From Pseudomonadota bacterium (GTDB lineage: Bacteria > Pseudomonadota > Gammaproteobacteria > Acidiferrobacterales > UBA6901), in contig JAJYEX010000007.1 of the NCBI GenBank assembly GCA_021785515.1, forward strand, positions 62,001-126,000: a stretch of DNA of 64,000 bases, read 5' to 3'. The notes beneath the pieces are model-generated. The model ran no database searches and had not been told where the DNA came from. It worked only from the letters and a program-made list of their open reading frames with translations. This document shows, in pieces, positions 1 through 64,000 of the stretch (within the stretch, counting starts at the first letter, position 1; every line of letters starts with the position of its first letter). The translations under genes and the position numbers were made by a program.

Positions 1-444
1 GGGGGTGCCCCAGATCCAGTGGTATACCGGCAGCAACCGCAATGCCAGCATGTACGACAGCACCAGCGTCAGCAGCATGGCCGCGACGAAGGCGGCGAGC
101 CCGTAACGGCGGATGCGCGGGTCGCCAAACAGGGGGATCAGCAGTGCCACATAGAGCAGGTCGGCGTACTTGCCGCCGTAGTTGAGGGCTTCGGCAGCTG
201 TGCCCCTGCCGTAGAGCATGCCGATCGCGACCATGGCGAGCAGCGCCAGCGCTGCCAGCGCAACCGGGTTGCGGCCGATGACGGCGAATTTCTCGCGGAA
301 TCCGGCCCCCGCGAGCCACAGTGCCAGAATCAGCACCAGCAGCACCGCGTCCAGGGCGGTGGAAATGGGGATGGAGAATCCCAGAGCCACCGCGAGCCAG
401 CAGGCGGCGCGGTCAGCCCGTTCGCTAATGATGGCGTGGCGCAC
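1..444 (-). CDS. O-antigen ligase (Wzy_C-like) family membrane protein, N-terminal part, runs off left edge
   Basis: Translating the complement gives an uninterrupted 148-codon frame from a GTG at 444 to the window edge. The protein is very hydrophobic. It shows about four membrane helices in a row, the first around residues 15-45 and the second around 57-75, separated by short charged loops such as GRNP and GDPRIRR. This pattern of short helices with a GGKYADLL-type loop after the third helix resembles the N-terminal half of O-antigen ligase/polymerase proteins that join or polymerise surface glycans in the inner membrane. The diagnostic large periplasmic loop lies beyond the edge. The start is uncertain: no good ribosome binding site precedes the GTG, and the frame stays open further upstream without an ATG. 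A different polytopic membrane protein is possible. Confidence 0.55.
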   Translation of the reverse strand, partial: MRHAIISERADRAACWLAVALGFSIPISTALDAVLLVLILALWLAGAGFREKFAVIGRNPVALAALALLAMVAIGMLYGRGTAAEALNYGGKYADLLYVALLIPLFGDPRIRRYGLAAFVAAMLLTLVLSYMLALRLLPVYHWIWGTP

Positions 445-808
445 AGGGGTCGCAGTAGTCGGGTTCAGTGCCGGCAGTGGTTTCGAGGGGAGCGTATCGC
501 CGTATCTGGCTGCGCCAGGAGTCCGGACAAGGCACCCGGGCGGGGTCTCGAAGCCATCGATATGCGCATTGTGCCATGAAATCAAGAACCGGATGGGGTG
601 GCCGTTTGCCTTCGGGCGCGTGATGCCGAACCCGCGGCGGTGACTTGCCGTGCCACCGATCGCTGCGGGGACAGGGGGACTCAGCGGCCGGATTGTATGC
701 AAAAAATCGCGGGCGCGCATCCGTGTGTGCGGCCGGGCCGGGAAACCGGGTCTGCGCCGTATGCCCGCCAGTGCGCCCAGGCGCCGGAGCGTACCGGCGT
801 GACCGTGG
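445..808. other. Intergenic region with no recognisable gene
   Basis: Several open frames exist here on both strands, but all are Arg/Pro/Ala-rich readings typical of chance frames in GC-rich DNA, and none has a ribosome binding site or recognisable motif. The segment probably holds the upstream region of the leftward membrane protein gene and the start of the promoter region for the small gene at 892. Confidence 0.5.
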
Positions 809-838
809 TTGAAAACCTGGAGACTGCCTGAGTAATAT
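809..838 (+). promoter_or_regulatory. Sigma70-type promoter for the small gene at 892
   Basis: TTGAAA at 809-814 and TAATAT at 833-838 are separated by 18 bases. Transcription would start near 845, leaving a leader of about 47 bases before the ATG at 892. Both boxes are close to consensus in an otherwise GC-rich region. Confidence 0.5.
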
Positions 839-891
839 AGCGGCCCGTGCCTGGCAACAATTAACCACATTTTTCAAGAGGATAAGTTTTC

Positions 892-1089
892 ATGAGCAAC
901 CTATACCACGAGACACTGACCAAGATGGAAAAGACGGGCGTGGACAAGGAATATGTCAACGGCTGGGCCTGCGGCTACTTCCACAACCCGAAGCGCGAGG
1001 AACAGCGCGTGAATGACGCCTACGAGGCGGGCTACAACGACGGGGTCGCGCAGAAGACCGACGGCTTCAAGGCGTGGGTGAAGAAATAA
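892..1089 (+). CDS. Small hypothetical protein, 65 aa
   Basis: A 65-residue soluble protein, charged and rich in Tyr, Gly and Asn, with the core NGWACGYFHNPKREEQRV followed by AYEAGYNDG. It has one cysteine, no signal peptide and no membrane segment. The ATG has a good ribosome binding site (AGAGGA, about 8 bases upstream) and a near-consensus sigma70 promoter 54 bases upstream, so it is very likely expressed as a single-gene unit. I do not recognise the family. The low frequency of Arg/Pro/Ala compared with surrounding chance frames supports a real gene. Function unknown. Confidence 0.75.
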   Translation: MSNLYHETLTKMEKTGVDKEYVNGWACGYFHNPKREEQRVNDAYEAGYNDGVAQKTDGFKAWVKK

Positions 1090-1140
1090 GGGCTGCGGTG
1101 TGACCTGCCCAGGGATGGGCGGCCCCTGCGGAATGGGGCG

Positions 1141-1575
1141 TCAGCGCGCGGCGGATTCCGCCATCTGGTACCACTTGCGCGCCTGCGCCTCGTCCTTATC
1201 GACACCCAGCCCCTGTTCGTAGATCATGCCGAGCGTCATCTGCGATCCCGTCATGCCCTGATCGGCCGCGCGGCGCAGCCATTCAATCGCCTTGGCCGGG
1301 TTGCGTTCCACGCATTCGCCGTAGAGATACATGAACCCCAGGCCGTGCTGGGCCAGGGCGTAGCCCTGGTCGGCCGCGGCCTGCATCCATTTGAGGGCCA
1401 TCAGATCGTTCTTGACCATGCCGAGACCGTTCTGGCACATGATGGCCAGGCGGTGTTGCGCCTGCGGGTCGCCCTGTTCGGCGATTGGCAGCAGCAGCTG
1501 CCATGCGCGCGCGAATTCCTTGGCTTCGAATGCGGCCATCCCGCTTGCCAGTTCAATATCGAGTCCCGACATCAT
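1141..1575 (-). CDS. Sel1-like/TPR repeat protein, 144 aa
   Basis: The protein consists almost entirely of Sel1-like repeats of about 36 residues: AFEAKEFARAWQLLLPIAEQ (about 14-33), then ALKWMQAAADQGYALAQHGL and AIEWLRRAADQGMTGSQMTL, ending with ARKWYQMAES. The alternating helix pairs and the signature A-x-x-x-LG-x-MY are clear. Sel1 repeats form superhelical scaffolds for protein-protein contacts. No signal peptide is visible, so it is probably cytoplasmic. It is transcribed leftwards, convergent with the small gene at 892, and stands alone. The partner and process cannot be deduced. The start ATG-ATG at 1575 follows a purine-rich AGGCAAGG. Confidence 0.85.
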   Translation of the reverse strand: MMSGLDIELASGMAAFEAKEFARAWQLLLPIAEQGDPQAQHRLAIMCQNGLGMVKNDLMALKWMQAAADQGYALAQHGLGFMYLYGECVERNPAKAIEWLRRAADQGMTGSQMTLGMIYEQGLGVDKDEAQARKWYQMAESAAR

Positions 1576-1723
1576 TGCCTTGCCTGCCCCGTGTTGACGA
1601 ACGGCCTCTACTTTAGCAGAGCGCTCCGGCAGTCGCGAATCGCCTTGCTCCGGTTTGCCGCGGAGGGTTCTGCGTCAGCGGATGTGCCTCTATAATAGGG
1701 CAGTCCGAAGATGTGGGGGTTCG

Positions 1724-2290
1724 ATGGCAATACGGGTCAAGACCAGGTTCCGTTCCAAAGGGCCGAAAACCATGGCCGATCGCGCCAGCGTTGTCGGGGT
1801 GACGATATGGCGCGTGGCGCACGAGGTCGGGCGGCATATGGAAAAGGAAGAATTCCGCATCAGTTCCGACGCCCAGTACACGGCAGTGCTGACCGAGTTC
1901 ATAGCCTTTCTGCTGCAGGTCACGGATCGCATTGTCTATGGCCAGCTGAGCGAGGAGCAGCGCGCGGAATTCATGAATGCGCTGGGTGTGCACCTGGCCA
2001 GGACCATGGAGTCCAATCTGGCCGATTTCCTCGGACCCGGGGATCATGTCTCGCCCTTTATCGCGACGCTCAACGCCCGCGCCGCGGACTATGCGGAATT
2101 TGACTACGGCGATGGGGGCCCGGGATACGGATTCCGGCGTTATCTCGGCGAGAAGGTGGCCGGGGTCATGGCGGTCACGGACAACCGTTGGGTCATTGAG
2201 CACGTCATGGAAATCGAAGTGCCGGATGCGCTCAAGACCGTCCAGCGGGTGATCGGAGAAGTGCTGGGCATCTCCGTATCAGGAAGCTGA
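1724..2290 (+). CDS. Hypothetical protein, 188 aa
   Basis: A soluble, acidic protein with alternating helices, for example TEFIAFLLQVTDRIVYGQLS and EQRAEFMNALGVHLARTMES. It has no cysteines, signal peptide or membrane segment. The start chosen is the ATG at 1724 (MAIRVKTRFR); the frame is open further upstream to about 1655, but those residues look non-coding. A second ATG, at MADRASVVG about 16 codons later, is also possible. I do not recognise the family. The all-helical character around residues 40-110 resembles small structural or regulatory proteins found next to housekeeping genes. It is co-directional with prfB but separated by an AT-rich promoter-like gap. Confidence 0.6.
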   Translation: MAIRVKTRFRSKGPKTMADRASVVGVTIWRVAHEVGRHMEKEEFRISSDAQYTAVLTEFIAFLLQVTDRIVYGQLSEEQRAEFMNALGVHLARTMESNLADFLGPGDHVSPFIATLNARAADYAEFDYGDGGPGYGFRRYLGEKVAGVMAVTDNRWVIEHVMEIEVPDALKTVQRVIGEVLGISVSGS

Positions 2291-2380
2291 TGCAAAGTAT
2301 GCGTATTATTCTATAATATATTGTTTAATAAACATGAAATGACCGGATGACCCGCGCACGGGCTGACGGTCTGGACGAGT

Positions 2381-3479
2381 ATGGAAGACATCAATCCGCT
2401 GTTGAACAGACTTGACGATCTCGGCAAGCGCGCCGCCGCGCTCAGGGGGTATCTTTGACTTCGCCGGCAAGCAGGAACGTCTGGCCGAGGTAGTACGCGA
2501 GCTGGAGCAGGCGAACGTCTGGTCCGATCCGCAGCGCGCGCAGGAACTGGGGCGCGAGCGTGCCCGCCTGGAGAACATCGTCACCACGCTGCAGCGGCTC
2601 GATGCCGGGTTGCAGGATGCCCAGGGGCTGCTGGAGCTCGCGCGCGAGGAGGGTGACGAAGGGGTCCTGGCGTCGGTGGCGACCGACGCCGAAAAGCTTG
2701 AGCGGCAGCTGTCCGGACTCGAATTCGCGCGGATGTTTTCCGGCGAAATGGATCATGCCAACGCCTACCTCGACATCCAGGCGGGTTCCGGAGGCACCGA
2801 GGCGCAAGACTGGGCGGCGATGCTGCTGCGGATGTACCTGCGTTGGGGTGAGCGGCGCGGGTTCCAGACCGAGCTGGTCGAACAGTCAGACGGTGAAGTC
2901 GCCGGAATCAAGAGCGCGACCGTCAAATTCACGGCCGACCATGCCTATGGCTGGCTGCGCACCGAGACCGGTGTCCACCGTCTGGTTCGCAAATCGCCGT
3001 TCGATTCCGGAAACCGGCGCCATACCTCGTTTGCCTCGGTGTTCGTGTATCCGGAGGTTGATGAGGATATCGACATTGACATCAATCCCGCCGACTTGCG
3101 CGTCGATACCTACCGCGCAAGCGGTGCCGGCGGGCAGCACGTGAACCGCACCGAATCGGCCATACGCATCACCCATGTGCCCACGGGCATAGTGGTCCAG
3201 TGCCAGAGTGACCGGTCCCAGCACAAGAACCGTTCGGCCGCGATGGCGATGCTCAAGGCGCGTCTGTACGAGGCGGAGTTGCGGCGCAAGCGCGAGACGC
3301 AGCAGAAGCTGGAGGAATCGAAATCCGACATCAGCTGGGGCAGCCAGATCCGGTCCTATGTGCTCGACCAGTCACGCATCAAGGACTTGCGCACCGGTGT
3401 CGAGATCGCGAATACTCAGGCTGTGCTCGATGGCGATCTCGACCGCTTCATAGAGGCCAGTCTGAAGAGCGGATTGTAG
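2381..3479 (+). CDS. prfB: Peptide chain release factor 2 (RF2), with programmed +1 frameshift
   Basis: RF2 recognises UGA and UAA stop codons and triggers peptide release on the ribosome. The 365-residue product carries the RF2 anticodon-mimic tripeptide SPF (in [15 protein letters not shown]) and the catalytic GGQ loop ([12 protein letters not shown]) that reaches the peptidyl-transferase centre. The first 25 codons, from ATG 2381, are in one frame and end at an in-frame TGA at 2456-2458. The rest reads in the +1 frame, so the gene needs the autoregulatory frameshift. A TATAAT hexamer at 2312-2317, in AT-rich DNA just upstream, is the likely -10 element, though its -35 is weak. lysS follows on the same strand after 86 bases, the common prfB-lysS pairing. 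Confidence 0.97.
2444..2459 (+). promoter_or_regulatory. RF2 programmed +1 frameshift site
   Basis: An internal Shine-Dalgarno-like AGGGGG (2444-2449) is followed by TAT CTT TGA C. When RF2 is scarce, the slow UGA lets the ribosome slip forward one base on CTT and continue in the +1 frame (reading GAC TTC). This is the conserved feedback switch of bacterial prfB genes. Confidence 0.95.
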
Positions 3480-3565
3480 TTATAGATGTTCCCGCAACCG
3501 GGTCCGGGTGGGTGTCACGCGACTGCCGCTACCCGGCCATGCAACCCAGCAGCTATGCCAGGATC

Positions 3566-5092
3566 ATGAACTTGTCCCCCGACGACCAGACGCCGCCTGC
3601 CGATTCCGACGAGAACGCCCAGATTGCCCAGCGCCGGGCCAAGCTTGCGGAGCTGCGCGAGCGGGGATGTGCATTTCCCAACGATTTCCGCCGCGATGTC
3701 CTGGCCGGCGAGCTGCACGCCCGCTATGACGCAAGCGATGCCGCGATGCTGGAGTCGCAGCCGGTGCGGGTGCGGGTGGCGGGCCGCCTGATGACGCGCC
3801 GCATCATGGGCAAGGCGGCTTTTGCGCATCTTCAGGACATGTCGGGGCGTATCCAGGTCTACGTGCAGCGGGAAGCGCTCGGCGAGACGGCCTATCAGGA
3901 ATTCAAGAAGTTCGACATCGGCGACATACTGGGAGCAGAAGGGACGCTGTTCAGGACCAAGACCGGCGAGCTGTCTGTGAAGCTCGATGCGCTGCGGCTG
4001 CTCACCAAGGCGCTGCGGCCGCTGCCGGAGAAGTTTCACGGTCTGGCAGATCAGGAGACGCGCTACCGGCAGCGCTATCTCGACCTGATCATGAATGAGG
4101 TGGCGCGGACTACATTCCGGGTACGTTCCGAGATCGTCGGTTTCCTGCGCCGGTTTCTGGCGGAGCGCGGCTACATGGAGGTCGAGACGCCGATGATGCA
4201 GGCCATACCCGGTGGCGCCACGGCGCGGCCCTTCGTCACCCATCATCACGCGCTCGACATGCAGCTGTTCCTGCGAATCGCCCCGGAGCTTTACCTCAAG
4301 CGCCTGGTCGTGGGCGGTTTCGAGAAAGTGTTTGAGATCAACCGCAATTTCCGCAATGAAGGGCTGTCGACGCGGCATAATCCCGAATTTACGATGCTGG
4401 AGTTCTACCAGGCGTACGCGGACTACCGCGATCTGATGGATCTGACCGAGGAAATGCTGCGTGCCATGGCGCTGGCGGTGGCCGGAACCAGCAGACTGCA
4501 GTACCAGGGCGAGGAGTACGATTTTTCAAAGCCGTTTGCACGCATGACGGTGAAGGAATCGATCCTGCATTTTAACCCCGGCATCGCTGCGGCCGACATC
4601 GATACGCCGGAGGCGGCCAGGCGTATCGCTGCAGGCCTGGGCATTGCGCTCAAGGACAGCTATGGGCTCGGCAAGCTCCAGATTGAGATCTTCGAAAAAA
4701 CCGTGGAGCCCATGCTCAGGGGTCCAACATTCATCACCGCCTACCCCACCGAGGTATCGCCGCTCGCGCGGCGCAACGACCACGACCCGACCGTGACCGA
4801 CCGCTTCGAGTTTTTTGTCGGTGGCCGCGAGATCGCCAACGGCTTTTCGGAGCTGAACGACGCCGAAGACCAGGCCGAGCGCTTCCGCCGTCAGGTCGAG
4901 GAGAAAGAGGCGGGTGACGAGGAAGCCATGCATTTCGATGCCGACTACGTGCGCGCGCTGGAGCACGGAATGCCGCCGACGGCTGGCGAGGGCATCGGCG
5001 TCGACCGGCTGGTGATGCTGTTCACCGACTCGCCCAGCATACGCGATGTGATCCTGTTCCCGCACATGCGTCCCGAAGCTGGGGACAGGTAA
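3566..5092 (+). CDS. lysS: Lysyl-tRNA synthetase, class II
   Basis: Charges tRNA-Lys with lysine. About 508 residues, the usual length. The N-terminal OB-fold anticodon-binding domain covers roughly residues 50-160 (for example [18 protein letters not shown]). The class II catalytic core follows, with motif 2 ([18 protein letters not shown]) and motif 3 ([13 protein letters not shown]) near the C-terminus. The segment [14 protein letters not shown] matches the family N-terminal helix. The start was taken at ATG 3566 (MNLSPDDQT), which gives a typical family N-terminus; ATG 3539 in the same frame is an alternative. It lies directly downstream of prfB. Confidence 0.95.
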
Positions 5093-5234
5093 GGGATTCG
5101 CGGGTTTGCGCTGATTTCGGGTGAGCGCCTGCCGTCCGCTCCGCGGTGGCAATGCCGTGATCTCTATATATATAAGATGATTTATCCGCTTGGGCGGTGG
5201 TTGTGAATAGACCGCGACATGGCATAATTTTTCC

Positions 5235-6185
5235 ATGGCTGTGAACACGCTGCCCGCGGCGATTTTTCTTATGGGTCCCACTGCGGCCGGAAAAACCCGG
5301 CTGGCCCTTACCCTGCATGCCCGGTTGCCTCTGGAGATCATCAGCGTCGATTCCTCCCAGGTATACCGAGGTATGGATATCGGCACGGCCAAGCCGACCA
5401 TTGAGGAACAGGGGCGTGCTGCGCATCGGCTCATCGACATCCGTGATCCGGCGCAATCCTATTCAGCCGCCGAGTTCTGCGCCGATGCTTTGCGCGAAAT
5501 GGCGGAAATTACCGCTGCGGGGCGCATCCCGCTGCTTGTTGGCGGCACCATGTTCTATTTCCGGGCCCTCGAAGGCGGCCTGTCGCAGCTGCCATCGGCC
5601 GATCCCGTGGTGCGCCACCGGCTGGCTGCGGAGGCCAGCCGGGTCGGATGGCCAGTCATGCATGAACGGCTGCGCCAGCTGGATCCGGCAGCCGCCGGCC
5701 GCATCAATCCTCACGATCCCCAGCGAATTCAGCGGGCGCTGGAAGTGCTCGAAGTCACCGGCAGGCGGCTGAGCGAACTGACGGTGGGTCCGCGTCCGGC
5801 CTTCCCCTACACGGTGCTCAGGTTGGCGGCCGGCCCTGCGGAGCGATCGGAACTGCATCAGCGCATCGCCGCACGCTTTCACCAGATGCTGCGGGCGGGC
5901 CTGATCGCCGAGGTGGAGGTGCTATGGCGGCGGGGAGATCTGTCGGCCGCCATGCCGTCCATACGCACGGTAGGATACCGCCAGGTCTGGGAATACCTGA
6001 GTGGAAGAATCAACTACAAAGAAATGGTGGAAAGGGGTATCATTTCCACACGTCAATTGGCCAAACGTCAACTGACATGGTTGCGTGCCACCCGGGATAT
6101 AATTTGGTACGACAGCAGTCAAACCGGATTCGAACATGCGGTTGTGGAGCGCTTGGCCGGAAGTCTGCGGCTGGAAAGCGTATAA
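5235..6185 (+). CDS. miaA: tRNA dimethylallyltransferase
   Basis: Transfers a dimethylallyl group to adenosine 37 of tRNAs reading UNN codons, the first step of ms2i6A formation. 316 residues. The P-loop GPTAAGKT sits near residue 14, followed by the family signatures [16 protein letters not shown] and [15 protein letters not shown]. The C-terminal segment [13 protein letters not shown] matches the conserved tail. First gene of the miaA-hfq-hflX-hflK-hflC cluster that is characteristic of gammaproteobacteria; hfq starts 95 bases downstream. An AT-rich stretch (5163-5180) upstream could hold its promoter. Confidence 0.96.
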
Positions 6186-6279
6186 TTTGCCTGGGCCCGG
6201 CGGGGATCGCCGGGAGTGTCCGATACCATGGCGCCGCGGTCGGCGCAGGTGAACAGATGATAAGAACAGGAGAACTGTC

Positions 6280-6543
6280 ATGAGTCAGCAAAGAGGGCAG
6301 GCGCTACAAGACCCTTACTTGAATGTCCTGAGGAAGGAACGGGTCCCGGTGTCGATATTCCTGGTCAACGGGATCAAGCTACAGGGACAGATCGAGTCTT
6401 TCGACCAGTTTGTGGTGCTGCTGAAGAATTCCGTCAGTCAGATGATCTACAAGCATGCTATTTCCACGGTGGTTCCAAGCCGGCCGGTAAAGTTTACCAT
6501 TGAGTATTCCGACGACAGCGAAAAAACCCCAGGTAACGAATAG
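6280..6543 (+). CDS. hfq: RNA chaperone Hfq
   Basis: Hexameric Sm-like RNA chaperone that pairs small RNAs with mRNAs. 87 residues, with the Sm1 region ([27 protein letters not shown]) and the Sm2 motif [10 protein letters not shown], both nearly identical to the family. The C-terminal tail after residue 70 is short ([12 protein letters not shown]), in contrast to the long tail of enterobacterial Hfq. A strong ribosome binding site (AGGAGAA) precedes ATG 6280. Its 3' end overlaps the likely start of hflX. Confidence 0.97.
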
Positions 6544-7867
6544 CCCGGGCGGCTCCAGCGCGGGCAGATTTGCCCGCGAGCGCGCAGTTGTGGTGGATCT
6601 GTGTTTTCCGGGCAGCGAAGCGCAAGACGCGGCCGAAGAGATGCAGTTGCTTGCCCAGTCCGCCGGAGCCGAGGTCTGCGAGGTGGTGCGGGGAAATCGC
6701 CAGCGCCCGGATGCTGCGACCTACCTCGGCAAGGGAAAAGCCGACGAGGTGCGTGTTGCCGTCTTGCGGCATGAAGCAGACCTCGTCCTGGTGAATCACG
6801 ACCTGTCGCCGGCTCAGGAACGCAATCTGGAAAAGATCGCGAGCTGTCGCGTGCTCGACCGCACCGGGCTAATCCTGGACATCTTTGCCCAGCGGGCGCG
6901 CAGCCACGAAGGCAAGCTGCAGGTGGAGCTGGCCCAGCTCGACCATCTGGCCAGCCGCCTGGTTCGCGGCTGGACCCATCTGGAACGGCAGAAGGGCGGT
7001 ATTGGCCTGCGAGGTCCCGGTGAAACTCAGCTCGAAACCGACCGTCGCCTCATCCGCGAGCGCGTCAAACACCTCAACCGGCGCCTGGCCAAGGTTCGCA
7101 GCCAGCGCGAGGGGCGCCGGAGGGCGCGCAACAAGATTCCGATACCGACGGTATCGCTGGTTGGCTACACCAATGCCGGCAAGTCCTCCCTGTTCAACCG
7201 GCTGACCGGAGCGACGGTGTATGCCGCCGACCAGCTGTTTGCGACGCTGGATCCGACCATGCGGCGCGTGGAGCTGCCGGGGCGGGCCAGCATCATTCTT
7301 GCGGATACGGTCGGGTTCATCAGGGACCTGCCGCACAAGCTGGTCGAGGCGTTCAAGTCGACGCTCGAGGAAGTGACCGAGGCCGACCTGCTGCTGCACG
7401 TGGTTGATACGGCCAATCCGGAACGGCGTGACCAGGCGCAGCAGGTGGACCTGGTGCTGACCGAGATCGGTGCCGACCGTCTTGACCAGATCACGGTCTA
7501 CAACAAGATCGATCTGGCTGGTGAGCAGCCCAGGGTGGAGCGGGACGCCGCGGGGGCGGTGAGGAAGGTGTGGCTGTCGGCGGTGACCGGCGCCGGCGTG
7601 CCGTTGCTGCTGGATGCGCTTGCCGAGCATTACCGCCGGCACCGCTTTACCTGCGGCGTGCTGTTGCCTGCAACCGCCGGACGGCTTCGTGCGCTTATCC
7701 ATTCGCGGTTGTTCGTCACCGCTGAGTCGGTCCTGCCGGACGGGAGATGGCATATGGAGGTGGAGCTCGGCCAGCCGGATTTCGACTGGCTGACGCAACA
7801 GCACGACTTTCAGCCGGAATATCTGGTGCTGCCGCCGTCCGGGGACCAGGATCGCGCGATGCCGTAG
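6500..7867 (+). CDS. hflX: Ribosome-associated GTPase HflX
   Basis: GTPase that binds the 50S subunit and splits stalled or heat-damaged ribosomes. About 455 residues. The N-terminal HflX domain ends with the glycine-rich signature [20 protein letters not shown], which leads into a coiled-coil-like helix. The G domain follows, with G1 [10 protein letters not shown]3 DTVGF and G4 NKID. The N-terminus matches the family from around residue 22 ([12 protein letters not shown]). A TTG at 6500 is the farthest plausible start and overlaps hfq by 44 bases. The start is uncertain, because no ATG lies early enough in the frame. Overlap with hfq suggests translational coupling. Confidence 0.94.
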
Positions 7868-7991
7868 ATCTGGGCTGGCGGCGGGCTGCGAGGGCTGAGC
7901 CGGCCAGGTGCAGGGTGCAGTTTTCGTCGGTCCTGCTAAAATGCCGCAGCGCACATCCGGCGCGGGGTAATAACAAACAGAGGTGCAGATC

Positions 7992-9188
7992 TTGGCTTGG
8001 AACGAACCCGGCGGCTCGGGAGGAAAGGATCCCTGGGGTCAGCGCAAGAGGGATCAGGGTCCGCCTGACCTCGATCAGATCATCAAGAATATCCGGCGCA
8101 AACTCGGGGGAATCCTTGGAGGCGGGGGCGGACCGGTGCGCGGAACCACCGGTGGCGGTCACCTGGGGCGTCTCAGCTTCGGTGCCATTCTCGCCGGCTT
8201 GCTGGCGGTGTGGATGGTCAGCGGATTCTATGTCGTCCGTCAGGGTGAGCGTGGCGTGGTTCTCGAGTTCGGCCGCGACATCGCGGTGACCGACGCCGGC
8301 CTGCACTGGCATTTTCCATTTCCCATCGAAACCGTGGACAAGGTCAACGTGCAGCGGGTGTACATGACGCAGATCGGCTACCGCAGCAACGGCGGCGCCG
8401 GTGCATCGCGCACGGTTACGGATGAATCCCAGATGCTGACCGGCGACCAGAACATTGTCGATATCGAGCTCGCCATCCAGTACAAGATCAAGGACCCGGT
8501 TGCCTATCTGTTCAACGTCCGCGATCCCACCGAGACCATCGTCCAGGCGGCCCAGTCCGCGGTGCGCCAGGTGGTCGGCGACAACAAGATGGATTTTGTC
8601 CTGACCGACGGACGCGATGTCGTCGCCCAGGACACCCAGGCGTTGCTGCAGAAGATCCTGGACAAGTACAACGCCGGCATCGACATCGTGACGGTGCAGA
8701 TGCAGCATGCGCGCCCGCCGCACGAGGTTACCGCCGCGTTCGAGGATGCGGTAAAGGCACGCCAGGACGAGGCACGCATGATCAATGAGGCCCAGGCCTA
8801 CGCGAAGGACATTATCCCTCGCGCCAAAGGCGCGGCGGCCGGCATGATTCTGGATGCGCAGGGTTACCGCGCCCGCGTCGTTGCCATGGCGCAGGGCGAT
8901 ACCAGCCGTTTTGGACAGATCGTGACGCAGTACGACAAGGCTCCGGAGGTGACGCGCGAGCGCCTGTACCTGCAGACCATGCAGAAGGTCCTGAGCCACG
9001 CAAACAAGGTATTTGTTGACCTGCCGCGCGGCAACAACGTGATCTATCTGCCGCTCGACAAGATCGTTCACGATGCCAGTGCCGCCGGGGCGCCGGCGGT
9101 TGTCCCGCAACACGGTACGATCACGCAGGTTCCGCGCGGTGGCCAGGACAGCGGCGGCAATGGCATGCTGCGCGGCCGGGGGAGATAG
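7992..9188 (+). CDS. hflK: HflK, membrane SPFH protein of the FtsH-modulating complex
   Basis: HflK and HflC form a large membrane cage around the FtsH protease and limit its access to membrane substrates. About 398 residues. The Gly/Pro-rich N-terminal tail (AWNEPGGSGGKDPWGQ) is typical, followed by one membrane helix (about residues 58-80, GAILAGLLAVWMVSGFYVV) and a band-7/SPFH domain starting RQGERGVVLEFGR. The start was set to TTG 7992, because AGAGGTG lies 7 bases upstream and the product then begins MAWNEPGG as in the family; the GTG at 7983 falls inside that ribosome binding site. hflC follows after 2 bases. Confidence 0.95.
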   Translation: MAWNEPGGSGGKDPWGQRKRDQGPPDLDQIIKNIRRKLGGILGGGGGPVRGTTGGGHLGRLSFGAILAGLLAVWMVSGFYVVRQGERGVVLEFGRDIAVTDAGLHWHFPFPIETVDKVNVQRVYMTQIGYRSNGGAGASRTVTDESQMLTGDQNIVDIELAIQYKIKDPVAYLFNVRDPTETIVQAAQSAVRQVVGDNKMDFVLTDGRDVVAQDTQALLQKILDKYNAGIDIVTVQMQHARPPHEVTAAFEDAVKARQDEARMINEAQAYAKDIIPRAKGAAAGMILDAQGYRARVVAMAQGDTSRFGQIVTQYDKAPEVTRERLYLQTMQKVLSHANKVFVDLPRGNNVIYLPLDKIVHDASAAGAPAVVPQHGTITQVPRGGQDSGGNGMLRGRGR

Positions 9189-9190
9189 CC

Positions 9191-10060
9191 ATGAGCCATA
9201 ACAAGGTGCTGTCTCTGGTCGCCCTGCTTGTGCTGTTGTTCATCGTCGCGAATGGCACGGTTTACACCGTCACCGAAGGCCAGAAGGCGGTAGTAACCCG
9301 TTTCGGACAGGTGATTCGCTACAATGACCAGCCGGGCCTGCATTTCAAGACGCCGTTCGTGGAGACGGTCCGTTACTACGATGGGCGCGTGCAGACTCTC
9401 GATACCCAGCCGGAGACTTTCATGACAGTCGAACAGAAGACTGTCGTGGTCGATTCCTACGTCAAGTGGCGTATTGCAAATCTGCTTAAATTCTATGTTG
9501 CGGTCGACGGCGAGACACTGCAGGCACGTGAGCGCCTGGCCCAGGTGGTCAACGCAGGATTGCGTAACCAGTTCGGCAAGCTCACCATTCAGGAGGTGAT
9601 CTCCAATGACCGCAGCAAGATCATGCACACCATCACGGCCGATGTTAACCGCGAGGCCAGTGTTTACGGCATTCAGGTGATCGATGTGCGGATCGACCGC
9701 ATCGATCTGCCCAAGACGGTGAGCGCATCGGTGTACCAGAGGATGCGCGCCGAACGTACCCGGATCGCCAAGCAGCTGCGGGCCGAAGGTGCCGAGGGGG
9801 CCGAGAAGATCCGGGCGGCAGCTGATCGCCAGCGCGAGATCATTCTTGCCGATGCCTACCGGCAGGCGCAGCGCATACGGGGCGAAGGGGATGCCAAGGC
9901 GGCGGAGATCTACGCACGCGCATACCGGGTGAATCCGAATTTTTACGCCTTCTATGGGAGCATGAACGCTTATCGCCGGAGTTTCGGGTCAAAGGGCAAC
10001 GTCATGGTCCTTGGTCCGGGCGCGGCATTCTTCAAATACCTGAAAAACCCGCGGCAGTGA
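9191..10060 (+). CDS. hflC: HflC, membrane SPFH protein of the FtsH-modulating complex
   Basis: Partner of HflK. 289 residues with an N-terminal signal anchor (VLSLVALLVLLFIVANGTVY, residues 6-25), then the SPFH domain (VTEGQKAVVTRFGQV, PGLHFKTPFVETVRYYDGR). The helical region has the repeated Ala/Glu-rich heptads RAEGAEGAEKIRAAADRQRE, ending near the conserved FYAFYGSMNAYRR. The ATG at 9191 is 2 bases after the hflK stop, so the pair is translationally coupled. Confidence 0.96.
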   Translation: MSHNKVLSLVALLVLLFIVANGTVYTVTEGQKAVVTRFGQVIRYNDQPGLHFKTPFVETVRYYDGRVQTLDTQPETFMTVEQKTVVVDSYVKWRIANLLKFYVAVDGETLQARERLAQVVNAGLRNQFGKLTIQEVISNDRSKIMHTITADVNREASVYGIQVIDVRIDRIDLPKTVSASVYQRMRAERTRIAKQLRAEGAEGAEKIRAAADRQREIILADAYRQAQRIRGEGDAKAAEIYARAYRVNPNFYAFYGSMNAYRRSFGSKGNVMVLGPGAAFFKYLKNPRQ

Positions 10061-10118
10061 ATCAGATAGTGAACCGGATCCCGTGTCCTGCAGTCCGTGG
10101 GCAGCTTCTGCGGCGGAC

Positions 10119-10316
10119 ATGATGATAAGATGGCACGATTTGGGTGCGGCGTTTGCCCTGCTGCTGGTGCTGGAGGGCATACTGCCCTTTCTCAGTCCGG
10201 ACCGCCTGCGCCGGATCGTCCGGCTGGTTGAGAGCATGGGCGACCAGCAGTTGCGGTTTATCGGAATTACCAGCATGCTGCTTGGGCTGGTGATGCTGTA
10301 TATCGTCAACCGCTGA
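10119..10316 (+). CDS. DUF2065 family small membrane protein
   Basis: A protein of about 65 residues with two membrane helices (GAAFALLLVLEGILPFL and FIGITSMLLGLVMLYIVN) around a conserved hairpin SPDRLRRIVRLVESMGDQQLR. This matches the DUF2065 (YjeT-like) family, which lies between hflC and hisZ/purA in many gammaproteobacteria. Function unknown; the position suggests a link with the FtsH-HflKC membrane quality-control system. The start is ambiguous: ATG 10119 or 10122, with an upstream GTG (10083) giving a longer tail that does not fit the family. Confidence 0.8.
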   Translation: MMIRWHDLGAAFALLLVLEGILPFLSPDRLRRIVRLVESMGDQQLRFIGITSMLLGLVMLYIVNR

Positions 10317-10353
10317 TCTGCGACCCTGACCCCATTCCCCGGGCGAATCGACC

Positions 10354-12868
<2,515 letters not shown>

Positions 12869-12912
12869 GGATGCCGTGGCTGCAGGGCCGCAATGCGGGG
12901 GCGGTGACCGCG

Positions 12913-12931
12913 CGTGATATAATGTGACATC
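12913..12931. promoter_or_regulatory. Zur-box-like operator in front of zur
   Basis: The site CGTGATATAATGTGACATC matches the enterobacterial Zur consensus (AATGTTATAATATAACATT, from memory) at 13 of 19 positions, including the TATAAT centre and the right ACAT arm. It lies 30 bases before the ATG of a Zur-type repressor, and its TATAAT core could also be the -10 box, so binding would block transcription. This implies autoregulation. Fur-family cross-recognition is possible. Confidence 0.5.
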
Positions 12932-12960
12932 ATCAGGCTTTGAGTCCGGGAGGCCCGAGG

Positions 12961-13413
12961 ATGACAGCAAGAGGCCGTCGCCACACCAACGTGCAGCTCG
13001 TCAGGGCGGCAGAGGTGTGCGCGCGGCAGGGCGCCCAGCTCACGGAACTGCGCCGGCATGTTTTCGGGCTGATCCTGGAAGCCGGTGCCCCGGTTACCGC
13101 CTATCAGCTTCTGGACCAGCTCAGACGGACCCGCAAGGGTGCCGCCCCACCGACGATATACCGCGCGCTTGAGTTCCTGATCGAGCAGCGTCTGGTTCAC
13201 CGGATTGAACGTCTCAACTCCTTTGTCCCGTGCACGGAGGCCGGGCATCCGCATCCTGCCCAGTTTCTGATCTGTTCGCAGTGCGGGGTGGTTTCGGAAA
13301 TCGAGGACCGCGCCGCAGCGACCGCCCTGGAACATGCCGCTGAACAGAAGGGATTCCGTCCACGCAGCGCCGTGGTGGAAATCGAGGGTGTCTGCGCGGC
13401 CTGTCGCAGCTGA
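12961..13413 (+). CDS. zur: Zinc uptake regulator Zur (Fur family)
   Basis: Fur-family zinc-responsive repressor, 150 residues. The N-terminal winged helix (VTAYQLLDQLRRTRKGAAPPTIYRALEFLI) contains the family recognition helix. The dimerisation/metal domain has HRIERLNSFVPC, FLICSQCG and C-terminal CAAC, giving two CxxC pairs for the structural zinc. The C-terminus (EQKGFRPRSAVVEIEGVCAAC) fits Zur better than Fur, which normally has a longer His-rich tail. ATG 12961 follows GAGG; a TTG at 12940 is in frame but less likely. znuABC with a strong Zur box lies 6.5 kb downstream, supporting the assignment. Confidence 0.85.
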   Translation: MTARGRRHTNVQLVRAAEVCARQGAQLTELRRHVFGLILEAGAPVTAYQLLDQLRRTRKGAAPPTIYRALEFLIEQRLVHRIERLNSFVPCTEAGHPHPAQFLICSQCGVVSEIEDRAAATALEHAAEQKGFRPRSAVVEIEGVCAACRS

Positions 13414-13702
13414 CCGCGGTCGGTCCCGCCGCATGTTTTCGTTCGAAATCGACCCGGTGGCGGACGCTTGTGCCTGAGGCAGGATGGCCTTGTCCAATGG
13501 TGCATCCGTCGTGGTACAGGGCGGCCCACTTAACCGCGAATTTCCCGCTCTGTTCCGCACTTAAACGGTGCAATTTCAGATTGCCTCGGATCCCGGGGAT
13601 CCTGTTGACATCCGAGTGCTAGACTATGTACATAACCGTTCTAATTCCCTGCTCCGAATGAAACCAATAGCGTGAATACCAGCGCACATACGGTTTGATT
13701 GG
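13414..13702. other. Intergenic region after zur, nothing recognised
   Basis: No convincing gene or RNA. A TTGACA hexamer at 13605-13610 has no good -10 partner at 16-18 bases. Base composition becomes less GC-rich from about 13560, marking the start of the disturbed segment that contains transposase remnants. Confidence 0.4.
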
Positions 13703-13918
13703 ATGAAACAACATGAAGTTCTATTCGAGGTGAGAACAGTACGCAAGGTTCCGCCTCTTAAAAGCGGCGCCATGGTCAGACAGGGACGGATTGGCAACGC
13801 AAAATCCGACGGCATGACTGATGAGATCTCGCGTCACTTGCGGGAAATCGGAACTCAAATGGTGCCCGACCCGAAGGCAATCAATTGGTATTACGAAGGA
13901 GGGCCTTTGCCAGCCTGA
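13703..13918 (+). CDS. Small hypothetical ORF, 71 aa, doubtful
   Basis: A 71-residue frame starting MKQHEVLFEVRTVRKVP. It has a less biased composition than chance frames here and ends GGPLPA. There is no strong ribosome binding site and no recognised motif. It could be a small cargo gene or the remains of a longer one in this eroded region next to a transposase fragment. It is listed because its codon use looks more gene-like than that of nearby frames. Confidence 0.3.
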   Translation: MKQHEVLFEVRTVRKVPPLKSGAMVRQGRIGNAKSDGMTDEISRHLREIGTQMVPDPKAINWYYEGGPLPA

Positions 13919-13998
13919 ATGCGAGCTGAATTGGGCCGGCTAAAAGCAATGCTGCTGATTTAGAAGTCTGTTGATTTTCCCCCGAAGCTGACGAAGCA

Positions 13999-14127
13999 TT
14001 ACATCCGTCCCGGGGGCGCAAGGAGGACGGCGATCAGGAAATAGCTCATGTAGCTCCGGTCGGTGATGACGACTTCGGCCTTGTTGAGCGTTTTCTCAGA
14101 CGCCAGAAGAGCACCTTCCCGCTGGTT
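13999..14127 (-). pseudogene. IS4-type transposase fragment
   Basis: The complement reads about 43 codons between two stops, ending LNKAEVVITDRSYMSYFLIA. The pattern (basic residue)-x2-(hydrophobic)3-x-DR-x-(aromatic)-x-S-(aromatic)-FLIA resembles the region around the second catalytic Asp of IS4-family transposases. The frame stops soon after, and nothing upstream or downstream continues the protein, so this is a decayed fragment. The assignment rests on a short motif only. Confidence 0.4.
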
Positions 14128-14441
14128 TCATCTCCCGCGCCTGGCCCGAGCACCCCATCGGGGACCGCCCCGAGCTGAGCGAGATGATCGCGAGGAACCG
14201 ACACGCGGAAAGCCGCAGCTCACTGCCTGGGCGTGGTTGGGGAAAACGGGCCTGATCCTCTCGCGTGTCCGGCATCGACACCAGTATTCGCGCAAATTGA
14301 TATGCACGCAGAGGACCCTGGCGCGACGCGTCGCCCGCTATCAGCGGTAACCACGAGATCCAGAGCGTCAGGTGCCAGGATCAATGTCCTGCCCTGCATG
14401 CTGTGGTTTCCTATCGGTTGAAGCCCATTCAGGCACCAGCT
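14128..14441. other. Degenerate stretch between transposase fragment and repeat lipoprotein gene
   Basis: Open frames occur on both strands but none has a start signal or a recognisable domain. It is probably further decayed mobile-element DNA; no terminal inverted repeats were found by eye. Confidence 0.35.
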
Positions 14442-15923
14442 CTACGGCGTGATTTCGAATACCGTGCCATAGCCGCCGGCCGTACCGCCGCCATACGTCG
14501 TGCCATAGAGGTTCCCGCTCGCATCCATGGTGAGGCTGGCATCGGGGTGCTCCCCATCCGTGCCGGCGAAGGAGTGCAGAACGGTCTCGGTATAGCCGCT
14601 CGCCCCCTTCACGGTCTCAAATACCGTGCCATAGCCGCTGCTGCCGCTCTGGTACGTCGTGCCATAGAGGTTCCCGCTCGCGTCCATGATGAGGCCGGCC
14701 TCGGGGTACTGCCCATTCGTGCCGGTGAAGGAATTCAGGACGGTCTCGGTATAGCCGCTCGCCCCCTTCACGAGTTCGAATACCGTGCCATAGCCGCTGC
14801 TGCCGCCCTGGTACGTCGTGCCATAGAGATTCCCGCTCGCGTCCATGATGAAGCCGGCCTCGGGGTACTGCCCATCCGTGCCGCTGCCGAAGGAGTGCAG
14901 AACGGTCTCGGTATAGCCGCTCGCCCCCTTCGCGAGTTCGAATACCGTGCCATAGCCGCCGGCCGTACCGCCGTCGCTCGTCGTGCCATAGAGGTTCCCG
15001 CTGGCGTCCATGATGAGGCCGGCATCGGGGTGCTGCCCATTCGTGCCGGTGAAGGAATTCAGGACGGTCTCGGTATAGCCGCTCGCCCCCTTCGCGAGTT
15101 CGAATACCGTGCCATAGCCGGCCGTACCGCCGTTGCTCGTCGTGCCGTAGAGGTTCCCGCTGGCGTCCATGATGAGGCCGGCCTCGGGGTACTGCCCATC
15201 CGGTGTGGCGCCGAAGGAATGCAGAACGGTTTCGGTATAGCTGCCGTTCGATGGCGCGAGCTCGAATACCGTGCCATAGCCGGCCGTACCGCCATTGCTC
15301 GTCGTGCCGTAGAGGTTCCCGTTTGCGTCCATGATGAGGCCGGCTCTGGGGTTCTGCCCATCCGTGCCGCTGCCGAAGGAGTGCAGAATGGTTTCGGTAT
15401 AGCTGTTCGTTCCCTTCGCGAGCTCGAATACCGTGCCATAGCCGGCCGTACCGCCGTGCGCCGTTGTGCCAAAGAAGTTCCCGTTTGTGTCCATGATCAG
15501 GCCGGCCTCGGGGTATTCTCCATCCGGTGGGACGCCGAAGGAGTGCAGAATGGTCTCGGCCGGTGCTACTACGGTGCAGCTGACCTGTACGGTGGTGACG
15601 TTGGTGGTAGCACTGCCCGTGCCATTGGCCACGGTGCAGGTTTCATTGGGGGGCGGGGTGAGGACCGTTACGGCATAGGATGATCCGGAGGTAACACCCT
15701 GAGAGAAGGTGAAGGTTCCGTTCTTATTCAGTATGAGGTTATCCCCGCCATTATCCTGAAGCGTCAGCTGGGTGGCGCTCGTCCAGGAGGTGAATCCGCT
15801 TAATGTACCGGAGACCGAATCGGTCGGTGCCGTAGAAGACCCCCCGCCACCGCCCCCACAGGCTGCCAGGAACGCAGTGAGCGAGACGGCGACGATGAGA
15901 CGGGGCCGCATAGTAAGCGCCAT
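14442..15923 (-). CDS. Lipoprotein with seven GloVer-type tandem repeats, 493 aa
   Basis: Predicted surface or periplasmic lipoprotein. A signal peptide (residues 1-21) ends in the lipobox LAAC with Cys22, followed by a Gly/Ser linker. Residues 35-120 form a Thr/Ser-rich beta domain with two cysteines. From residue 123 to the end there are seven repeats of about 50 residues, each reading ET(I/V)L(H/N)SF ... DG-x-x-P-x-A-x-x-x-MD-x-(N/S)GN(L/F)(Y/F)GTT ... GYGTVFE. This is the 'choice-of-anchor tandem repeat GloVer' pattern, likely a seven-bladed beta propeller, so the gene appears complete. Function and ligand unknown; an extracellular binding role is inference. It is flanked by transposase remnants on both sides, which suggests transfer. 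A CDS-like frame on the opposite strand is only the shadow of these repeats. Confidence 0.85.
   Translation of the reverse strand: MALTMRPRLIVAVSLTAFLAACGGGGGGSSTAPTDSVSGTLSGFTSWTSATQLTLQDNGGDNLILNKNGTFTFSQGVTSGSSYAVTVLTPPPNETCTVANGTGSATTNVTTVQVSCTVVAPAETILHSFGVPPDGEYPEAGLIMDTNGNFFGTTAHGGTAGYGTVFELAKGTNSYTETILHSFGSGTDGQNPRAGLIMDANGNLYGTTSNGGTAGYGTVFELAPSNGSYTETVLHSFGATPDGQYPEAGLIMDASGNLYGTTSNGGTAGYGTVFELAKGASGYTETVLNSFTGTNGQHPDAGLIMDASGNLYGTTSDGGTAGGYGTVFELAKGASGYTETVLHSFGSGTDGQYPEAGFIMDASGNLYGTTYQGGSSGYGTVFELVKGASGYTETVLNSFTGTNGQYPEAGLIMDASGNLYGTTYQSGSSGYGTVFETVKGASGYTETVLHSFAGTDGEHPDASLTMDASGNLYGTTYGGGTAGGYGTVFEITP
14445..15557 (-). repeat. Seven in-frame tandem repeats of about 150 bp inside the lipoprotein gene
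   Basis: The units are strongly similar at the DNA level: for example, the segment encoding GLIMDASGNLYGTT recurs almost unchanged at about 14.65, 15.0 and 15.17 kb. This makes unequal recombination and copy-number change likely. Units alternate between SFGSGTDGQ-type and SFTGTNGQ-type starts. Confidence 0.85.
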
Positions 15924-16149
15924 GGTGATTCTCCCTGCGATCTCTGCTCATCGGGCTGGCCCGATTGCAATCGCGCACCGGAAAACAGTTCGATTCATCA
16001 ACGGCACTTGCCTGGATGAAACCCATCAGCGCCGTTTCACTTGCACACTACGCTGCATGAGTGCGCACCCGCAATGGGTCGATCAACCCATATGACGGGG
16101 CGTCACCGAAGGGGGAGGTATTTAGATTAAAACTAGAGCACTTCTGAAC
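15924..16149. other. Upstream region of the repeat lipoprotein gene
   Basis: About 225 bases of non-coding DNA between the lipoprotein start (minus strand) and an IS110-type remnant. It should hold the lipoprotein promoter, but no convincing -35/-10 pair was identified. Confidence 0.35.
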
Positions 16150-16470
16150 AGGTTATCCACGCTTCGGTTGCCCGGGCGCGCAGCAGCAGCCGCTTTGATC
16201 TCTTCGATCAGCGCTTCGATGTGGGTGTCGAACTCCGCGAGCTGCTCCCGCTCCCTGGCGAGCAGACGACGCAGCCGGTCGCATCAGGCCGTTGGCCCCG
16301 TCCTCGATGCGTTCCGGCAGCACCGGGCTGTTGCGCATTGAGCCGCCTGGCCACCACCCGGCCGCACTCCCCGAGCAGCCCCAGGCAGGCGGTTGATATG
16401 GGCCGTGCGCGCCAGGACCGTCCCTTCCCGCGGGTGTAAAACACCAGAGTTGTTTCCATATTCGAATCAC
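16150..16470 (-). pseudogene. IS110-family transposase remnant, frameshifted
   Basis: Parts of one protein can be read only by switching frames on the complement. One frame gives LLGECGRVVARR, the next gives LPERIEDGANGLMRP, and a third gives LRRLLARERE followed by QLAEFDTHIEALIEEIKAAA. This order matches the middle region of IS110 transposases, just before the helix-hairpin-helix domain. At least two frameshifts and the lack of both ends show a dead copy. It lies between the repeat lipoprotein and the DUF748 gene. Confidence 0.55.
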
Positions 16471-16572
16471 CCGCAGGTTGGGGCATGAGCCTGCCCCTCA
16501 TACTTTTTCTTTGCGGTCCTGTGGATGTCGTTATAATGAGTACTTCCTGCTTTCGCGGAAAAACCCGGGTCC

Positions 16573-19506
16573 ATGGCCGCTATTTTTCGATCGCTGAAAC
16601 AGTGGCGCTGGCAACAATGGGCGCTGGCGGTCGTTGCATTGTTGTACATGGTGTACGTCGGTCTGGGTTATCTCTATCTGCCAGGCAAACTCAAGCATGT
16701 GATACAGACCGATGTCGCGCACTCGCTGGGGTGCGACATCCGGGTCGGCCGGGTTGCCTTCAATCCTTTTATGCTATCGCTGACCCTGAATAAGTTTTCG
16801 TTGGAGACCCGCCCCGGCCAACCGCTGCTGGCATTCAATAAGCTGTACGTGGATTTTGACGCCTGGGGTTCGCTGTTCGGCTGGAGGGCGCGCTTCGGCG
16901 AGGTGCGGCTGGATTCCCCTAGCGTGGCGATCGTGCGTCGCAAGCACAGTTTCAACTTCAGCGATATTCTGGCGCGCTTTTCCAAAAACAAATCCAGGAA
17001 GCCTCAGACCAGGTCGAAACTGGCGTTGCAGATCGACAATATCCGCATTCAATCCGGCCGGTTCAGCTTTGATGATTTCAGTGGCGCTGCACCCGCCCAC
17101 ATCCGGGTGGCTCATATCAATCTGGGTGCGCAAAACCTGTATATCGCGACCGGCGGCAGGAAGGTAAATCCCATCCGTCTGGACGCAAGCCTGCCGGGCG
17201 GCGGTACGCTGGCGGTGAATGGACAATATCGCGCTGAGCCGCTGAAAATGGATGCCAGCATCCAGTTGAACGATTTTCATCTGAAAACCCTGAAAGAGTT
17301 CGTTGCCAATGTCGTGCCGGTGCAGCTCGACCATGGACGTCTCAGCCTGCAAACCCAGGTCGACGTGGCGCTGGACAAGATGTTGCAGGTGCTGGTACGC
17401 AATGGCCGGGTGACGGTAACGAATCTGGCGCTGGACGATGCCAACGTGAAGCCGCCCCTGCTGCGCGGCAAGCAGTTGCAGGTGCAGGGCATCGCCATGG
17501 ATCTGGACAAACGACTTCTTCATATCGATGCCATCAATTTGAATGGCTTTGATACCGACCAGTGGCTCGACGCGAGAGGCAAGCTGCGCATTCAACCGCT
17601 GCTGGCAAAGTTCGCAAAGTCTGCAAAGTCCGCCAAATCCCCGTCGGCAGCCGCCGAACCCTGGAAGATAAGCATCGGCAAATTGATGCTGCAGCATAGT
17701 GGCATTGATTTTCAGGATCGCCGTCACGGCCTGAACGCCAGTCAGCAAGTGCGGGATCTGGATGTCGCCATGAACGACATCCGGCTGGTGAAAGGTGCCA
17801 AGGCCCCATTTCAACTGAGCGCGGTGATAAACGGAGCGGGCAAGTTGCAAATGCACGGGCAGGTGACGCCCATGCCCTTTGGTCTGGACCTGCACTACCA
17901 GCTGCAGGGTTTGACGCTGGCGCCCTTCAATCCCTACGTGGCGCAACTCAGCTGGCTGCGTTTGCAACGAGGCGACCTGAATGGGGACGGCAGGCTCATG
18001 ATGCGCACCGCCCGCCCGTCGTCACTGACCCTGGTTTCGAACGCCAGCATCCGCAATGTGCTGGCCGAGGACAGCCGCACGGGCACCACGGTTTTGCGAT
18101 GGAACGCCCTGCAATTGAATCACCTGAATCTCGATCTCACGAAACACGACGTGGTCATTGACAGAGTGGCGTTGGTAGCGCCGGTAATCGACGCGGAAAT
18201 GGACGCCAGCGAGAAGTTGAATCTGGCGACATTGATGAAACCGGCACCGACGAAAAATGCCCGGGCGGGAATGGCAAAAGCCACGCGTAAAACCGCATCA
18301 TCGCAATCCTGGAGGGTGGCTGTTCACCAGATCACGCTAAACAATGGCAGCGCCCGTTTCCGCGATTTCAGCGTCAAACCGGAGTTCAAGGGCGGGCTGT
18401 ACCACATGCAGTTTCAGCTGAATCGACTTACCAGTGCGGGCAACGAACCTGCCACCTTCAGTCTGCGGTCCGAAATTGACAAATACGCGCCGTTCAACGT
18501 GAGTGGAACCCTGGCGCCGTTGGAGCAGCAGCCAGAATTCGCCTTTACCAGCCAGCTGCATGGCCTGGAAATGCCGACCCTGTCCGCATACAGCGGCACC
18601 TATGTCGGCTACGACATGAAAAGCGGGCGACTGGCGCTGGTTTTGAAATACACACTGAAAGACAGAAAGCTCAGCGGCAGCAACAAGATCGTGGCCAAGC
18701 AGCTGTATCTGGGCAACTCAGTGAAAAGCGCGAAGGCCATGGATGTGCCCGTGGCCCTGGGGCTGGCATTGTTGCGGGATGCTAGCGGCGTCATCGATCT
18801 GGATGTGCACGTTTCTGGAAACATCAACGCCCCATCGTTCAGCGTATCCGGTCTGATCCTGAAGGCGCTGATCAATATCATCACCAAGGCCGCCACGTCG
18901 CCGTTCCAGATACTCGACGCTCTCGGAGGCGGCCACGAGAATCTGGGCAAGATTGCCTTTGACGCCGGTTCCGGCACCCTCGATCAGCTCGGCCAGAGGA
19001 AGTTGCGGCAACTGGTGAACGCGCTGGCCCAGCGCCCGCAGCTGGCCGTAACGGTGCGGGGCAGCGCCGGCGCCGCTGATGGCGTGGCGCTGCAGCAACA
19101 GCAGGTGCTGGAGCAAATTGCGGCAAGACGGAAGATTCCCGTGGGCCAGTTGCACATGAATGTCCTGTTGCAGGACGGAGCGAATCGCAGGGCGTTGAAG
19201 AGGCTGAACCGTGCCTTGAGGCTGGCATCACAGGGTGCGCGGGAAGATGCTTTGCGAAAACAGGATCCCAAACTGAGACGGGATGCGCTGACCCAGGAGG
19301 CGTATCGCCAGATGCTGGCGGACGTGGTGGCAAGGCAGGTTGTCAGCGAACAGGGCTTGCTGAAGCTGGCAGACCAGCGCGCGCTGGTCATACAGCAGTT
19401 TTTGATCAAATCCGCCGGGCTCGCTCCCGGTCGCGTGCAACTGCTAAAAGCCGGCAAGGATGACCTGAAAGGCAGGGTGTGCAGGCTGGGGGTCGCGCCG
19501 CTCTAA
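16573..19506 (+). CDS. DUF748 / AsmA-like protein, 977 aa
   Basis: A large protein with an N-terminal membrane anchor (residues 13-36, WALAVVALLYMVYVGLGYLYLP) and a long periplasmic beta-rich body containing the DUF748 pattern DIRVGRVAFNPFMLSLTLN followed by DFDAWGSLFGWRARFGEVRLDSP. The middle repeats beta motifs typical of AsmA/TamB-like lipid-transport proteins; the C-terminus (residues 800-977) is helical and Gln/Arg-rich, with an OmpA-like ARRKIPVGQLH region. Such proteins are thought to move or organise lipids between the membranes; the role here is inference. Base use differs from neighbours: three 60-base lines counted by hand (from 16621, 17521 and 18241) give 53%, 52% and 60% GC against 78% for a line of rnr. 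It may have been acquired separately. It stands alone, with no operon partner. Confidence 0.85.
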   Translation: MAAIFRSLKQWRWQQWALAVVALLYMVYVGLGYLYLPGKLKHVIQTDVAHSLGCDIRVGRVAFNPFMLSLTLNKFSLETRPGQPLLAFNKLYVDFDAWGSLFGWRARFGEVRLDSPSVAIVRRKHSFNFSDILARFSKNKSRKPQTRSKLALQIDNIRIQSGRFSFDDFSGAAPAHIRVAHINLGAQNLYIATGGRKVNPIRLDASLPGGGTLAVNGQYRAEPLKMDASIQLNDFHLKTLKEFVANVVPVQLDHGRLSLQTQVDVALDKMLQVLVRNGRVTVTNLALDDANVKPPLLRGKQLQVQGIAMDLDKRLLHIDAINLNGFDTDQWLDARGKLRIQPLLAKFAKSAKSAKSPSAAAEPWKISIGKLMLQHSGIDFQDRRHGLNASQQVRDLDVAMNDIRLVKGAKAPFQLSAVINGAGKLQMHGQVTPMPFGLDLHYQLQGLTLAPFNPYVAQLSWLRLQRGDLNGDGRLMMRTARPSSLTLVSNASIRNVLAEDSRTGTTVLRWNALQLNHLNLDLTKHDVVIDRVALVAPVIDAEMDASEKLNLATLMKPAPTKNARAGMAKATRKTASSQSWRVAVHQITLNNGSARFRDFSVKPEFKGGLYHMQFQLNRLTSAGNEPATFSLRSEIDKYAPFNVSGTLAPLEQQPEFAFTSQLHGLEMPTLSAYSGTYVGYDMKSGRLALVLKYTLKDRKLSGSNKIVAKQLYLGNSVKSAKAMDVPVALGLALLRDASGVIDLDVHVSGNINAPSFSVSGLILKALINIITKAATSPFQILDALGGGHENLGKIAFDAGSGTLDQLGQRKLRQLVNALAQRPQLAVTVRGSAGAADGVALQQQQVLEQIAARRKIPVGQLHMNVLLQDGANRRALKRLNRALRLASQGAREDALRKQDPKLRRDALTQEAYRQMLADVVARQVVSEQGLLKLADQRALVIQQFLIKSAGLAPGRVQLLKAGKDDLKGRVCRLGVAPL

Positions 19507-19750
19507 ACGTTGCTGTTTGCAGAGGTTGCGCGTAAGTATTTTCGATTTCAGCACCGGGCAAGCAGTCCACTGCAGCGGCACAGGCGCGCAGGGCAGTGAT
19601 CCGCGGACACAGGCTATGCCGCGGCGAGTGAACCTGGAGGGCAACGGGTGAACGGCGGATGGGCAAGTGGCCAAAGTCTGGCGGGCGTCTGTTGGCTTGG
19701 TCTGCCACCCGCTGAACCCGCCATGCGGGCACGGCAGGGCGACTCGAGCA

Positions 19751-20572
19751 TCAAGATGCGGAGGCGGCCAGCGGCCCTCCGGCAGGCCGTCGCAGGGACA
19801 CAAGCACGTAGATGCTCACGCTCAGGGCCGTGATCCAGAAGCTGCTCGGCCAGTTGCTGTAGTATGCGAGAACAATGCCCGCCCACGCCTCTACGAGGGC
19901 CAGCACGGCCGAAAGCAGGACGCCGGTCGCCACGGAGCGGGTCAGCCGCTGGGCCGCTGCTGCCGGCCCTACCATGAGCGCGAATACGAGCAGAACCCCC
20001 ACGATCTGCACACACTCAGCCGTTGCCAGAGCCACGATCGCCAGGAAAACCACCGAGTACCCGACCAGTGATACGCCTTTGGCCTCAGCGAGTTCGGGAT
20101 GCAGGCTTGCGAACAGCAGCGGACGGGAGACGATCGCAAGCGCAAGCAGGCTTGCCGTGCTCAGGGCAGTCAGTACCCAGACGGTGTGCATGCTGACGGC
20201 AAGCACGTTTCCGAACAGCAGGGTCGTCGCCTGGGTTGCTGAAGTCGTAAAGAAGTGCAGGAACAGCAGGCCAAGTCCGAGCGCGAAGGCGAGAATGAGA
20301 CCGACCGCGACATCCCGCTGCGCCAGATCCTCACCCATGAATCCCATGCCGACACCGCTGGCGACCGTCGCAAACACCAGGCCCCAGATGGGCGCGATCC
20401 CGGCCAGCACCGCACCGGTGGCTCCGGTAAATCCGACATGGGCAAGCGCATGACCGGCAAATGTCTGTCCGCGGAGCACCAGAAAGTAACCCACTGCGCC
20501 ACCGACGACCGCGACCACGGCGGCCGCAACGAAGGCATGGCGCATAAACGCGTAGCTGAGCATCTCAGGCAT
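19751..20572 (-). CDS. znuB: Zinc ABC transporter permease ZnuB
   Basis: Inner-membrane permease of the zinc importer, 273 residues with about eight membrane helices of the ABC-3 family. The characteristic loop AHVGFTGATGAVLAGI and the segment ELAEAKGVSLVGYSVVFLAIVALATAECVQIVGVLLVFALMVG (family signature in two adjacent helices) are present. The start overlaps the end of znuC by 8 bases. Downstream of it there is no further gene on this strand before the DUF748 gene, which ends convergently at 19506. Confidence 0.93.
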   Translation of the reverse strand: MPEMLSYAFMRHAFVAAAVVAVVGGAVGYFLVLRGQTFAGHALAHVGFTGATGAVLAGIAPIWGLVFATVASGVGMGFMGEDLAQRDVAVGLILAFALGLGLLFLHFFTTSATQATTLLFGNVLAVSMHTVWVLTALSTASLLALAIVSRPLLFASLHPELAEAKGVSLVGYSVVFLAIVALATAECVQIVGVLLVFALMVGPAAAAQRLTRSVATGVLLSAVLALVEAWAGIVLAYYSNWPSSFWITALSVSIYVLVSLRRPAGGPLAASAS

Positions 20573-21407
20573 GGTGGGAGTGGGTCTTCCGCGGTTCGTT
20601 TATGGACGGCGAATGGCTGTCATGGAGGTGTTCATCGGCCTCCGCGCAACAGTTGCCGGACATCACGAAAATCCTCCCCTGTACCCGCACGACCTGAATC
20701 TCTGATCCGTAGAGGCGGGACAGTACCGGAGCGGTGATCACGTCATCGACCGTTCCGATCGCCGCCTGACCGTTGCCGAGATACATGACCCGGTCGATCG
20801 CGCCAAGCAGTACGTTCACGTCATGCGCGCTGAACAGCACCGTGATACCGAGATCCGTACACAGAGATTTCGCCAGGGTGACGATCTCCTGTTGACGTGA
20901 CGGATCGAGACTGATCAGCGGCTCATCGAGCAGCAGCAGCCTGGGGTTGCCGAGCAACGCCTGGGCCAGCAGCAGGCGCTGCCGTTCACCGCCCGACATT
21001 TCCGAGAGCGGCCTGGCAGCAAGTTCTTGCGCGCCGACCCGTTCCAGCGCGCGCGCGACCTGAGCGCGGGTGTCGCGGTTGACAACCGGCAGGCCGAGAC
21101 GGTAGCCGTTTACGGCACTCGCCACGAAGTCCTGCCCGCTCAGACGGATACCGTGGGGCATCTGGCGCATTTGGGGCATATAACCGACGGCCGGATTGCC
21201 ACGCGTTGCGCGCTGTCCGAGGACGGTAATGGTTCCGCGCTGCACGGGAACAAGGCCAAGAATGGCGCGCATGAGCGTGGTCTTGCCCGACCCATTCGGT
21301 CCCAGCACTCCGAGGAGTTCCCCGGTCCGGATGTCGAGACTGATGTCCGACAGGACCGCGCGGCCTCCCATGACCAAAGACACCTCGCGCAATTCGACGG
21401 CGTTCAC
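20565..21407 (-). CDS. znuC: Zinc ABC transporter ATP-binding protein ZnuC
   Basis: ATPase of the zinc importer, 280 residues. Walker A GPNGSGKTT, Q-loop MPQMRQMP, ABC signature LSEMSGGERQR, Walker B LLLLDEP and the switch His in SAHDVN are all present. The C-terminal 30 residues (from about 250) carry a Cys-Cys pair and six histidines (EHLHDSH and THSHH), a possible zinc-binding tail. It overlaps znuA by 4 bases (ATGA), so the three genes form one operon. Confidence 0.94.
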   Translation of the reverse strand: MNAVELREVSLVMGGRAVLSDISLDIRTGELLGVLGPNGSGKTTLMRAILGLVPVQRGTITVLGQRATRGNPAVGYMPQMRQMPHGIRLSGQDFVASAVNGYRLGLPVVNRDTRAQVARALERVGAQELAARPLSEMSGGERQRLLLAQALLGNPRLLLLDEPLISLDPSRQQEIVTLAKSLCTDLGITVLFSAHDVNVLLGAIDRVMYLGNGQAAIGTVDDVITAPVLSRLYGSEIQVVRVQGRIFVMSGNCCAEADEHLHDSHSPSINEPRKTHSHHA

Positions 21408-22285
21408 GGGTGGCCACCTCGCAGAGCCTGAGCGACGGCGGAAAGCTCATTCATCATCCAGTCCTGGTACTGGATTCCCGCCGGTTCAGTCTCGGTAACC
21501 GCTACAACCGGAATATGCGAAGCCTCGGCAAGCTGACGGATGCGGTTGGTCGTCGGATCGAACACCTGGCCATTGTAGATCAGCAGCCGCACGCGATGCG
21601 CCTTGAGATCGTTCTCCAGCTCGGCGATCGCCGCTGCGCCCGGTTCCGTTCCGTTCATGATGGCCAGCTGGAATGCCCGGTCACGCACCTTCATGCCGAG
21701 TGCTGCCAGCATGTAGCCGAAAATCGGTTCCGTCGCGGTCACCGGAATGCCGGCGAGCGCTTTCCGCATCATGACGATCCGCGCCCGAAGCGGCTGCATG
21801 GACTGCTGGAACCGCGCCAGCCGGTGTTCGTAATAGGCACGGTGTGCCGGGTCGATGCTTGCCAGGGTTTGCGCCAACTTGTCGGCGTAGACCAGCATCG
21901 CATCGGTATCATACCAAATGTGCGGATTGTCTCCGGCATGGTGGCCGGCAAGGGCGGCGACGTCGATCGTGCGCCGGTGCGTGCCGGAGGTGGCGGCCAG
22001 CAGATTCGACATCCATGGATCGTAGTCGATGCCGTTGTAGATGACGATGCGCGCACCGGATACGGCCCGCGCCACCGCCGGGCTCACTTCAAACAGATGC
22101 GGATCGGTGTCGGGGTTGTTCAGGATGCTCGTCACCGATACCCGCGGTCCGCCAATCTGGCTGGCGATATTGCCGTAGAAGTTTTCGGCCGCCACCACAT
22201 GGATCCGCCCTGCGGCACAGGCCAGTGCCGGGATCGCCAGGATACCGGTGAAGGTAATCGCCAGCACGCGCTGTAGTGTTGACAT
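21404..22285 (-). CDS. znuA: Zinc ABC transporter substrate-binding protein ZnuA
   Basis: Periplasmic cluster A-I metal-binding protein, about 293 residues. The signal peptide (MSTLQRVLAITFTGILAIPALACA) is cleaved before AGRIHVVAAEN. Likely metal ligands are the His in DTDPHLFEVSP, the His in GDNPHIWYD and residues around EPIFGYMLAALG. The long His/Asp-rich loop of enterobacterial ZnuA is absent; a short GHHAGDNPH stretch takes its place. The start was set to ATG 22285, which gives a normal signal peptide; the frame is open further upstream but would remove the secretion signal. A Zur box lies 75 bases upstream. Confidence 0.93.
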   Translation of the reverse strand: MSTLQRVLAITFTGILAIPALACAAGRIHVVAAENFYGNIASQIGGPRVSVTSILNNPDTDPHLFEVSPAVARAVSGARIVIYNGIDYDPWMSNLLAATSGTHRRTIDVAALAGHHAGDNPHIWYDTDAMLVYADKLAQTLASIDPAHRAYYEHRLARFQQSMQPLRARIVMMRKALAGIPVTATEPIFGYMLAALGMKVRDRAFQLAIMNGTEPGAAAIAELENDLKAHRVRLLIYNGQVFDPTTNRIRQLAEASHIPVVAVTETEPAGIQYQDWMMNELSAVAQALRGGHP

Positions 22286-22359
22286 GCTGTGACGCTCCGT
22301 AACCGTCGCCAATTGTGGAAATGCACCGCGGCGGCAATGGTACAACCGTTGTCCATGCC

Positions 22360-22380
22360 GATGCAATATTATAACATTCA
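22360..22380. promoter_or_regulatory. Zur box in the divergent znuA / outer-membrane gene promoter
   Basis: Read on the minus strand the site is GAATGTTATAATATTGCATC, very close to the enterobacterial Zur consensus with the core TGTTATAATAT intact. It lies 75 bases upstream of znuA and about 110 bases upstream of the rightward gene at 22492, so it can control both. The zur gene is in the same window. Confidence 0.8.
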
Positions 22381-22491
22381 TGCATTTTTACCGTCCACGC
22401 AGACCGCTGCTGGGCAGCGGGCATCGGACAGTGCACGTGCCGCGGCGCAGCGCGAAGATCGAAATCACCGGACCACACGGGGCATACCGCA

Positions 22492-23325
22492 ATGTACCTT
22501 CAATACCTGAGAAGATGGATGGTTTTGGCTGGCTGCGGGCTGCTGTTCGGGGTTTCAGGTGCCGCTGCGGCCAAAGCTTCTCCCGAAGTGTCCAATCCCT
22601 GTGCCGGACGCTCGGCGCTACTGGCTCTGCTCGACCGTCCGACGGTTTCCGACAGCGCCTGCGTGGCAGCGCCTGGACAGACGGTGGTGGAGGCCGGCTA
22701 CGCGCACGCCGCGCTGACGGGACCTGGAGGTTCGGCGGACAATTTTCCCGAGCTCGAGCTGCGTTACGGTCTGCCACGGCGCAACGAGTTTGTGTTTATA
22801 CCGCCGAATTTCAACAGGCAGTATGGTGCCAGTGGAGCACTCAGCGGCTGGTCATCGACAACCATCGGCATCAAGCACGAGCTTGGCTACACCGCGCGCT
22901 GGCTGGGTGCCGTGGAAGCGCTGGTCACACCGGCATCCGGCAGCGCTGCTTACGGCAGCGCGAATGCGGGTGCTGCGGTAAACGGGATCGTCGCCTATGC
23001 GCCGAGCGATACGATCGGAATCTCGCTGCAGGTCGGAATGAGCAGCCAGACCGAGCCATCCCTCGCCGGCGGCAGCCGTTATTCAAGCTTCAATCCGCTG
23101 CTTACGTTTACCTGGGATCCGCGCTGGAATTGGCAGTATTATCTCGAAGTGTTCGGGCAGAGCCGGGTTGGGCCCGGGCAGGGCGCAGGCTACGATGCCG
23201 ATGGGGGGCTTCAGTACCTGGTCAGCTCCGACGTGGAGCTGGATGTAGAGGAGGGTGTGCGGCTGCACGGCCAGCTTGGGGGTTTTAGCCATTACACAGG
23301 AGTTGGATTCGGTCTGCTCTTTTAA
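22492..23325 (+). CDS. Outer-membrane-type beta-barrel protein, Zur-controlled candidate
   Basis: A 277-residue exported protein: signal peptide (VLAGCGLLFGVSGAAAAKA, cleaved near residue 27), a short Cys-containing stretch (NPCAGRSALLALLDRPTVSDSAC), then a Gly- and aromatic-rich beta region with alternating strands ending in YTGVGFGLLF. The terminal Phe and alternating pattern fit an outer-membrane barrel, resembling transporter-like proteins of the PF13557 type. It is transcribed away from znuA across the Zur box, so a role in zinc entry through the outer membrane is plausible but inferred. Start ATG 22492; ATG 22519 is an alternative with a better ribosome binding site. Confidence 0.65.
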   Translation: MYLQYLRRWMVLAGCGLLFGVSGAAAAKASPEVSNPCAGRSALLALLDRPTVSDSACVAAPGQTVVEAGYAHAALTGPGGSADNFPELELRYGLPRRNEFVFIPPNFNRQYGASGALSGWSSTTIGIKHELGYTARWLGAVEALVTPASGSAAYGSANAGAAVNGIVAYAPSDTIGISLQVGMSSQTEPSLAGGSRYSSFNPLLTFTWDPRWNWQYYLEVFGQSRVGPGQGAGYDADGGLQYLVSSDVELDVEEGVRLHGQLGGFSHYTGVGFGLLF

Positions 23326-23347
23326 CTTTCGGCAACGGTCCCCATAT

Positions 23348-23385
23348 CCCGGATAGCCGCCTTCGATGAGGCGGCGTAGGCCGGG
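23348..23385 (+). terminator. Strong hairpin between the outer-membrane gene and the AhpF-like gene
   Basis: The stem CCCGG (23348-23352) / CCGGG (23381-23385) encloses a perfect inner stem, GCCGCCT (23356-23362) / AGGCGGC (23369-23375). No T-tract follows; instead a GGGAGGGGAGCC ribosome binding region and the ATG at 23395 come directly after. It may end the upstream transcript weakly or modulate entry of ribosomes at the next gene. Confidence 0.4.
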
Positions 23386-23394
23386 AGGGGAGCC

Positions 23395-25038
23395 ATGGCG
23401 TACCTGAGCAATGCGGTCAGAAAGGACATCGCCCCGCAGCTTGCCCGTATGGGCAAAACGGTGCGGCTCATTTTTTTCACGCAGGATCATCCCAGTGGCG
23501 CCTGTCGGGAACAGCGGCAGCTGCTGGAAGAACTTACGGCGCTCTCTGCGAAGCTGTCACTTGAAGTCCGGGAGCTGATTGCCGATACGGCCGAGGCAAA
23601 ACGCTACCGTATCGACAAGGTGCCGGCCACCGTGGTCCTGGGGGAGCGGGATCACGGCATCCGGTTTTTCGGTGTTACCGGTGGGTACGAATTCGGATCG
23701 CTGCTCGAATCCATCGTGATGGTGTCGACGGAGCAATCCGGTCTTGACCCGGAGCTTGCCGCGTTTGTCCGGCGCATTGTGGCACCGGTTCATCTCGAGA
23801 TCCTCGTCACCCTGACCTGCCCTTATTGTCCGCAGATGGTGCGGCTGGCCCATCAGCTCGCTTTCCTCAACGACCGGGTTCAGGCCGACATGATCGACGC
23901 CGCCGAATTCCCCGCATTGACGCAGCGCTACCGTGTACGGGGAGTACCGCTCACCGTGGTCAACGAGCATCCGGCATTCGAGGGGGCGCTGCCGCCGGCA
24001 GACGCGATCAAAGCGATACTCAAGCAGGGCGATCCGCAGACCTTTGAGGCGATGGAAGCCGCATTAGGTGCGGCCCGGGAACAGCGCAAGGCCACAGCGG
24101 CGCAGTCTGAGCGCGAGTACGACATTCTGGTGGTGGGTGCGGGGCCAGCCGCCATGGCCGCCGCACTGTATGCAGTTCGCAAGGGCCGGCGCGTGGCGAT
24201 CCTCGGTGTGCATCCCGGCGGCCAGATTACGGACACGGCCACCGTTGAAAACTATCTCGGCATGATGGAGATCGGTGGCAGCGAACTTGCGGAGATGTTC
24301 CGCCGTCATCTGGAAAGCCATCCTGTGGCCGAGCGCATTCCCGCCCGCGTGACCCGGGTGCAGAAGATTGCCGACGCGTTTGCGGTTCAGGCCGATGACG
24401 GAACTGTTTATCATGCCCGCAGCGTCATTTACGCGGCCGGCAAACAGTACCGCCGCCTCAATGTTCCCGGGGAGGCGCGGTTCATCGGGCGTGGCATCGC
24501 TTTCTGCGCCACCTGCGATGCTCCGCTTTTCCAGGACCGGAAAGTGGCAGTGGTCGGGGGTGGAAACTCCGCCCTGACGGCGGTGCGTGACCTGCAGCGG
24601 TTCGCCCGGGAAATCCATCTCATCCACGTTCTTGACCGATTTCAGGCTGATCAGGTGCTGATCGACGAAGTGCGCAATGCATCGAACGTAACGCTACACA
24701 TGCAGACCGAGGTCAAGGAATTTCTCGGCGATGATGCGCTCTCGGGCGTGCGCCTGGCGTCGGTTGACGGCAAGGATCGCTATGACCTGCAGGTGGATGG
24801 TGTATTTCTTGAGATCGGACTGACTCCCAACACCGAGCCTGTGGACGGCCTCGTAACCGTCAATGCTGTGCGCGAGATACCGGTGGACCGCAATCAGGCA
24901 ACCAGTGTGCCGGGCCTGTTTGCCGCGGGAGACGTCACCGACGAGCGCGACAAGCAGATCATCATCGCCGCCGGGGACGGAGCGCGCGCGGCGCTATCGG
25001 CGGACCTGTTTCTCGCGCAGCTGCCGGCGCGCACCTGA
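23395..25038 (+). CDS. AhpF-like NADH/FAD disulfide reductase, 547 aa
   Basis: Flavoprotein that passes electrons from NAD(P)H through disulfides to a thiol partner. Residues 1-120 form a thioredoxin fold without a CxxC. Residues 120-215 form a second one with the active pair CPYC (about residue 143). From about residue 240 a thioredoxin-reductase-like part begins with the FAD motif DILVVGAGPAAMAAALYA, the redox pair CATC, the NAD motif VAVVGGGNSALTA and the C-terminal FAD segment GLFAAGDVTD. This is the AhpF domain order, but no ahpC lies next to it, so the electron acceptor is unknown. A peroxiredoxin elsewhere or the small sulfur proteins of this region are possibilities (inference). It stands between a Zur-controlled gene and an E1 pair. 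Confidence 0.88.
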   Translation: MAYLSNAVRKDIAPQLARMGKTVRLIFFTQDHPSGACREQRQLLEELTALSAKLSLEVRELIADTAEAKRYRIDKVPATVVLGERDHGIRFFGVTGGYEFGSLLESIVMVSTEQSGLDPELAAFVRRIVAPVHLEILVTLTCPYCPQMVRLAHQLAFLNDRVQADMIDAAEFPALTQRYRVRGVPLTVVNEHPAFEGALPPADAIKAILKQGDPQTFEAMEAALGAAREQRKATAAQSEREYDILVVGAGPAAMAAALYAVRKGRRVAILGVHPGGQITDTATVENYLGMMEIGGSELAEMFRRHLESHPVAERIPARVTRVQKIADAFAVQADDGTVYHARSVIYAAGKQYRRLNVPGEARFIGRGIAFCATCDAPLFQDRKVAVVGGGNSALTAVRDLQRFAREIHLIHVLDRFQADQVLIDEVRNASNVTLHMQTEVKEFLGDDALSGVRLASVDGKDRYDLQVDGVFLEIGLTPNTEPVDGLVTVNAVREIPVDRNQATSVPGLFAAGDVTDERDKQIIIAAGDGARAALSADLFLAQLPART

Positions 25039-25069
25039 ATCGGGACCGCTCGCGCGGCGCCCGGTCGGT

Positions 25070-25083
25070 TTGATATCGGTCAA
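25070..25083. promoter_or_regulatory. FNR-like box upstream of the pyruvate-dehydrogenase E1 pair
   Basis: TTGATATCGGTCAA differs from the FNR/ANR palindrome TTGAT-N4-ATCAA at one position. An extended -10-like TG-G-TATCAG follows at 25104-25112. With the box centre at 25076.5, a start at about 25118 would give the class II distance of 41.5 bases. The translation start is at 25247. Confidence 0.45.
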
Positions 25084-25246
25084 TGCGGTTTGTGGCGAAG
25101 GTGTGGTATCAGAAGCAGGGAAGGGCGCGGCGTCAGTCAAGACAGCAATGCCGGGGTTCGGCCAGGCCACGGGCCGGTTCGTCCATGGATGTCAGACGAA
25201 GCCGTCAAATCACAGGTTGACATGATCGCCGGTCAGGAAACTAGTG

Positions 25247-26224
25247 ATGCAGCGTAAGCTTGCGTGGCAGTTCCTTTACGACATGACACTCGCACGCCAG
25301 TTCGAGCAGGCTGCCGCGGAGCAGTACACGCAGGGAAACATCGGGGGTTTCCTCCACCTCTATCCCGGAGAGGAGGCGGTGGCGGTGGCAAGCCTGCACG
25401 CTGCGGAGGCAAGCGACTATGTCGTCAGCACCTATCGCGAGCACGTGCACGCACTGGTCCGGGGCGTGCGCCCGGCGGCCGTCATGGCAGAGCTGTTCGG
25501 GAAGGCCACCGGCTGCTCCGGCGGCTATGGCGGATCGATGCACCTGTACGATGCCGAGCACCGGTTTCTCGGTGGTTACGCCATCGTGGGAGAAACGTTC
25601 GCGATTGCCGCCGGTGTCGGGTACTGGCTGCGGATGAACGACTTGACGCATGTTGTGCTGTGCTACTTCGGTGATGGTGCCGTCAATCAGGGAACGTTTC
25701 ACGAGTCGTTGAACATGGCGGCGTTGTGGAAACTTCCGGTCCTGTTTGTCTGCGAGAACAATCGCTACCAGATCGGTACCGAGATCCACAGGCATTCGGC
25801 CGTCCCGGAAGTCTACCGGCGGGCGTCCGCTTACGGGATCGACAGCCGCCGGGTAGACGGCATGGACGTCGTTGCGGTCTACGAAGCCACGCGTGCTGCA
25901 CTGCAGCATGTGCGCGCCGGAAACGGACCCTATCTCCTCGAGTGCGAAACCTACCGCTATCGGGGCCATTCCATGGCCGATTCCGGCGCTTATCGCTCAG
26001 CGCTGGAGTTGGCGGAATTGCGCGCGCGCGATCCCCTGGATGGTTTTCGAGAGCGGGCACTGGCCGAGGGGTGGCTGGTGGCAGCGGATTGCGATGAGAT
26101 CGACAGCGAGATCGACAGGGTCGTCGCGGACGCCGTGCGCTTTGCCGCCGACAGCCCGCAGCCCACGGATCTCGGTGCCAGCGTGTATCGCGAACCGCTG
26201 GACCTCTACGGCGGGCGACCGTGA
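25247..26224 (+). CDS. Pyruvate/2-oxo acid dehydrogenase E1 alpha subunit
   Basis: Thiamine-diphosphate-dependent E1 alpha, about 325 residues. The family thiamine motif begins GDGAVNQGTFHESLNMAA and ends ENN. Also present are the substrate-side segments TYREHVHALVRG and GGYGGSMHLYD, and the phosphorylation-loop-like YRYRGHSMAD. ATG 25247 is preceded by AGGA at 8 bases; GTG 25244 is possible. The beta subunit overlaps its end. No E2 or E3 gene follows, so the pair must use a transferase encoded elsewhere. Acetoin or branched-chain dehydrogenase E1 is a possible alternative; the sequence reads most like pyruvate dehydrogenase of the PdhA type. Confidence 0.85.
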   Translation: MQRKLAWQFLYDMTLARQFEQAAAEQYTQGNIGGFLHLYPGEEAVAVASLHAAEASDYVVSTYREHVHALVRGVRPAAVMAELFGKATGCSGGYGGSMHLYDAEHRFLGGYAIVGETFAIAAGVGYWLRMNDLTHVVLCYFGDGAVNQGTFHESLNMAALWKLPVLFVCENNRYQIGTEIHRHSAVPEVYRRASAYGIDSRRVDGMDVVAVYEATRAALQHVRAGNGPYLLECETYRYRGHSMADSGAYRSALELAELRARDPLDGFRERALAEGWLVAADCDEIDSEIDRVVADAVRFAADSPQPTDLGASVYREPLDLYGGRP

Positions 26225-27255
26225 CCAGGCAGCGCAACGACAATGTCGGCGCAATCGGGACGGCTCGTCCGGCTCCCGAGCTTGAGGTGTGGCAGGCGCT
26301 CAACATCGCACTAGACCGGGCAATGGAACGCGACAGCGGCGTATTCATCCTGGGCGAGGATGTGGGCCTGTTCGGCGGAAGCTACCGCGTGACCCAGGGG
26401 CTGTATGCAAAGTACGGTGAATGGCGGGTGCGCGACACGCCGATCTCGGAGAACAGCTTCGTAGGCATGGGCGTGGGGGCGGCACTGGCCGGGGGCAGAC
26501 CGGTGGTTGAAATCATGACGGTGAATTTTGCGCTGCTTGCCCTGGATTCGATCATCAACATGGCGGCCAAGCTGCGCTACATGTCCGGCGGACAGCTGCA
26601 GGTGCCGCTGGTGGTGCGCATGCCCGGAGGCGTGGCCCGACAGCTCGGTGCCCAGCACTCCCAGCGACTGGAGCACACGCTTATCAACGTTCCTGGCCTG
26701 CGCGTTGTCGTGCCCGCTACCGCCCAGGACTCCTACTGGCAGCTGTCACAGGCGATTGTCGCCGACGATCCGATTGTCGTGCTGGAACATGAGTTTCTTT
26801 ATTTTACCAAGGGGCCATTCGATGCGGCAGCGGCGCCCCCGCCCATGCACGCCGCCGCGGTGCGGCGGGAAGGGCGCGACGTGACCCTGATCGCGTGGCA
26901 GCGCATGGTGTCGGAGTGCATGAACGCGGCGGCGCAGCTGTCGGCGCGCGGCATTGAGGCCGAGGTGATCGACCTGCGCAGTCTGCGTCCCATCGATCTG
27001 CCGCTGTTGCGCGCCTCGGTTGCGAAGACGCACCACGCCATCGTGGTCGAAGAGGATTGCCGTTTCGGCGGTGCCGGCGCCGAAATTGCCGCGACCCTGG
27101 CTGAAGCCAGCTACCCCGATCTGCGCGCCGCGGTTCGCCGGGTAGCGGCAAGCGATGTACCCACGCCCTATAACCTGGAGCTCGAGCGGGCCTCCATACC
27201 CCGTACGCAGAATATCCTGGATGCGGTCGAGGAACTCGCGGGAAGTACCGGCTGA
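26221..27255 (+). CDS. Pyruvate/2-oxo acid dehydrogenase E1 beta subunit
   Basis: Transketolase-like beta subunit that completes the E1 active site, about 344 residues. It carries FILGEDVGLFGG, RVRDTPISENSFVGMGVGAA, and IEAEVIDLRSLRPID in the C-terminal transketolase domain. It begins at GTG 26221, overlapping the alpha subunit stop in GTGA, so the two are coupled. The C-terminus ends the transcript; the next gene is convergent. Confidence 0.87.
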   Translation: MTRQRNDNVGAIGTARPAPELEVWQALNIALDRAMERDSGVFILGEDVGLFGGSYRVTQGLYAKYGEWRVRDTPISENSFVGMGVGAALAGGRPVVEIMTVNFALLALDSIINMAAKLRYMSGGQLQVPLVVRMPGGVARQLGAQHSQRLEHTLINVPGLRVVVPATAQDSYWQLSQAIVADDPIVVLEHEFLYFTKGPFDAAAAPPPMHAAAVRREGRDVTLIAWQRMVSECMNAAAQLSARGIEAEVIDLRSLRPIDLPLLRASVAKTHHAIVVEEDCRFGGAGAEIAATLAEASYPDLRAAVRRVAASDVPTPYNLELERASIPRTQNILDAVEELAGSTG

Positions 27256-27293
27256 TTGTCCCCCGCGTATTCTGCGGAGCAGAGCGGTTCGCG

Positions 27294-28139
27294 CTAGCGC
27301 CAGACCGAGAAGGCAGACAGGTTGCGGAACAGAATGTAGAGCGCAACCAGTGTCACGACCGTCGAGAAGATCACGTTGAGCGTGCCTTTGGGCCCACGCC
27401 CGAGACGGGTGGCCAGCCGCGAACCGGTCCAGCCGCCGCCGATGCCTCCGAGGATATACAGACCCGCCACCCGCCAGTCGAGCAGGCCGGAGCGGGCATA
27501 GTTCAAGGCGGTAACCAGGCCGAAGGTACCCACTGACAGCAGCGACGAGCCGATGGCCGAGATGATTGGCATGCCGGTCGGAAGGATCAGGCCCGGGACG
27601 ATCAGAAATCCGCCGCCGATTCCGAAGAAACCTGACAGCAGTCCGACAGCGGTCGCCGCGCCTGCGAGTTTGAGCGTCTTGCCGTGTTTTCCGGGCGCGT
27701 GCACCTCGGGCAGCATGGTGGAGAAACCAGGTCGAAACCGGGGCAGCATCAGTACTGCGATCACCAGCATCAGGATGGCGAACAGAAAGAGCAGCTTGCC
27801 CGATCCGACAAGCTTGCCTGCGCTGGAGCCCACGAAGGCAGCAAAGGCGCCGAGGACCGCAAACAGCGTTGCCTCCTTCCAGCGCACGTTGCCGGCATAG
27901 GCATGCGGCAGCAGGTTGAAAAAGGCATTGGCCGACACCGCCAGCGCAGTGGTGCCGATGACCACGTGCGGACTGGGGTATCCAACCACGTACAGCAAAA
28001 GCGGTACTGCGAGAATTGATCCGCCGCCCCCGATCAGGCTTAGGGAAAACCCGACCGCGATGCCGGACATCACGGACAGCAGCTGCTGCCTTGTGCTCAA
28101 TACGACGTGGATGACGGTCATCGGGTCGGCATGACGCAA
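27294..28139 (-). CDS. TauE/SafE family sulfite/anion exporter
   Basis: Polytopic inner-membrane protein of the sulfite exporter TauE/SafE family, 281 residues, about eight helices. It has the duplicated family motifs GFSLSLIGGGGSILAVPLLLY near the N-terminus and GLLSGFFGIGGGFLIVPGL in the second half. Family members export sulfite, sulfoacetate or related anions, fitting a sulfur-oxidising cell; the exact substrate is unknown. It is transcribed leftwards, divergent from hupK across the FNR-box region and convergent with the E1 beta gene. ATG 28121 is an alternative start. Confidence 0.88.
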   Translation of the reverse strand: MRHADPMTVIHVVLSTRQQLLSVMSGIAVGFSLSLIGGGGSILAVPLLLYVVGYPSPHVVIGTTALAVSANAFFNLLPHAYAGNVRWKEATLFAVLGAFAAFVGSSAGKLVGSGKLLFLFAILMLVIAVLMLPRFRPGFSTMLPEVHAPGKHGKTLKLAGAATAVGLLSGFFGIGGGFLIVPGLILPTGMPIISAIGSSLLSVGTFGLVTALNYARSGLLDWRVAGLYILGGIGGGWTGSRLATRLGRGPKGTLNVIFSTVVTLVALYILFRNLSAFSVWR

Positions 28140-28339
28140 TCAGTGCACACGCCGCGGCAAAGTGGTGTCCGGATCCGGCCGTTGCCGTGCTTCGGAATAT
28201 GGGTCATTGATCACAATCCGTACATTGTTGCGGACTGCCCGGCTGGCGATCAAGAGCGCTGACCGCAAACCCTAAGCAGATAATCTCATAAATATCGTAT
28301 ATATAATATGTTATTACAAGCTTTTCTTAGAGAAAAATC

Positions 28340-28353
28340 TTGATTCATATCAA
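28340..28353. promoter_or_regulatory. Perfect FNR/ANR-type box in front of hupK
   Basis: TTGATTCATATCAA fits TTGAT-N4-ATCAA at all ten positions. A start about 41.5 bases from its centre would be near 28388. AT-rich DNA lies just upstream (28285-28335). This overlaps the earliest possible in-frame TTG start, which argues against translation beginning there. Confidence 0.7.
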
Positions 28354-28381
28354 GCGCCCAACAGAGCGGTCCGGATACCGG

Positions 28382-29734
28382 ATGGAAGTGGACCCGCCTG
28401 ATCCGGGTACGGAGTTTGATGTGCATCAAAGCCTGGTACGCCAGCTTGTGGTGCCCTGTGTGGCAAGACATCGGGCGGGATCCGGCGACGGAACAGTAAC
28501 CTTGGCCATCACAGCGGCGCAGTACATCGATGGAAAAATCGGTATTCACGTGGCGGTCGACCAGGACCGGGTGATGGCGGTCCGGATTGTTTCCAGCCGC
28601 AGGACCGATGCCAGCGCGGTGCTTGAGGGTCGGCCGTTCGCGGATTCATTGCGGGCGGTTCCGCTGCTGTTTAGTGTCTGCGGAGTGGCCCAGGCCAGTG
28701 CCGCCGCGACTGCCTGTGAACAGGCCGGGGGCAGGGCAGTGGCTGCGTGGGAACGGGCGCGACGACGGATACTGGTCGCAGCTGAAATGGTGCAGGAACA
28801 TGCCGGGAGGATGCTTCTGGACTGGCCGGAGCTATTTCTGGGGTCTGCGCCCCAGATCGAGGAACTCGTGGCCGTCCGGCGGCATGTGACCGGCGTGATG
28901 CGTGCACTGGGTGGCGGGATCCATCCGGCCGGCAAGGTTCAGACGGTGGACCTGGTCGCAACCAGCGAACAGATCTCCTGGCTTGATGCGGCCCTCGCAC
29001 GCGGCATTTTCGGCGTTTCGCCAGCCCAGTGGCTCAGAATTCGTGACTGCAGGACACTGCGCGCATGGTGGTCGCGAACGACGACGGTGACGGCGCGAGT
29101 CCTCGAAACAGTGGCCGACGGGGCGCTTGCGGATCTGGGCCGCAGCGCGGTCGCAATGCTTCCGCCGGGTGTCACCGCGGCGCTCGAAATCAAACTGGAC
29201 GCGGACACTGCCCAGACTGAACCCTTCAGCGCCCGGCCCGACTGGGACGGGCAAGCGTGCGAGACTGGCCCGCTCGCGCGCCAGCGGTGGCGGTCGCTTG
29301 TGGCCGAGCTTCACCGGCGTCACGGCAACGGACTGATGACGCGGCTGACCGCGCGCCTGACGGACCTGGCGGCCCTGCCGCGTCGTATGCAGCGCTACCT
29401 GCAGGTGATGCGTGCCAGCGGCAAGGTTGAACTGCCTGTGCAGGGCGGGGTGACGGCTGGCGCCGCGCATTGCGGGACCGGGGTGGTGGAAACCGCCCGT
29501 GGCCGCCTGATTCACAGAGTGCGGCTGCGCGCGGGGGTGGTGGAGCGTTACCGGATCGTGGCGCCGACCGAATGGAATTTTCATCCCGACGGTCCACTGG
29601 TCCGGGGGGTCATGACCTTGCCGGCGGCCGATAAGCGGGAATTACGGCGGCAGGTGGCAATGCTCGTCATCGCGCTTGATCCCTGCGTTGCGCACGACGT
29701 GATCGTCGAACCATCCGGCGCGGAGGAAACCTGA
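28382..29734 (+). CDS. hupK: HupK/HoxV-type hydrogenase maturation protein
   Basis: Resembles a [NiFe] hydrogenase large subunit that has lost part of its metal site; HupK/HoxV scaffolds assembly of the Fe(CN)2CO group. 450 residues from ATG 28382. Large-subunit traits: GKIGIHVAVDQDRVMAVRI, a lone N-terminal Cys in LLFSVCGVAQASAAATA (large subunits have CGVC) and a C-terminal DPCVAHDV (large subunits end DPCLACxxH). Only one Cys remains at each end, so no Ni site. The first 40 residues have an unusual composition and contain the second FNR box, so translation may start at TTG 28502 (MAITAAQYIDGKIG), which has GGA 9 bases upstream. First gene of hupK-hypC-hypD-hypX. Confidence 0.8.
   Translation: MEVDPPDPGTEFDVHQSLVRQLVVPCVARHRAGSGDGTVTLAITAAQYIDGKIGIHVAVDQDRVMAVRIVSSRRTDASAVLEGRPFADSLRAVPLLFSVCGVAQASAAATACEQAGGRAVAAWERARRRILVAAEMVQEHAGRMLLDWPELFLGSAPQIEELVAVRRHVTGVMRALGGGIHPAGKVQTVDLVATSEQISWLDAALARGIFGVSPAQWLRIRDCRTLRAWWSRTTTVTARVLETVADGALADLGRSAVAMLPPGVTAALEIKLDADTAQTEPFSARPDWDGQACETGPLARQRWRSLVAELHRRHGNGLMTRLTARLTDLAALPRRMQRYLQVMRASGKVELPVQGGVTAGAAHCGTGVVETARGRLIHRVRLRAGVVERYRIVAPTEWNFHPDGPLVRGVMTLPAADKRELRRQVAMLVIALDPCVAHDVIVEPSGAEET
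28416..28429. promoter_or_regulatory. Second perfect FNR/ANR-type box
   Basis: TTGATGTGCATCAA again fits all ten conserved positions. It lies 76 bases (about 7 helical turns) downstream of the first box, inside the longest hupK reading frame but before the TTG start at 28502. Confidence 0.6.
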
Positions 29735-29738
29735 AGAC

Positions 29739-29984
29739 ATGTGTCTGGCCATACCTGCCCGCGTTGTGCAACTCCTCGGCGAAGATCGGGCGCTGGTCGA
29801 TGTGGGCGGCGTGCACAACGAGATTTCGCTGGCGCTGGTGGATGATGTTGCCGTGAACGATTACGTGATCGTTCATGTCGGTTACGCGATCGCGCGTCTG
29901 GACGCGGATGAAGCCGACCGTACGCTGGCGCTGTTCGCGCAGATGGTGGACGCTCACGAGACCCGGTCCCGTGAAATACATTAG
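29739..29984 (+). CDS. hypC: Hydrogenase maturation chaperone HypC
   Basis: Small chaperone that carries the Fe(CN)2CO unit with HypD to the hydrogenase large subunit. 81 residues, starting MCLAIPARVVQL with the essential Cys2, followed by the OB-like strand pattern VDVGGVHNEISLALVDDVAVNDYVIVHVGYAI. It follows hupK by 4 bases and overlaps hypD by 14 bases. Confidence 0.94.
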   Translation: MCLAIPARVVQLLGEDRALVDVGGVHNEISLALVDDVAVNDYVIVHVGYAIARLDADEADRTLALFAQMVDAHETRSREIH

Positions 29985-31125
29985 CGAATTCCGCGACGGG
30001 CGCGCCGCTGCCGCCATCGCCGCGATCATCGCACGCGAAGCCGATCCGGGGCGCGACTATTACATCATGGAGTTCTGCGGCGGCCATACCCACGCCATAT
30101 TCCGTTACGGGATCCAGGATCTGCTGCCGTACAACATCCGCCTGGTGCACGGTCCGGGATGCCCGGTGTGCGTGCTGCCGATAGGGCGGCTCGACAGCGC
30201 CATCGAGCTGGCGGAGATTCCGGATGTCATGCTGTGCAGTTACGGCGATATGCTGCGGGTGCCGGGATCGCGCCGGCGCAGCCTGGTCAAATCGCGGGCC
30301 GAGGGCCGGGATATACGCATGGTCTATTCCTGCGCCGAGGCAGTGCGTCTTGCGGTGGCCAACCCAGACAAACAGGTGGTGTTTTTCGCCATCGGCTTCG
30401 AGACCACCACACCGCCGACGGCGGTGGCGATCCGCGAGGCGCAACGCCTGGGTTTGGAGAATTTCAGCGTATTCTGCAACCACGTGCTCACGCCGTCTGC
30501 AATCCAGAGCATTCTCAATTCGCCAGATATCCGCCAGATCGGTGGCGTGCGTGTGGACGGATTTATCGGACCGTCGCACGTGAGCACCATAATAGGCAGT
30601 GGCGCCTATGAATACTTTGCGCGCGAATACCAGCGGCCCGTCGTGATATCCGGATTCGAGCCGCTGGATGTGTTGCAGGGGATACTGATGCTGGTACGCC
30701 AGATGAACGAGCGCCGGGCCGAGGTGGAAAACCAGTTCAGCCGTGGCGTGACACGTTCCGGAAACCTGAAAGCCCAGGCGCTGGTGGCCGAAGTGTTCGA
30801 GCTGCGCCGGACGTTCGAATGGCGGGGCCTCGGCGTAGTCCCGTACAGCGGCCTGCGGATCAAGAAACAGTATGCCCGGTTCGATGCCGAGACGCGCTTC
30901 GCGGTGCAGCCGCGCCCGGTCGCCGAAAACAAGGCCTGCGAATGCGGTGCAATACTGCGCGGGATCAAGAAGCCGCTCGACTGCCGGATTTTCGGTACGG
31001 TCTGTACTCCGCGCAATCCGATCGGATCGTGCATGGTGTCTTCGGAAGGTGCCTGTGCAGCCTACTACAAATTCCGGCGCCGGAACGACGCTGCGCAATT
31101 GCTGCAGGCGGGCACAGATGGATAG
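29971..31125 (+). CDS. hypD: Hydrogenase maturation protein HypD
   Basis: Fe-S scaffold on which the Fe(CN)2CO group of [NiFe] hydrogenase is built with HypC and HypE. 384 residues. Conserved motifs: FCGGHTHAI, GPGCPVCVLP, FFAIGFETTTPPTA, GFEPLDVLQG, and the C-terminal 4Fe-4S cysteines (ECGAILRGIKKPLDC ... CTPRNPIGSCMVSSEGAC). The GTG start at 29971 (VKYISEFRDG) overlaps hypC by 14 bases. hypX starts 8 bases before its stop. Confidence 0.96.
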   Translation: MKYISEFRDGRAAAAIAAIIAREADPGRDYYIMEFCGGHTHAIFRYGIQDLLPYNIRLVHGPGCPVCVLPIGRLDSAIELAEIPDVMLCSYGDMLRVPGSRRRSLVKSRAEGRDIRMVYSCAEAVRLAVANPDKQVVFFAIGFETTTPPTAVAIREAQRLGLENFSVFCNHVLTPSAIQSILNSPDIRQIGGVRVDGFIGPSHVSTIIGSGAYEYFAREYQRPVVISGFEPLDVLQGILMLVRQMNERRAEVENQFSRGVTRSGNLKAQALVAEVFELRRTFEWRGLGVVPYSGLRIKKQYARFDAETRFAVQPRPVAENKACECGAILRGIKKPLDCRIFGTVCTPRNPIGSCMVSSEGACAAYYKFRRRNDAAQLLQAGTDG

Positions 31126-32833
31126 AGCGCTGCGGATCCTGTTTCTGACCCACAGTTTCAACAGCCTCACTCAGCGGCTCTATGATGAACTGCGCGAATG
31201 CGGTCACGAGGTTTCGATCGAGTTCGACATCAACGATACGGTCACCACCGAAGCCGCAAGGCTGTATGCGCCGGACCTCATCATTGCCCCTTACCTGCGT
31301 CGCGCCATACCGGAAGCGGTCTGGCGACGTCATGTGTGCCTGGTGCTGCACCCGGGAATCCGCGGCGACCGGGGGCCTTCGGCGCTTGACTGGGCGATAA
31401 TCAACGCGGAAACGGAATGGGGGGTGACAGTCCTGCAGGCGAATGCGCAACTCGACGGCGGCGACATCTGGGCATCGGCAGGATTTGCGATGCGTGCGGC
31501 ACGCAAGAGCAGCCTGTACCGCAATGAGGTGACGGAAGCGGCTGTGACGGCCGTGCTCGCGGCGGTGGACCGGTTCCGCGGCGGAACATTTGTGCCGGAG
31601 CCGCTTGATGAGTGCGATCCTGCCGTGCGCGGCCGTGCGCGGCCCCTGATGCGTCAGACAGACCGCTGGATCGACTGGCTCGGCGACGACAGTGCCTCGA
31701 TACTGCGCAAGATCAGGTCAGCCGACGGGGCGCCAGGCGTCGAAGACGAGATCTTCGGTCAGCCGTATCAGTTGTTCGATGCCTGTCCCGAGGGAAGCCT
31801 GAGCGGGCGCGCCGGCGAGATCATCGCCAGGCGTGACGGCGCAATCTGCCGGGCCACGTGTGATGGTGCGGTGTGGATTGGACAGCTGCGCCGGATCGAT
31901 CCCGATGAGCGGACCCTGAAGCTTCCGGCGGTCGATGCGATCGGACCGCGTGCCGGCGCGGTGACGGAGCTGCCGCTGCCAGCCGGGGCAGCCGCAGGGG
32001 TTTCGACGTACCGGGAGATTTCATATGTGGAGGAGCAGGGGGTCGGGTATCTGTATTTCGATTTCTACAATGGAGCCATGAGCAGCGCGCAGTGTGCGCG
32101 GCTGCAAAACGCCTATCTCAGTGCGTGCGCCAGGCCGACGCGCGTCATCGTGCTCCTTGGTGGCAGGGACTTTTGGTCGAATGGCATCCACCTCAATGTC
32201 ATCGAGTCGGCGGAGAGCCCGGCGGATGAGTCCTGGCGCAACATCAACGCGATGAACGATCTGGCACAAGCCATTATCACCACCACCAGCCATCTGACGA
32301 TCGCCGCCATGCGCGGCAACGCGGGTGCCGGTGGCGTATTTCTGGCACTCGCCGCAGACCACGTCTGGGCGCGTACCGGGGTCATACTCAACCCGCACTA
32401 CAAGAGCATGGGCAACCTCTATGGCTCGGAATACTGGACGTACCTGCTGCCGAAGCGAATCGGCAGACAGCGCGCCGAGGCCATAACGGAGAATCGGCTG
32501 CCGCTCGGAGTGCGCGCAGCCAGACGCCTCGAACTGATCGATGATCATTTCGGAACTTCAGAGGAGGATTTCCGGCAGGAAGTGCGCGTCCGCGCGCAGG
32601 CAATTGCGCAGGATCCCGCGTTTCCTTTTGCGCTGGCGGAAAAAAATCGGCAACGTATGCGGGACGAAGCCGAACGTCCGCTCGAGTCCTACAGGGCGGC
32701 GGAGCTTGAGCGGTTGCGGATGAATTTCTACGGTTTCGATCCGAGCTACCACGTTGCCCGCTATCACTTTGTGTACCATGTCCCGCATTCCTGGACGCCG
32801 TTGCATCTGGCGCGCCACCGCCGCCTAAACTGA
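31118..32833 (+). CDS. hypX: HypX/HoxX, formyl-THF-dependent CO-supplying hydrogenase maturation protein
   Basis: Makes the CO ligand of the NiFe site from formyl-tetrahydrofolate under aerobic conditions. 571 residues in two domains. The N-terminal hydrolase-like half includes HPGIRGDRGPSALDWAI and LDGGDIWA, as in methionyl-tRNA formyltransferases. The C-terminal crotonase-like half begins about residue 290 (GVGYLYFDFYNGAMS) and has the oxyanion-hole GNAGAGGVFLALAADHVW. HypX is typical of organisms with oxygen-tolerant hydrogenases. It overlaps hypD by 8 bases and ends the operon. Confidence 0.93.
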   Translation: MDRALRILFLTHSFNSLTQRLYDELRECGHEVSIEFDINDTVTTEAARLYAPDLIIAPYLRRAIPEAVWRRHVCLVLHPGIRGDRGPSALDWAIINAETEWGVTVLQANAQLDGGDIWASAGFAMRAARKSSLYRNEVTEAAVTAVLAAVDRFRGGTFVPEPLDECDPAVRGRARPLMRQTDRWIDWLGDDSASILRKIRSADGAPGVEDEIFGQPYQLFDACPEGSLSGRAGEIIARRDGAICRATCDGAVWIGQLRRIDPDERTLKLPAVDAIGPRAGAVTELPLPAGAAAGVSTYREISYVEEQGVGYLYFDFYNGAMSSAQCARLQNAYLSACARPTRVIVLLGGRDFWSNGIHLNVIESAESPADESWRNINAMNDLAQAIITTTSHLTIAAMRGNAGAGGVFLALAADHVWARTGVILNPHYKSMGNLYGSEYWTYLLPKRIGRQRAEAITENRLPLGVRAARRLELIDDHFGTSEEDFRQEVRVRAQAIAQDPAFPFALAEKNRQRMRDEAERPLESYRAAELERLRMNFYGFDPSYHVARYHFVYHVPHSWTPLHLARHRRLN

Positions 32834-33008
32834 CAGCCGGAGTCCGTCGGGCGGTTGCCGGAGCCGGTAGCGGCTCAGCCGACGGGGCGGCCTGTAAGCT
32901 TCTCGCCGCCGTGGCAGGCCTGAGCTACACTGTCGACGGGGGACAGTCTCGCAGGGTGGGGGTCTAAACGGGCCGTCCGGCTGAGAGTGGTCCGTCTCGG
33001 GTGCACGA

Positions 33009-33848
33009 ATGGGTCAGACGATCAGACGGCCGCGAAGGATTCTGTGCTGGCTGGCGGCCGCCGCAATGGTCGCTGCCAGTGGTTGCGCAGTCGCACGGCC
33101 GCAGCATTACTACCGTTTCGGTGTGCTGCCGCTGCAGAGTCCAACCATGCTGGCGGGGATGTTTCTGCCGTTGACCGACGCCCTGGAGCAGGCGCTGCAC
33201 CGGCCTGTCGAGTTCGTGACAGCGCCGAATTTCGCATCCTTCATGCGGCGCGTCCGGCGCCACGAATACAACATCATATATCTCAATCCGCTGCTTTATA
33301 CGCGTGCCCGCCGCTGGGGATACCACGTCATCGTAAAGGTGGCGGGCGAGCCATTTACGGGCATTCTCGTGGTGCGTCGTGACAGTCCCATCCACGTGCT
33401 CGGACCGCATAATCTGCCGCCGGGACTGCGCATAGGTTTTCCCGATCCCAATGCCTACGCCGCCACGATCATGACGCGCCAGTACATGGAGGCGCGCGGC
33501 ATTCATGTGAACCGGGATATGACGGTGAAATATTTCGGGTCCCAGGACTCGGCGCTGATGGCGGTGTATTACGGCATGGTGGACATTGCCGGCACGTGGT
33601 TTCCGTCCCTGCGTTCCATGCCGCGGCACGTTCAGCAGTCGTTGCGCGTAATCGCACAGACGCCGCCACAGCCGCAGATGCCCATAGCCGTGCGTGATGA
33701 CATGCCCGCGCCGGCAATACGCCGCATCACGCAGCTGCTGACGCATCTGACCGGAACCGTCCAGGGACGCGCAGTGCTCGGCCATTTGGGATTCAGTCGC
33801 GGGTTTGTTGTCGCGCACAACAGCGAATATAACGGTGTGAAACCATGA
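33009..33848 (+). CDS. PhnD-like periplasmic lipoprotein, probable ligand sensor
   Basis: Substrate-binding protein of the phosphate/phosphite/phosphonate (PhnD) family, 279 residues. The lipoprotein signal MVAASGC (Cys about residue 26) is followed by the periplasmic domain beginning YYRFGVLPLQSPTMLAGMF. LRIGFPDPNAYAAT and VKYFGSQDSALMAVYYGMVDIAGTWF match the family hinge region. There are no ABC permease or ATPase genes beside it. Instead its stop overlaps the histidine kinase start (ATGA), so it probably delivers a bound ligand signal to the kinase. The ligand is unknown and may be an oxyanion such as thiosulfate or tetrathionate (inference). Confidence 0.8.
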   Translation: MGQTIRRPRRILCWLAAAAMVAASGCAVARPQHYYRFGVLPLQSPTMLAGMFLPLTDALEQALHRPVEFVTAPNFASFMRRVRRHEYNIIYLNPLLYTRARRWGYHVIVKVAGEPFTGILVVRRDSPIHVLGPHNLPPGLRIGFPDPNAYAATIMTRQYMEARGIHVNRDMTVKYFGSQDSALMAVYYGMVDIAGTWFPSLRSMPRHVQQSLRVIAQTPPQPQMPIAVRDDMPAPAIRRITQLLTHLTGTVQGRAVLGHLGFSRGFVVAHNSEYNGVKP

Positions 33849-35290
33849 GCGTCATGGAACTGGATCGTGCAGAGATGGCGGCTGCGGCGGAGCAGCAGGC
33901 GCCAAGGCTCTCAATTTTCCGGACGCTGCGGTTCCGGCTGGTGCTTTCGGTCGCGATCGTGCATGCGGTCCTGATGGGGGCGTTTGTCTGGTCTGCGGTG
34001 AACAAGCAGTCCGAGGCGATACGGTCGGAGCTTCAGAACCGGGCGCATTCGCTCATCACGCTCATGGCGGTGGCGAGCACCAATGCACTGCTGGCCGAGG
34101 ATCTTGGCTCACTGGCAGAAGTTACGGGGCGGGTGAAACACCTGCCTGACGTCATCGAGGGGGCGATCCTGGACGTGCGCGGGCATGTGCTCGCCAGCAC
34201 GGATCCGCACGAGGTAGGTCACTACCTGCAGGTGCCGCGGGCCAGAACCGAAATTCGGGGGCGACACCGACTGCGGTTGCAGGAGCAGATCCGGGTGGCA
34301 GGCCAGCGGGTTGGCACCGTGCTCCTGGAAATGTCGACGCGGCACGTGCAAAGCGAGCTTGCGGCAACGCGCGATGAGGGCCTGCTGTTCATTCTGCTCG
34401 CGCTGGTGGTGGGCAGCGTTGCCGCCTGGGTGCTGTCGCTGCTCATTACGCGCAATCTCCATACGCTCATGGCGGCAGTTCGCAGGATCGGCGGCGGAAA
34501 TCTGGGCGTTCGCGTGGACCTGCAGGCGCGTGACGAGGTGGGTTTGCTCGGCAACGCGTTCAACACCATGGCGGAATCGCTGCAGCGGATCTCCGAACAG
34601 GTGCACAGCGAGCACGAGAAGCGCACCGATGCCGAACGGCTGGCCTGTGTCGGCGAGCTATCGGCCAGCATCGCACACGAAATACGCAATCCGCTGTCGG
34701 CGGTCATCAACTCGGTGAAGCTTCTTGACCGCACCGATCTGCCGGCAAGCGACCGGGCGCAGTCGATCGCAATCCTCAATACCGAGTCACTGCGTCTGCA
34801 GCGCATTCTCAATGATTTTCTGGATTTTGCGCGCATACGCGAGTCGCGGCTGATCGAAGACGATATATGTGCTCTCATCGGGGAGGTCGCCGGGCTGATC
34901 CGGCAGCATCCTCAGGCCGCCGCAGTAACGGTGGAAGTCGAATGCGAGGTCTGCCCGTGTCCGGCGCGTTATGACCCGGATCAGCTGCGCCAGGTGGTCT
35001 GGAACCTGATGCTGAACGCGGTGCAGGCCATGCCCGACGGCGGTGAACTCCAGGTGCGGATCGTGCGCCGCGGGCGTAGCGTGCGCATCAGCGTTACCGA
35101 CAACGGATGCGGCATACCCGATCAGCTGCTCGACAAGATCGTGCGGCCGTTCGTGACCGGCCGCAAGCAGGGCACCGGGCTGGGGCTTTCAATCGTGCAG
35201 CGCATCCTGATGCAACACGGCACCACGCTGTCAATCGTCAGTCACATGAATGTGGGAACCGAAATGAGCTTTGAACTGGAAGTCGTCTGA
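33845..35290 (+). CDS. Sensor histidine kinase (two membrane helices, HAMP, HisKA, HATPase)
   Basis: 481 residues. Helix 1 (about 32-52, LVLSVAIVHAVLMGAFVWSAV) and helix 2 (about 180-200, LLFILLALVVGSVAAWVLSLL) flank a periplasmic domain of about 125 residues. HAMP region next, then HisKA with the phospho-acceptor His in ASIAHEIRNPLSAVINS. The ATPase N box is NLMLNAVQA, the G1 box DNGCGIP and the G2 box GTGLGLS. No PAS domain. It overlaps the PhnD-like gene by 4 bases and precedes the sigma54 regulator by 5 bases, so these are a cognate pair. Confidence 0.94.
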   Translation: MSVMELDRAEMAAAAEQQAPRLSIFRTLRFRLVLSVAIVHAVLMGAFVWSAVNKQSEAIRSELQNRAHSLITLMAVASTNALLAEDLGSLAEVTGRVKHLPDVIEGAILDVRGHVLASTDPHEVGHYLQVPRARTEIRGRHRLRLQEQIRVAGQRVGTVLLEMSTRHVQSELAATRDEGLLFILLALVVGSVAAWVLSLLITRNLHTLMAAVRRIGGGNLGVRVDLQARDEVGLLGNAFNTMAESLQRISEQVHSEHEKRTDAERLACVGELSASIAHEIRNPLSAVINSVKLLDRTDLPASDRAQSIAILNTESLRLQRILNDFLDFARIRESRLIEDDICALIGEVAGLIRQHPQAAAVTVEVECEVCPCPARYDPDQLRQVVWNLMLNAVQAMPDGGELQVRIVRRGRSVRISVTDNGCGIPDQLLDKIVRPFVTGRKQGTGLGLSIVQRILMQHGTTLSIVSHMNVGTEMSFELEVV

Positions 35291-35295
35291 ACCCG

Positions 35296-36630
<1,335 letters not shown>

Positions 36631-36702
36631 GTCAGTTCGCTACACTGATGATGCAAAATTGGACAGGGCGGGCGCTCCGGCAGGTCCCCACACCGTAGCG
36701 GA

Positions 36703-36722
36703 TTGCGCTGTTTTTATCGCAA
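36703..36722. promoter_or_regulatory. Possible activator-binding inverted repeat upstream of the sigma54 promoter
   Basis: TTGCG at 36703-36707 and CGCAA at 36718-36722 form a 5-base inverted repeat with a 10-base spacer, centred near -68 relative to the predicted start. A second repeat, ATCAC (36725-36729) / GTGAT (36737-36741), lies beside it. One of these may be the regulator's enhancer site; both are short. Confidence 0.3.
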
Positions 36723-36754
36723 AAATCACTCCTCAGGTGATGTTGATTCTCAGG

Positions 36755-36770
36755 TGGCACTGATATTGCT
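36755..36770 (+). promoter_or_regulatory. Sigma54 (-24/-12) promoter of the sulfur operon
   Basis: TGGCACTGATATTGCT fits the sigma54 consensus TGGCAC-N5-TTGC(A/T) at every conserved base with correct spacing. It lies between a complete sigma54-type activator gene and the first YeeE gene (ATG 36836, about 55 bases from the expected start). Confidence 0.88.
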
Positions 36771-36835
36771 CCTGGAGCCGACGACGGGTCCCGCCCGGGC
36801 CCCGCTCAACTGGCCACAGCCCTGGGAGAGCCTGC

Positions 36836-37330
36836 ATGGATTTGTTCAAAAAGACCCTCGATCCGATTGTCGCCCTGGCGATCATTGCACTGCTCGACGT
36901 GTTTCTGTTCGTGATCGTAGGCGCCTGGACCGTGGGTGGCGGGGAAACGATGATCGCCGGTCTGGTCGCAAAATATGTGCTGGGTGCCAAGACCCTGGCG
37001 CGCATTCCCTTCTGGACTCTCGTGTTCACGCCCACCTGGGCCTACTGGAAGATCTACATCAGCCTGGGCATGGGCTTCGGTGCGTTTGTGGCGGCCGTGC
37101 TCAGCAAGGAATTCTACTGGCGTGTTCCGCGCCATCTGTCGGAATGGGTGATGATCACCATCGGCGGATTGCTGATGGGCATCGGCATACGGATGTCGTT
37201 TGTATGCAATGTCAGCACGTTTTTCGGTCTGACCCCGGAAATGAACCTCGGCGGGTATCTTGCCGTGAGCGGTATTGTGGCGGGTGCCTGGGTCGGCAGT
37301 CTGATCTACAAGAAGGTTCTGGAGGCGTAA
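36836..37330 (+). CDS. YeeE/YedE family membrane protein, N-half type, 164 aa
   Basis: Inner-membrane protein with about four helices (for example PIVALAIIALLDVFLFVIVGAW at about 10-31). The YeeE-type signature GGLLMGIGIRMSFVCNVS has one conserved Cys facing the channel. YeeE/YedE proteins move thiosulfate or related sulfur compounds through paired cysteines. Here the family appears as two consecutive polypeptides, this one and the next, which may make one transporter. First gene after the sigma54 promoter; GGGAG precedes the ATG. Confidence 0.85.
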   Translation: MDLFKKTLDPIVALAIIALLDVFLFVIVGAWTVGGGETMIAGLVAKYVLGAKTLARIPFWTLVFTPTWAYWKIYISLGMGFGAFVAAVLSKEFYWRVPRHLSEWVMITIGGLLMGIGIRMSFVCNVSTFFGLTPEMNLGGYLAVSGIVAGAWVGSLIYKKVLEA

Positions 37331-37334
37331 AAAC

Positions 37335-38048
37335 ATGATAACGGTCACCGGCCAGTGTGTTGCGGCCTTTATTTTCGGCAGTACGGTCGGGGTGCTTGTG
37401 CAGCGGTCCCGCTGGTGCAATACAGCGGCACTGCGCGATGCAATGCTTTTCAAGAGCTACCGCAATACCAAGGCGTTGCTGGTGGGCATGATGATACTCA
37501 CGCTCGGGTTCACGGGGTTCATCAGCGTCGGCAACGGTAACCCCATGCGCTTTGATGTCGGACTCAACCAGTTCGTTGGATTGTTTCTTTTCGGCATCGG
37601 CATGGTGCTGGCGGGAGCCTGCACGGTGTCTTCATGGGTCAAGACCGGTGAGGGAAATATTGGCGCCATGTGGGCGCTGCTGTTCCTGATCGTCGGGCTG
37701 TTCGTGTCTTCGCTGCTTTGGTCGTTTACCTACTGGCCGCCGGCTCCAGCGGCCATGACCGGACAGCCTAATCTGGCGGGCCTGCAGTTTGGTTTTGCGG
37801 ACGCGCTGACCCTGCAGCAGAAGACGGGTATTCCGGCAATCGTGTTCGGGCTGATCCAGTTTGCCGCGCTGTTTGGTCTGTACCGCGCGATCCTGCGCAA
37901 GGAGCGGGCGATACAGATGGCGCGAGGTGTGGTGCCGTCCGAGTCCGCCAGTCCCGCTTCGCGCGCCGGTGCAGCGGTGCCTGAGGCTGTCGGTGCGGCG
38001 ATGTCTGACGGTTCGGGGGCAAGTGGTTCCTTTCAAGAGGAGGCGTAA
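37335..38048 (+). CDS. YeeE/YedE family membrane protein, second half type, 237 aa
   Basis: About five to six helices. RSRWCNTAALRDA near residue 25 and GIGMVLAGACTVSSWVKTGEGN near residue 88 each carry a conserved Cys of the YeeE/YedE fold, as used for thiosulfate passage. After the last helix (about residue 190) a soluble Ala/Ser-rich tail of about 45 residues follows. The gene starts 4 bases after the preceding one, with GAGGCG as ribosome binding site, and ends 3 bases before tusA. Both halves together are likely to import a sulfur compound that is handed to TusA (inference). Confidence 0.86.
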   Translation: MITVTGQCVAAFIFGSTVGVLVQRSRWCNTAALRDAMLFKSYRNTKALLVGMMILTLGFTGFISVGNGNPMRFDVGLNQFVGLFLFGIGMVLAGACTVSSWVKTGEGNIGAMWALLFLIVGLFVSSLLWSFTYWPPAPAAMTGQPNLAGLQFGFADALTLQQKTGIPAIVFGLIQFAALFGLYRAILRKERAIQMARGVVPSESASPASRAGAAVPEAVGAAMSDGSGASGSFQEEA

Positions 38049-38051
38049 GAC

Positions 38052-38357
38052 ATGGGCCTGTTCAGCAGCAAGAAATCCGAAAATCCGGACGCGCAGGCGC
38101 CCGGCACGGTCACGCTTGGTGATCAGCACTACACCGTGAGTCAGGTCGTGGATGTTCTGGGCGATTCGTGTCCACGGCCTCAGCTCATGACCAAGAAGGC
38201 GCTCAGCAAGGCGGCGGCCGGGGCGGTCATCGAGGTCAAGGTGGACAATCCGACTTCGATGGAGGCGATTCCGACCATGATGCCGGAGCTCAACGGGTCC
38301 CATCTGGGCACGATCAAGGCAGAGCGCTACTGGCGCGTATTCGTGCGCAAGAACTAG
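38052..38357 (+). CDS. tusA: TusA/SirA family sulfur carrier
   Basis: Small cytoplasmic persulfide carrier, 101 residues. The active motif CPRP sits in DVLGDSCPRPQLMTKKALSK (Cys about residue 41), followed by VIEVKVDNPTSMEAIP, as in the TusA fold. It has an extra N-terminal extension of about 25 residues (MGLFSSKKSENPD) compared with Escherichia coli TusA. Directly behind the YeeE pair, it can accept sulfur entering the cell; DsrE-like partners follow in the operon. Confidence 0.92.
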   Translation: MGLFSSKKSENPDAQAPGTVTLGDQHYTVSQVVDVLGDSCPRPQLMTKKALSKAAAGAVIEVKVDNPTSMEAIPTMMPELNGSHLGTIKAERYWRVFVRKN

Positions 38358-38366
38358 GAGATCGCC

Positions 38367-38606
38367 ATGTCCGCAGCCCGGATACAGATGACATTTATTG
38401 CGCTGGTGGGATTTGCCACCACCGTGGGTTCGTTTGTCTATTTGCTGGCGAAGCCGCCTGCCTATTTGCGGGCCACCCGTGATGGTGTGCCGTTTTTTAC
38501 ACCGCCCGTGATCAATCCCGTGAACGGCAAGTCGCTTAACGTGAATACGCTGGTGCGCGACTACAAGGGTGTGGCCGGACCCGGCGCTGCCGCCGGGGTC
38601 GACTGA
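38367..38606 (+). CDS. Small single-helix membrane protein, 79 aa
   Basis: One N-terminal membrane helix (MTFIALVGFATTVGSFVYLLA, residues 8-28), then a periplasmic or cytoplasmic tail with PPAYLRATRDGVPFFTPPVINPVNG and a Gly/Ala-rich end. Ribosome binding site GGAG precedes the ATG. I do not recognise the family; position implies a membrane subunit of the sulfur system. Confidence 0.75.
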   Translation: MSAARIQMTFIALVGFATTVGSFVYLLAKPPAYLRATRDGVPFFTPPVINPVNGKSLNVNTLVRDYKGVAGPGAAAGVD

Positions 38607-38632
38607 ACGAGACACAACTGCTGGAGGAAATC

Positions 38633-38725
38633 ATGCATCTGGACCTGCAAACCTGGCTGCAGATCATCATGTTCGTGGTGATGTTTTATATCCTGTATAT
38701 CGCTCTGACCAAGGATGTCTTCTGA
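38633..38725 (+). CDS. 30-residue membrane peptide
   Basis: MHLDLQTWLQIIMFVVMFYI continues for ten more residues, ending KDVF. It has a single strongly hydrophobic helix and a charged end. The ATG has the strong ribosome binding site GGAGGAA at the right spacing, and both neighbours are close and in the same direction, so it is very likely translated. It is too short for standard gene callers. It resembles the small accessory subunits of membrane complexes. Confidence 0.65.
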   Translation: MHLDLQTWLQIIMFVVMFYILYIALTKDVF

Positions 38726-38736
38726 GAAAGACGACG

Positions 38737-39012
38737 ATGAACACAAAACAGATCCTGCTGTACTGTGTCAGCTGCCTCGGGGTGACTCTGGCCATGCTGG
38801 TAATCATGTTCCGGTATGCCGCGGTGTCTCCGCAGTTCCTGACTCATGCACGCACGCCCCAGTCGATGGAGTCGTTTGCACCCATCAATCTGGGCGGCAT
38901 CTATGGCACGGTGTCCATGACCGATCTTGTGGGCAATTACCTGCAGCATCCGCCGAAGGCAGCGGCGCCGGGTGCCGGCGCAACTGCGCCGGTGCGGGTC
39001 GGCGGCTGCTGA
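38737..39012 (+). CDS. Small anchored protein, 91 aa
   Basis: A membrane helix at residues 6-28 (ILLYCVSCLGVTLAMLVIMF) carrying two cysteines (YCVSC), then an exported tail (SPQFLTHARTPQSMESFAP) that ends with a terminal Cys (RVGGC). No known family recognised. Cysteines at both the membrane and the extreme C-terminus suggest a thiol or metal role in the sulfur operon (inference). The next gene starts 7 bases after the stop. Confidence 0.7.
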   Translation: MNTKQILLYCVSCLGVTLAMLVIMFRYAAVSPQFLTHARTPQSMESFAPINLGGIYGTVSMTDLVGNYLQHPPKAAAPGAGATAPVRVGGC

Positions 39013-39019
39013 GGCGTTC

Positions 39020-39994
39020 ATGCCGCGCCTGTTCCTGCTCGCACTGGGGTTGCTGATGGCTAGTGGTGCCGCAGTGGCGGCACCGCGGCACGGGCGCGAT
39101 TTTTTCTACGTGTCCCGCCTCCAGGATCCGCGCGTGCGCGGTGCGGCGGTGGTCGATACGCGGCCGCTTACGGTCTGCACGTCGCATTCGCTGCCTGCTG
39201 CCCGATGTCTTCCGCCGCGGGACTTTCTCGGGCCGCATGACCGGCTGGAGAGTTTCCGGGACATCATCTGGGTCCTGGGTGCGGCCGGGCTCTCCGGCCG
39301 GGAGACGGTCGTGGTAGCCGGCGACAATCCGGTGCGGCGCGATTTTGTGGCGGGAGTGTTGTACCTCGCTGGCCAGTCGCGGGTGGCGGTGCTCACCGCG
39401 CCGCTCACGCCTCTGGTAGCGCGAGATCCCGCGACGCCGGGCACGGCACGCGGAATGTTCCGCAACCCGGTGTATCAGGGCAATCCGCGTGCCGCACTGA
39501 TTGTGCTGCGCGCAGAGCTCGCCCGGGCGCTGCGCTCGCCGCATCCGCCCTATGTGCTCGACGGGCGCAGTCGAGCAGCGTACTGGGGTCAACGCATCCG
39601 CGCGCTGCGCGGCGGACATCTCCCGGGTGCGCAGCTGCTGCCGATGTCTGCGCTGCGGCTGGCGGTGGCGGAACATGCGGTGGAGCTGCCTTCAGTCGCC
39701 TCGGCCGTGGTGTATGCGAACAACGCCTACGATTCCATTGCCTATTTCACTCTGCTGCGCGCGGGTGCGGGTTTTGCGACCTCGGTTTTTCCCGGGGGAT
39801 GGATGGACTGGGCGAACCACACCGGGCTGCCGGTGGATTCGGAAACGTATGATGAGAGGCCCCTGCGCAGGTCCTCGCGCCCGGCGTCGGCAGAAATTCC
39901 CCGCAAACCGAAACCCGATCCCTTTGCGCCGATGGTTATGGGACTGCTGCTTGCCGCAATCACCGGCTACTGCTTTGGAAGGAAGCGTTCATGA
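39020..39994 (+). CDS. Exported, membrane-anchored double rhodanese-like protein lacking the catalytic cysteine
   Basis: 324 residues. Signal peptide (LFLLALGLLMASGAAVAAP, residues 4-22), two rhodanese-like domains in the periplasm (about 40-140 and 170-275) and a C-terminal anchor (MVMGLLLAAITGYCF) before GRKRS. The second domain keeps the rhodanese pattern YVLDGRSRAAYWGQ and GGHLPGAQLLPM, but the active loop reads VVYANNAYDS where the sulfurtransferase Cys should be Ala/Asn. The first domain likewise has VVAGDNPVRR. It may bind sulfur compounds or act structurally rather than catalyse. The next gene overlaps by 4 bases. Confidence 0.75.
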   Translation: MPRLFLLALGLLMASGAAVAAPRHGRDFFYVSRLQDPRVRGAAVVDTRPLTVCTSHSLPAARCLPPRDFLGPHDRLESFRDIIWVLGAAGLSGRETVVVAGDNPVRRDFVAGVLYLAGQSRVAVLTAPLTPLVARDPATPGTARGMFRNPVYQGNPRAALIVLRAELARALRSPHPPYVLDGRSRAAYWGQRIRALRGGHLPGAQLLPMSALRLAVAEHAVELPSVASAVVYANNAYDSIAYFTLLRAGAGFATSVFPGGWMDWANHTGLPVDSETYDERPLRRSSRPASAEIPRKPKPDPFAPMVMGLLLAAITGYCFGRKRS

Positions 39995-40284
39995 CGGACC
40001 TCATGTTTCTCGTTTCCCGGCCGGATTCCGGACCAACACTGGCTGCGCTGATGCGTGCTTGCAGGCGCCGGGGTGTGAGCTGGGCGTGTTTTTTTACCAA
40101 CACCGGAGTGCGAACCCTGCTCGATCGCGCGGTGGTCGAACAGCTTGGTTGCGCATCCAGGGCGATGGCCTGCGAATATTCCTGGCAACGCCACATGAAT
40201 CATGCACAGTGTCCGGTCGAGCTCGGCAGCCAGACCAACAACAGCGCGCTGGCGGCTGAAGCTGCGAAAATCATCAGCCTGTGA
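39991..40284 (+). CDS. DsrE-family sulfur relay protein, 97 aa
   Basis: Begins MTDLMFLVSRPDSGPTLAAL with an alpha/beta DsrE-like fold; cysteines in WACFF, LGCAS, MACEY and AQCPV. It is a candidate cytoplasmic acceptor of persulfide from TusA. It ends KIISL, sharing the last residues with the next two genes. It overlaps the rhodanese-like gene in ATGA and is followed by the next DsrE-like gene after 9 bases. Confidence 0.75.
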   Translation: MTDLMFLVSRPDSGPTLAALMRACRRRGVSWACFFTNTGVRTLLDRAVVEQLGCASRAMACEYSWQRHMNHAQCPVELGSQTNNSALAAEAAKIISL

Positions 40285-40293
40285 GGGCGAAAC

Positions 40294-40569
40294 ATGAAGG
40301 CGCGCAAATCCATTCTTCTGCTCGGGCGGGTTGACCACACCGAGGCCATGCGGGTGGCAGCCGGACTGACGATCTTCGGACACAAGGTGCGTCTGGTGTT
40401 CATGACAGAACCGGTGGCCGAGACAGAGGAGAATATGCGTCAGGCCGAGCTGCTGGAACTGTCGGACATCGAGCCCGAGACCACGCTTGCGGGGCAGGAG
40501 TTGCCGTATGTCAGCTCGGCAGCCCTGTCGCTCGCCATGATCGAGGCCGACGCGGTCATCAGTCTGTGA
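40294..40569 (+). CDS. DsrE/DsrF-like protein without cysteines, 91 aa
   Basis: Starts MKARKSILLLGRVDHTEAMR and has GHKVRLVFMTEPVAETEENM, as in DsrE/TusC-fold proteins. No cysteine at all, so it is probably a structural subunit of a relay complex. It ends ADAVISL, like its neighbours. Spacing to the next gene is 13 bases, with a strong AAGGAGG in between. Confidence 0.7.
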   Translation: MKARKSILLLGRVDHTEAMRVAAGLTIFGHKVRLVFMTEPVAETEENMRQAELLELSDIEPETTLAGQELPYVSSAALSLAMIEADAVISL

Positions 40570-40582
40570 GAAGGAGGTGGTC

Positions 40583-40768
40583 ATGAATGTCGCCGTGTTG
40601 AATACGGGATTGTTCGCGGACAGGGAAACGGTGGAGGAGGCGCTGTCCGAACTTGAGGTGTTTCACGAGGTGCGTCGTTGTGATGCAACGAGAACGTCAA
40701 TGTCCGACGAGGACTGGAATCAGGTGCTGGATGTGCTGCTGGCTTCCGATGTGGTTATTTCTCTCTAG
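40583..40768 (+). CDS. Small TusB/DsrH-like protein, 61 aa
   Basis: 61 residues starting MNVAVLNTGLFADRETVEEA, with one cysteine (Cys33 in VRRCDATR) placed like the single Cys of DsrH/TusB. It ends SDVVISL, the same terminus as the two preceding proteins. ATG 40583 follows AAGGAGG by 5-6 bases; an in-frame GTG at 40577 overlaps that ribosome binding site and is unlikely. With the two genes before it, it could form a TusBCD-like three-subunit relay (inference). Confidence 0.65.
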   Translation: MNVAVLNTGLFADRETVEEALSELEVFHEVRRCDATRTSMSDEDWNQVLDVLLASDVVISL

Positions 40769-40789
40769 ACCGACGTGAGGAGGAGTGTG

Positions 40790-41713
40790 ATGAAAAGATC
40801 ATTATTGTGCGGAATTGCGCTGTTGACCAGCGGCGCTGCGTGCGCTGCGCCTTCGGCGCCGGCGCTCGTAGATGCCGCCTGGGTGGCGGCACATACGTGC
40901 AAGCCAGGTATCGTGCTGCTCGACATCCGCAATCCGATTGGCGGGGGCGGGGATCTGACGGCATATCTGCGGGATCATATTCCGTGTGCGGTGTACAGCA
41001 ATTACGCGACCGGTGGCTGGCGGATCAAGGTCGACGGCGCGCCCGGACTGGTGCCGCCGATCCCTGCGCTGGAGAAGCTTATTGGCGGGCTCGGGATCAG
41101 CAACAACACGCACGTGGTCATCTATACGGGCGGCACCAATGCGACCGACATGGGTGGTGCGGCGCGCGTGTTCTGGACGTTCAAGTACCTGGGTGACAAC
41201 AACGTGTCGATCCTCGACGGAGGCTACGCCGCCTACGTTGCGGCCAAGCATCCGCTTCAGCCCGGATTCAACAAACCTGTTGCGGCGGATTTTGTAGCAC
41301 GCCCGCGTCCCGAACTTCTTGCCAGCGAACAGGATGTGCAGCACGCCATGAAAGCGGGTATCCCGCTGGTGGACAACCGCCCCTCGGCCCAGTATCTCGG
41401 CATCAACCGGACCAATGTTGTGGTGCGCAACGGCACCATTCCAGGTGCCCGGAACCTGCCGGAGAACTGGATTACGCGCAACGATGGTGGCATGTTCCGT
41501 TCGCCACAGGCGCTGCGGGCCCTCTACGTTGCAGCCCACGTGCCGACGAGGGGTAAGCAGATTACCTTCTGCAACACCGGCCATTGGGCCGCGCTCGGCT
41601 GGTTTACGAGCTATGAGCTTCTGGGTGACAAGCAGGCGCGGATGTATGCCGGATCGATGTCGCAGTGGTCACGCAATCCGGCGTTGCCGGTGGTTCGGAA
41701 GGTGCGCGACTGA
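40790..41713 (+). CDS. Periplasmic rhodanese-type sulfurtransferase, 307 aa
   Basis: Signal peptide (SLLCGIALLTSGAACAAP, residues 3-21), then two rhodanese domains. The first (to about 170) has VVIYTGGTNATD in place of an active loop. The second carries the active-site loop ITFCNTGHWAALGWF with the catalytic Cys, as in active periplasmic sulfurtransferases. ATG 40790 has GAGGAGG upstream. It probably works on thiosulfate or persulfide in the periplasm and is partner to the cytochrome gene that overlaps its end. Confidence 0.88.
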   Translation: MKRSLLCGIALLTSGAACAAPSAPALVDAAWVAAHTCKPGIVLLDIRNPIGGGGDLTAYLRDHIPCAVYSNYATGGWRIKVDGAPGLVPPIPALEKLIGGLGISNNTHVVIYTGGTNATDMGGAARVFWTFKYLGDNNVSILDGGYAAYVAAKHPLQPGFNKPVAADFVARPRPELLASEQDVQHAMKAGIPLVDNRPSAQYLGINRTNVVVRNGTIPGARNLPENWITRNDGGMFRSPQALRALYVAAHVPTRGKQITFCNTGHWAALGWFTSYELLGDKQARMYAGSMSQWSRNPALPVVRKVRD

Positions 41714-41730
41714 GGGCGCACGACCGGCTG

Positions 41731-42372
41731 GTGAGCAGTGTGGCCGTGGCGATCGCTCTGGTCGCCACGGCCACGTTTTCCAGTGCGGTGGCTGGGGAAC
41801 GTACCCAGCGGTTTGCCCTGGAGATTGCCGTCCTCGCCAGTCGCAGTCAGCGCCTTCTTGTAGCTGACCTCACGCCCGCGCAGCACCGGAGACTGCAAGC
41901 AAAGATTGGCAGCGCGCTGGGAGTCCTTCCGTTGCTCGCCAGGGAATGTCTTGAAGAGCAACGGAAGGTGCACGAGCGTTCGCTGCTTGCGCGGCTGCAA
42001 AGGCTGTCGTCGGCCTATGCGCACGGGCAGATTGCGGCGCTGCATGCAGGGCTTGACCGTCTATCGCGGAGCTATCCCGTCGACCTGCGTGGACTCCTGC
42101 CGCTTCCTGAATCCTCCGGGGCGGTCCGCACGGGCCGCGCGCTCTATGATCGGCTGTGCATGGGCTGTCATGCCTACCCGGATAGCCAATCGCCGGCGCC
42201 GGCACCTGACCTGTTTGCCAGCGCGCGGGCACTGTCTGCTGCCGGACTCGTTGTGATCCTGCTCGATGGCGTACGCGGTACTCACTCGACAACGCTGGTC
42301 AACCCGCTAAGCAATCAGGACATTGCCGATCTGGCTGCCTATCTCAGACACGGAACGGAATCGGGCCGCTGA
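41731..42372 (+). CDS. Exported monohaem cytochrome c, about 213 aa
   Basis: Class I cytochrome c: export signal (VAVAIALVATATFSSAVAG), a helical linker with coiled-coil-like Leu/Arg stretches, then one haem site CMGCH in RALYDRLCMGCHAYPD and the terminal helix DIADLAAYL. The sixth ligand Met is not seen in the usual position: the segment reads GVRGTHSTTLVNPL where GxxMP is expected, with a His nearby. Start uncertain: GTG 41731 gives a signal without positive charges; CTG 41710 has GGAAGGTG upstream and would overlap the previous stop; GTG 41665 is also in frame. Last gene of the sulfur operon; likely electron acceptor (inference). Confidence 0.75.
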   Translation: MSSVAVAIALVATATFSSAVAGERTQRFALEIAVLASRSQRLLVADLTPAQHRRLQAKIGSALGVLPLLARECLEEQRKVHERSLLARLQRLSSAYAHGQIAALHAGLDRLSRSYPVDLRGLLPLPESSGAVRTGRALYDRLCMGCHAYPDSQSPAPAPDLFASARALSAAGLVVILLDGVRGTHSTTLVNPLSNQDIADLAAYLRHGTESGR

Positions 42373-43275
42373 TCGGCGGCTTAGCGGCTCCATGCAGTGC
42401 GCCCCCTTTAAGGGTTGGGCGGGGACGGTCTCGCGAGCCGTTTTAGCGCACTGCACCTGCTGCGGCGCAGCCACCGGAGCGGCATCGCTGCGGGCATGAC
42501 GGAATGTGCGCGTCCGATCACCCTGAGCAGGTGCGGTGAAAGGCAAGAGGCCGGAGGCCTTCGCGCGCAGACGGAGCAAGGGTGATATCCGACACGTTGC
42601 GGTATTCGACAGCGCAATGTTTTGCAGTATATAGTTTGTGCATGCGCTCGACAGGTGCATTCATGTCGTGGCGTGTCGCCCGGGAGCAGCCCGGATCCGG
42701 CAAGCGGGGAGGTTATGGTGCCGTTGCGGCGGTCGGACGGAGATCGGGCCCGACGCCGTTCAATGCAGACCAATACGAACACGGGACAGCCCGGGGGCGA
42801 ATACTAAGGACGGAGCGATGGATGCTGCCGCATGGGCCCGTGGTCCGACTGCATCGGGGGGTGAGGACGCCACAGTGGCCGGAGCCCATGGAGCGCAGTC
42901 CGGAGCGCGCCCGGCTTAAAGGCGTCGGCATCGCGCCATCGCTGCAGCGGACGTTTGTCTGTTGGTTCTGCACGGAACCTTCATCATCCGGTTGTCTGGG
43001 ATTATTTCGGTGACGGCGACGTCCGTGTTCCTGGGGCGTGGCCGGCGCATGGCATGAACAAGGAGGAATTGGTGCCGGTTGTGGCTACTGGGTTTTCCGC
43101 CCGCACTGTTTCGGCGTCGAAGTGCCGGACCGGATATCGTTGCAGTCAACCGCGCCGAATTTCAGGTTTGTGTCCGGTCCGGCGCGGTTGGGATATCGCG
43201 TTGTTGTCGTGCTGTGCATAATCCGGACGGTCTGGAGTCCATCTGTTTTCTGGCCGGGACCGGTGGGGGGTCCGC
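42373..43275. other. 900-base region without a convincing gene
   Basis: Short frames on both strands lack ribosome binding sites and known domains. An AAGGAGGAATTG at about 43050 looks like a ribosome binding site followed by possible short frames, so a small or decayed gene here cannot be excluded. AT-rich DNA near 42615-42645 may hold a promoter. No FNR or sigma54 motif was seen. Confidence 0.35.
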
Positions 43276-44691
43276 ATGGGCGTAATCACGGAACGCGTGA
43301 CACCGCAGGCCGTGCGCGGCGAGCGGATCGCGCGTCTGGGGTTGTTCATGAGGCGCCACCAGGGTTCGATCGCTGCCCTGCAGTGGGCAGTTGTTCTGTG
43401 CTATCTGGCCATGGTCGTCGTGCCGGTTTTTCTGCCGCTGCCTTCCGCCGATACCCGGATCTGGGGCAGCTTCACGCGCTTTACCCAGTTTATGTTTTGG
43501 GGTGTCTGGTGGCCGTGCGTCGTTTTGTCGATCATGGTTTTCGGGCGCGCGTGGTGCGGCCTGCTCTGTCCGGAAGGCACGATCACAGAATGGGTCTCCT
43601 GGTACGGGCTTGGTCTGGGCATTCCGAGGTGGATGAAGTGGCCCGGCTGGCCATTTGTGACATTCATCGGGGTGGCGCTATATGGCCAGATGATCAGCCT
43701 GCACCAGTTTCCGGCGGCCACTCTGCTCATTCTGGGGGGATCGACGGTGGCCGCTGTGGTCGTTGGCCTGTTGTACGGACGCGGAAAGCGGGTTTGGTGC
43801 CGGCATCTGTGTCCGGTATGGGGCGTGTTCGCGTTGCTGGCAAGGGTGGCGCCGGTTCATTTCAGCGTAGACCGGGCTGCCTGGGATGGGGCGCCGTCGG
43901 GGGCGCGCACGAGCCGCAGACACCCGGTGAATTGTGCGCCTCTCATCAACATCCGCCGCATGGAGAGCGCTGCCGCCTGCCATATGTGCGGGCGCTGTGC
44001 CGGAGAACGCGGTGCGGTGCAGCTTGCGTTGCGCTCGCCCACTGCCGAGATTCTTTCAGTGACGGCCCCCGAAACCGGGTACCGGGCCGATGCCTCCAAC
44101 CTCTGGCTGGCGTGGCTGCTCGTGTTTGGCATGATCGGCGCCGCGCAGGGTGCCTTTCAGTGGGCAGTATCACCGTGGTTTGCTGCCGCTGACCAAGCGG
44201 CCGCAGCATGGCTTGGCGCACACGGGGTGTCCTGGCTGCTGCACCCATCGGGACACTGGTGGATCCTGATCGATTATCCGCGAAGCGGACATGTCTTCAC
44301 CTGGCTCGATGGTGGAATGCTGGTTGCCTATATCGCAGCCGAGGCCGTGATCGTTGGTGGCTGGGTTGGCGGCTGGACGTGGCTCGCGGCAATGCTCTGC
44401 GAGCTGCCCTGGTGGCGCATGGCCAGCGTGTTCAGTTTCTTCTCCGGGGCAAATCTGTTTGTGGGTTCAATCCTGCTTGCCTGGTCGCAGGACACCGGTG
44501 CCGTCAGCTTGCCGCGCTGGGCCGCAGTGGTCTGCATGGGACTGCTCACGCTGGCTGCGTTGTGCGGGGCCGCGCTTGCCGGACGGCTGGCGCGCCATCA
44601 CCGTGCTTCGGCAACTCTTGCGGTACTGGCCGCGGCCGCGTTGCCGCTGGGTGCGTGGGCCGTGGAATTCTTTGTCTGGCGGAAGCTGTAG
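43276..44691 (+). CDS. Polytopic 4Fe-4S membrane protein (NapH/NosR/CcoG-like), 471 aa
   Basis: About eight to ten helices. Iron-sulfur ligands are GRAWCGLLCPEG (about residue 98) and KRVWCRHLCPVWG (about 178), both C-x3-CP, then CHMCGRC (about 239) as CxxCxxC. This is the arrangement of quinol-linked membrane ferredoxins such as NapH, NosR C-terminus and CcoG. The C-terminal half has additional helices, including HWWILIDYPRSGHVFTW. No reductase or oxidase neighbour shows its partner; it may move electrons between quinone and the sulfur or hydrogenase systems (inference). ATG 43276 has a G-rich run just upstream. Confidence 0.8.
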   Translation: MGVITERVTPQAVRGERIARLGLFMRRHQGSIAALQWAVVLCYLAMVVVPVFLPLPSADTRIWGSFTRFTQFMFWGVWWPCVVLSIMVFGRAWCGLLCPEGTITEWVSWYGLGLGIPRWMKWPGWPFVTFIGVALYGQMISLHQFPAATLLILGGSTVAAVVVGLLYGRGKRVWCRHLCPVWGVFALLARVAPVHFSVDRAAWDGAPSGARTSRRHPVNCAPLINIRRMESAAACHMCGRCAGERGAVQLALRSPTAEILSVTAPETGYRADASNLWLAWLLVFGMIGAAQGAFQWAVSPWFAAADQAAAAWLGAHGVSWLLHPSGHWWILIDYPRSGHVFTWLDGGMLVAYIAAEAVIVGGWVGGWTWLAAMLCELPWWRMASVFSFFSGANLFVGSILLAWSQDTGAVSLPRWAAVVCMGLLTLAALCGAALAGRLARHHRASATLAVLAAAALPLGAWAVEFFVWRKL

Positions 44692-45183
44692 GTTCCGAAA
44701 TGCAGGGCCGACCGGCCGCCAGCGGCGACGCGAGCAGTCATCGGCCGCAGTCGGCGGGGAAGGCGGCCAGTCAGAATGGCGCCGGGGTTCTTCTGCACCG
44801 GATTGCGACAGAAATTTCGGGCATATCCGCCAGCCCGCTGTGGGCACCTCAGCGTCGGCACTGTGCAGGCAGCAAGCCTTGTGCGTGTCCCGGTCCGCGT
44901 GATGTAATCCGGCCTGCATGTGAATTATCCACCCGATCGACCCGTGTGGCAGGAAGTCTTGGCGCGGCCGACATCGGTGGCATTGCGGAATCTTTTTCTG
45001 GCAGGCTGGTCTTTAGGACATAGACACTTGGTATATAAAAGAATGCTCGGAAGGTCGGATGGCCCAGGTGGCGCGGTCATACGGCATGCCGGCCCGGGTG
45101 CCCGCTACGGGTGAACGGGCGTGGTCCCGCCGGGTTCATGCAGGAACCCGGGTCGGGTGTGAAGTGGCTCGGACGGGATCGGG
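44692..45183. other. 490-base intergenic region before zwf
   Basis: No gene recognised. TATATA at 45032-45037 could be a -10 box for zwf-tal-pgi, but no good -35 lies at 16-18 bases. GC-rich before 44950 and AT-richer afterwards. Confidence 0.4.
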
Positions 45184-46596
45184 ATGACTCAAACCAAGGG
45201 CAGTGAAGGACGGTCGGACGCGCTGGTGTTTTTCGGGGCATCTGGAGATCTTGCCCGGAAAATGATCTTTCCGGCGCTCTATGCGATGGTGAAGCACGGC
45301 ACCCTGAATATCCCCGTAGTTGGTGTTTCTGCGGAGAACTGGGATCTTCGGGATCTGCATCGGCGCGCGACGGACAGCCTGAAGCAGTCGGGCGCAATCG
45401 ATGACCGGCGCGCATTGCGTCGTTTTCTCTCCCTGCTGCGGTATGTGGGTGGGGATTACCGCGACCACAGTACCTTTCTGGCGCTCAAAGCGGCGCTTGC
45501 CGGTGCCCGACAGCCGGCACACTATCTCGCGATCCCTCCATCGCTGTTTGCAACTGTTATTCGGGGGCTCGGTGCATCCGATCTCAGCGAAGGTGCGCGG
45601 TTGATCGTGGAGAAGCCATTTGGTCGCGACCTGGCGTCGGCCCGAGCGCTGAACCGGGTGGCGCGGTCGGTATTTCCGGAAGATTCGATTTTCCGCATCG
45701 ATCACTTTCTTGGCAAGGAAGCGATCATGAACATCCTCTATTTCCGTTTCGCCAATTCATTCCTGGAGCCGATCTGGAACCGTAATCACGTGGCCAGCAT
45801 CCAGATCACGCTGTCGGAGAATTTCGGTGTCGCGGGTCGCGGGGCATTCTACGAAAGCGCCGGCTGCCTGCGTGATGTCATCGAAAATCATCTGTTCCAG
45901 ATCGTGGCGCTGCTCGCGATGGAGCCGCCGGCCTACCAGGGCTACGGCGCTGTGCATGTGGAAAAGGCGAAAGTTTTCGAGGCCATGCGCCCTCTGAAAC
46001 CGGCAGACGTCGTCCGCGGCCAGTACCAGGGCTACCGCAGAGAGCCGGGGGTCGCAAAAAATTCGGACGTGGAGACGTTCTGCGCCTTGCGGTTGTTCAT
46101 AGATTCCTGGCGCTGGGCGGGGGTGCCGTGGTATCTGCGCTCCGGAAAGTGCATGGCGGAAACTGCGGCCGAGGTCATGGTCGAGCTCAAGCCGCCGCCG
46201 CAGAGCTTGTTTGACGATTCGCGCCCCGGCGTCGGACGCGCCAACTATGTGCGATTCCGGCTCTCTCCCAGTTCCTCGGTGGCCATGGCTGCACGGGTCA
46301 AGCGCCCCGGAAAGGAATTCGTCGGAGACCAGCAGGAACTGTACCTGCTCGAGGCGGAGCTGGCGCACGAATCGCCCTATGAACGGCTGCTGACCGACGC
46401 GCTCTCCGGCAACGGGGCGCTGTTCAGCCGAGAGGATGCAGTAGAGGCGGCCTGGGCGGTGGTGGATCCGGTACTCAGGCGGCACCGCCGGGTCGAACCT
46501 TACCGCCGCGGGAGCTGGGGGCCGAAACAGGCTGATGCACTGATCGCCGCCGATGGCGGTTGGCATAATCCGCTGCCGGAGCGGGTTCGCAGATAG
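45184..46596 (+). CDS. zwf: Glucose-6-phosphate 1-dehydrogenase
   Basis: Oxidises glucose 6-phosphate to 6-phosphogluconolactone. 470 residues. NADP-binding motif GASGDLARK near the N-terminus, substrate-binding RIDHFLGKEAIMN with the catalytic His region, and the active site EKPFGRDL. It starts at ATG 45184 after a GGATCGGG. tal and pgi follow in the same direction, but no 6-phosphogluconolactonase, gnd or edd is present in the window. Confidence 0.95.
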   Translation: MTQTKGSEGRSDALVFFGASGDLARKMIFPALYAMVKHGTLNIPVVGVSAENWDLRDLHRRATDSLKQSGAIDDRRALRRFLSLLRYVGGDYRDHSTFLALKAALAGARQPAHYLAIPPSLFATVIRGLGASDLSEGARLIVEKPFGRDLASARALNRVARSVFPEDSIFRIDHFLGKEAIMNILYFRFANSFLEPIWNRNHVASIQITLSENFGVAGRGAFYESAGCLRDVIENHLFQIVALLAMEPPAYQGYGAVHVEKAKVFEAMRPLKPADVVRGQYQGYRREPGVAKNSDVETFCALRLFIDSWRWAGVPWYLRSGKCMAETAAEVMVELKPPPQSLFDDSRPGVGRANYVRFRLSPSSSVAMAARVKRPGKEFVGDQQELYLLEAELAHESPYERLLTDALSGNGALFSREDAVEAAWAVVDPVLRRHRRVEPYRRGSWGPKQADALIAADGGWHNPLPERVRR

Positions 46597-46707
46597 GTCT
46601 GGCGGGCTTCTACCGGGAGGGGCGCCGCCGCGATGGATCGACGGTGGCCAGTCCTGGCATGACCCGGCGGCACCAGCGACGCAGGCTTGCGCGCAACAGG
46701 AGGCGAT

Positions 46708-47808
46708 ATGAGGATCACTGAACAGTTGCACATGCTGGGCCAGAGCCTGTGGCTCGATAACATCACACGGGGGCTGCTGGACCAGGGGACCTTGAGCCGC
46801 TACATCAACGAATACTCAGTGACCGGCCTGACATCCAACCCCACGATTTTCGACAAGGCCATAGAAAGCACGCGGCTGTACGATGATGCCATCAGGGAAA
46901 AGGCGGCTTCCGGCAAATCGGGCGAAGCACTTTTCTTCGAGCTGGCCCTGGAGGATCTCACGCGGGCGGCCGACCTGTTTCGTCCGGTTTATGATGCCAC
47001 TGCCGGGATTGACGGCTGGGTGTCGCTCGAGGTGTCACCGCTGCTGGCCCAGGAGACGGCCGCCACCATCAGCGCCGCCGCGGACCTGCACGGTCAGGCG
47101 CAACGCCCGAATCTGTTCATCAAGATTCCCGGAACGCCCGAAGGCATACCGGCGGTGGAGGAGGCGGTGTTTGCCGGCGTTCCGGTGAACGTCACACTGC
47201 TGTTCTCGCGTGAACACTATCTGGCGGCAGCCGGGGCTTACATGCGCGGACTCGAGCGCCGGATCGCCGCCGGGCTCGATCCGGCAGTCGGATCGGTAGC
47301 CTCGCTGTTCGTCAGCCGCTGGGATGCGGCAGTGGCCAAGCACGCCCCGGGGGATCTCAGGAACCGCCTCGGGATTGCCGTTGCGCGACAGACGTACAAG
47401 GCCTATCGCGATATTCTGCTCACACCACGCTGGCGCCGGCTCGCCGACGCGGGCGCGCGGCCGCAACGGCTGCTGTGGGCCAGTACCGGCACCAAGGATC
47501 CCGGCGCCCCGGATACGCTGTATGTCGACGCGCTGGCAGCCCCGGATACGATCAACACCGTCCCGGAACAGACGCTACACGCCTTCGCCGAGCATGGCAG
47601 GGTGGGCGGTGCGCTGGCAGCCGACGGAGGCGACGCCGAGGCGGTGCTAAGTGAATTCGCGCGCGCAGGTATTGATACCACCGCGCTTGCCGGACAGCTG
47701 CAACGCGAGGGAACGCTGGCCTTTGACAAGTCCTGGAACGACCTCATGGCGTGTATCGTGGCGAAGCAGATTGAGCTCGGCAACACCGCGGCAAAGGGAA
47801 GGAGATAA
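46708..47808 (+). CDS. tal: Transaldolase
   Basis: Transfers a dihydroxyacetone unit in the non-oxidative pentose phosphate pathway. 366 residues, the longer transaldolase type. Typical motifs: [18 protein letters not shown] near the N-terminus, [15 protein letters not shown] with the Schiff-base Lys, and [13 protein letters not shown] 46708 follows ACAGGAGG. The pgi gene starts 2 bases after its stop. Confidence 0.95.
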
Positions 47809-47810
47809 AG

Positions 47811-49460
47811 ATGCCAGTTCGCTCCTCGCAGCCGGCGCTGACGGCGCGTCCGACGTGGAAGGCGCTGGTCGAACATCATAAGGCGATCGAACGCCTGCCC
47901 CTGCGGAGGCTGTTTGCGGAGGACCCTGGGCGTGGCGAACGTCTGACCGCGGAGGCCGCGGGAATCTACCTCGATTATTCCAAGAACCGCGTGACCGACG
48001 AGACGATGCGTCTTTTGACGGCGCTTGCCGAGGATTGCGGGCTGCGTGCGCGTATTGACGCGATGTTCAGAGGCGAAAAGATCAATGTCACCGAAGGGCG
48101 CGCGGTGCTGCATACGGCATTACGGGCGGCCTGCGGCGAGCCGCTCATCGTGGACGGTGTGGATGTCGTGTCCGAAGTCCACGCGGTACTCGACCGCATG
48201 GGCGCGTTCGCGCAGCGGGTGCGCAGCGGACAGTGGCTGGGTCACAGCGGAAAGCGCATACGTCATGTCGTCAATATCGGCATTGGCGGATCAGACCTCG
48301 GGCCGGTGATGGCGTACGAGGCGTTACGCCACTACAGCGAACGCAGCATGAGTTTTCACTTCGTATCCAACGTGGACGGGACCGATTTTGCCGAGGCAGT
48401 CATGGGGTTGGATCCCGCCGAAACGCTGTTCATCGTCTGTTCCAAGACCTTTACGACCCTAGAAACCCTGACAAACGCCCGCGCTGCGCGTGCCTGGATT
48501 CTTGGGACACTGACGGATGAGCGGGCCGTGCGCCGACATTTTGTCGCGGTTTCCACCAATGTCGAGGCCGTGACTGCATTTGGCATCGATACCGATAACA
48601 TGTTCGGTTTCTGGGACTGGGTGGGCGGACGCTATTCGATGGATTCGGCCATCGGCCTGTCCACGATGATTGCAGTGGGTCCGGAAAATTTCCAGGCCAT
48701 GCTCGCCGGATTTCGGGCCATGGATCAACATTTCCGTAGCGCGCCGTTTGACCGGAACCTGCCGGTACTCATGGGCTTGCTGGCGGTCTGGTACAACAAC
48801 TTTTTCGGCGCCCAGACCGTGGCGGTGTTGCCGTACGATCAGTATTTGAAGCGCTTTCCTGCCTACCTCCAGCAGCTGACGATGGAGAGCAACGGCAAGC
48901 ATGTGACGCTTGATGGCGCACGTGCGGGCTATCAAACTGGTCCAGTCTACTGGGGCGAGCCCGGAACGAACGGACAACATTCCTTCTATCAGCTCATCCA
49001 TCAGGGCACCAGGCTGATTCCCTGTGACTTCATCGGCTTCTGCCAGCCGCTCAATCCGCTCGGTCGGCAACACGACCTGCTCATCGCGAACCTGCTGGCG
49101 CAGTCCGCGGCGCTTGCCTTCGGCAAGACCGAGGAAGAGGTCAGGGCGGAGGGAACTCCGGACTGGCTGGTGCCTCACCGGGTCTGCGAAGGGAATCGGC
49201 CGAGCAACACGCTTATGGCTGAACGGTTGACGCCGTCGGCATTGGGGGCGCTGGTGGCGTTATACGAACACAGCGTTTTCACGCAGGGTGCGGTCTGGGG
49301 TGTCGACTCATTCGATCAGTGGGGCGTTGAACTGGGCAAGGCGCTGGCGCAGCGCATGATTCCCGAACTCGAATCAGCGGCGGAGCCGGAACTTGCGCAT
49401 GACGGTTCCACCAATTCGCTTATCCGGCGCTACCGGCGCCTGAGAGCGCGCCCGGGGTGA
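47811..49460 (+). CDS. pgi: Glucose-6-phosphate isomerase
   Basis: Interconverts glucose 6-phosphate and fructose 6-phosphate. 549 residues. Family signatures [35 protein letters not shown] and [13 protein letters not shown] are present, with the catalytic region [11 protein letters not shown] and the C-terminal [16 protein letters not shown]. Strong AAGGAGA ribosome binding site. Last gene of zwf-tal-pgi; it is convergent with the signalling gene that ends at 49508. Confidence 0.96.
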
Positions 49461-49507
49461 GCATCGGCGCTGGCCGGCGACCCGTCTTTCCACGGCGGAT
49501 GCGGACA

Positions 49508-52500
49508 CTACTTTTTTGGGTGTACCAGGGTCTTGCGGGGTATCGTCGGTTGGCGCCGGCCGTGTCCCTGATCCTGGATCAGCCGATCGGTCATCTGGCT
49601 GGCGGTGACAGGCCTGCTGAAGTAGTAGCCCTGCATGGCATCGCACCGGTGTGCACGCATGAATTCGAATTGTTCGACGGTCTCTACCCCTTCGGCAATC
49701 ACGCGGATTCCCAGACTGTGTGCCAGCGCAATGATGGCCTGAGCGATGGCGGCGTCGTTGGAGTTGTCGGGGATGTCGCGCACGAATGACTGGTCGATCT
49801 TGAGCGTATCAATCGGAAAACGCCTGAGATAGGCGAGCGAGGAGTACCCGGTACCGAAGTCGTCCATGGAAAACGCCACACCCAGCCTATGCAGTTCATT
49901 CATGGTGGCGAGCGTTTTCTCGGTATTCTGCATCAGGATGCTCTCGGTCAGCTCCAGATCCAGACAGTCTGGGGCAGCGCCGGTCTCGTCCAATACCTGT
50001 CGCACCAGATCCGTCAGATCGTGATGCTGGAACTGGCGCGCCGAGAGGTTTACAGCAATCTGGATACGCCGCAAACCGGCGCGCTCCCAACCCTGAGCCT
50101 GGCGGCAGGCCATACGCAGCACCCATTCTCCGATCGGGATGATCAGGCCGGTCTCCTCGGCCAGAGAAATGAACTCAAGCGGCGGTATCAGGCCCATGTC
50201 AGGATGCTGCCAGTGCAGCAGCGCTTCGACGCCGATGATTGAGCCGGTACTCAGATCTATTTGCGGCTGGTAGTGCAGCTGAAGCTCATCGCGGTCTAGC
50301 GCGTGACGCAGAGCAGTTTCAAGACGCAGCCGCTGGGCGGTGCGGCGGTTGAGCTCGGCAGTGTAGAACTGGAAGGTGTTGCGGCCAAGATCCTTGGCGT
50401 GGTACATGGCGGCATCGGCGTTGCGCAGCAGATTGTCGATATCGTTGTCGTCAAACGGGTAGAGCGTGATCCCGATGCTGGCGCTGATGAACAGCTCGCG
50501 CCCCGCAATGCTGAAGGGCGGCACAAAACTGTCGATGATTTTCTGGGCGACCCGTGCCGCCTGGTCCACATGTTCGAGATTTCCGAGCACGATGGTGAAC
50601 TCATCGCCACCCAGCCGCGAAATCGTGTCCTCGGAGCGCACGCACGCACTGAGGCGTGAGGCTACCTGTTTGAGCAGGGCATCGCCGCGGTCGTGCCCGA
50701 GCGTATCGTTGATGATCTTGAACCGGTCGAGATCAAGGAACAGGATCGCCACCAGGCGTTCCCGGCGTCCGGCCTCGAACATTGCCTGGTTGAGGCGGTC
50801 CTGCAGCAGGATGCGGTTGGGGAATCCAGTGAGCAGATCGTAGTGCGCGAGATAGTTCAGCCGTTCCTCTGCCTGACGATACTCGGTGATGTCCTCGGTG
50901 ACTCCCAGCAGGTACTGAATGGTTCCGGAATCGTCGCGCACCGGAATGAGGCGCGAATCGAAAATCCGTCCCGAGACGGTGGTGAACTCAACCCGATTCT
51001 CCTTTCCCGACAGGGTTTCGCCCAGCACTTCGCGGACGCGGGCACGATCGGATTCACCGACTGTTGCGAGTACCTCCTGGCCGTGTAGCTGTGCCAGATT
51101 TGCGGCACCGAGCATGCGCAGACCGGCTGCATTCATGTCCAGGATCCGTCCGTTGCGGTCGATCGTATGGATGGACACCGGGGCGTTTTCCACAACACTG
51201 CGGAAGCGCTGTTCGCTTTTTTGTAACGCCTCGGCGGTTTGCATGCGCCGGGTGATGTCCCTTCCGGTCGCCACAAAATGCGTGACCTGCCCCTGTTCGT
51301 TCTTGATGGGCGTGATGGTCTTGTCTTCGAAATACAGACTCCCGTCGCGATGGCGGTTCACGAACCGCTCCCGGAACACCTCGCCCCCGAGGATTGTGGT
51401 CCACAGCCGTTCGTAGAATGCCTGATCGTGTTGGCCGGATTTGAAGATGCTGGACGTTTTGCCGATCACCTCCTCTGGCATGTAACCTGTCACCACCCGG
51501 TGCGCCGGATTGACGTACTCGATAATGCCATTGCGATCGGTGATTACCGTGGCGTCAGCCGTCTGTTCGATCGCGCCGGACAGCTTGCGCATGTGAACCT
51601 CGGCCGCCCGGCGCGCCGCGATGTCTTCGATGACGGCAATCAGGTATTTCGGCTGACCCTGGGCATCGCGCGCGGGCGACACGGTCACATTCACCCAAAC
51701 TGTCCGGCCGTCCTTGTGAAGAAAACGTATTTCCAGGGAGTGGGTGTCGAGTTCATCCGCGAACATCCGGCGGGCGAGCGCCAGACTCCGTTCCAGGTCC
51801 TCCGGATGGGCGACGTCCTGGAAGCTGTACCCGAGCATGTCCTCTTGCGTATAGCCCAGGATATCGCAGAATTTCTGGTTGATGCGCAGGAAGCGGCCGT
51901 CGGAGGCGATATGGGCGATGCCCACGGCTGCCTGGCTGAAGGTCGCGTGGAAGCGTTCCTCGCTTTCGCGCACGCTCTCGGTCGCGCGCCGGCGCTCCAG
52001 TTCGGCGCAGGCGCGGTTAGCGCAGAGCCGCAGAACGACCTGAACCCGCTCTTCGTCAACAATCATGGTTCTATTCATCGCCACCAGCAAACCGAGCAGC
52101 TGACCGGTGGAGTCATAGAGCGGGTGGCCGATGAAGGCTTCGGCACCGTAGCGACGTATAAGGGAATCTTCGGAATAGAGGGTCCCGGCGCTATCCGGGA
52201 AATGACAGATCGCCTTGCAGTTTACGCTTCCGCAGGGCGTGTTCGCGTCCAGATAGTAGTCGATGTTGGCGACAAGCTGTCCGTCCGCACAGAATGCCAG
52301 GGTACGGATGACATCGGGCTGATCCGGCAGTGGTTCGCCGATAAACACGTAATCCATGCCCAGCGTGCGGGCAAGGTTCACGACCAGGCCCCGGAAAAAG
52401 TCGTCTCCGCTGGTTATCGACAAGACCTGAGAAATGTCGTGCACCACCTGCCCATCAGTGCGGGACTGAAGCAGGGCCAGGCGCAGGGAGAGTTCTTCGG

Positions 52501-52996
52501 CATACAGCGTGGCGAAAGCCAGATCATCGTCATCAAACGGCTTTCGGTCAAGCCGTTCGCTTATATAAAGGGTTCCCCGGCGGCGATCGAGAGCGGGGAG
52601 CGCAACGGCAAGCAGGGTGTTCATGACCGGACGGTGGGCAGAAATTCCCGCAAAACCCGCGGCCTGCGAGGCATCATCGGTAGACACGGGTCCACTCTGT
52701 CCCGGGGGCGTGGTGCGCAGCGCACATTCCACGGGGGAGAGGCCGGTCCGGCCTTCATCCGGTATCATGCCGGCGCAGACGCGCTGGGTGATCCGGCCCT
52801 CAGCATTGGTGATGATCACCGCGCCGTAGTGTACCTGCAGCAACGCAATCAGGGATTCGATGGTTTCGCGCAGCAGCTCCGTCGCGGATTGCTTCGGACC
52901 ATGTGCCCGCCGCAGGCGGCGTGCGGCAGCCAGCAATTCGCGCAGGCGATGAGAAGCCGCGTCGCGCGTCTGCGTCGGACCCTCGTCGTTCGGCAT
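49508..52996 (-). CDS. GAF-GAF-PAS-PAS-PAS-GGDEF-EAL cyclic-di-GMP signalling protein, 1162 aa
   Basis: Cytoplasmic c-di-GMP enzyme with no membrane segment. Order: GAF-like (about 30-175), second GAF with [12 protein letters not shown] (about 175-345), PAS (about 350-465, [20 protein letters not shown]), PAS (about 475-595, [17 protein letters not shown]), PAS (about 600-720), GGDEF domain (about 725-895) with intact [12 protein letters not shown], and EAL domain (about 905-1150) with intact [11 protein letters not shown] and [18 protein letters not shown]. Both catalytic motifs are complete, so it could make and/or break c-di-GMP. The second GAF contains several cysteines that might sense redox or bind a metal. 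Single-gene unit. Confidence 0.93.
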
Positions 52997-53749
52997 ACTT
53001 CGATTTCCCCGTCACTGGCGGCAGCACGCCTGGTATGCGGTCACGTGAGCCGCAACTCCCGGCGCAAAAGCATAGCGCAGCAAGCACTGTGCCAGACAGA
53101 TTAGGGAGCTAGGTGTAGATCAGGTCCAGCTTATCCGGCGGCCTGCGTTTATTGCGTAAGTACAGGATAGTCGAAAGGTGGGGTCAGGGGACTCGATTTG
53201 GTCTTTATCCTAAGATATGGTCTTTCGCGTCAGAGCGGGACGCATCGAGATTTCAGGCAAGATGCGACGCTGAGAAGTCAGTTTATAAAAGTATTGTAAT
53301 TAATTGTATATATAGTATAATACTGCGTAATGGCTAACAGGAAGTGAGTCCGGCTGGACTGTGGCACGACCGGTGGCCGCTAAGGACCTAAAGTAGCGCG
53401 ATGTTCGATCGCCTCTCGGGTAGAGCCGGGAGCTGCCTCTGGTGATGCAGCCGGCCAGCCCGGTCTGTTCGAAGCGGGGATACGCTCTGCATGCAGACCA
53501 CGAACTTCCTCGAACGGGCAATCGACCCCGATCGATGTGCGCAGGAGCGCCTTACGGTGTGGTGGCAGGATATATCCTGCCCGATTCCGCCGCAGCGGGA
53601 GATGCGTACACCATGGCCACCGGAAAACAGGTACCGCCGGAAGCGCCCTGACCGGGCAGGTGCGGCGCATGCCAGCGGGTTTGTTGCTGGCAATTTCCGG
53701 TGACTTCAGGTCAAATTACGGCGATTTTTTTGAAAACAAGACTCCAATC
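52997..53749. other. 750-base intergenic region between the signalling gene and tRNA-Leu
   Basis: Mixed composition: 53280-53335 is very AT-rich (TATATATAGTATAATAC) inside high-GC DNA. At about 53180 a GTGGGGTCAGGGGACTCGAT sequence resembles motifs often seen near REP/RAYT elements. The 3' end of tRNA-Leu faces this region, so decayed integrative DNA is possible. Apart from the small frame at 53152, no gene is supported. Confidence 0.35.
53152..53337 (+). CDS. Small hypothetical ORF, 61 aa, doubtful
   Basis: The frame starts from TTG 53152 with RKYRIVERWGQGTRFGLYP and continues with WSFASERDASRFQARCDAE. The composition is protein-like in its first 45 residues, but the last 15 are coded by the AT-rich tract and look non-coding. 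No ribosome binding site is evident. It could be a remnant of a mobile or phage gene near the tRNA. Confidence 0.25.
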   Translation: MRKYRIVERWGQGTRFGLYPKIWSFASERDASRFQARCDAEKSVYKSIVINCIYSIILRNG

Positions 53750-53836
53750 TGGTACCGAGGAGAGGACTTGAACCTCCACGGGGTCACCCCCACTAGCACC
53801 TGAAGCTAGCGCGTCTACCAGTTCCGCCACCTCGGC
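53750..53836 (-). tRNA. tRNA-Leu (anticodon CAG)
   Basis: The complement is an 87-base leucine tRNA: acceptor stem GCCGAGG with 3' CCTCGGT (first pair G-U), D arm GGCGGAACTGGTAGACGC, anticodon loop TTCAGGT with anticodon CAG between CTAGC and GCTAG, long variable arm, T arm GGTTCAAGTCC, encoded CCA. In related genomes a tRNA-Leu lies between purA and rnr; here it is directly before rnr but on the opposite strand. Confidence 0.95.
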
Positions 53837-53904
53837 ATCGGCTCTGTCCCACGGCAAGCCGCGGGACCAAGTCAGGCGGCGCACTCTACCGAGAGAAGAA
53901 ATTC

Positions 53905-56205
53905 ATGTCAAACCGATTGCCCGGCACGCATGGGGTCCAGGCGGACCCCATGGCCGAACGGGAAGCCCAGAAGTACGAATTTCCGGTTCCCAGCCGGGAG
54001 GCGGTGCTGGCCCATCTGGCCCGGCGCGGGGAGCCGCTGTCTCTGAAACACCTTGCAAGCGAGCTCGGCGTGGAGGGCGAACGCGACACCGAGGCATTCG
54101 GACGGCGTCTGCGCGCTATGGAGCGGGACGGGCAGCTGCTGAAAAACCGTCGCGGCCGCTACGGCCTTCTGCAGAAAATGGACATGGTCCGCGGGCGCGT
54201 GATCGGACATCCGGATGGTTTCGGTTTTCTCGTGCCGGATGAAGGCGGCGCCGACCTGTTTCTGTCACCCAAGGAGATGCGGGCCGTGCTGCATGGCGAC
54301 CGCGCCGTAGTCCGGGTGGCCGGCGTTGACGCACGGGGACGCCGGGAGGGGACCGTGGTCGAAGTGCTCGAACGCGCCAACGCATCGGTTGTCGGCCGCT
54401 ACAGCAGCGAGAACCGTATCGGGTTCGTGGTGGCATCCGACAAGCGCCTCAGCCAGGAGGTTCTCATTCCGCCTGGCGACGAGAAGGGTGCGCGGGACGG
54501 CCAGATTGTGGTGGCCACCATCACCGAGCAGCCGACCGCCCGCGCGCGACCTGTGGGGCGGATCACTGAAGTGCTCGGTGATCACATGGCTCCCGGCATG
54601 GAGGTGGAGGTCGCCATCCGCATGTATGACCTGCCGCATCTGTGGCCGGATGCGGTGCTCGACGAAGTGTCGGGTCTGGCAACGGAAGTGCCGCCGCAGG
54701 CCCGGGAGGGCAGGGAAGATCTGCGCTCCGTTCCGCTGGTGACTATCGATGGCGAGGATGCGCGGGATTTCGATGACGCCGTGTTCTGCGAGCGTCAGGG
54801 GCGGGGATTCCGGCTGCTCGTGGCGATCGCTGATGTCTCAGCCTATGTCCGGCCGGGAACGGCGCTGGATGCGGAAGCCCATCATCGCGGGAACTCGGTT
54901 TACTTTCCGAACCACGTGATTCCGATGTTGCCGGAGATCCTGTCCAACGGCCTGTGCTCGATCAATCCCGGGGTCGACCGGCTGTGCGTGACCTGCGAGA
55001 TGCGGATCAGCGCCTCGGGAAAGGTAGAACGTTACCGGTTCTTCCGTGCTGTCATGCGCTCACAGGCGCGCCTGACTTACACGGCGGTTGCAGCCATGCT
55101 GGTCGATCGGGACGCCGCGCTGTTGCGTCAGCACGAGGCGCTACAGCCGCATCTGGAGAGTCTGCATGCCCTGTACAAGGTGCTGCGAAAGGCCCGTATC
55201 GCTCGCGGGGCGGTGGACTTCGAGCTGCCGGAGACCCGTATCATCTATGACGTGCAGCGCAAGATCGAACGCATCGAGCCGCTGGTGCGCAATGATGCCC
55301 ACCGCCTCATCGAGGAATGCATGCTCGCTGCCAACGTCAGTGCTGCCGAATTGCTCGCCCGTCATCGTATTCCGGTCCCGTTTCGTGTTCACGCGGGTCC
55401 GACCGCGGAAAAACTGACAGCCTTGCGCGAATTCCTGTTCGAGCTGGGACTCGACCTCGAGGGCGGCGATGATCCGAAGGCCGGGGATTATGCGCGATTG
55501 CTGCTTGCGGTCGAAGGTCGACCGGAAGCCAGGCTGGTGCACACCGTGTTGCTGCGCAGCCTGAGCCAGGCGTTATACACGCCTGAGAACATCGGGCATT
55601 TTGCCCTCGGTTATCCGAACTATGCGCATTTTACCTCACCTATCCGGCGTTATCCCGACCTGCTGGTGCATCGTGCGATCACGGCGCTGGTCGAACATGG
55701 TCGCGCAAGCACAACGCTGGCCGAAGCGCAGCAGCAAGGCGAGCATTTCTCGATGACCGAGCGGCGTGCGGACGACGCCACCCGTGACGTCGTCCGCTGG
55801 CTCAAGACGGAATTCATGGTAGCCCGGGTCGGCGAACCGTTCAGCGGGATCATCAGCGGTGTCACCAATTTCGGCCTGTTTGTGGAGCTGGAGGACATTT
55901 TCGTCGATGGACTGGTGCACGTGACCGCCTTGGGCAATGACTACTATCATTTTGACGCTGCCAAGCACCGGCTGGTCGGGGACCGCACCCGGCGCAGCTT
56001 TCGTCTCGGCGACCCGGTACGGGTACGTGTCGTGCGGGTGGATCTGGACGAGGCCAGGATCGATTTTGAGCTGATCGATGAGGAACCGCCGGGTACCCAG
56101 ACCGGACGCGTCCGCCGTCGAACGGCACGTACGCCGCAGCGCCCGGAGGCTGGGGAGCGGCGTGTCAGACGGGGGCGCGGCAAGACTGCACGCCGGCCCA
56201 AATAG
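53905..56205 (+). CDS. rnr: Ribonuclease R
   Basis: Processive 3'-5' exoribonuclease that degrades structured RNA and helps in trans-translation. 766 residues. N-terminal helix-turn-helix (about 30-90), cold-shock-like domains (from VRGRVIGHPDGFGFLVPDE), RNB catalytic core with the metal site DGEDARDFDDAVFC (about residue 285) and a C-terminal S1 domain (GIISGVTNFGLFVELED), ending in a basic tail (RRGRGKTARRPK). ATG 53905 follows GAGAGAAGAA. rlmB starts 5 bases after the stop. Confidence 0.96.
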   Translation: MSNRLPGTHGVQADPMAEREAQKYEFPVPSREAVLAHLARRGEPLSLKHLASELGVEGERDTEAFGRRLRAMERDGQLLKNRRGRYGLLQKMDMVRGRVIGHPDGFGFLVPDEGGADLFLSPKEMRAVLHGDRAVVRVAGVDARGRREGTVVEVLERANASVVGRYSSENRIGFVVASDKRLSQEVLIPPGDEKGARDGQIVVATITEQPTARARPVGRITEVLGDHMAPGMEVEVAIRMYDLPHLWPDAVLDEVSGLATEVPPQAREGREDLRSVPLVTIDGEDARDFDDAVFCERQGRGFRLLVAIADVSAYVRPGTALDAEAHHRGNSVYFPNHVIPMLPEILSNGLCSINPGVDRLCVTCEMRISASGKVERYRFFRAVMRSQARLTYTAVAAMLVDRDAALLRQHEALQPHLESLHALYKVLRKARIARGAVDFELPETRIIYDVQRKIERIEPLVRNDAHRLIEECMLAANVSAAELLARHRIPVPFRVHAGPTAEKLTALREFLFELGLDLEGGDDPKAGDYARLLLAVEGRPEARLVHTVLLRSLSQALYTPENIGHFALGYPNYAHFTSPIRRYPDLLVHRAITALVEHGRASTTLAEAQQQGEHFSMTERRADDATRDVVRWLKTEFMVARVGEPFSGIISGVTNFGLFVELEDIFVDGLVHVTALGNDYYHFDAAKHRLVGDRTRRSFRLGDPVRVRVVRVDLDEARIDFELIDEEPPGTQTGRVRRRTARTPQRPEAGERRVRRGRGKTARRPK

Positions 56206-56210
56206 CAGCC

Positions 56211-56999
56211 ATGCCGCGCGCCGCAAAGGAACATCTGTTCGGATGGCACGCGGTGCAGTCCGCGCTGGAGCGATCTGCCGGCCGGGTGCGGCGCATATGG
56301 ATTGACGAGGCGCGCAGTGGTGAGCGGCCGCAGGCGCTTATCCGCGCCGCCGATGCCGCCGGTGTTCCCGCGGTGCGCGTCGCGCGCGTGACCCTCGACC
56401 AGCTGGCCGGCACCGACCGACATCAGGGGGTGGTTGCCGAATGCGACCCGGCTGAACCGCGGGACGAACATGACCTGGAGCGCTATCTTCAGGGGCTGGT
56501 TGCGGTGCCGCTGGTGCTGGTGCTCGACGGAGTGCAGGATCCGCATAATTTAGGCGCCTGTCTGCGCAGTGCCGATGCCGCTGGAGCGCAGGCGGTCCTG
56601 TTGCCGCGGGACAATGCCGTGGGCATCACGCCGACGGTGCGCAAGGTCGCGAGCGGCGCTGCCGATACGGTTCCGGTGTTCCAGGTCACGAACCTGGCGC
56701 GCGCCCTGGACGGCCTCAAGCAGGCGGGCCTGTGGATTGCCGGCGCCGCCGGCGACGGGGAGCAGTTGCTGTACGACGCGGATTTGCGCGGACCGCTGGC
56801 GCTGGTTCTGGGCGCGGAAGGAAAGGGTCTGAGACGGTTGACCCGGGCGCGCTGCGATTTTCTCGTCCGTATTCCCATGGCCGGCGGCATCACCAGCCTG
56901 AACGTTTCGGCGGCTGCTGCGGTATTCCTGTTCGAGACGGTCCGTCAGCGGCGCGTCGCGGTTCCCGCGGCACGCACCAATATGGCTCCGGGAAACTGA
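56211..56999 (+). CDS. rlmB: 23S rRNA 2'-O-methyltransferase RlmB (SpoU family)
   Basis: Methylates G2251 of 23S rRNA. 262 residues. N-terminal L30e-like RNA-binding part ([14 protein letters not shown]), then the SpoU knot with motif 1 [21 protein letters not shown], motif 2 [13 protein letters not shown] and motif 3 [22 protein letters not shown]. 5 bases behind rnr, as in most gammaproteobacteria. Confidence 0.95.
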
Positions 57000-57139
57000 A
57001 CGCCGGCGCTTGCCATGCCTGCCTGAACCCATTAGAATTCCTCGCCTTTGGCACCACCGGTGCGCCACTTCCGGCCCCGGTCCTCCTTGCCTTACCGGCC
57101 CTGTCCGGAAGGCTTTATATCCATGGGGAGTCGTTTAAG

Positions 57140-57577
57140 ATGCGTCACTACGAAATCGTATTTCTGGTCCATCCCGACCGCAGCGAGCAGGTACCCGCGA
57201 TGATCGACCGTTATCGGTCCATCATCGAGGCTGGACAGGGTGCCATTCACCGTCTCGAAGATTGGGGGCGGCGCCAGCTTGCCTACCCGATCAACAAGAT
57301 CCACAAAGCCCACTACGTGCTGATGAACATCGAATGCGATGCCGCAGTGCTGGGGGAAATCGAAACCGCATTCCGCTTCAATGACGCTGTGATCCGCTGG
57401 GTCACGCTGGCGCGCAAGACTGCGGTGACTGCGCCTTCGCCGCTCGCCAAGGAGAACCAGGAGGAAGGCCGCGCGCCCGGGGCGCACAGCAATCGGACGG
57501 AACGCGAGGGCGAGGAGCATGAAGGGCCCGGCGCCGATTCAACCGCGGCCATGCAGGCTCCGGACAGCGGGAGCTGA
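57140..57577 (+). CDS. rpsF: 30S ribosomal protein S6
   Basis: Binds S18 and 16S rRNA in the 30S platform. 145 residues, starting [21 protein letters not shown], with [21 protein letters not shown] in the core. The acidic tail after residue 95 ([20 protein letters not shown]) is long, as in enterobacterial S6, which is glutamylated there. rpsR and rplI follow in the conserved order. Confidence 0.96.
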
Positions 57578-57660
57578 TCCCGCGACCTTGAAAGCAGGAT
57601 AGGGGAGGCCGGCGTCATACCGGCCAGACTCAGTCAGACCAGATTCCGGGAGTTAGACAG

Positions 57661-57888
57661 ATGTCACGTTTTTTCCGTCGCAAGAAGTACTGCCGCTTCA
57701 CCGCCGAAGGCGTCGTCGAGATCGATTACAAGGATATCGCCACGCTGAAGGGCTACGTCACCGAAACCGGCAAGATCATCCCCAGCCGCAACACCGGCAC
57801 CAAGGCCCATTATCAGCGCCAGCTCACGCGCGCGGTCAAACTGGCGCGCTATCTGGCGCTCCTGCCATACAGCGATGCCCATCGTTAG
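57661..57888 (+). CDS. rpsR: 30S ribosomal protein S18
   Basis: 75 residues, starting [21 protein letters not shown], with the core [36 protein letters not shown] that binds S6 and 16S rRNA. A GGGAG ribosome binding site precedes the ATG. The gene lies between rpsF and rplI. Confidence 0.97.
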
Positions 57889-57959
57889 ACCTTCCATTAC
57901 GGGAACATGAGATGGTGTTTGCGCGGTAACGGCAACGGCGAAATGCGCGAGGATTCATT

Positions 57960-58409
57960 ATGCAAGTGATTCTGCTGGAAAAGATTCGTAATCTGGGAGA
58001 GCTTGGCGATGAGGTTAACGTCAAGCATGGCTACGGCCGCAATTACCTGATACCGCAACGCAAGGCGGTGGTTGCGACTGCTGAGAACAAGGCGCTGTTC
58101 GAGGCGCGGCGACGCGAGTATGAGTTGGCGCAGGCCGATGCGTTGGGACGCGCCCAGGCGCGCGCCCAGGTACTGGCTGGCGCTACGGTCCAGATCGTGA
58201 GCAAGGCGGGCGACGAAGGCAAACTGTTCGGGTCTGTCGGTACTGCGGACATTGCCCAGGCGATGACCTCCGCCGGTTTCGAACTGTCCCGCGCCGAGGT
58301 CCAGCTGCCCGATGGTCCGCTCAAGACCGTTGGTGACCACGAGGTGGGCGTAGTGCTGCACCCGGAGGTCAGTGTCCGCATCATCGTATCGGTGGTGGGA
58401 CAGGCGTAA
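57960..58409 (+). CDS. rplI: 50S ribosomal protein L9
   Basis: 149 residues: N-terminal domain [31 protein letters not shown] (the family signature), long connecting helix (about 40-75) and C-terminal domain ([15 protein letters not shown]). Stops 58 bases before dnaB. Confidence 0.97.
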
Positions 58410-58467
58410 GGGCACCGATCCGGCCGCGGCCGGCGGAAGACACAGCTGGGCAGTACGCGGAGGGTCG

Positions 58468-61347
58468 ATGGAGGATCTCGCCTATTCGATTGCAGCCCCT
58501 GGATCCGCCTCGGAAGCACTCAGGCTTCCGCCGCAGTCCCTGGAAGCGGAGCAGTCGGTCCTCGGTGGCCTCATGCTGGACAATCAGCGCTGGGACCAGG
58601 TCGCTGATCGCGTCGCACCCGAAGATTTCTACCGCAAGGAACACCGCCTGATATTCCAGGCAGTCACTGCCCTGTGCGATGGGGGCAGTCCGGCCGACGT
58701 CGTGACTGTCTCGGAATGGCTTGAAAAGAACGGTGAGCTTGAGGGCGCCGGCGGCCTTGCCTACCTCGCGCAGCTCGCCAACAACACCCCCAGCGCTGCC
58801 AACATCACCGCCTATGCGGATATCGTGCGCGAGCGCGCGATACTGCGCAATCTGATTCGCATCGCCAATAACATCGGCAACAACGCCTACAATCCGGAGG
58901 GGCGTAATGCCGCGGAAATTCTCGATGATGCCGAAAAGCACATCCTCGACATCAGCGAGCAAGGCATCCGCCGGCGCGGTGGATTCCAGCCTCTCAAGAC
59001 GTTGCTGACACAGGCGGTAGACCGCATTGACACCCTGTTCCGCTCGGAGAGCCCGATCACCGGTGTGTCCACCGGATACAGCGATCTGGACGCCATGACC
59101 TCGGGGCTGCAGACCGGTGACCTCGTGATCGTTGCCGGGAGACCGTCGATGGGAAAATGCGTGGCGCGCGATTCCGAACTGGTGATGAACGACGGCGGAA
59201 TCGCAACAATCGAGGATATTTTTCGTCATCACCGTGGCGAAGCTGTCGGCACGCTGTCGTCGGATTACCGCGTTGGCCGGGCGTTTCCGAGCAACTATGT
59301 TGATGACGGCTTCAAACCCGTGTTCGAGGTCACCACTCGCCTCGGACGTCGTATCGAAACCACCCTCACGCACCCCTTTCTGACCGTCTCGGGTTGGCGC
59401 CCTCTGGGCGAACTGAAGGTGGGAGATCAGATCGCGGTTCCACGCTGTTTGCCGGTGTTCGGGCGAGAAGGACTGCGCGAATGCGAGGTTAAGCTGCTCG
59501 GTTACCTCATCGGGGATGGTGGCTTGACCGGCGGCACCGTGCGTTTTACCAACTGCAATCCGCGCATCGCTAACGAGTTTCGTCAGGCGGTGGAAGCATT
59601 CGGTGGCCTGTCGCTGGCAGTGGCGGAACGCCGCAAAGGCTTTGCGCCAACGTGGAGTGTTGCGGGCGATCCCGTATCGATTGCAGCACAGCGAAATGCT
59701 TTCGCCGAGCGTCTGGATAAGGCGCTGCAAGTGAGCGGGGTGCCGTCTCGGCAGCTGGCGGCGTCTGTTGGGGTTTCGCCGGCTGCCGTTACTTATTGGC
59801 GTCATGGAAGGTCAGTGCCGGCAGAATCGATTTTCGGCAATTTGTGCAAGGTGCTGGACATCGAACCATCCGATCTAGCGCCTGATGGACTCGCGGATGC
59901 GCGCAAAAACGGCAAGAATCCGCTTGCGCGCTGGTTGGACCAACTTGAATTGCTGGGGTGTCACGCGTCCAAGAAGACTGTGCCGGACCTGGTTTTCCGG
60001 CTGATCAAGCCCCAACAGGCCATGTTCCTCAACCGGCTGTTCGCGACCGATGGCTGGGCTACGGTGCTCGCGTCCGGGCAGGCGCAGATTGGTTACGCCA
60101 CAGTCAGTGAAAGGCTGGCGCGGCAAATCCAGCATCTGCTGCTACGCTTCGGCATCATTGCCTCGCTGCGGCGGCGATATGTCAAGTATGGTGAAACGCG
60201 CCGTGTATCCTGGCAGCTTGACATTACGCATGCCGAATCGATTCTGACGTTTGCCAGTGCTATCGGTATCTTCGGAAAAGAACAGGCGCTAACTGCCGTG
60301 GTCAGGCAGGTTGAGCGGCGGTTGCGGCGCAGCAATACAGATCTGGTACCGGTTGAAGTATGGAACCGCATTGCCAGCGTAAAAGGCGACTTATCGTGGT
60401 CTGAACTGGCCAGAAGGGCCGGCGTCAACGATTCGAACCTCCATGTCGGTCGACGCCAGTTGTCCAGATCCCGTCTTGCCAGATTCGCGTTGGCGCTCGG
60501 CGACCGGGAACTGTTGGCGCTGTCGCAGAGCGATGTCTACTGGGATCGCATTGTCTCGATCGTGCCACAGGGCGAGAAGCAGGTCTATGATCTCACTATT
60601 CCGGACACTCACAATTTCATCGCCAACGATATCTGTGTGCATAACACGTCGCTTGCCATGAACATCGCCGAGAACGCTTCGGTCGGCCAGAAACTCCCGG
60701 TAGCGGTGTTCAGCATGGAAATGTCGGGGGAGCAGCTGGCGATGCGCATGATGTCGTCGCTCGGGCGGATCAACGCGCACAAGGTGCGCACCGGCAAGCT
60801 CGACGATGATGACTGGCCCCGTCTGACCTCGGCGATCGGGCTGTTGGCGGATGCGCCCATGTTCATCGACGACACACCGGCGCTGACGCCGCTCGAGCTG
60901 CGTTCGCGGGCCAGGCGCCTGAAGCGTGAACACGGCCTCGGCCTCATCGTTGTCGATTACCTTCAGCTCATGCAGTCGCCGGAAGCCGGCGAGAACCGGG
61001 CCACCGAAATTTCCTCCATCACGCGCTCGCTGAAGAGTTTGGCGAAAGAACTCAACGTCCCCCTCATTGCCATGTCGCAGCTCAACCGCAGCCTCGAGCA
61101 GCGCCCGAACAAACGCCCGGTCATGTCAGATCTGCGCGAATCGGGTGCCATCGAGCAGGATGCCGACGTCATCTTTTTTATCTACCGTGATGAGGTCTAC
61201 AACGAGGACAGCCAGGACAAGGGTACCGCGGAGATCATCATCGGCAAGCAGCGCAATGGACCCACCGGCAAGGTGCGGCTGACCTTTCTCGGGGAATACA
61301 CCCGTTTCGAAAATTATGCCAGCGGCGGCTACGACGAGCGGTACTGA
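58468..61347 (+). CDS. dnaB: Replicative DNA helicase DnaB, interrupted by an intein
   Basis: Hexameric replication-fork helicase. The reading frame of 959 residues contains 463 residues of DnaB and a 496-residue intein. N-terminal part: [16 protein letters not shown]; the RecA-like part enters Walker A at VAGRPSMGK. The intein begins directly after this Lys (residue 231) and the extein resumes [12 protein letters not shown]. Walker B ([10 protein letters not shown]) and the later [16 protein letters not shown] are normal. Splicing is needed, since the ATP site is split. ATG 58468 follows GGAGGG. Follows rplI; alr and radA follow. Confidence 0.96.
59158..60645 (+). other. Intein in DnaB with LAGLIDADG endonuclease and embedded helix-turn-helix domain, 496 aa
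   Basis: Starts Cys1 ([10 protein letters not shown]) and ends ANDICVHN, with Asn496 before Thr+1, the canonical junction. Block B is TLTH (69-72) in [20 protein letters not shown]; block F is [15 protein letters not shown] with the penultimate His. Endonuclease motifs: [10 protein letters not shown] (113-122) and [10 protein letters not shown] (291-300), both with their Asp. Between them, about residues 180-240, lies an Xre-like helix-turn-helix ([23 protein letters not shown]). A second helix-turn-helix-like stretch ([16 protein letters not shown]) sits at about 413-428. The C-terminal 40 residues ([20 protein letters not shown]) closely resemble the Synechocystis DnaB intein, although that one lies at the RESG/SIEQ site. 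Confidence 0.95.
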
Positions 61348-61373
61348 GACCCTGCACCAGGCGCGCGGCGGTC

Positions 61374-62456
61374 ATGACTAGACCGGTGCAGGCGCGGCTG
61401 TCGGCAGCGGCGCTGCGGCATAATCTGGGGCGCGTACACAGTTTCGCCGCCGGCTCCCGGGTCCTGGCGATCGTCAAAGCCGACGGCTATGGCCATGGCC
61501 TGGGCTGGGTGGCGCGCACGCTGGATCAGGCCGATGGCTTTGGTGTTGCCAGCGCAGATGAGGGCATCAGGCTGCGGCAGGCCGGAATACAGGCGCCAAT
61601 ATGTTTGCTGGAGGGGTTTTTCGGGCGCGATGAGCTGCCGCTTATCGTTGCATATGGCCTGTCCACCGTGATCCATCACGAGCGCCAGATTCGCGATCTG
61701 GAAAACTTCGATGGTGCTGCGGCGCTGGATGTGTGGCTCAAGATTGATACGGGCATGCATCGTCTCGGTTTCGATCCCCTGCAGGCGACCGATGCCGCCA
61801 GCCGCTTGCGCGCCTGCGCGGCAGTGAAGGATCTCGGCCTGATGTCGCATCTGGCCAATGCCGACAACCGCTTTGATGCCACGACCACCTTCCAGATCGC
61901 CCGGTTCCAGGAACTGGCGGCCGCGATCGGTGGGCTGCGCAGTCTGGCCAATTCTGCCGGAATTGTGGCCTGGCCGGCCAGCCGCCTGGAATGGGTGCGC
62001 CCCGGGATCATGCTCTACGGTGTGTCGCCGATGATCGGGCAGGGGCGTGCCGATCTCGGCCTCAAACCGGTCATGACGCTCGGCAGCGAGATCATCGCGA
62101 TCGCCTCCCGACGTCGGGGCGAGCCGGTCGGCTACGGCGGCGACTGGGTGTGCCCGGAGGAAATGCCGGTCGGGGTGGTCGCCATCGGCTATGGCGACGG
62201 CTACCCGCGCCACGCATCTGCTGGCACCCCGGTGCTGGTCAACGGTCGCCGCGTTCCGCTTATCGGGCGCGTGTCCATGGACATGATCACCGTGGATCTG
62301 CGTACCCAGCCGCGGGCTCAGATCGGCGATCCAGTGGTGCTCTGGGGCGAGGGGCTGCCGGTGGAAGAGGTTGCCGCCAGCGCCGGCACGATCGGATACG
62401 AACTGCTCTGCCACGTCGCGTCGCGCGTGCCGCGGATCGAGTCGGCCGGACCCTGA
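61374..62456 (+). CDS. alr: Alanine racemase
   Basis: PLP enzyme that converts L- to D-alanine for peptidoglycan. 360 residues. The PLP lysine lies in VLAIVKADGYGHGLGWVA near the N-terminus; other family motifs are IDTGMHRLGF, SNADNR-type LANADNRFDA, RPGIMLYGVSP and the C-terminal GRVSMDMITVDL. ATG 61374; follows dnaB by 26 bases as in many gammaproteobacteria. Confidence 0.95.
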   Translation: MTRPVQARLSAAALRHNLGRVHSFAAGSRVLAIVKADGYGHGLGWVARTLDQADGFGVASADEGIRLRQAGIQAPICLLEGFFGRDELPLIVAYGLSTVIHHERQIRDLENFDGAAALDVWLKIDTGMHRLGFDPLQATDAASRLRACAAVKDLGLMSHLANADNRFDATTTFQIARFQELAAAIGGLRSLANSAGIVAWPASRLEWVRPGIMLYGVSPMIGQGRADLGLKPVMTLGSEIIAIASRRRGEPVGYGGDWVCPEEMPVGVVAIGYGDGYPRHASAGTPVLVNGRRVPLIGRVSMDMITVDLRTQPRAQIGDPVVLWGEGLPVEEVAASAGTIGYELLCHVASRVPRIESAGP

Positions 62457-62460
62457 AGAC

Positions 62461-63825
62461 ATGTCCCGAACCCGGTCGGTATTCAGCTGCATCGAGTGCG
62501 GCGGCCAGTCGCCGAAGTGGAGCGGACAGTGCCCTGGCTGCGGTGCATGGAATACGCTTGTCGAGAGCGCGGTGCCGGATGCGCCCCCGCGCGGTGGGCG
62601 ATTCACCGGCCTGTCCGGCGAGTCGACCGTGCAGCCGTTGACGGATGTGCCGATACAGGGCAACGCACGCATCGGCAGCGGACTGGCCGAACTCGACCGG
62701 GTGCTGGGTGGCGGCGGCATGGTCGCAGGCTCGGTTGCGCTCATAGGGGGCGACCCCGGTATCGGCAAGTCGACACTGCTGCTGCAGGCGCTGGCGGTCA
62801 TCAGCCGCGACGCGCCGGTGCTCTACGTCACCGGGGAAGAATCCGCGCAGCAGGTGGCGTTGCGCGCGCAGCGCCTCGGTGTGCAGGCGGATGCGGTGCG
62901 GCTGCTGGCGGAGAACCGGGTCGAATCCATCATCGCGCATGCCCGTACAGAGCAGCCAGCGGTGATGGTGGTCGACTCTATCCAGACCGTCTACACCGAG
63001 ATTCTGCAGTCGGCCCCCGGAAGCGTGGCGCAGGTGCGGGAATCGGCCGCGCAGCTGGTGCGCCATGCCAAACAGGCGGGCAGCGGCCTGTTTCTGGTGG
63101 GACATGTCACCAAAGAGGGCGCTCTGGCCGGACCACGCGTGCTGGAACACATGGTGGATACCGTGCTCTATTTTGAAGGTGACGGCGCCAGCCAGTTCCG
63201 GATGATTCGCGCCATTAAGAACCGTTTCGGCGCCGTGAATGAAATCGGTGTTTTTCTCATGACCGAGTCCGGGTTGCGCGAGGTGGGGAATCCCTCGGCC
63301 ATGTTCATAAGTCGCCAGGCGGATATGATCCCGGGCAGCGTCGTGCTGGCCACGCAGGAAGGCACACGGCCGCTGCTGGTAGAGGTCCAGGCACTCGTTG
63401 ACGACAGCCACTCCTCCAATCCGCGGCGGGTGTGCGTTGGCCTCGACCAGAACCGTCTGGCGATGCTGCTTGCGGTGCTGCACCGGCATGCAGGCATCGC
63501 GATGTTCGACCAGGATGTGTTTGTGAACGTAGTCGGCGGCGTGCGGGTACTCGAACCGGCGGCCGACCTGGCGGTGCTGCTTGCCTCGGTATCGAGCATG
63601 CGCGGCCGGCCACTCGGCAAGGATCTCGTCGTTTTCGGGGAAATCGGGCTTGCCGGCGAAATACGTCCGGTCCAGAGGGGTCAGGAACGCATACGCGAGG
63701 CCGCCAAGCTCGGGTTCCGCAGGGCGGTGCTTCCGGCAGCCAACATGCCGCGCAAACCCGACTCTGACATGGAACTCATCCCGGTGCGCCGGGTGGAGGA
63801 GGCGCTGGAAGCCGTAATCCGCTAG
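62461..63825 (+). CDS. radA: DNA repair protein RadA
   Basis: Branch-migration helicase of recombinational repair. 454 residues. N-terminal zinc finger CIECGGQSPKWSGQCPGC, RecA-like Walker A GGDPGIGKSTLL, Walker B region VMVVDSIQTV, the RadA-specific KNRFG motif (AIKNRFGAVNEIGVF) and a Lon-protease-like C-terminal domain. ATG 62461 is 2 bases after the alr stop. Confidence 0.96.
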   Translation: MSRTRSVFSCIECGGQSPKWSGQCPGCGAWNTLVESAVPDAPPRGGRFTGLSGESTVQPLTDVPIQGNARIGSGLAELDRVLGGGGMVAGSVALIGGDPGIGKSTLLLQALAVISRDAPVLYVTGEESAQQVALRAQRLGVQADAVRLLAENRVESIIAHARTEQPAVMVVDSIQTVYTEILQSAPGSVAQVRESAAQLVRHAKQAGSGLFLVGHVTKEGALAGPRVLEHMVDTVLYFEGDGASQFRMIRAIKNRFGAVNEIGVFLMTESGLREVGNPSAMFISRQADMIPGSVVLATQEGTRPLLVEVQALVDDSHSSNPRRVCVGLDQNRLAMLLAVLHRHAGIAMFDQDVFVNVVGGVRVLEPAADLAVLLASVSSMRGRPLGKDLVVFGEIGLAGEIRPVQRGQERIREAAKLGFRRAVLPAANMPRKPDSDMELIPVRRVEEALEAVIR

Positions 63826-63850
63826 TTCTGCCCGCCGTTGGGTGTGACCG

Positions 63851-64000
63851 TCACTTCAGATAAAACTGCATCCGCGATCCGCCGATCTCGATGATGTCGC
63901 CGTTCTTCAGCTCCTCACCGCGCGACGCGACCGCCTGGCTGTTCAGTTTGGGTTTCGGGTTGTCGCTGCCGGGGGTGAGGGTGTAGCTGCCATTGGGGTT
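63851..64000 (-). CDS. FHA-domain protein, C-terminal end, runs off right edge
   Basis: The complement reads 49 residues to a TGA at 63851-63853: NPNGSYTLTPGSDNPKPKL then NSQAVASRGEELKNGDIIEI and a final GGSRMQFYLK. The pattern N-G-D-x-I-x-(I/V)-G-x-x-x-(M/F)-x-F is the C-terminal strand of an FHA phosphothreonine-binding domain. The rest lies beyond the window, so the full domain order is unknown. It is convergent with radA. Confidence 0.75.
   Translation of the reverse strand, partial: NPNGSYTLTPGSDNPKPKLNSQAVASRGEELKNGDIIEIGGSRMQFYLK

Follow-up and report, generated by a model that had tools for sequence, protein, structure and literature searches.

Gene organization of the operon

The DNA analyzed here, called the window, is the whole stretch of 64,000 nucleotides. 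It carries three adjacent small open reading frames, designated P1, P2 and P3, which lie inside an operon of sulfur-related genes. Scanning of genome contigs led to the identification of 80 homologous loci in alpha-, beta- and gammaproteobacteria and SAR324, with carriers including Sedimenticola, Thiobacillus, Sulfuriferula, Thiorhodococcus, Maritimibacter and Magnetovibrio, while the P2 family, in close or distant form, was found in 26 of 194 related genomes. The genes of the operon are as follows.

36836..37330, + strand: YeeE/YedE sulfur transporter, C-terminal half (PmpA-like); PF04143 positions 172-310, E 2.9e-20
37335..38048, + strand: YeeE/YedE sulfur transporter, N-terminal half (PmpB-like); PF04143 positions 1-156, E 1.8e-20
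38052..38357, + strand: TusA-family sulfur carrier; PF01206, E 1.6e-16
38367..38606, + strand: small protein with hydrophobic N-terminus; homologue in 68/80 loci, no Pfam family above cut-off
38737..39012, + strand: small membrane-type protein, inferred start; homologue in 64/80 loci, no Pfam family
39020..39994, + strand: predicted exported, C-terminally anchored rhodanese-like protein; PF00581, E 1.4e-6, homologue in 72/80 loci
39991..40284, + strand: P1, DsrE/TusD-like subunit, 97 aa, ending ...EAAKIISL; putative persulfide Cys61 invariant, Cys74 near-invariant
40294..40569, + strand: P2, probable DsrF/TusC-like subunit by profile homology, 91 aa, without Cys, ending ...EADAVISL
40583..40768, + strand: P3, small subunit in the DsrH/TusB position, 61 aa, ending ...ASDVVISL; its single Cys is not conserved
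40790..41713, + strand: predicted exported rhodanese with Cys-containing loop, inferred start; PF00581, E 1.6e-18, homologue in 65/80 loci
41665..42372, + strand: c-type cytochrome, at the end of the conserved operon; PF13442, E 1.1e-8, homologue in 68/80 loci

The two half-transporters correspond to PmpA and PmpB and follow the half-transporter logic described for them (PMC11582611). Each operon partner is present in 64-79 of the 80 loci, with all matches but one on one strand, and the gene order is colinear by best match in 49 of the 67 loci having at least eight of the genes; in these counts some loci are cut by contig ends, and the two rhodaneses are confusable by best match. The rhodanese-like protein at 39020-39994 lacks a Cys where the active-site loop normally has one, and its hydrophobic anchor, signal and start were read from the sequence. 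Just past the operon, at 43276-44691 of the window, lies a gene for a NapH/MauN-like ferredoxin-type membrane protein, homologues of which occur in only two of the 80 loci. A search of the open-access literature found no description of an operon combining rhodanese, PmpA/PmpB and TusA.

The three small genes are tightly packed, and the start codon of P1 shares bases with the stop codon of the rhodanese-like gene before it (ATGA). Across the homologous loci the median gaps within the triad are 9 and 14 bases, most loci having the genes a few bases apart. The sequence-only reading had noticed that three neighboring proteins end in KIISL, AVISL and VVISL, with cysteines in the first and third only; both observations hold, the ends belonging to consecutive open reading frames on the + strand and the cysteine counts being five, none and one. 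The start of P3 is most likely the ATG at 40583 (61 aa) rather than the GTG at 40577 taken in that reading, because a ribosome-binding site, AAGGAGGTG, lies just upstream and the homologues begin at an equivalent Met.

Identity of the three small proteins

Neither P1, P2 nor P3 reached a DsrE or DsrH model (PF02635 and PF04077 included) in Pfam and NCBIfam scans, so that naming the families needed evidence from folds and profiles; PF02635 was weakly matched by five of 67 P2-family members (best 0.0016). Profile searches against PDB sequences returned chance matches only, and fold comparison was needed. The AlphaFold model of P1, built with 69 sequences, has a pLDDT of 97.5 and aligned in VIA-align to ten DsrE-family structures at Z 10-12, pointing to a DsrE-type alpha/beta fold. 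Cys61 is invariant in the P1 alignment of 69 sequences. It aligns with the catalytic Cys of DsrE, which is invariant in all 104 E sequences compared (78 of the window clade, 11 of the YTD clade, 14 of a third group, and the type I DsrE from the same genome). Cys74 is near-invariant in the window clade and absent in the other groups.

According to hhalign, P2 matches type-II-like DsrF homologues over its full length (99.2%, E 8.7e-20), and P3 matches type-II-like DsrH homologues (94.5%). The P3 model (70 sequences, pLDDT 93.5) has a b-a-b-a-b topology, and the P3 alignment contains no invariant or nearly invariant Cys. The fold search with P3 (Foldseek/VIA) was unspecific, with matches at Z about 4-5 (Z 4.5-4.7 to DsrE/YchN); that no DsrH-type chain is among the matches listed excludes nothing. 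That P3 is a generic b-a-b-a-b unit, with matches not specific to DsrH, was counted against the assignment of the trio.

Phylogenetic analysis of E and F (FastTree) placed the window triads in their own clade apart from the YTD-like sets (support 0.71), the median identity between the two being 26% for E and 30% for F; the YTD-like sets in these comparisons come from Gammaproteobacteria. The trio probably makes up a cytoplasmic sulfurtransferase of the DsrEFH/TusBCD kind, P1, P2 and P3 being its E-, F- and H-type subunits, with P2 assigned by its profile match and a hetero-oligomer predicted. It is a little-described DsrEFH relative, close to DsrEFH type II and probably a separate clade beside it.

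Structure of the C-termini

The codons of the shared ending are located at the following positions.

40270..40281, + strand: IISL codons of P1, with which its terminal beta-strand finishes in the AlphaFold model
40555..40566, + strand: VISL codons of P2, presumed terminal beta-strand from sequence comparison
40754..40765, + strand: VISL codons of P3, terminal beta-strand in the AlphaFold model; window-specific variant of V(V/I)T(L/V)

In the models, the last element of P1 is a strand at residues 91-96, and the last strand of P3 spans residues 57-60. P1 aligned structurally over residues 1-97 to the chain ends of YchN (Z 12.3), DsrE (12.1) and TusD (11.8), and comparable ends are seen in solved chains, namely SDAVFSF in DsrF of Allochromatium vinosum, YDVILRF in TusC and CDRVVQF in TusD. 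In the type I set of the same genome, DsrF ends in DIVLSF and DsrE in DRLVVFGD. The C-terminus of P2 aligns, weakly, with those of DsrF and TusC. Between P2 and P3, hhalign aligned the terminal helix-strand unit alone (35%, E 4e-4), which is suggestive, and comparison of the P1 profile with those of P2 and P3 gave nothing usable.

The shared ending of the trio is very probably a fold edge. Each chain is predicted to stop with the last strand of a small alpha/beta fold and to carry no tail, as modeled for P1 and P3 and as the alignments suggest for P2. Such a strand would require hydrophobic residues at positions -4, -3 and -1 and usually a small polar residue at -2, and similar ends would recur because these requirements are shared. 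A common ancestral fold edge had been one of two proposals in the sequence-only reading, and it gains support from the modeled terminal strands of P1 and P3, the end-to-end alignment of P1, and the solved ends of DsrF, TusC and TusD. The shared ending would then be an ordinary feature, marking where the common fold stops. A C-terminal degron was also considered and set aside, the residues lying in a confidently folded strand.

Variation of the C-termini among homologous triads

A complete triad in the same E-F-H order is present at 78 loci including the window (77 distinct), all hosted by sulfur bacteria. P1 ends in SL in 67 of the 77 distinct triads (VSL 42, ISL 25). P2 ends in SL in 28 and in ISL in 17, the others including INL, INI, LSI, MSF and VSL. 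The ends of P3 usually follow V(V/I)T(L/V/I/T), mostly VTL, ITL, VTV, ITI and VVV, with VST also occurring. SL, and with it ISL, at the end of P3 is restricted to the window species, its genus relatives having VTL; the ISL replaces the usual VVTL ending at the level of this species. The conservation of ISL in homologues was checked directly, and the exact motif is not conserved, given the P3 ends VTL, ITL, VTV, VVV and VST and the P2 ends INL, LSI and MSF.

What is conserved in each of the three families is a pattern of V/I, V/I, small polar, hydrophobic and carboxylate, with no tail. Position -2 is S/T in 75 of 77 P1 sequences, S/N/T in 75 of 77 P2 sequences and T/S in 61 of 77 P3 sequences, and the profile alignment reaches the last residue of both profile and chain in 77/78 P1, 75/80 P2 and 73/80 P3 sequences.

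ISL in all three proteins occurs in one of the 77 distinct triads, namely the window, which is also the sole locus whose three ends are identical over the final three (or two) residues. The marginal frequencies of ISL are 0.32 for P1, 0.22 for P2 and 0.013 for P3. When partners were shuffled among loci, which is a rough control since the sequences are related, about 7% (7.4%) of trials yielded one or more triads in which the last three residues were the same in all three proteins. Agreement of P1 and P2 ends within loci (11 versus 8.25 expected, shuffle fraction 0.14) and identity of the last four residues summed within loci (345 versus 338, shuffle fraction 0.25) were both not above shuffles. 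The exact triple ISL is thus a coincidence at the level of one species, on a terminal strand that the proteins share.

Alternative explanations of the ending

The frequent S, T or N at position -2 might have a common functional role, such as lining the cleft for sulfur transfer where the sheets have their C-terminal edge. The residue preferences at -2 given above are in favor, as are the ends of DsrF in the same genome (VLSF) and in A. vinosum (FSF). However, this position is occupied by A, V, I, F or C in the type-II-like paralogs of E and F, while TusC has R and TusD has Q, which makes such a role unlikely.

The sequence-only reading had also suggested a docking or membrane-contact signal. 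Under such a scheme, each subunit would show the ISL terminus to its neighbor or to the membrane transporter. The end of P1 is indeed strongly conserved in the window clade (SL as counted above, the final two positions carrying about 3.7-3.9 bits), and the P1 chains stop exactly there, with conservation beyond the needs of a simple strand. But the ends vary among homologues and between subunits, they do not match within loci beyond shuffles, and the paralogous triad in the same genome ends in VVAF, VFIL and VCWR. Moreover, a C-terminal Strep-tag on DsrH type II left co-purification of the three subunits intact (PMC13293266), and the last residues of P1 and P3 sit in the modeled sheet. The proposed signal is unsupported by these data and is very improbable.

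That one gene was recently copied into three, or that gene conversion acted on the ends, is barely credible, because apart from the helix-strand unit common to the P2 and P3 profiles no sequence similarity was found among the three families, the codons of the three ends differ, and each family has conserved relatives of its own throughout Proteobacteria and SAR324, a wide and separate distribution that would make any duplication ancient.

Comparison with known sulfurtransferases

In DsrEFH and TusBCD the catalytic Cys is located in the E/D subunit (Cys78 / Cys67), and the published relatives function as TusA-to-DsrE-to-DsrC relays (PMC3397948, PMC13293266). DsrEFH type II, known since 2026 from cable bacteria, is encoded in the cluster yeeE-tusA-dsrEFH; there Cys67 of the E subunit accepts sulfur from TusA and the complex hands it on to DsrC (PMC13293266, PMC13047784). 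The published criteria for type II include synteny with yeeE/yedE and tusA and a bit score above 80 to the HMMs, with three subtypes parted at 40% identity, and reductive dsrAB is present in 73.9% of the published type II genomes (PMC13293266 / PMC13047784).

The window trio resembles type II in having a run of three small genes next to those for a YeeE/YedE transporter and TusA, an E subunit with one invariant catalytic Cys, an H subunit without the Cys20 of type I, sequences missed by standard annotation, and homology of E, F and H to the type-II-like sets found here. It differs in that its identity to the YTD-type sets (26% for E, 30% for F) falls below the 40% subtype limit, and in the second conserved Cys (C74) of the window-clade E. 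Unlike type II, the window operon encodes its PmpA/PmpB-like transporter in two halves and also contains genes for a cytochrome c, two rhodanese-like proteins and two small proteins of membrane type, and its clade occurs with dsrA and soxB in sulfur oxidizers, whereas reductive dsrAB prevails in published type II genomes.

With type I (A. vinosum, 2HY5) and TusBCD (2D1P), the trio shares the E-subunit fold (Z about 12), the aligned catalytic Cys, the E-F-H order and comparable chain ends (DsrF DAVFSF, TusC DVILRF), but identity is about 17-20%, the window subunits are shorter (97/91/61 aa), and the P3 family is without the conserved DsrH Cys20. The single-subunit proteins YchN, MTH1491 and Sulfolobus DsrE/DsrF-like have the same fold as P1 by structural alignment. 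To our knowledge, single-subunit DsrE-like proteins are not arranged as E-F-H triads within operons for a transporter and TusA.

Proposed sulfur relay

Supplied by the exported rhodaneses, the split YeeE/Pmp transporter may import sulfane sulfur into the cell, as can be presumed from the published YeeE-family relatives. TusA would take up the sulfur as a persulfide and pass it to Cys61 of P1, which would become persulfidated and transfer it to an acceptor, most likely DsrC serving DsrAB; P2 and P3 would be non-catalytic structural partners. A relay with DsrC as the acceptor is somewhat favored. That one of the two rhodanese-like proteins is without the usual active-site Cys was counted against the relay. 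For the whole explanation, in which a DsrEFH-like trio with fold-edge ends serves in a sulfur relay, we estimate a probability of about 0.8.

A gene for dsrA above the cut-off was detected in 40 of 48 carrier genomes, compared with 51 of 299 in a baseline sample drawn across the phylum and unmatched for relatedness, and soxB was detected in 41 of the 48 carriers (a count with no baseline). Because dsrA is missing above the cut-off from about 17% of carriers, some of them fragmented MAGs, DsrC/DsrAB may not be the only sink. The operon is widespread in sulfur oxidizers and pairs a sulfur importer with a DsrEFH-like relay unnamed by Pfam and NCBIfam, making testable how periplasmic sulfur gets to the cytoplasmic Dsr machinery.

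Genome context

Three DsrEFH-like sets coexist in the same genome, namely type I, a YTD-type set and the window triad. The type I dsrEFH (C18:42.7-43.8 kb) adjoins dsrC and dsrA, while the YTD-type set (G000:C22:61416-63932; L027, L188) consists of a full-length YeeE, TusA and a type-II-like DsrEFH triad. The genome has two full-length dsrA genes (G000:C18:45309-46493 and G000:C11:636750-637937; 595 and 571 bits).

We tentatively raise the possibility, which we hold to be somewhat short of even, that the window operon represents a further undescribed DsrEFH class, marked by its separate clade and the second near-invariant Cys in E, and coupled to a split transporter, exported rhodaneses and cytochrome c. 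Such a class would carry periplasmic sulfane sulfur (e.g., from Sox) into the reverse-Dsr pathway and coexist with type I and type-II-like sets.

In the third group of triads (L141-L148, L150, L151, L167 and L170-L172), the H-like protein mostly ends in Cys/Ser-Trp (ISW, ICW, FCW), and in several loci the order is F-E-H, F and E being set apart by a gap.
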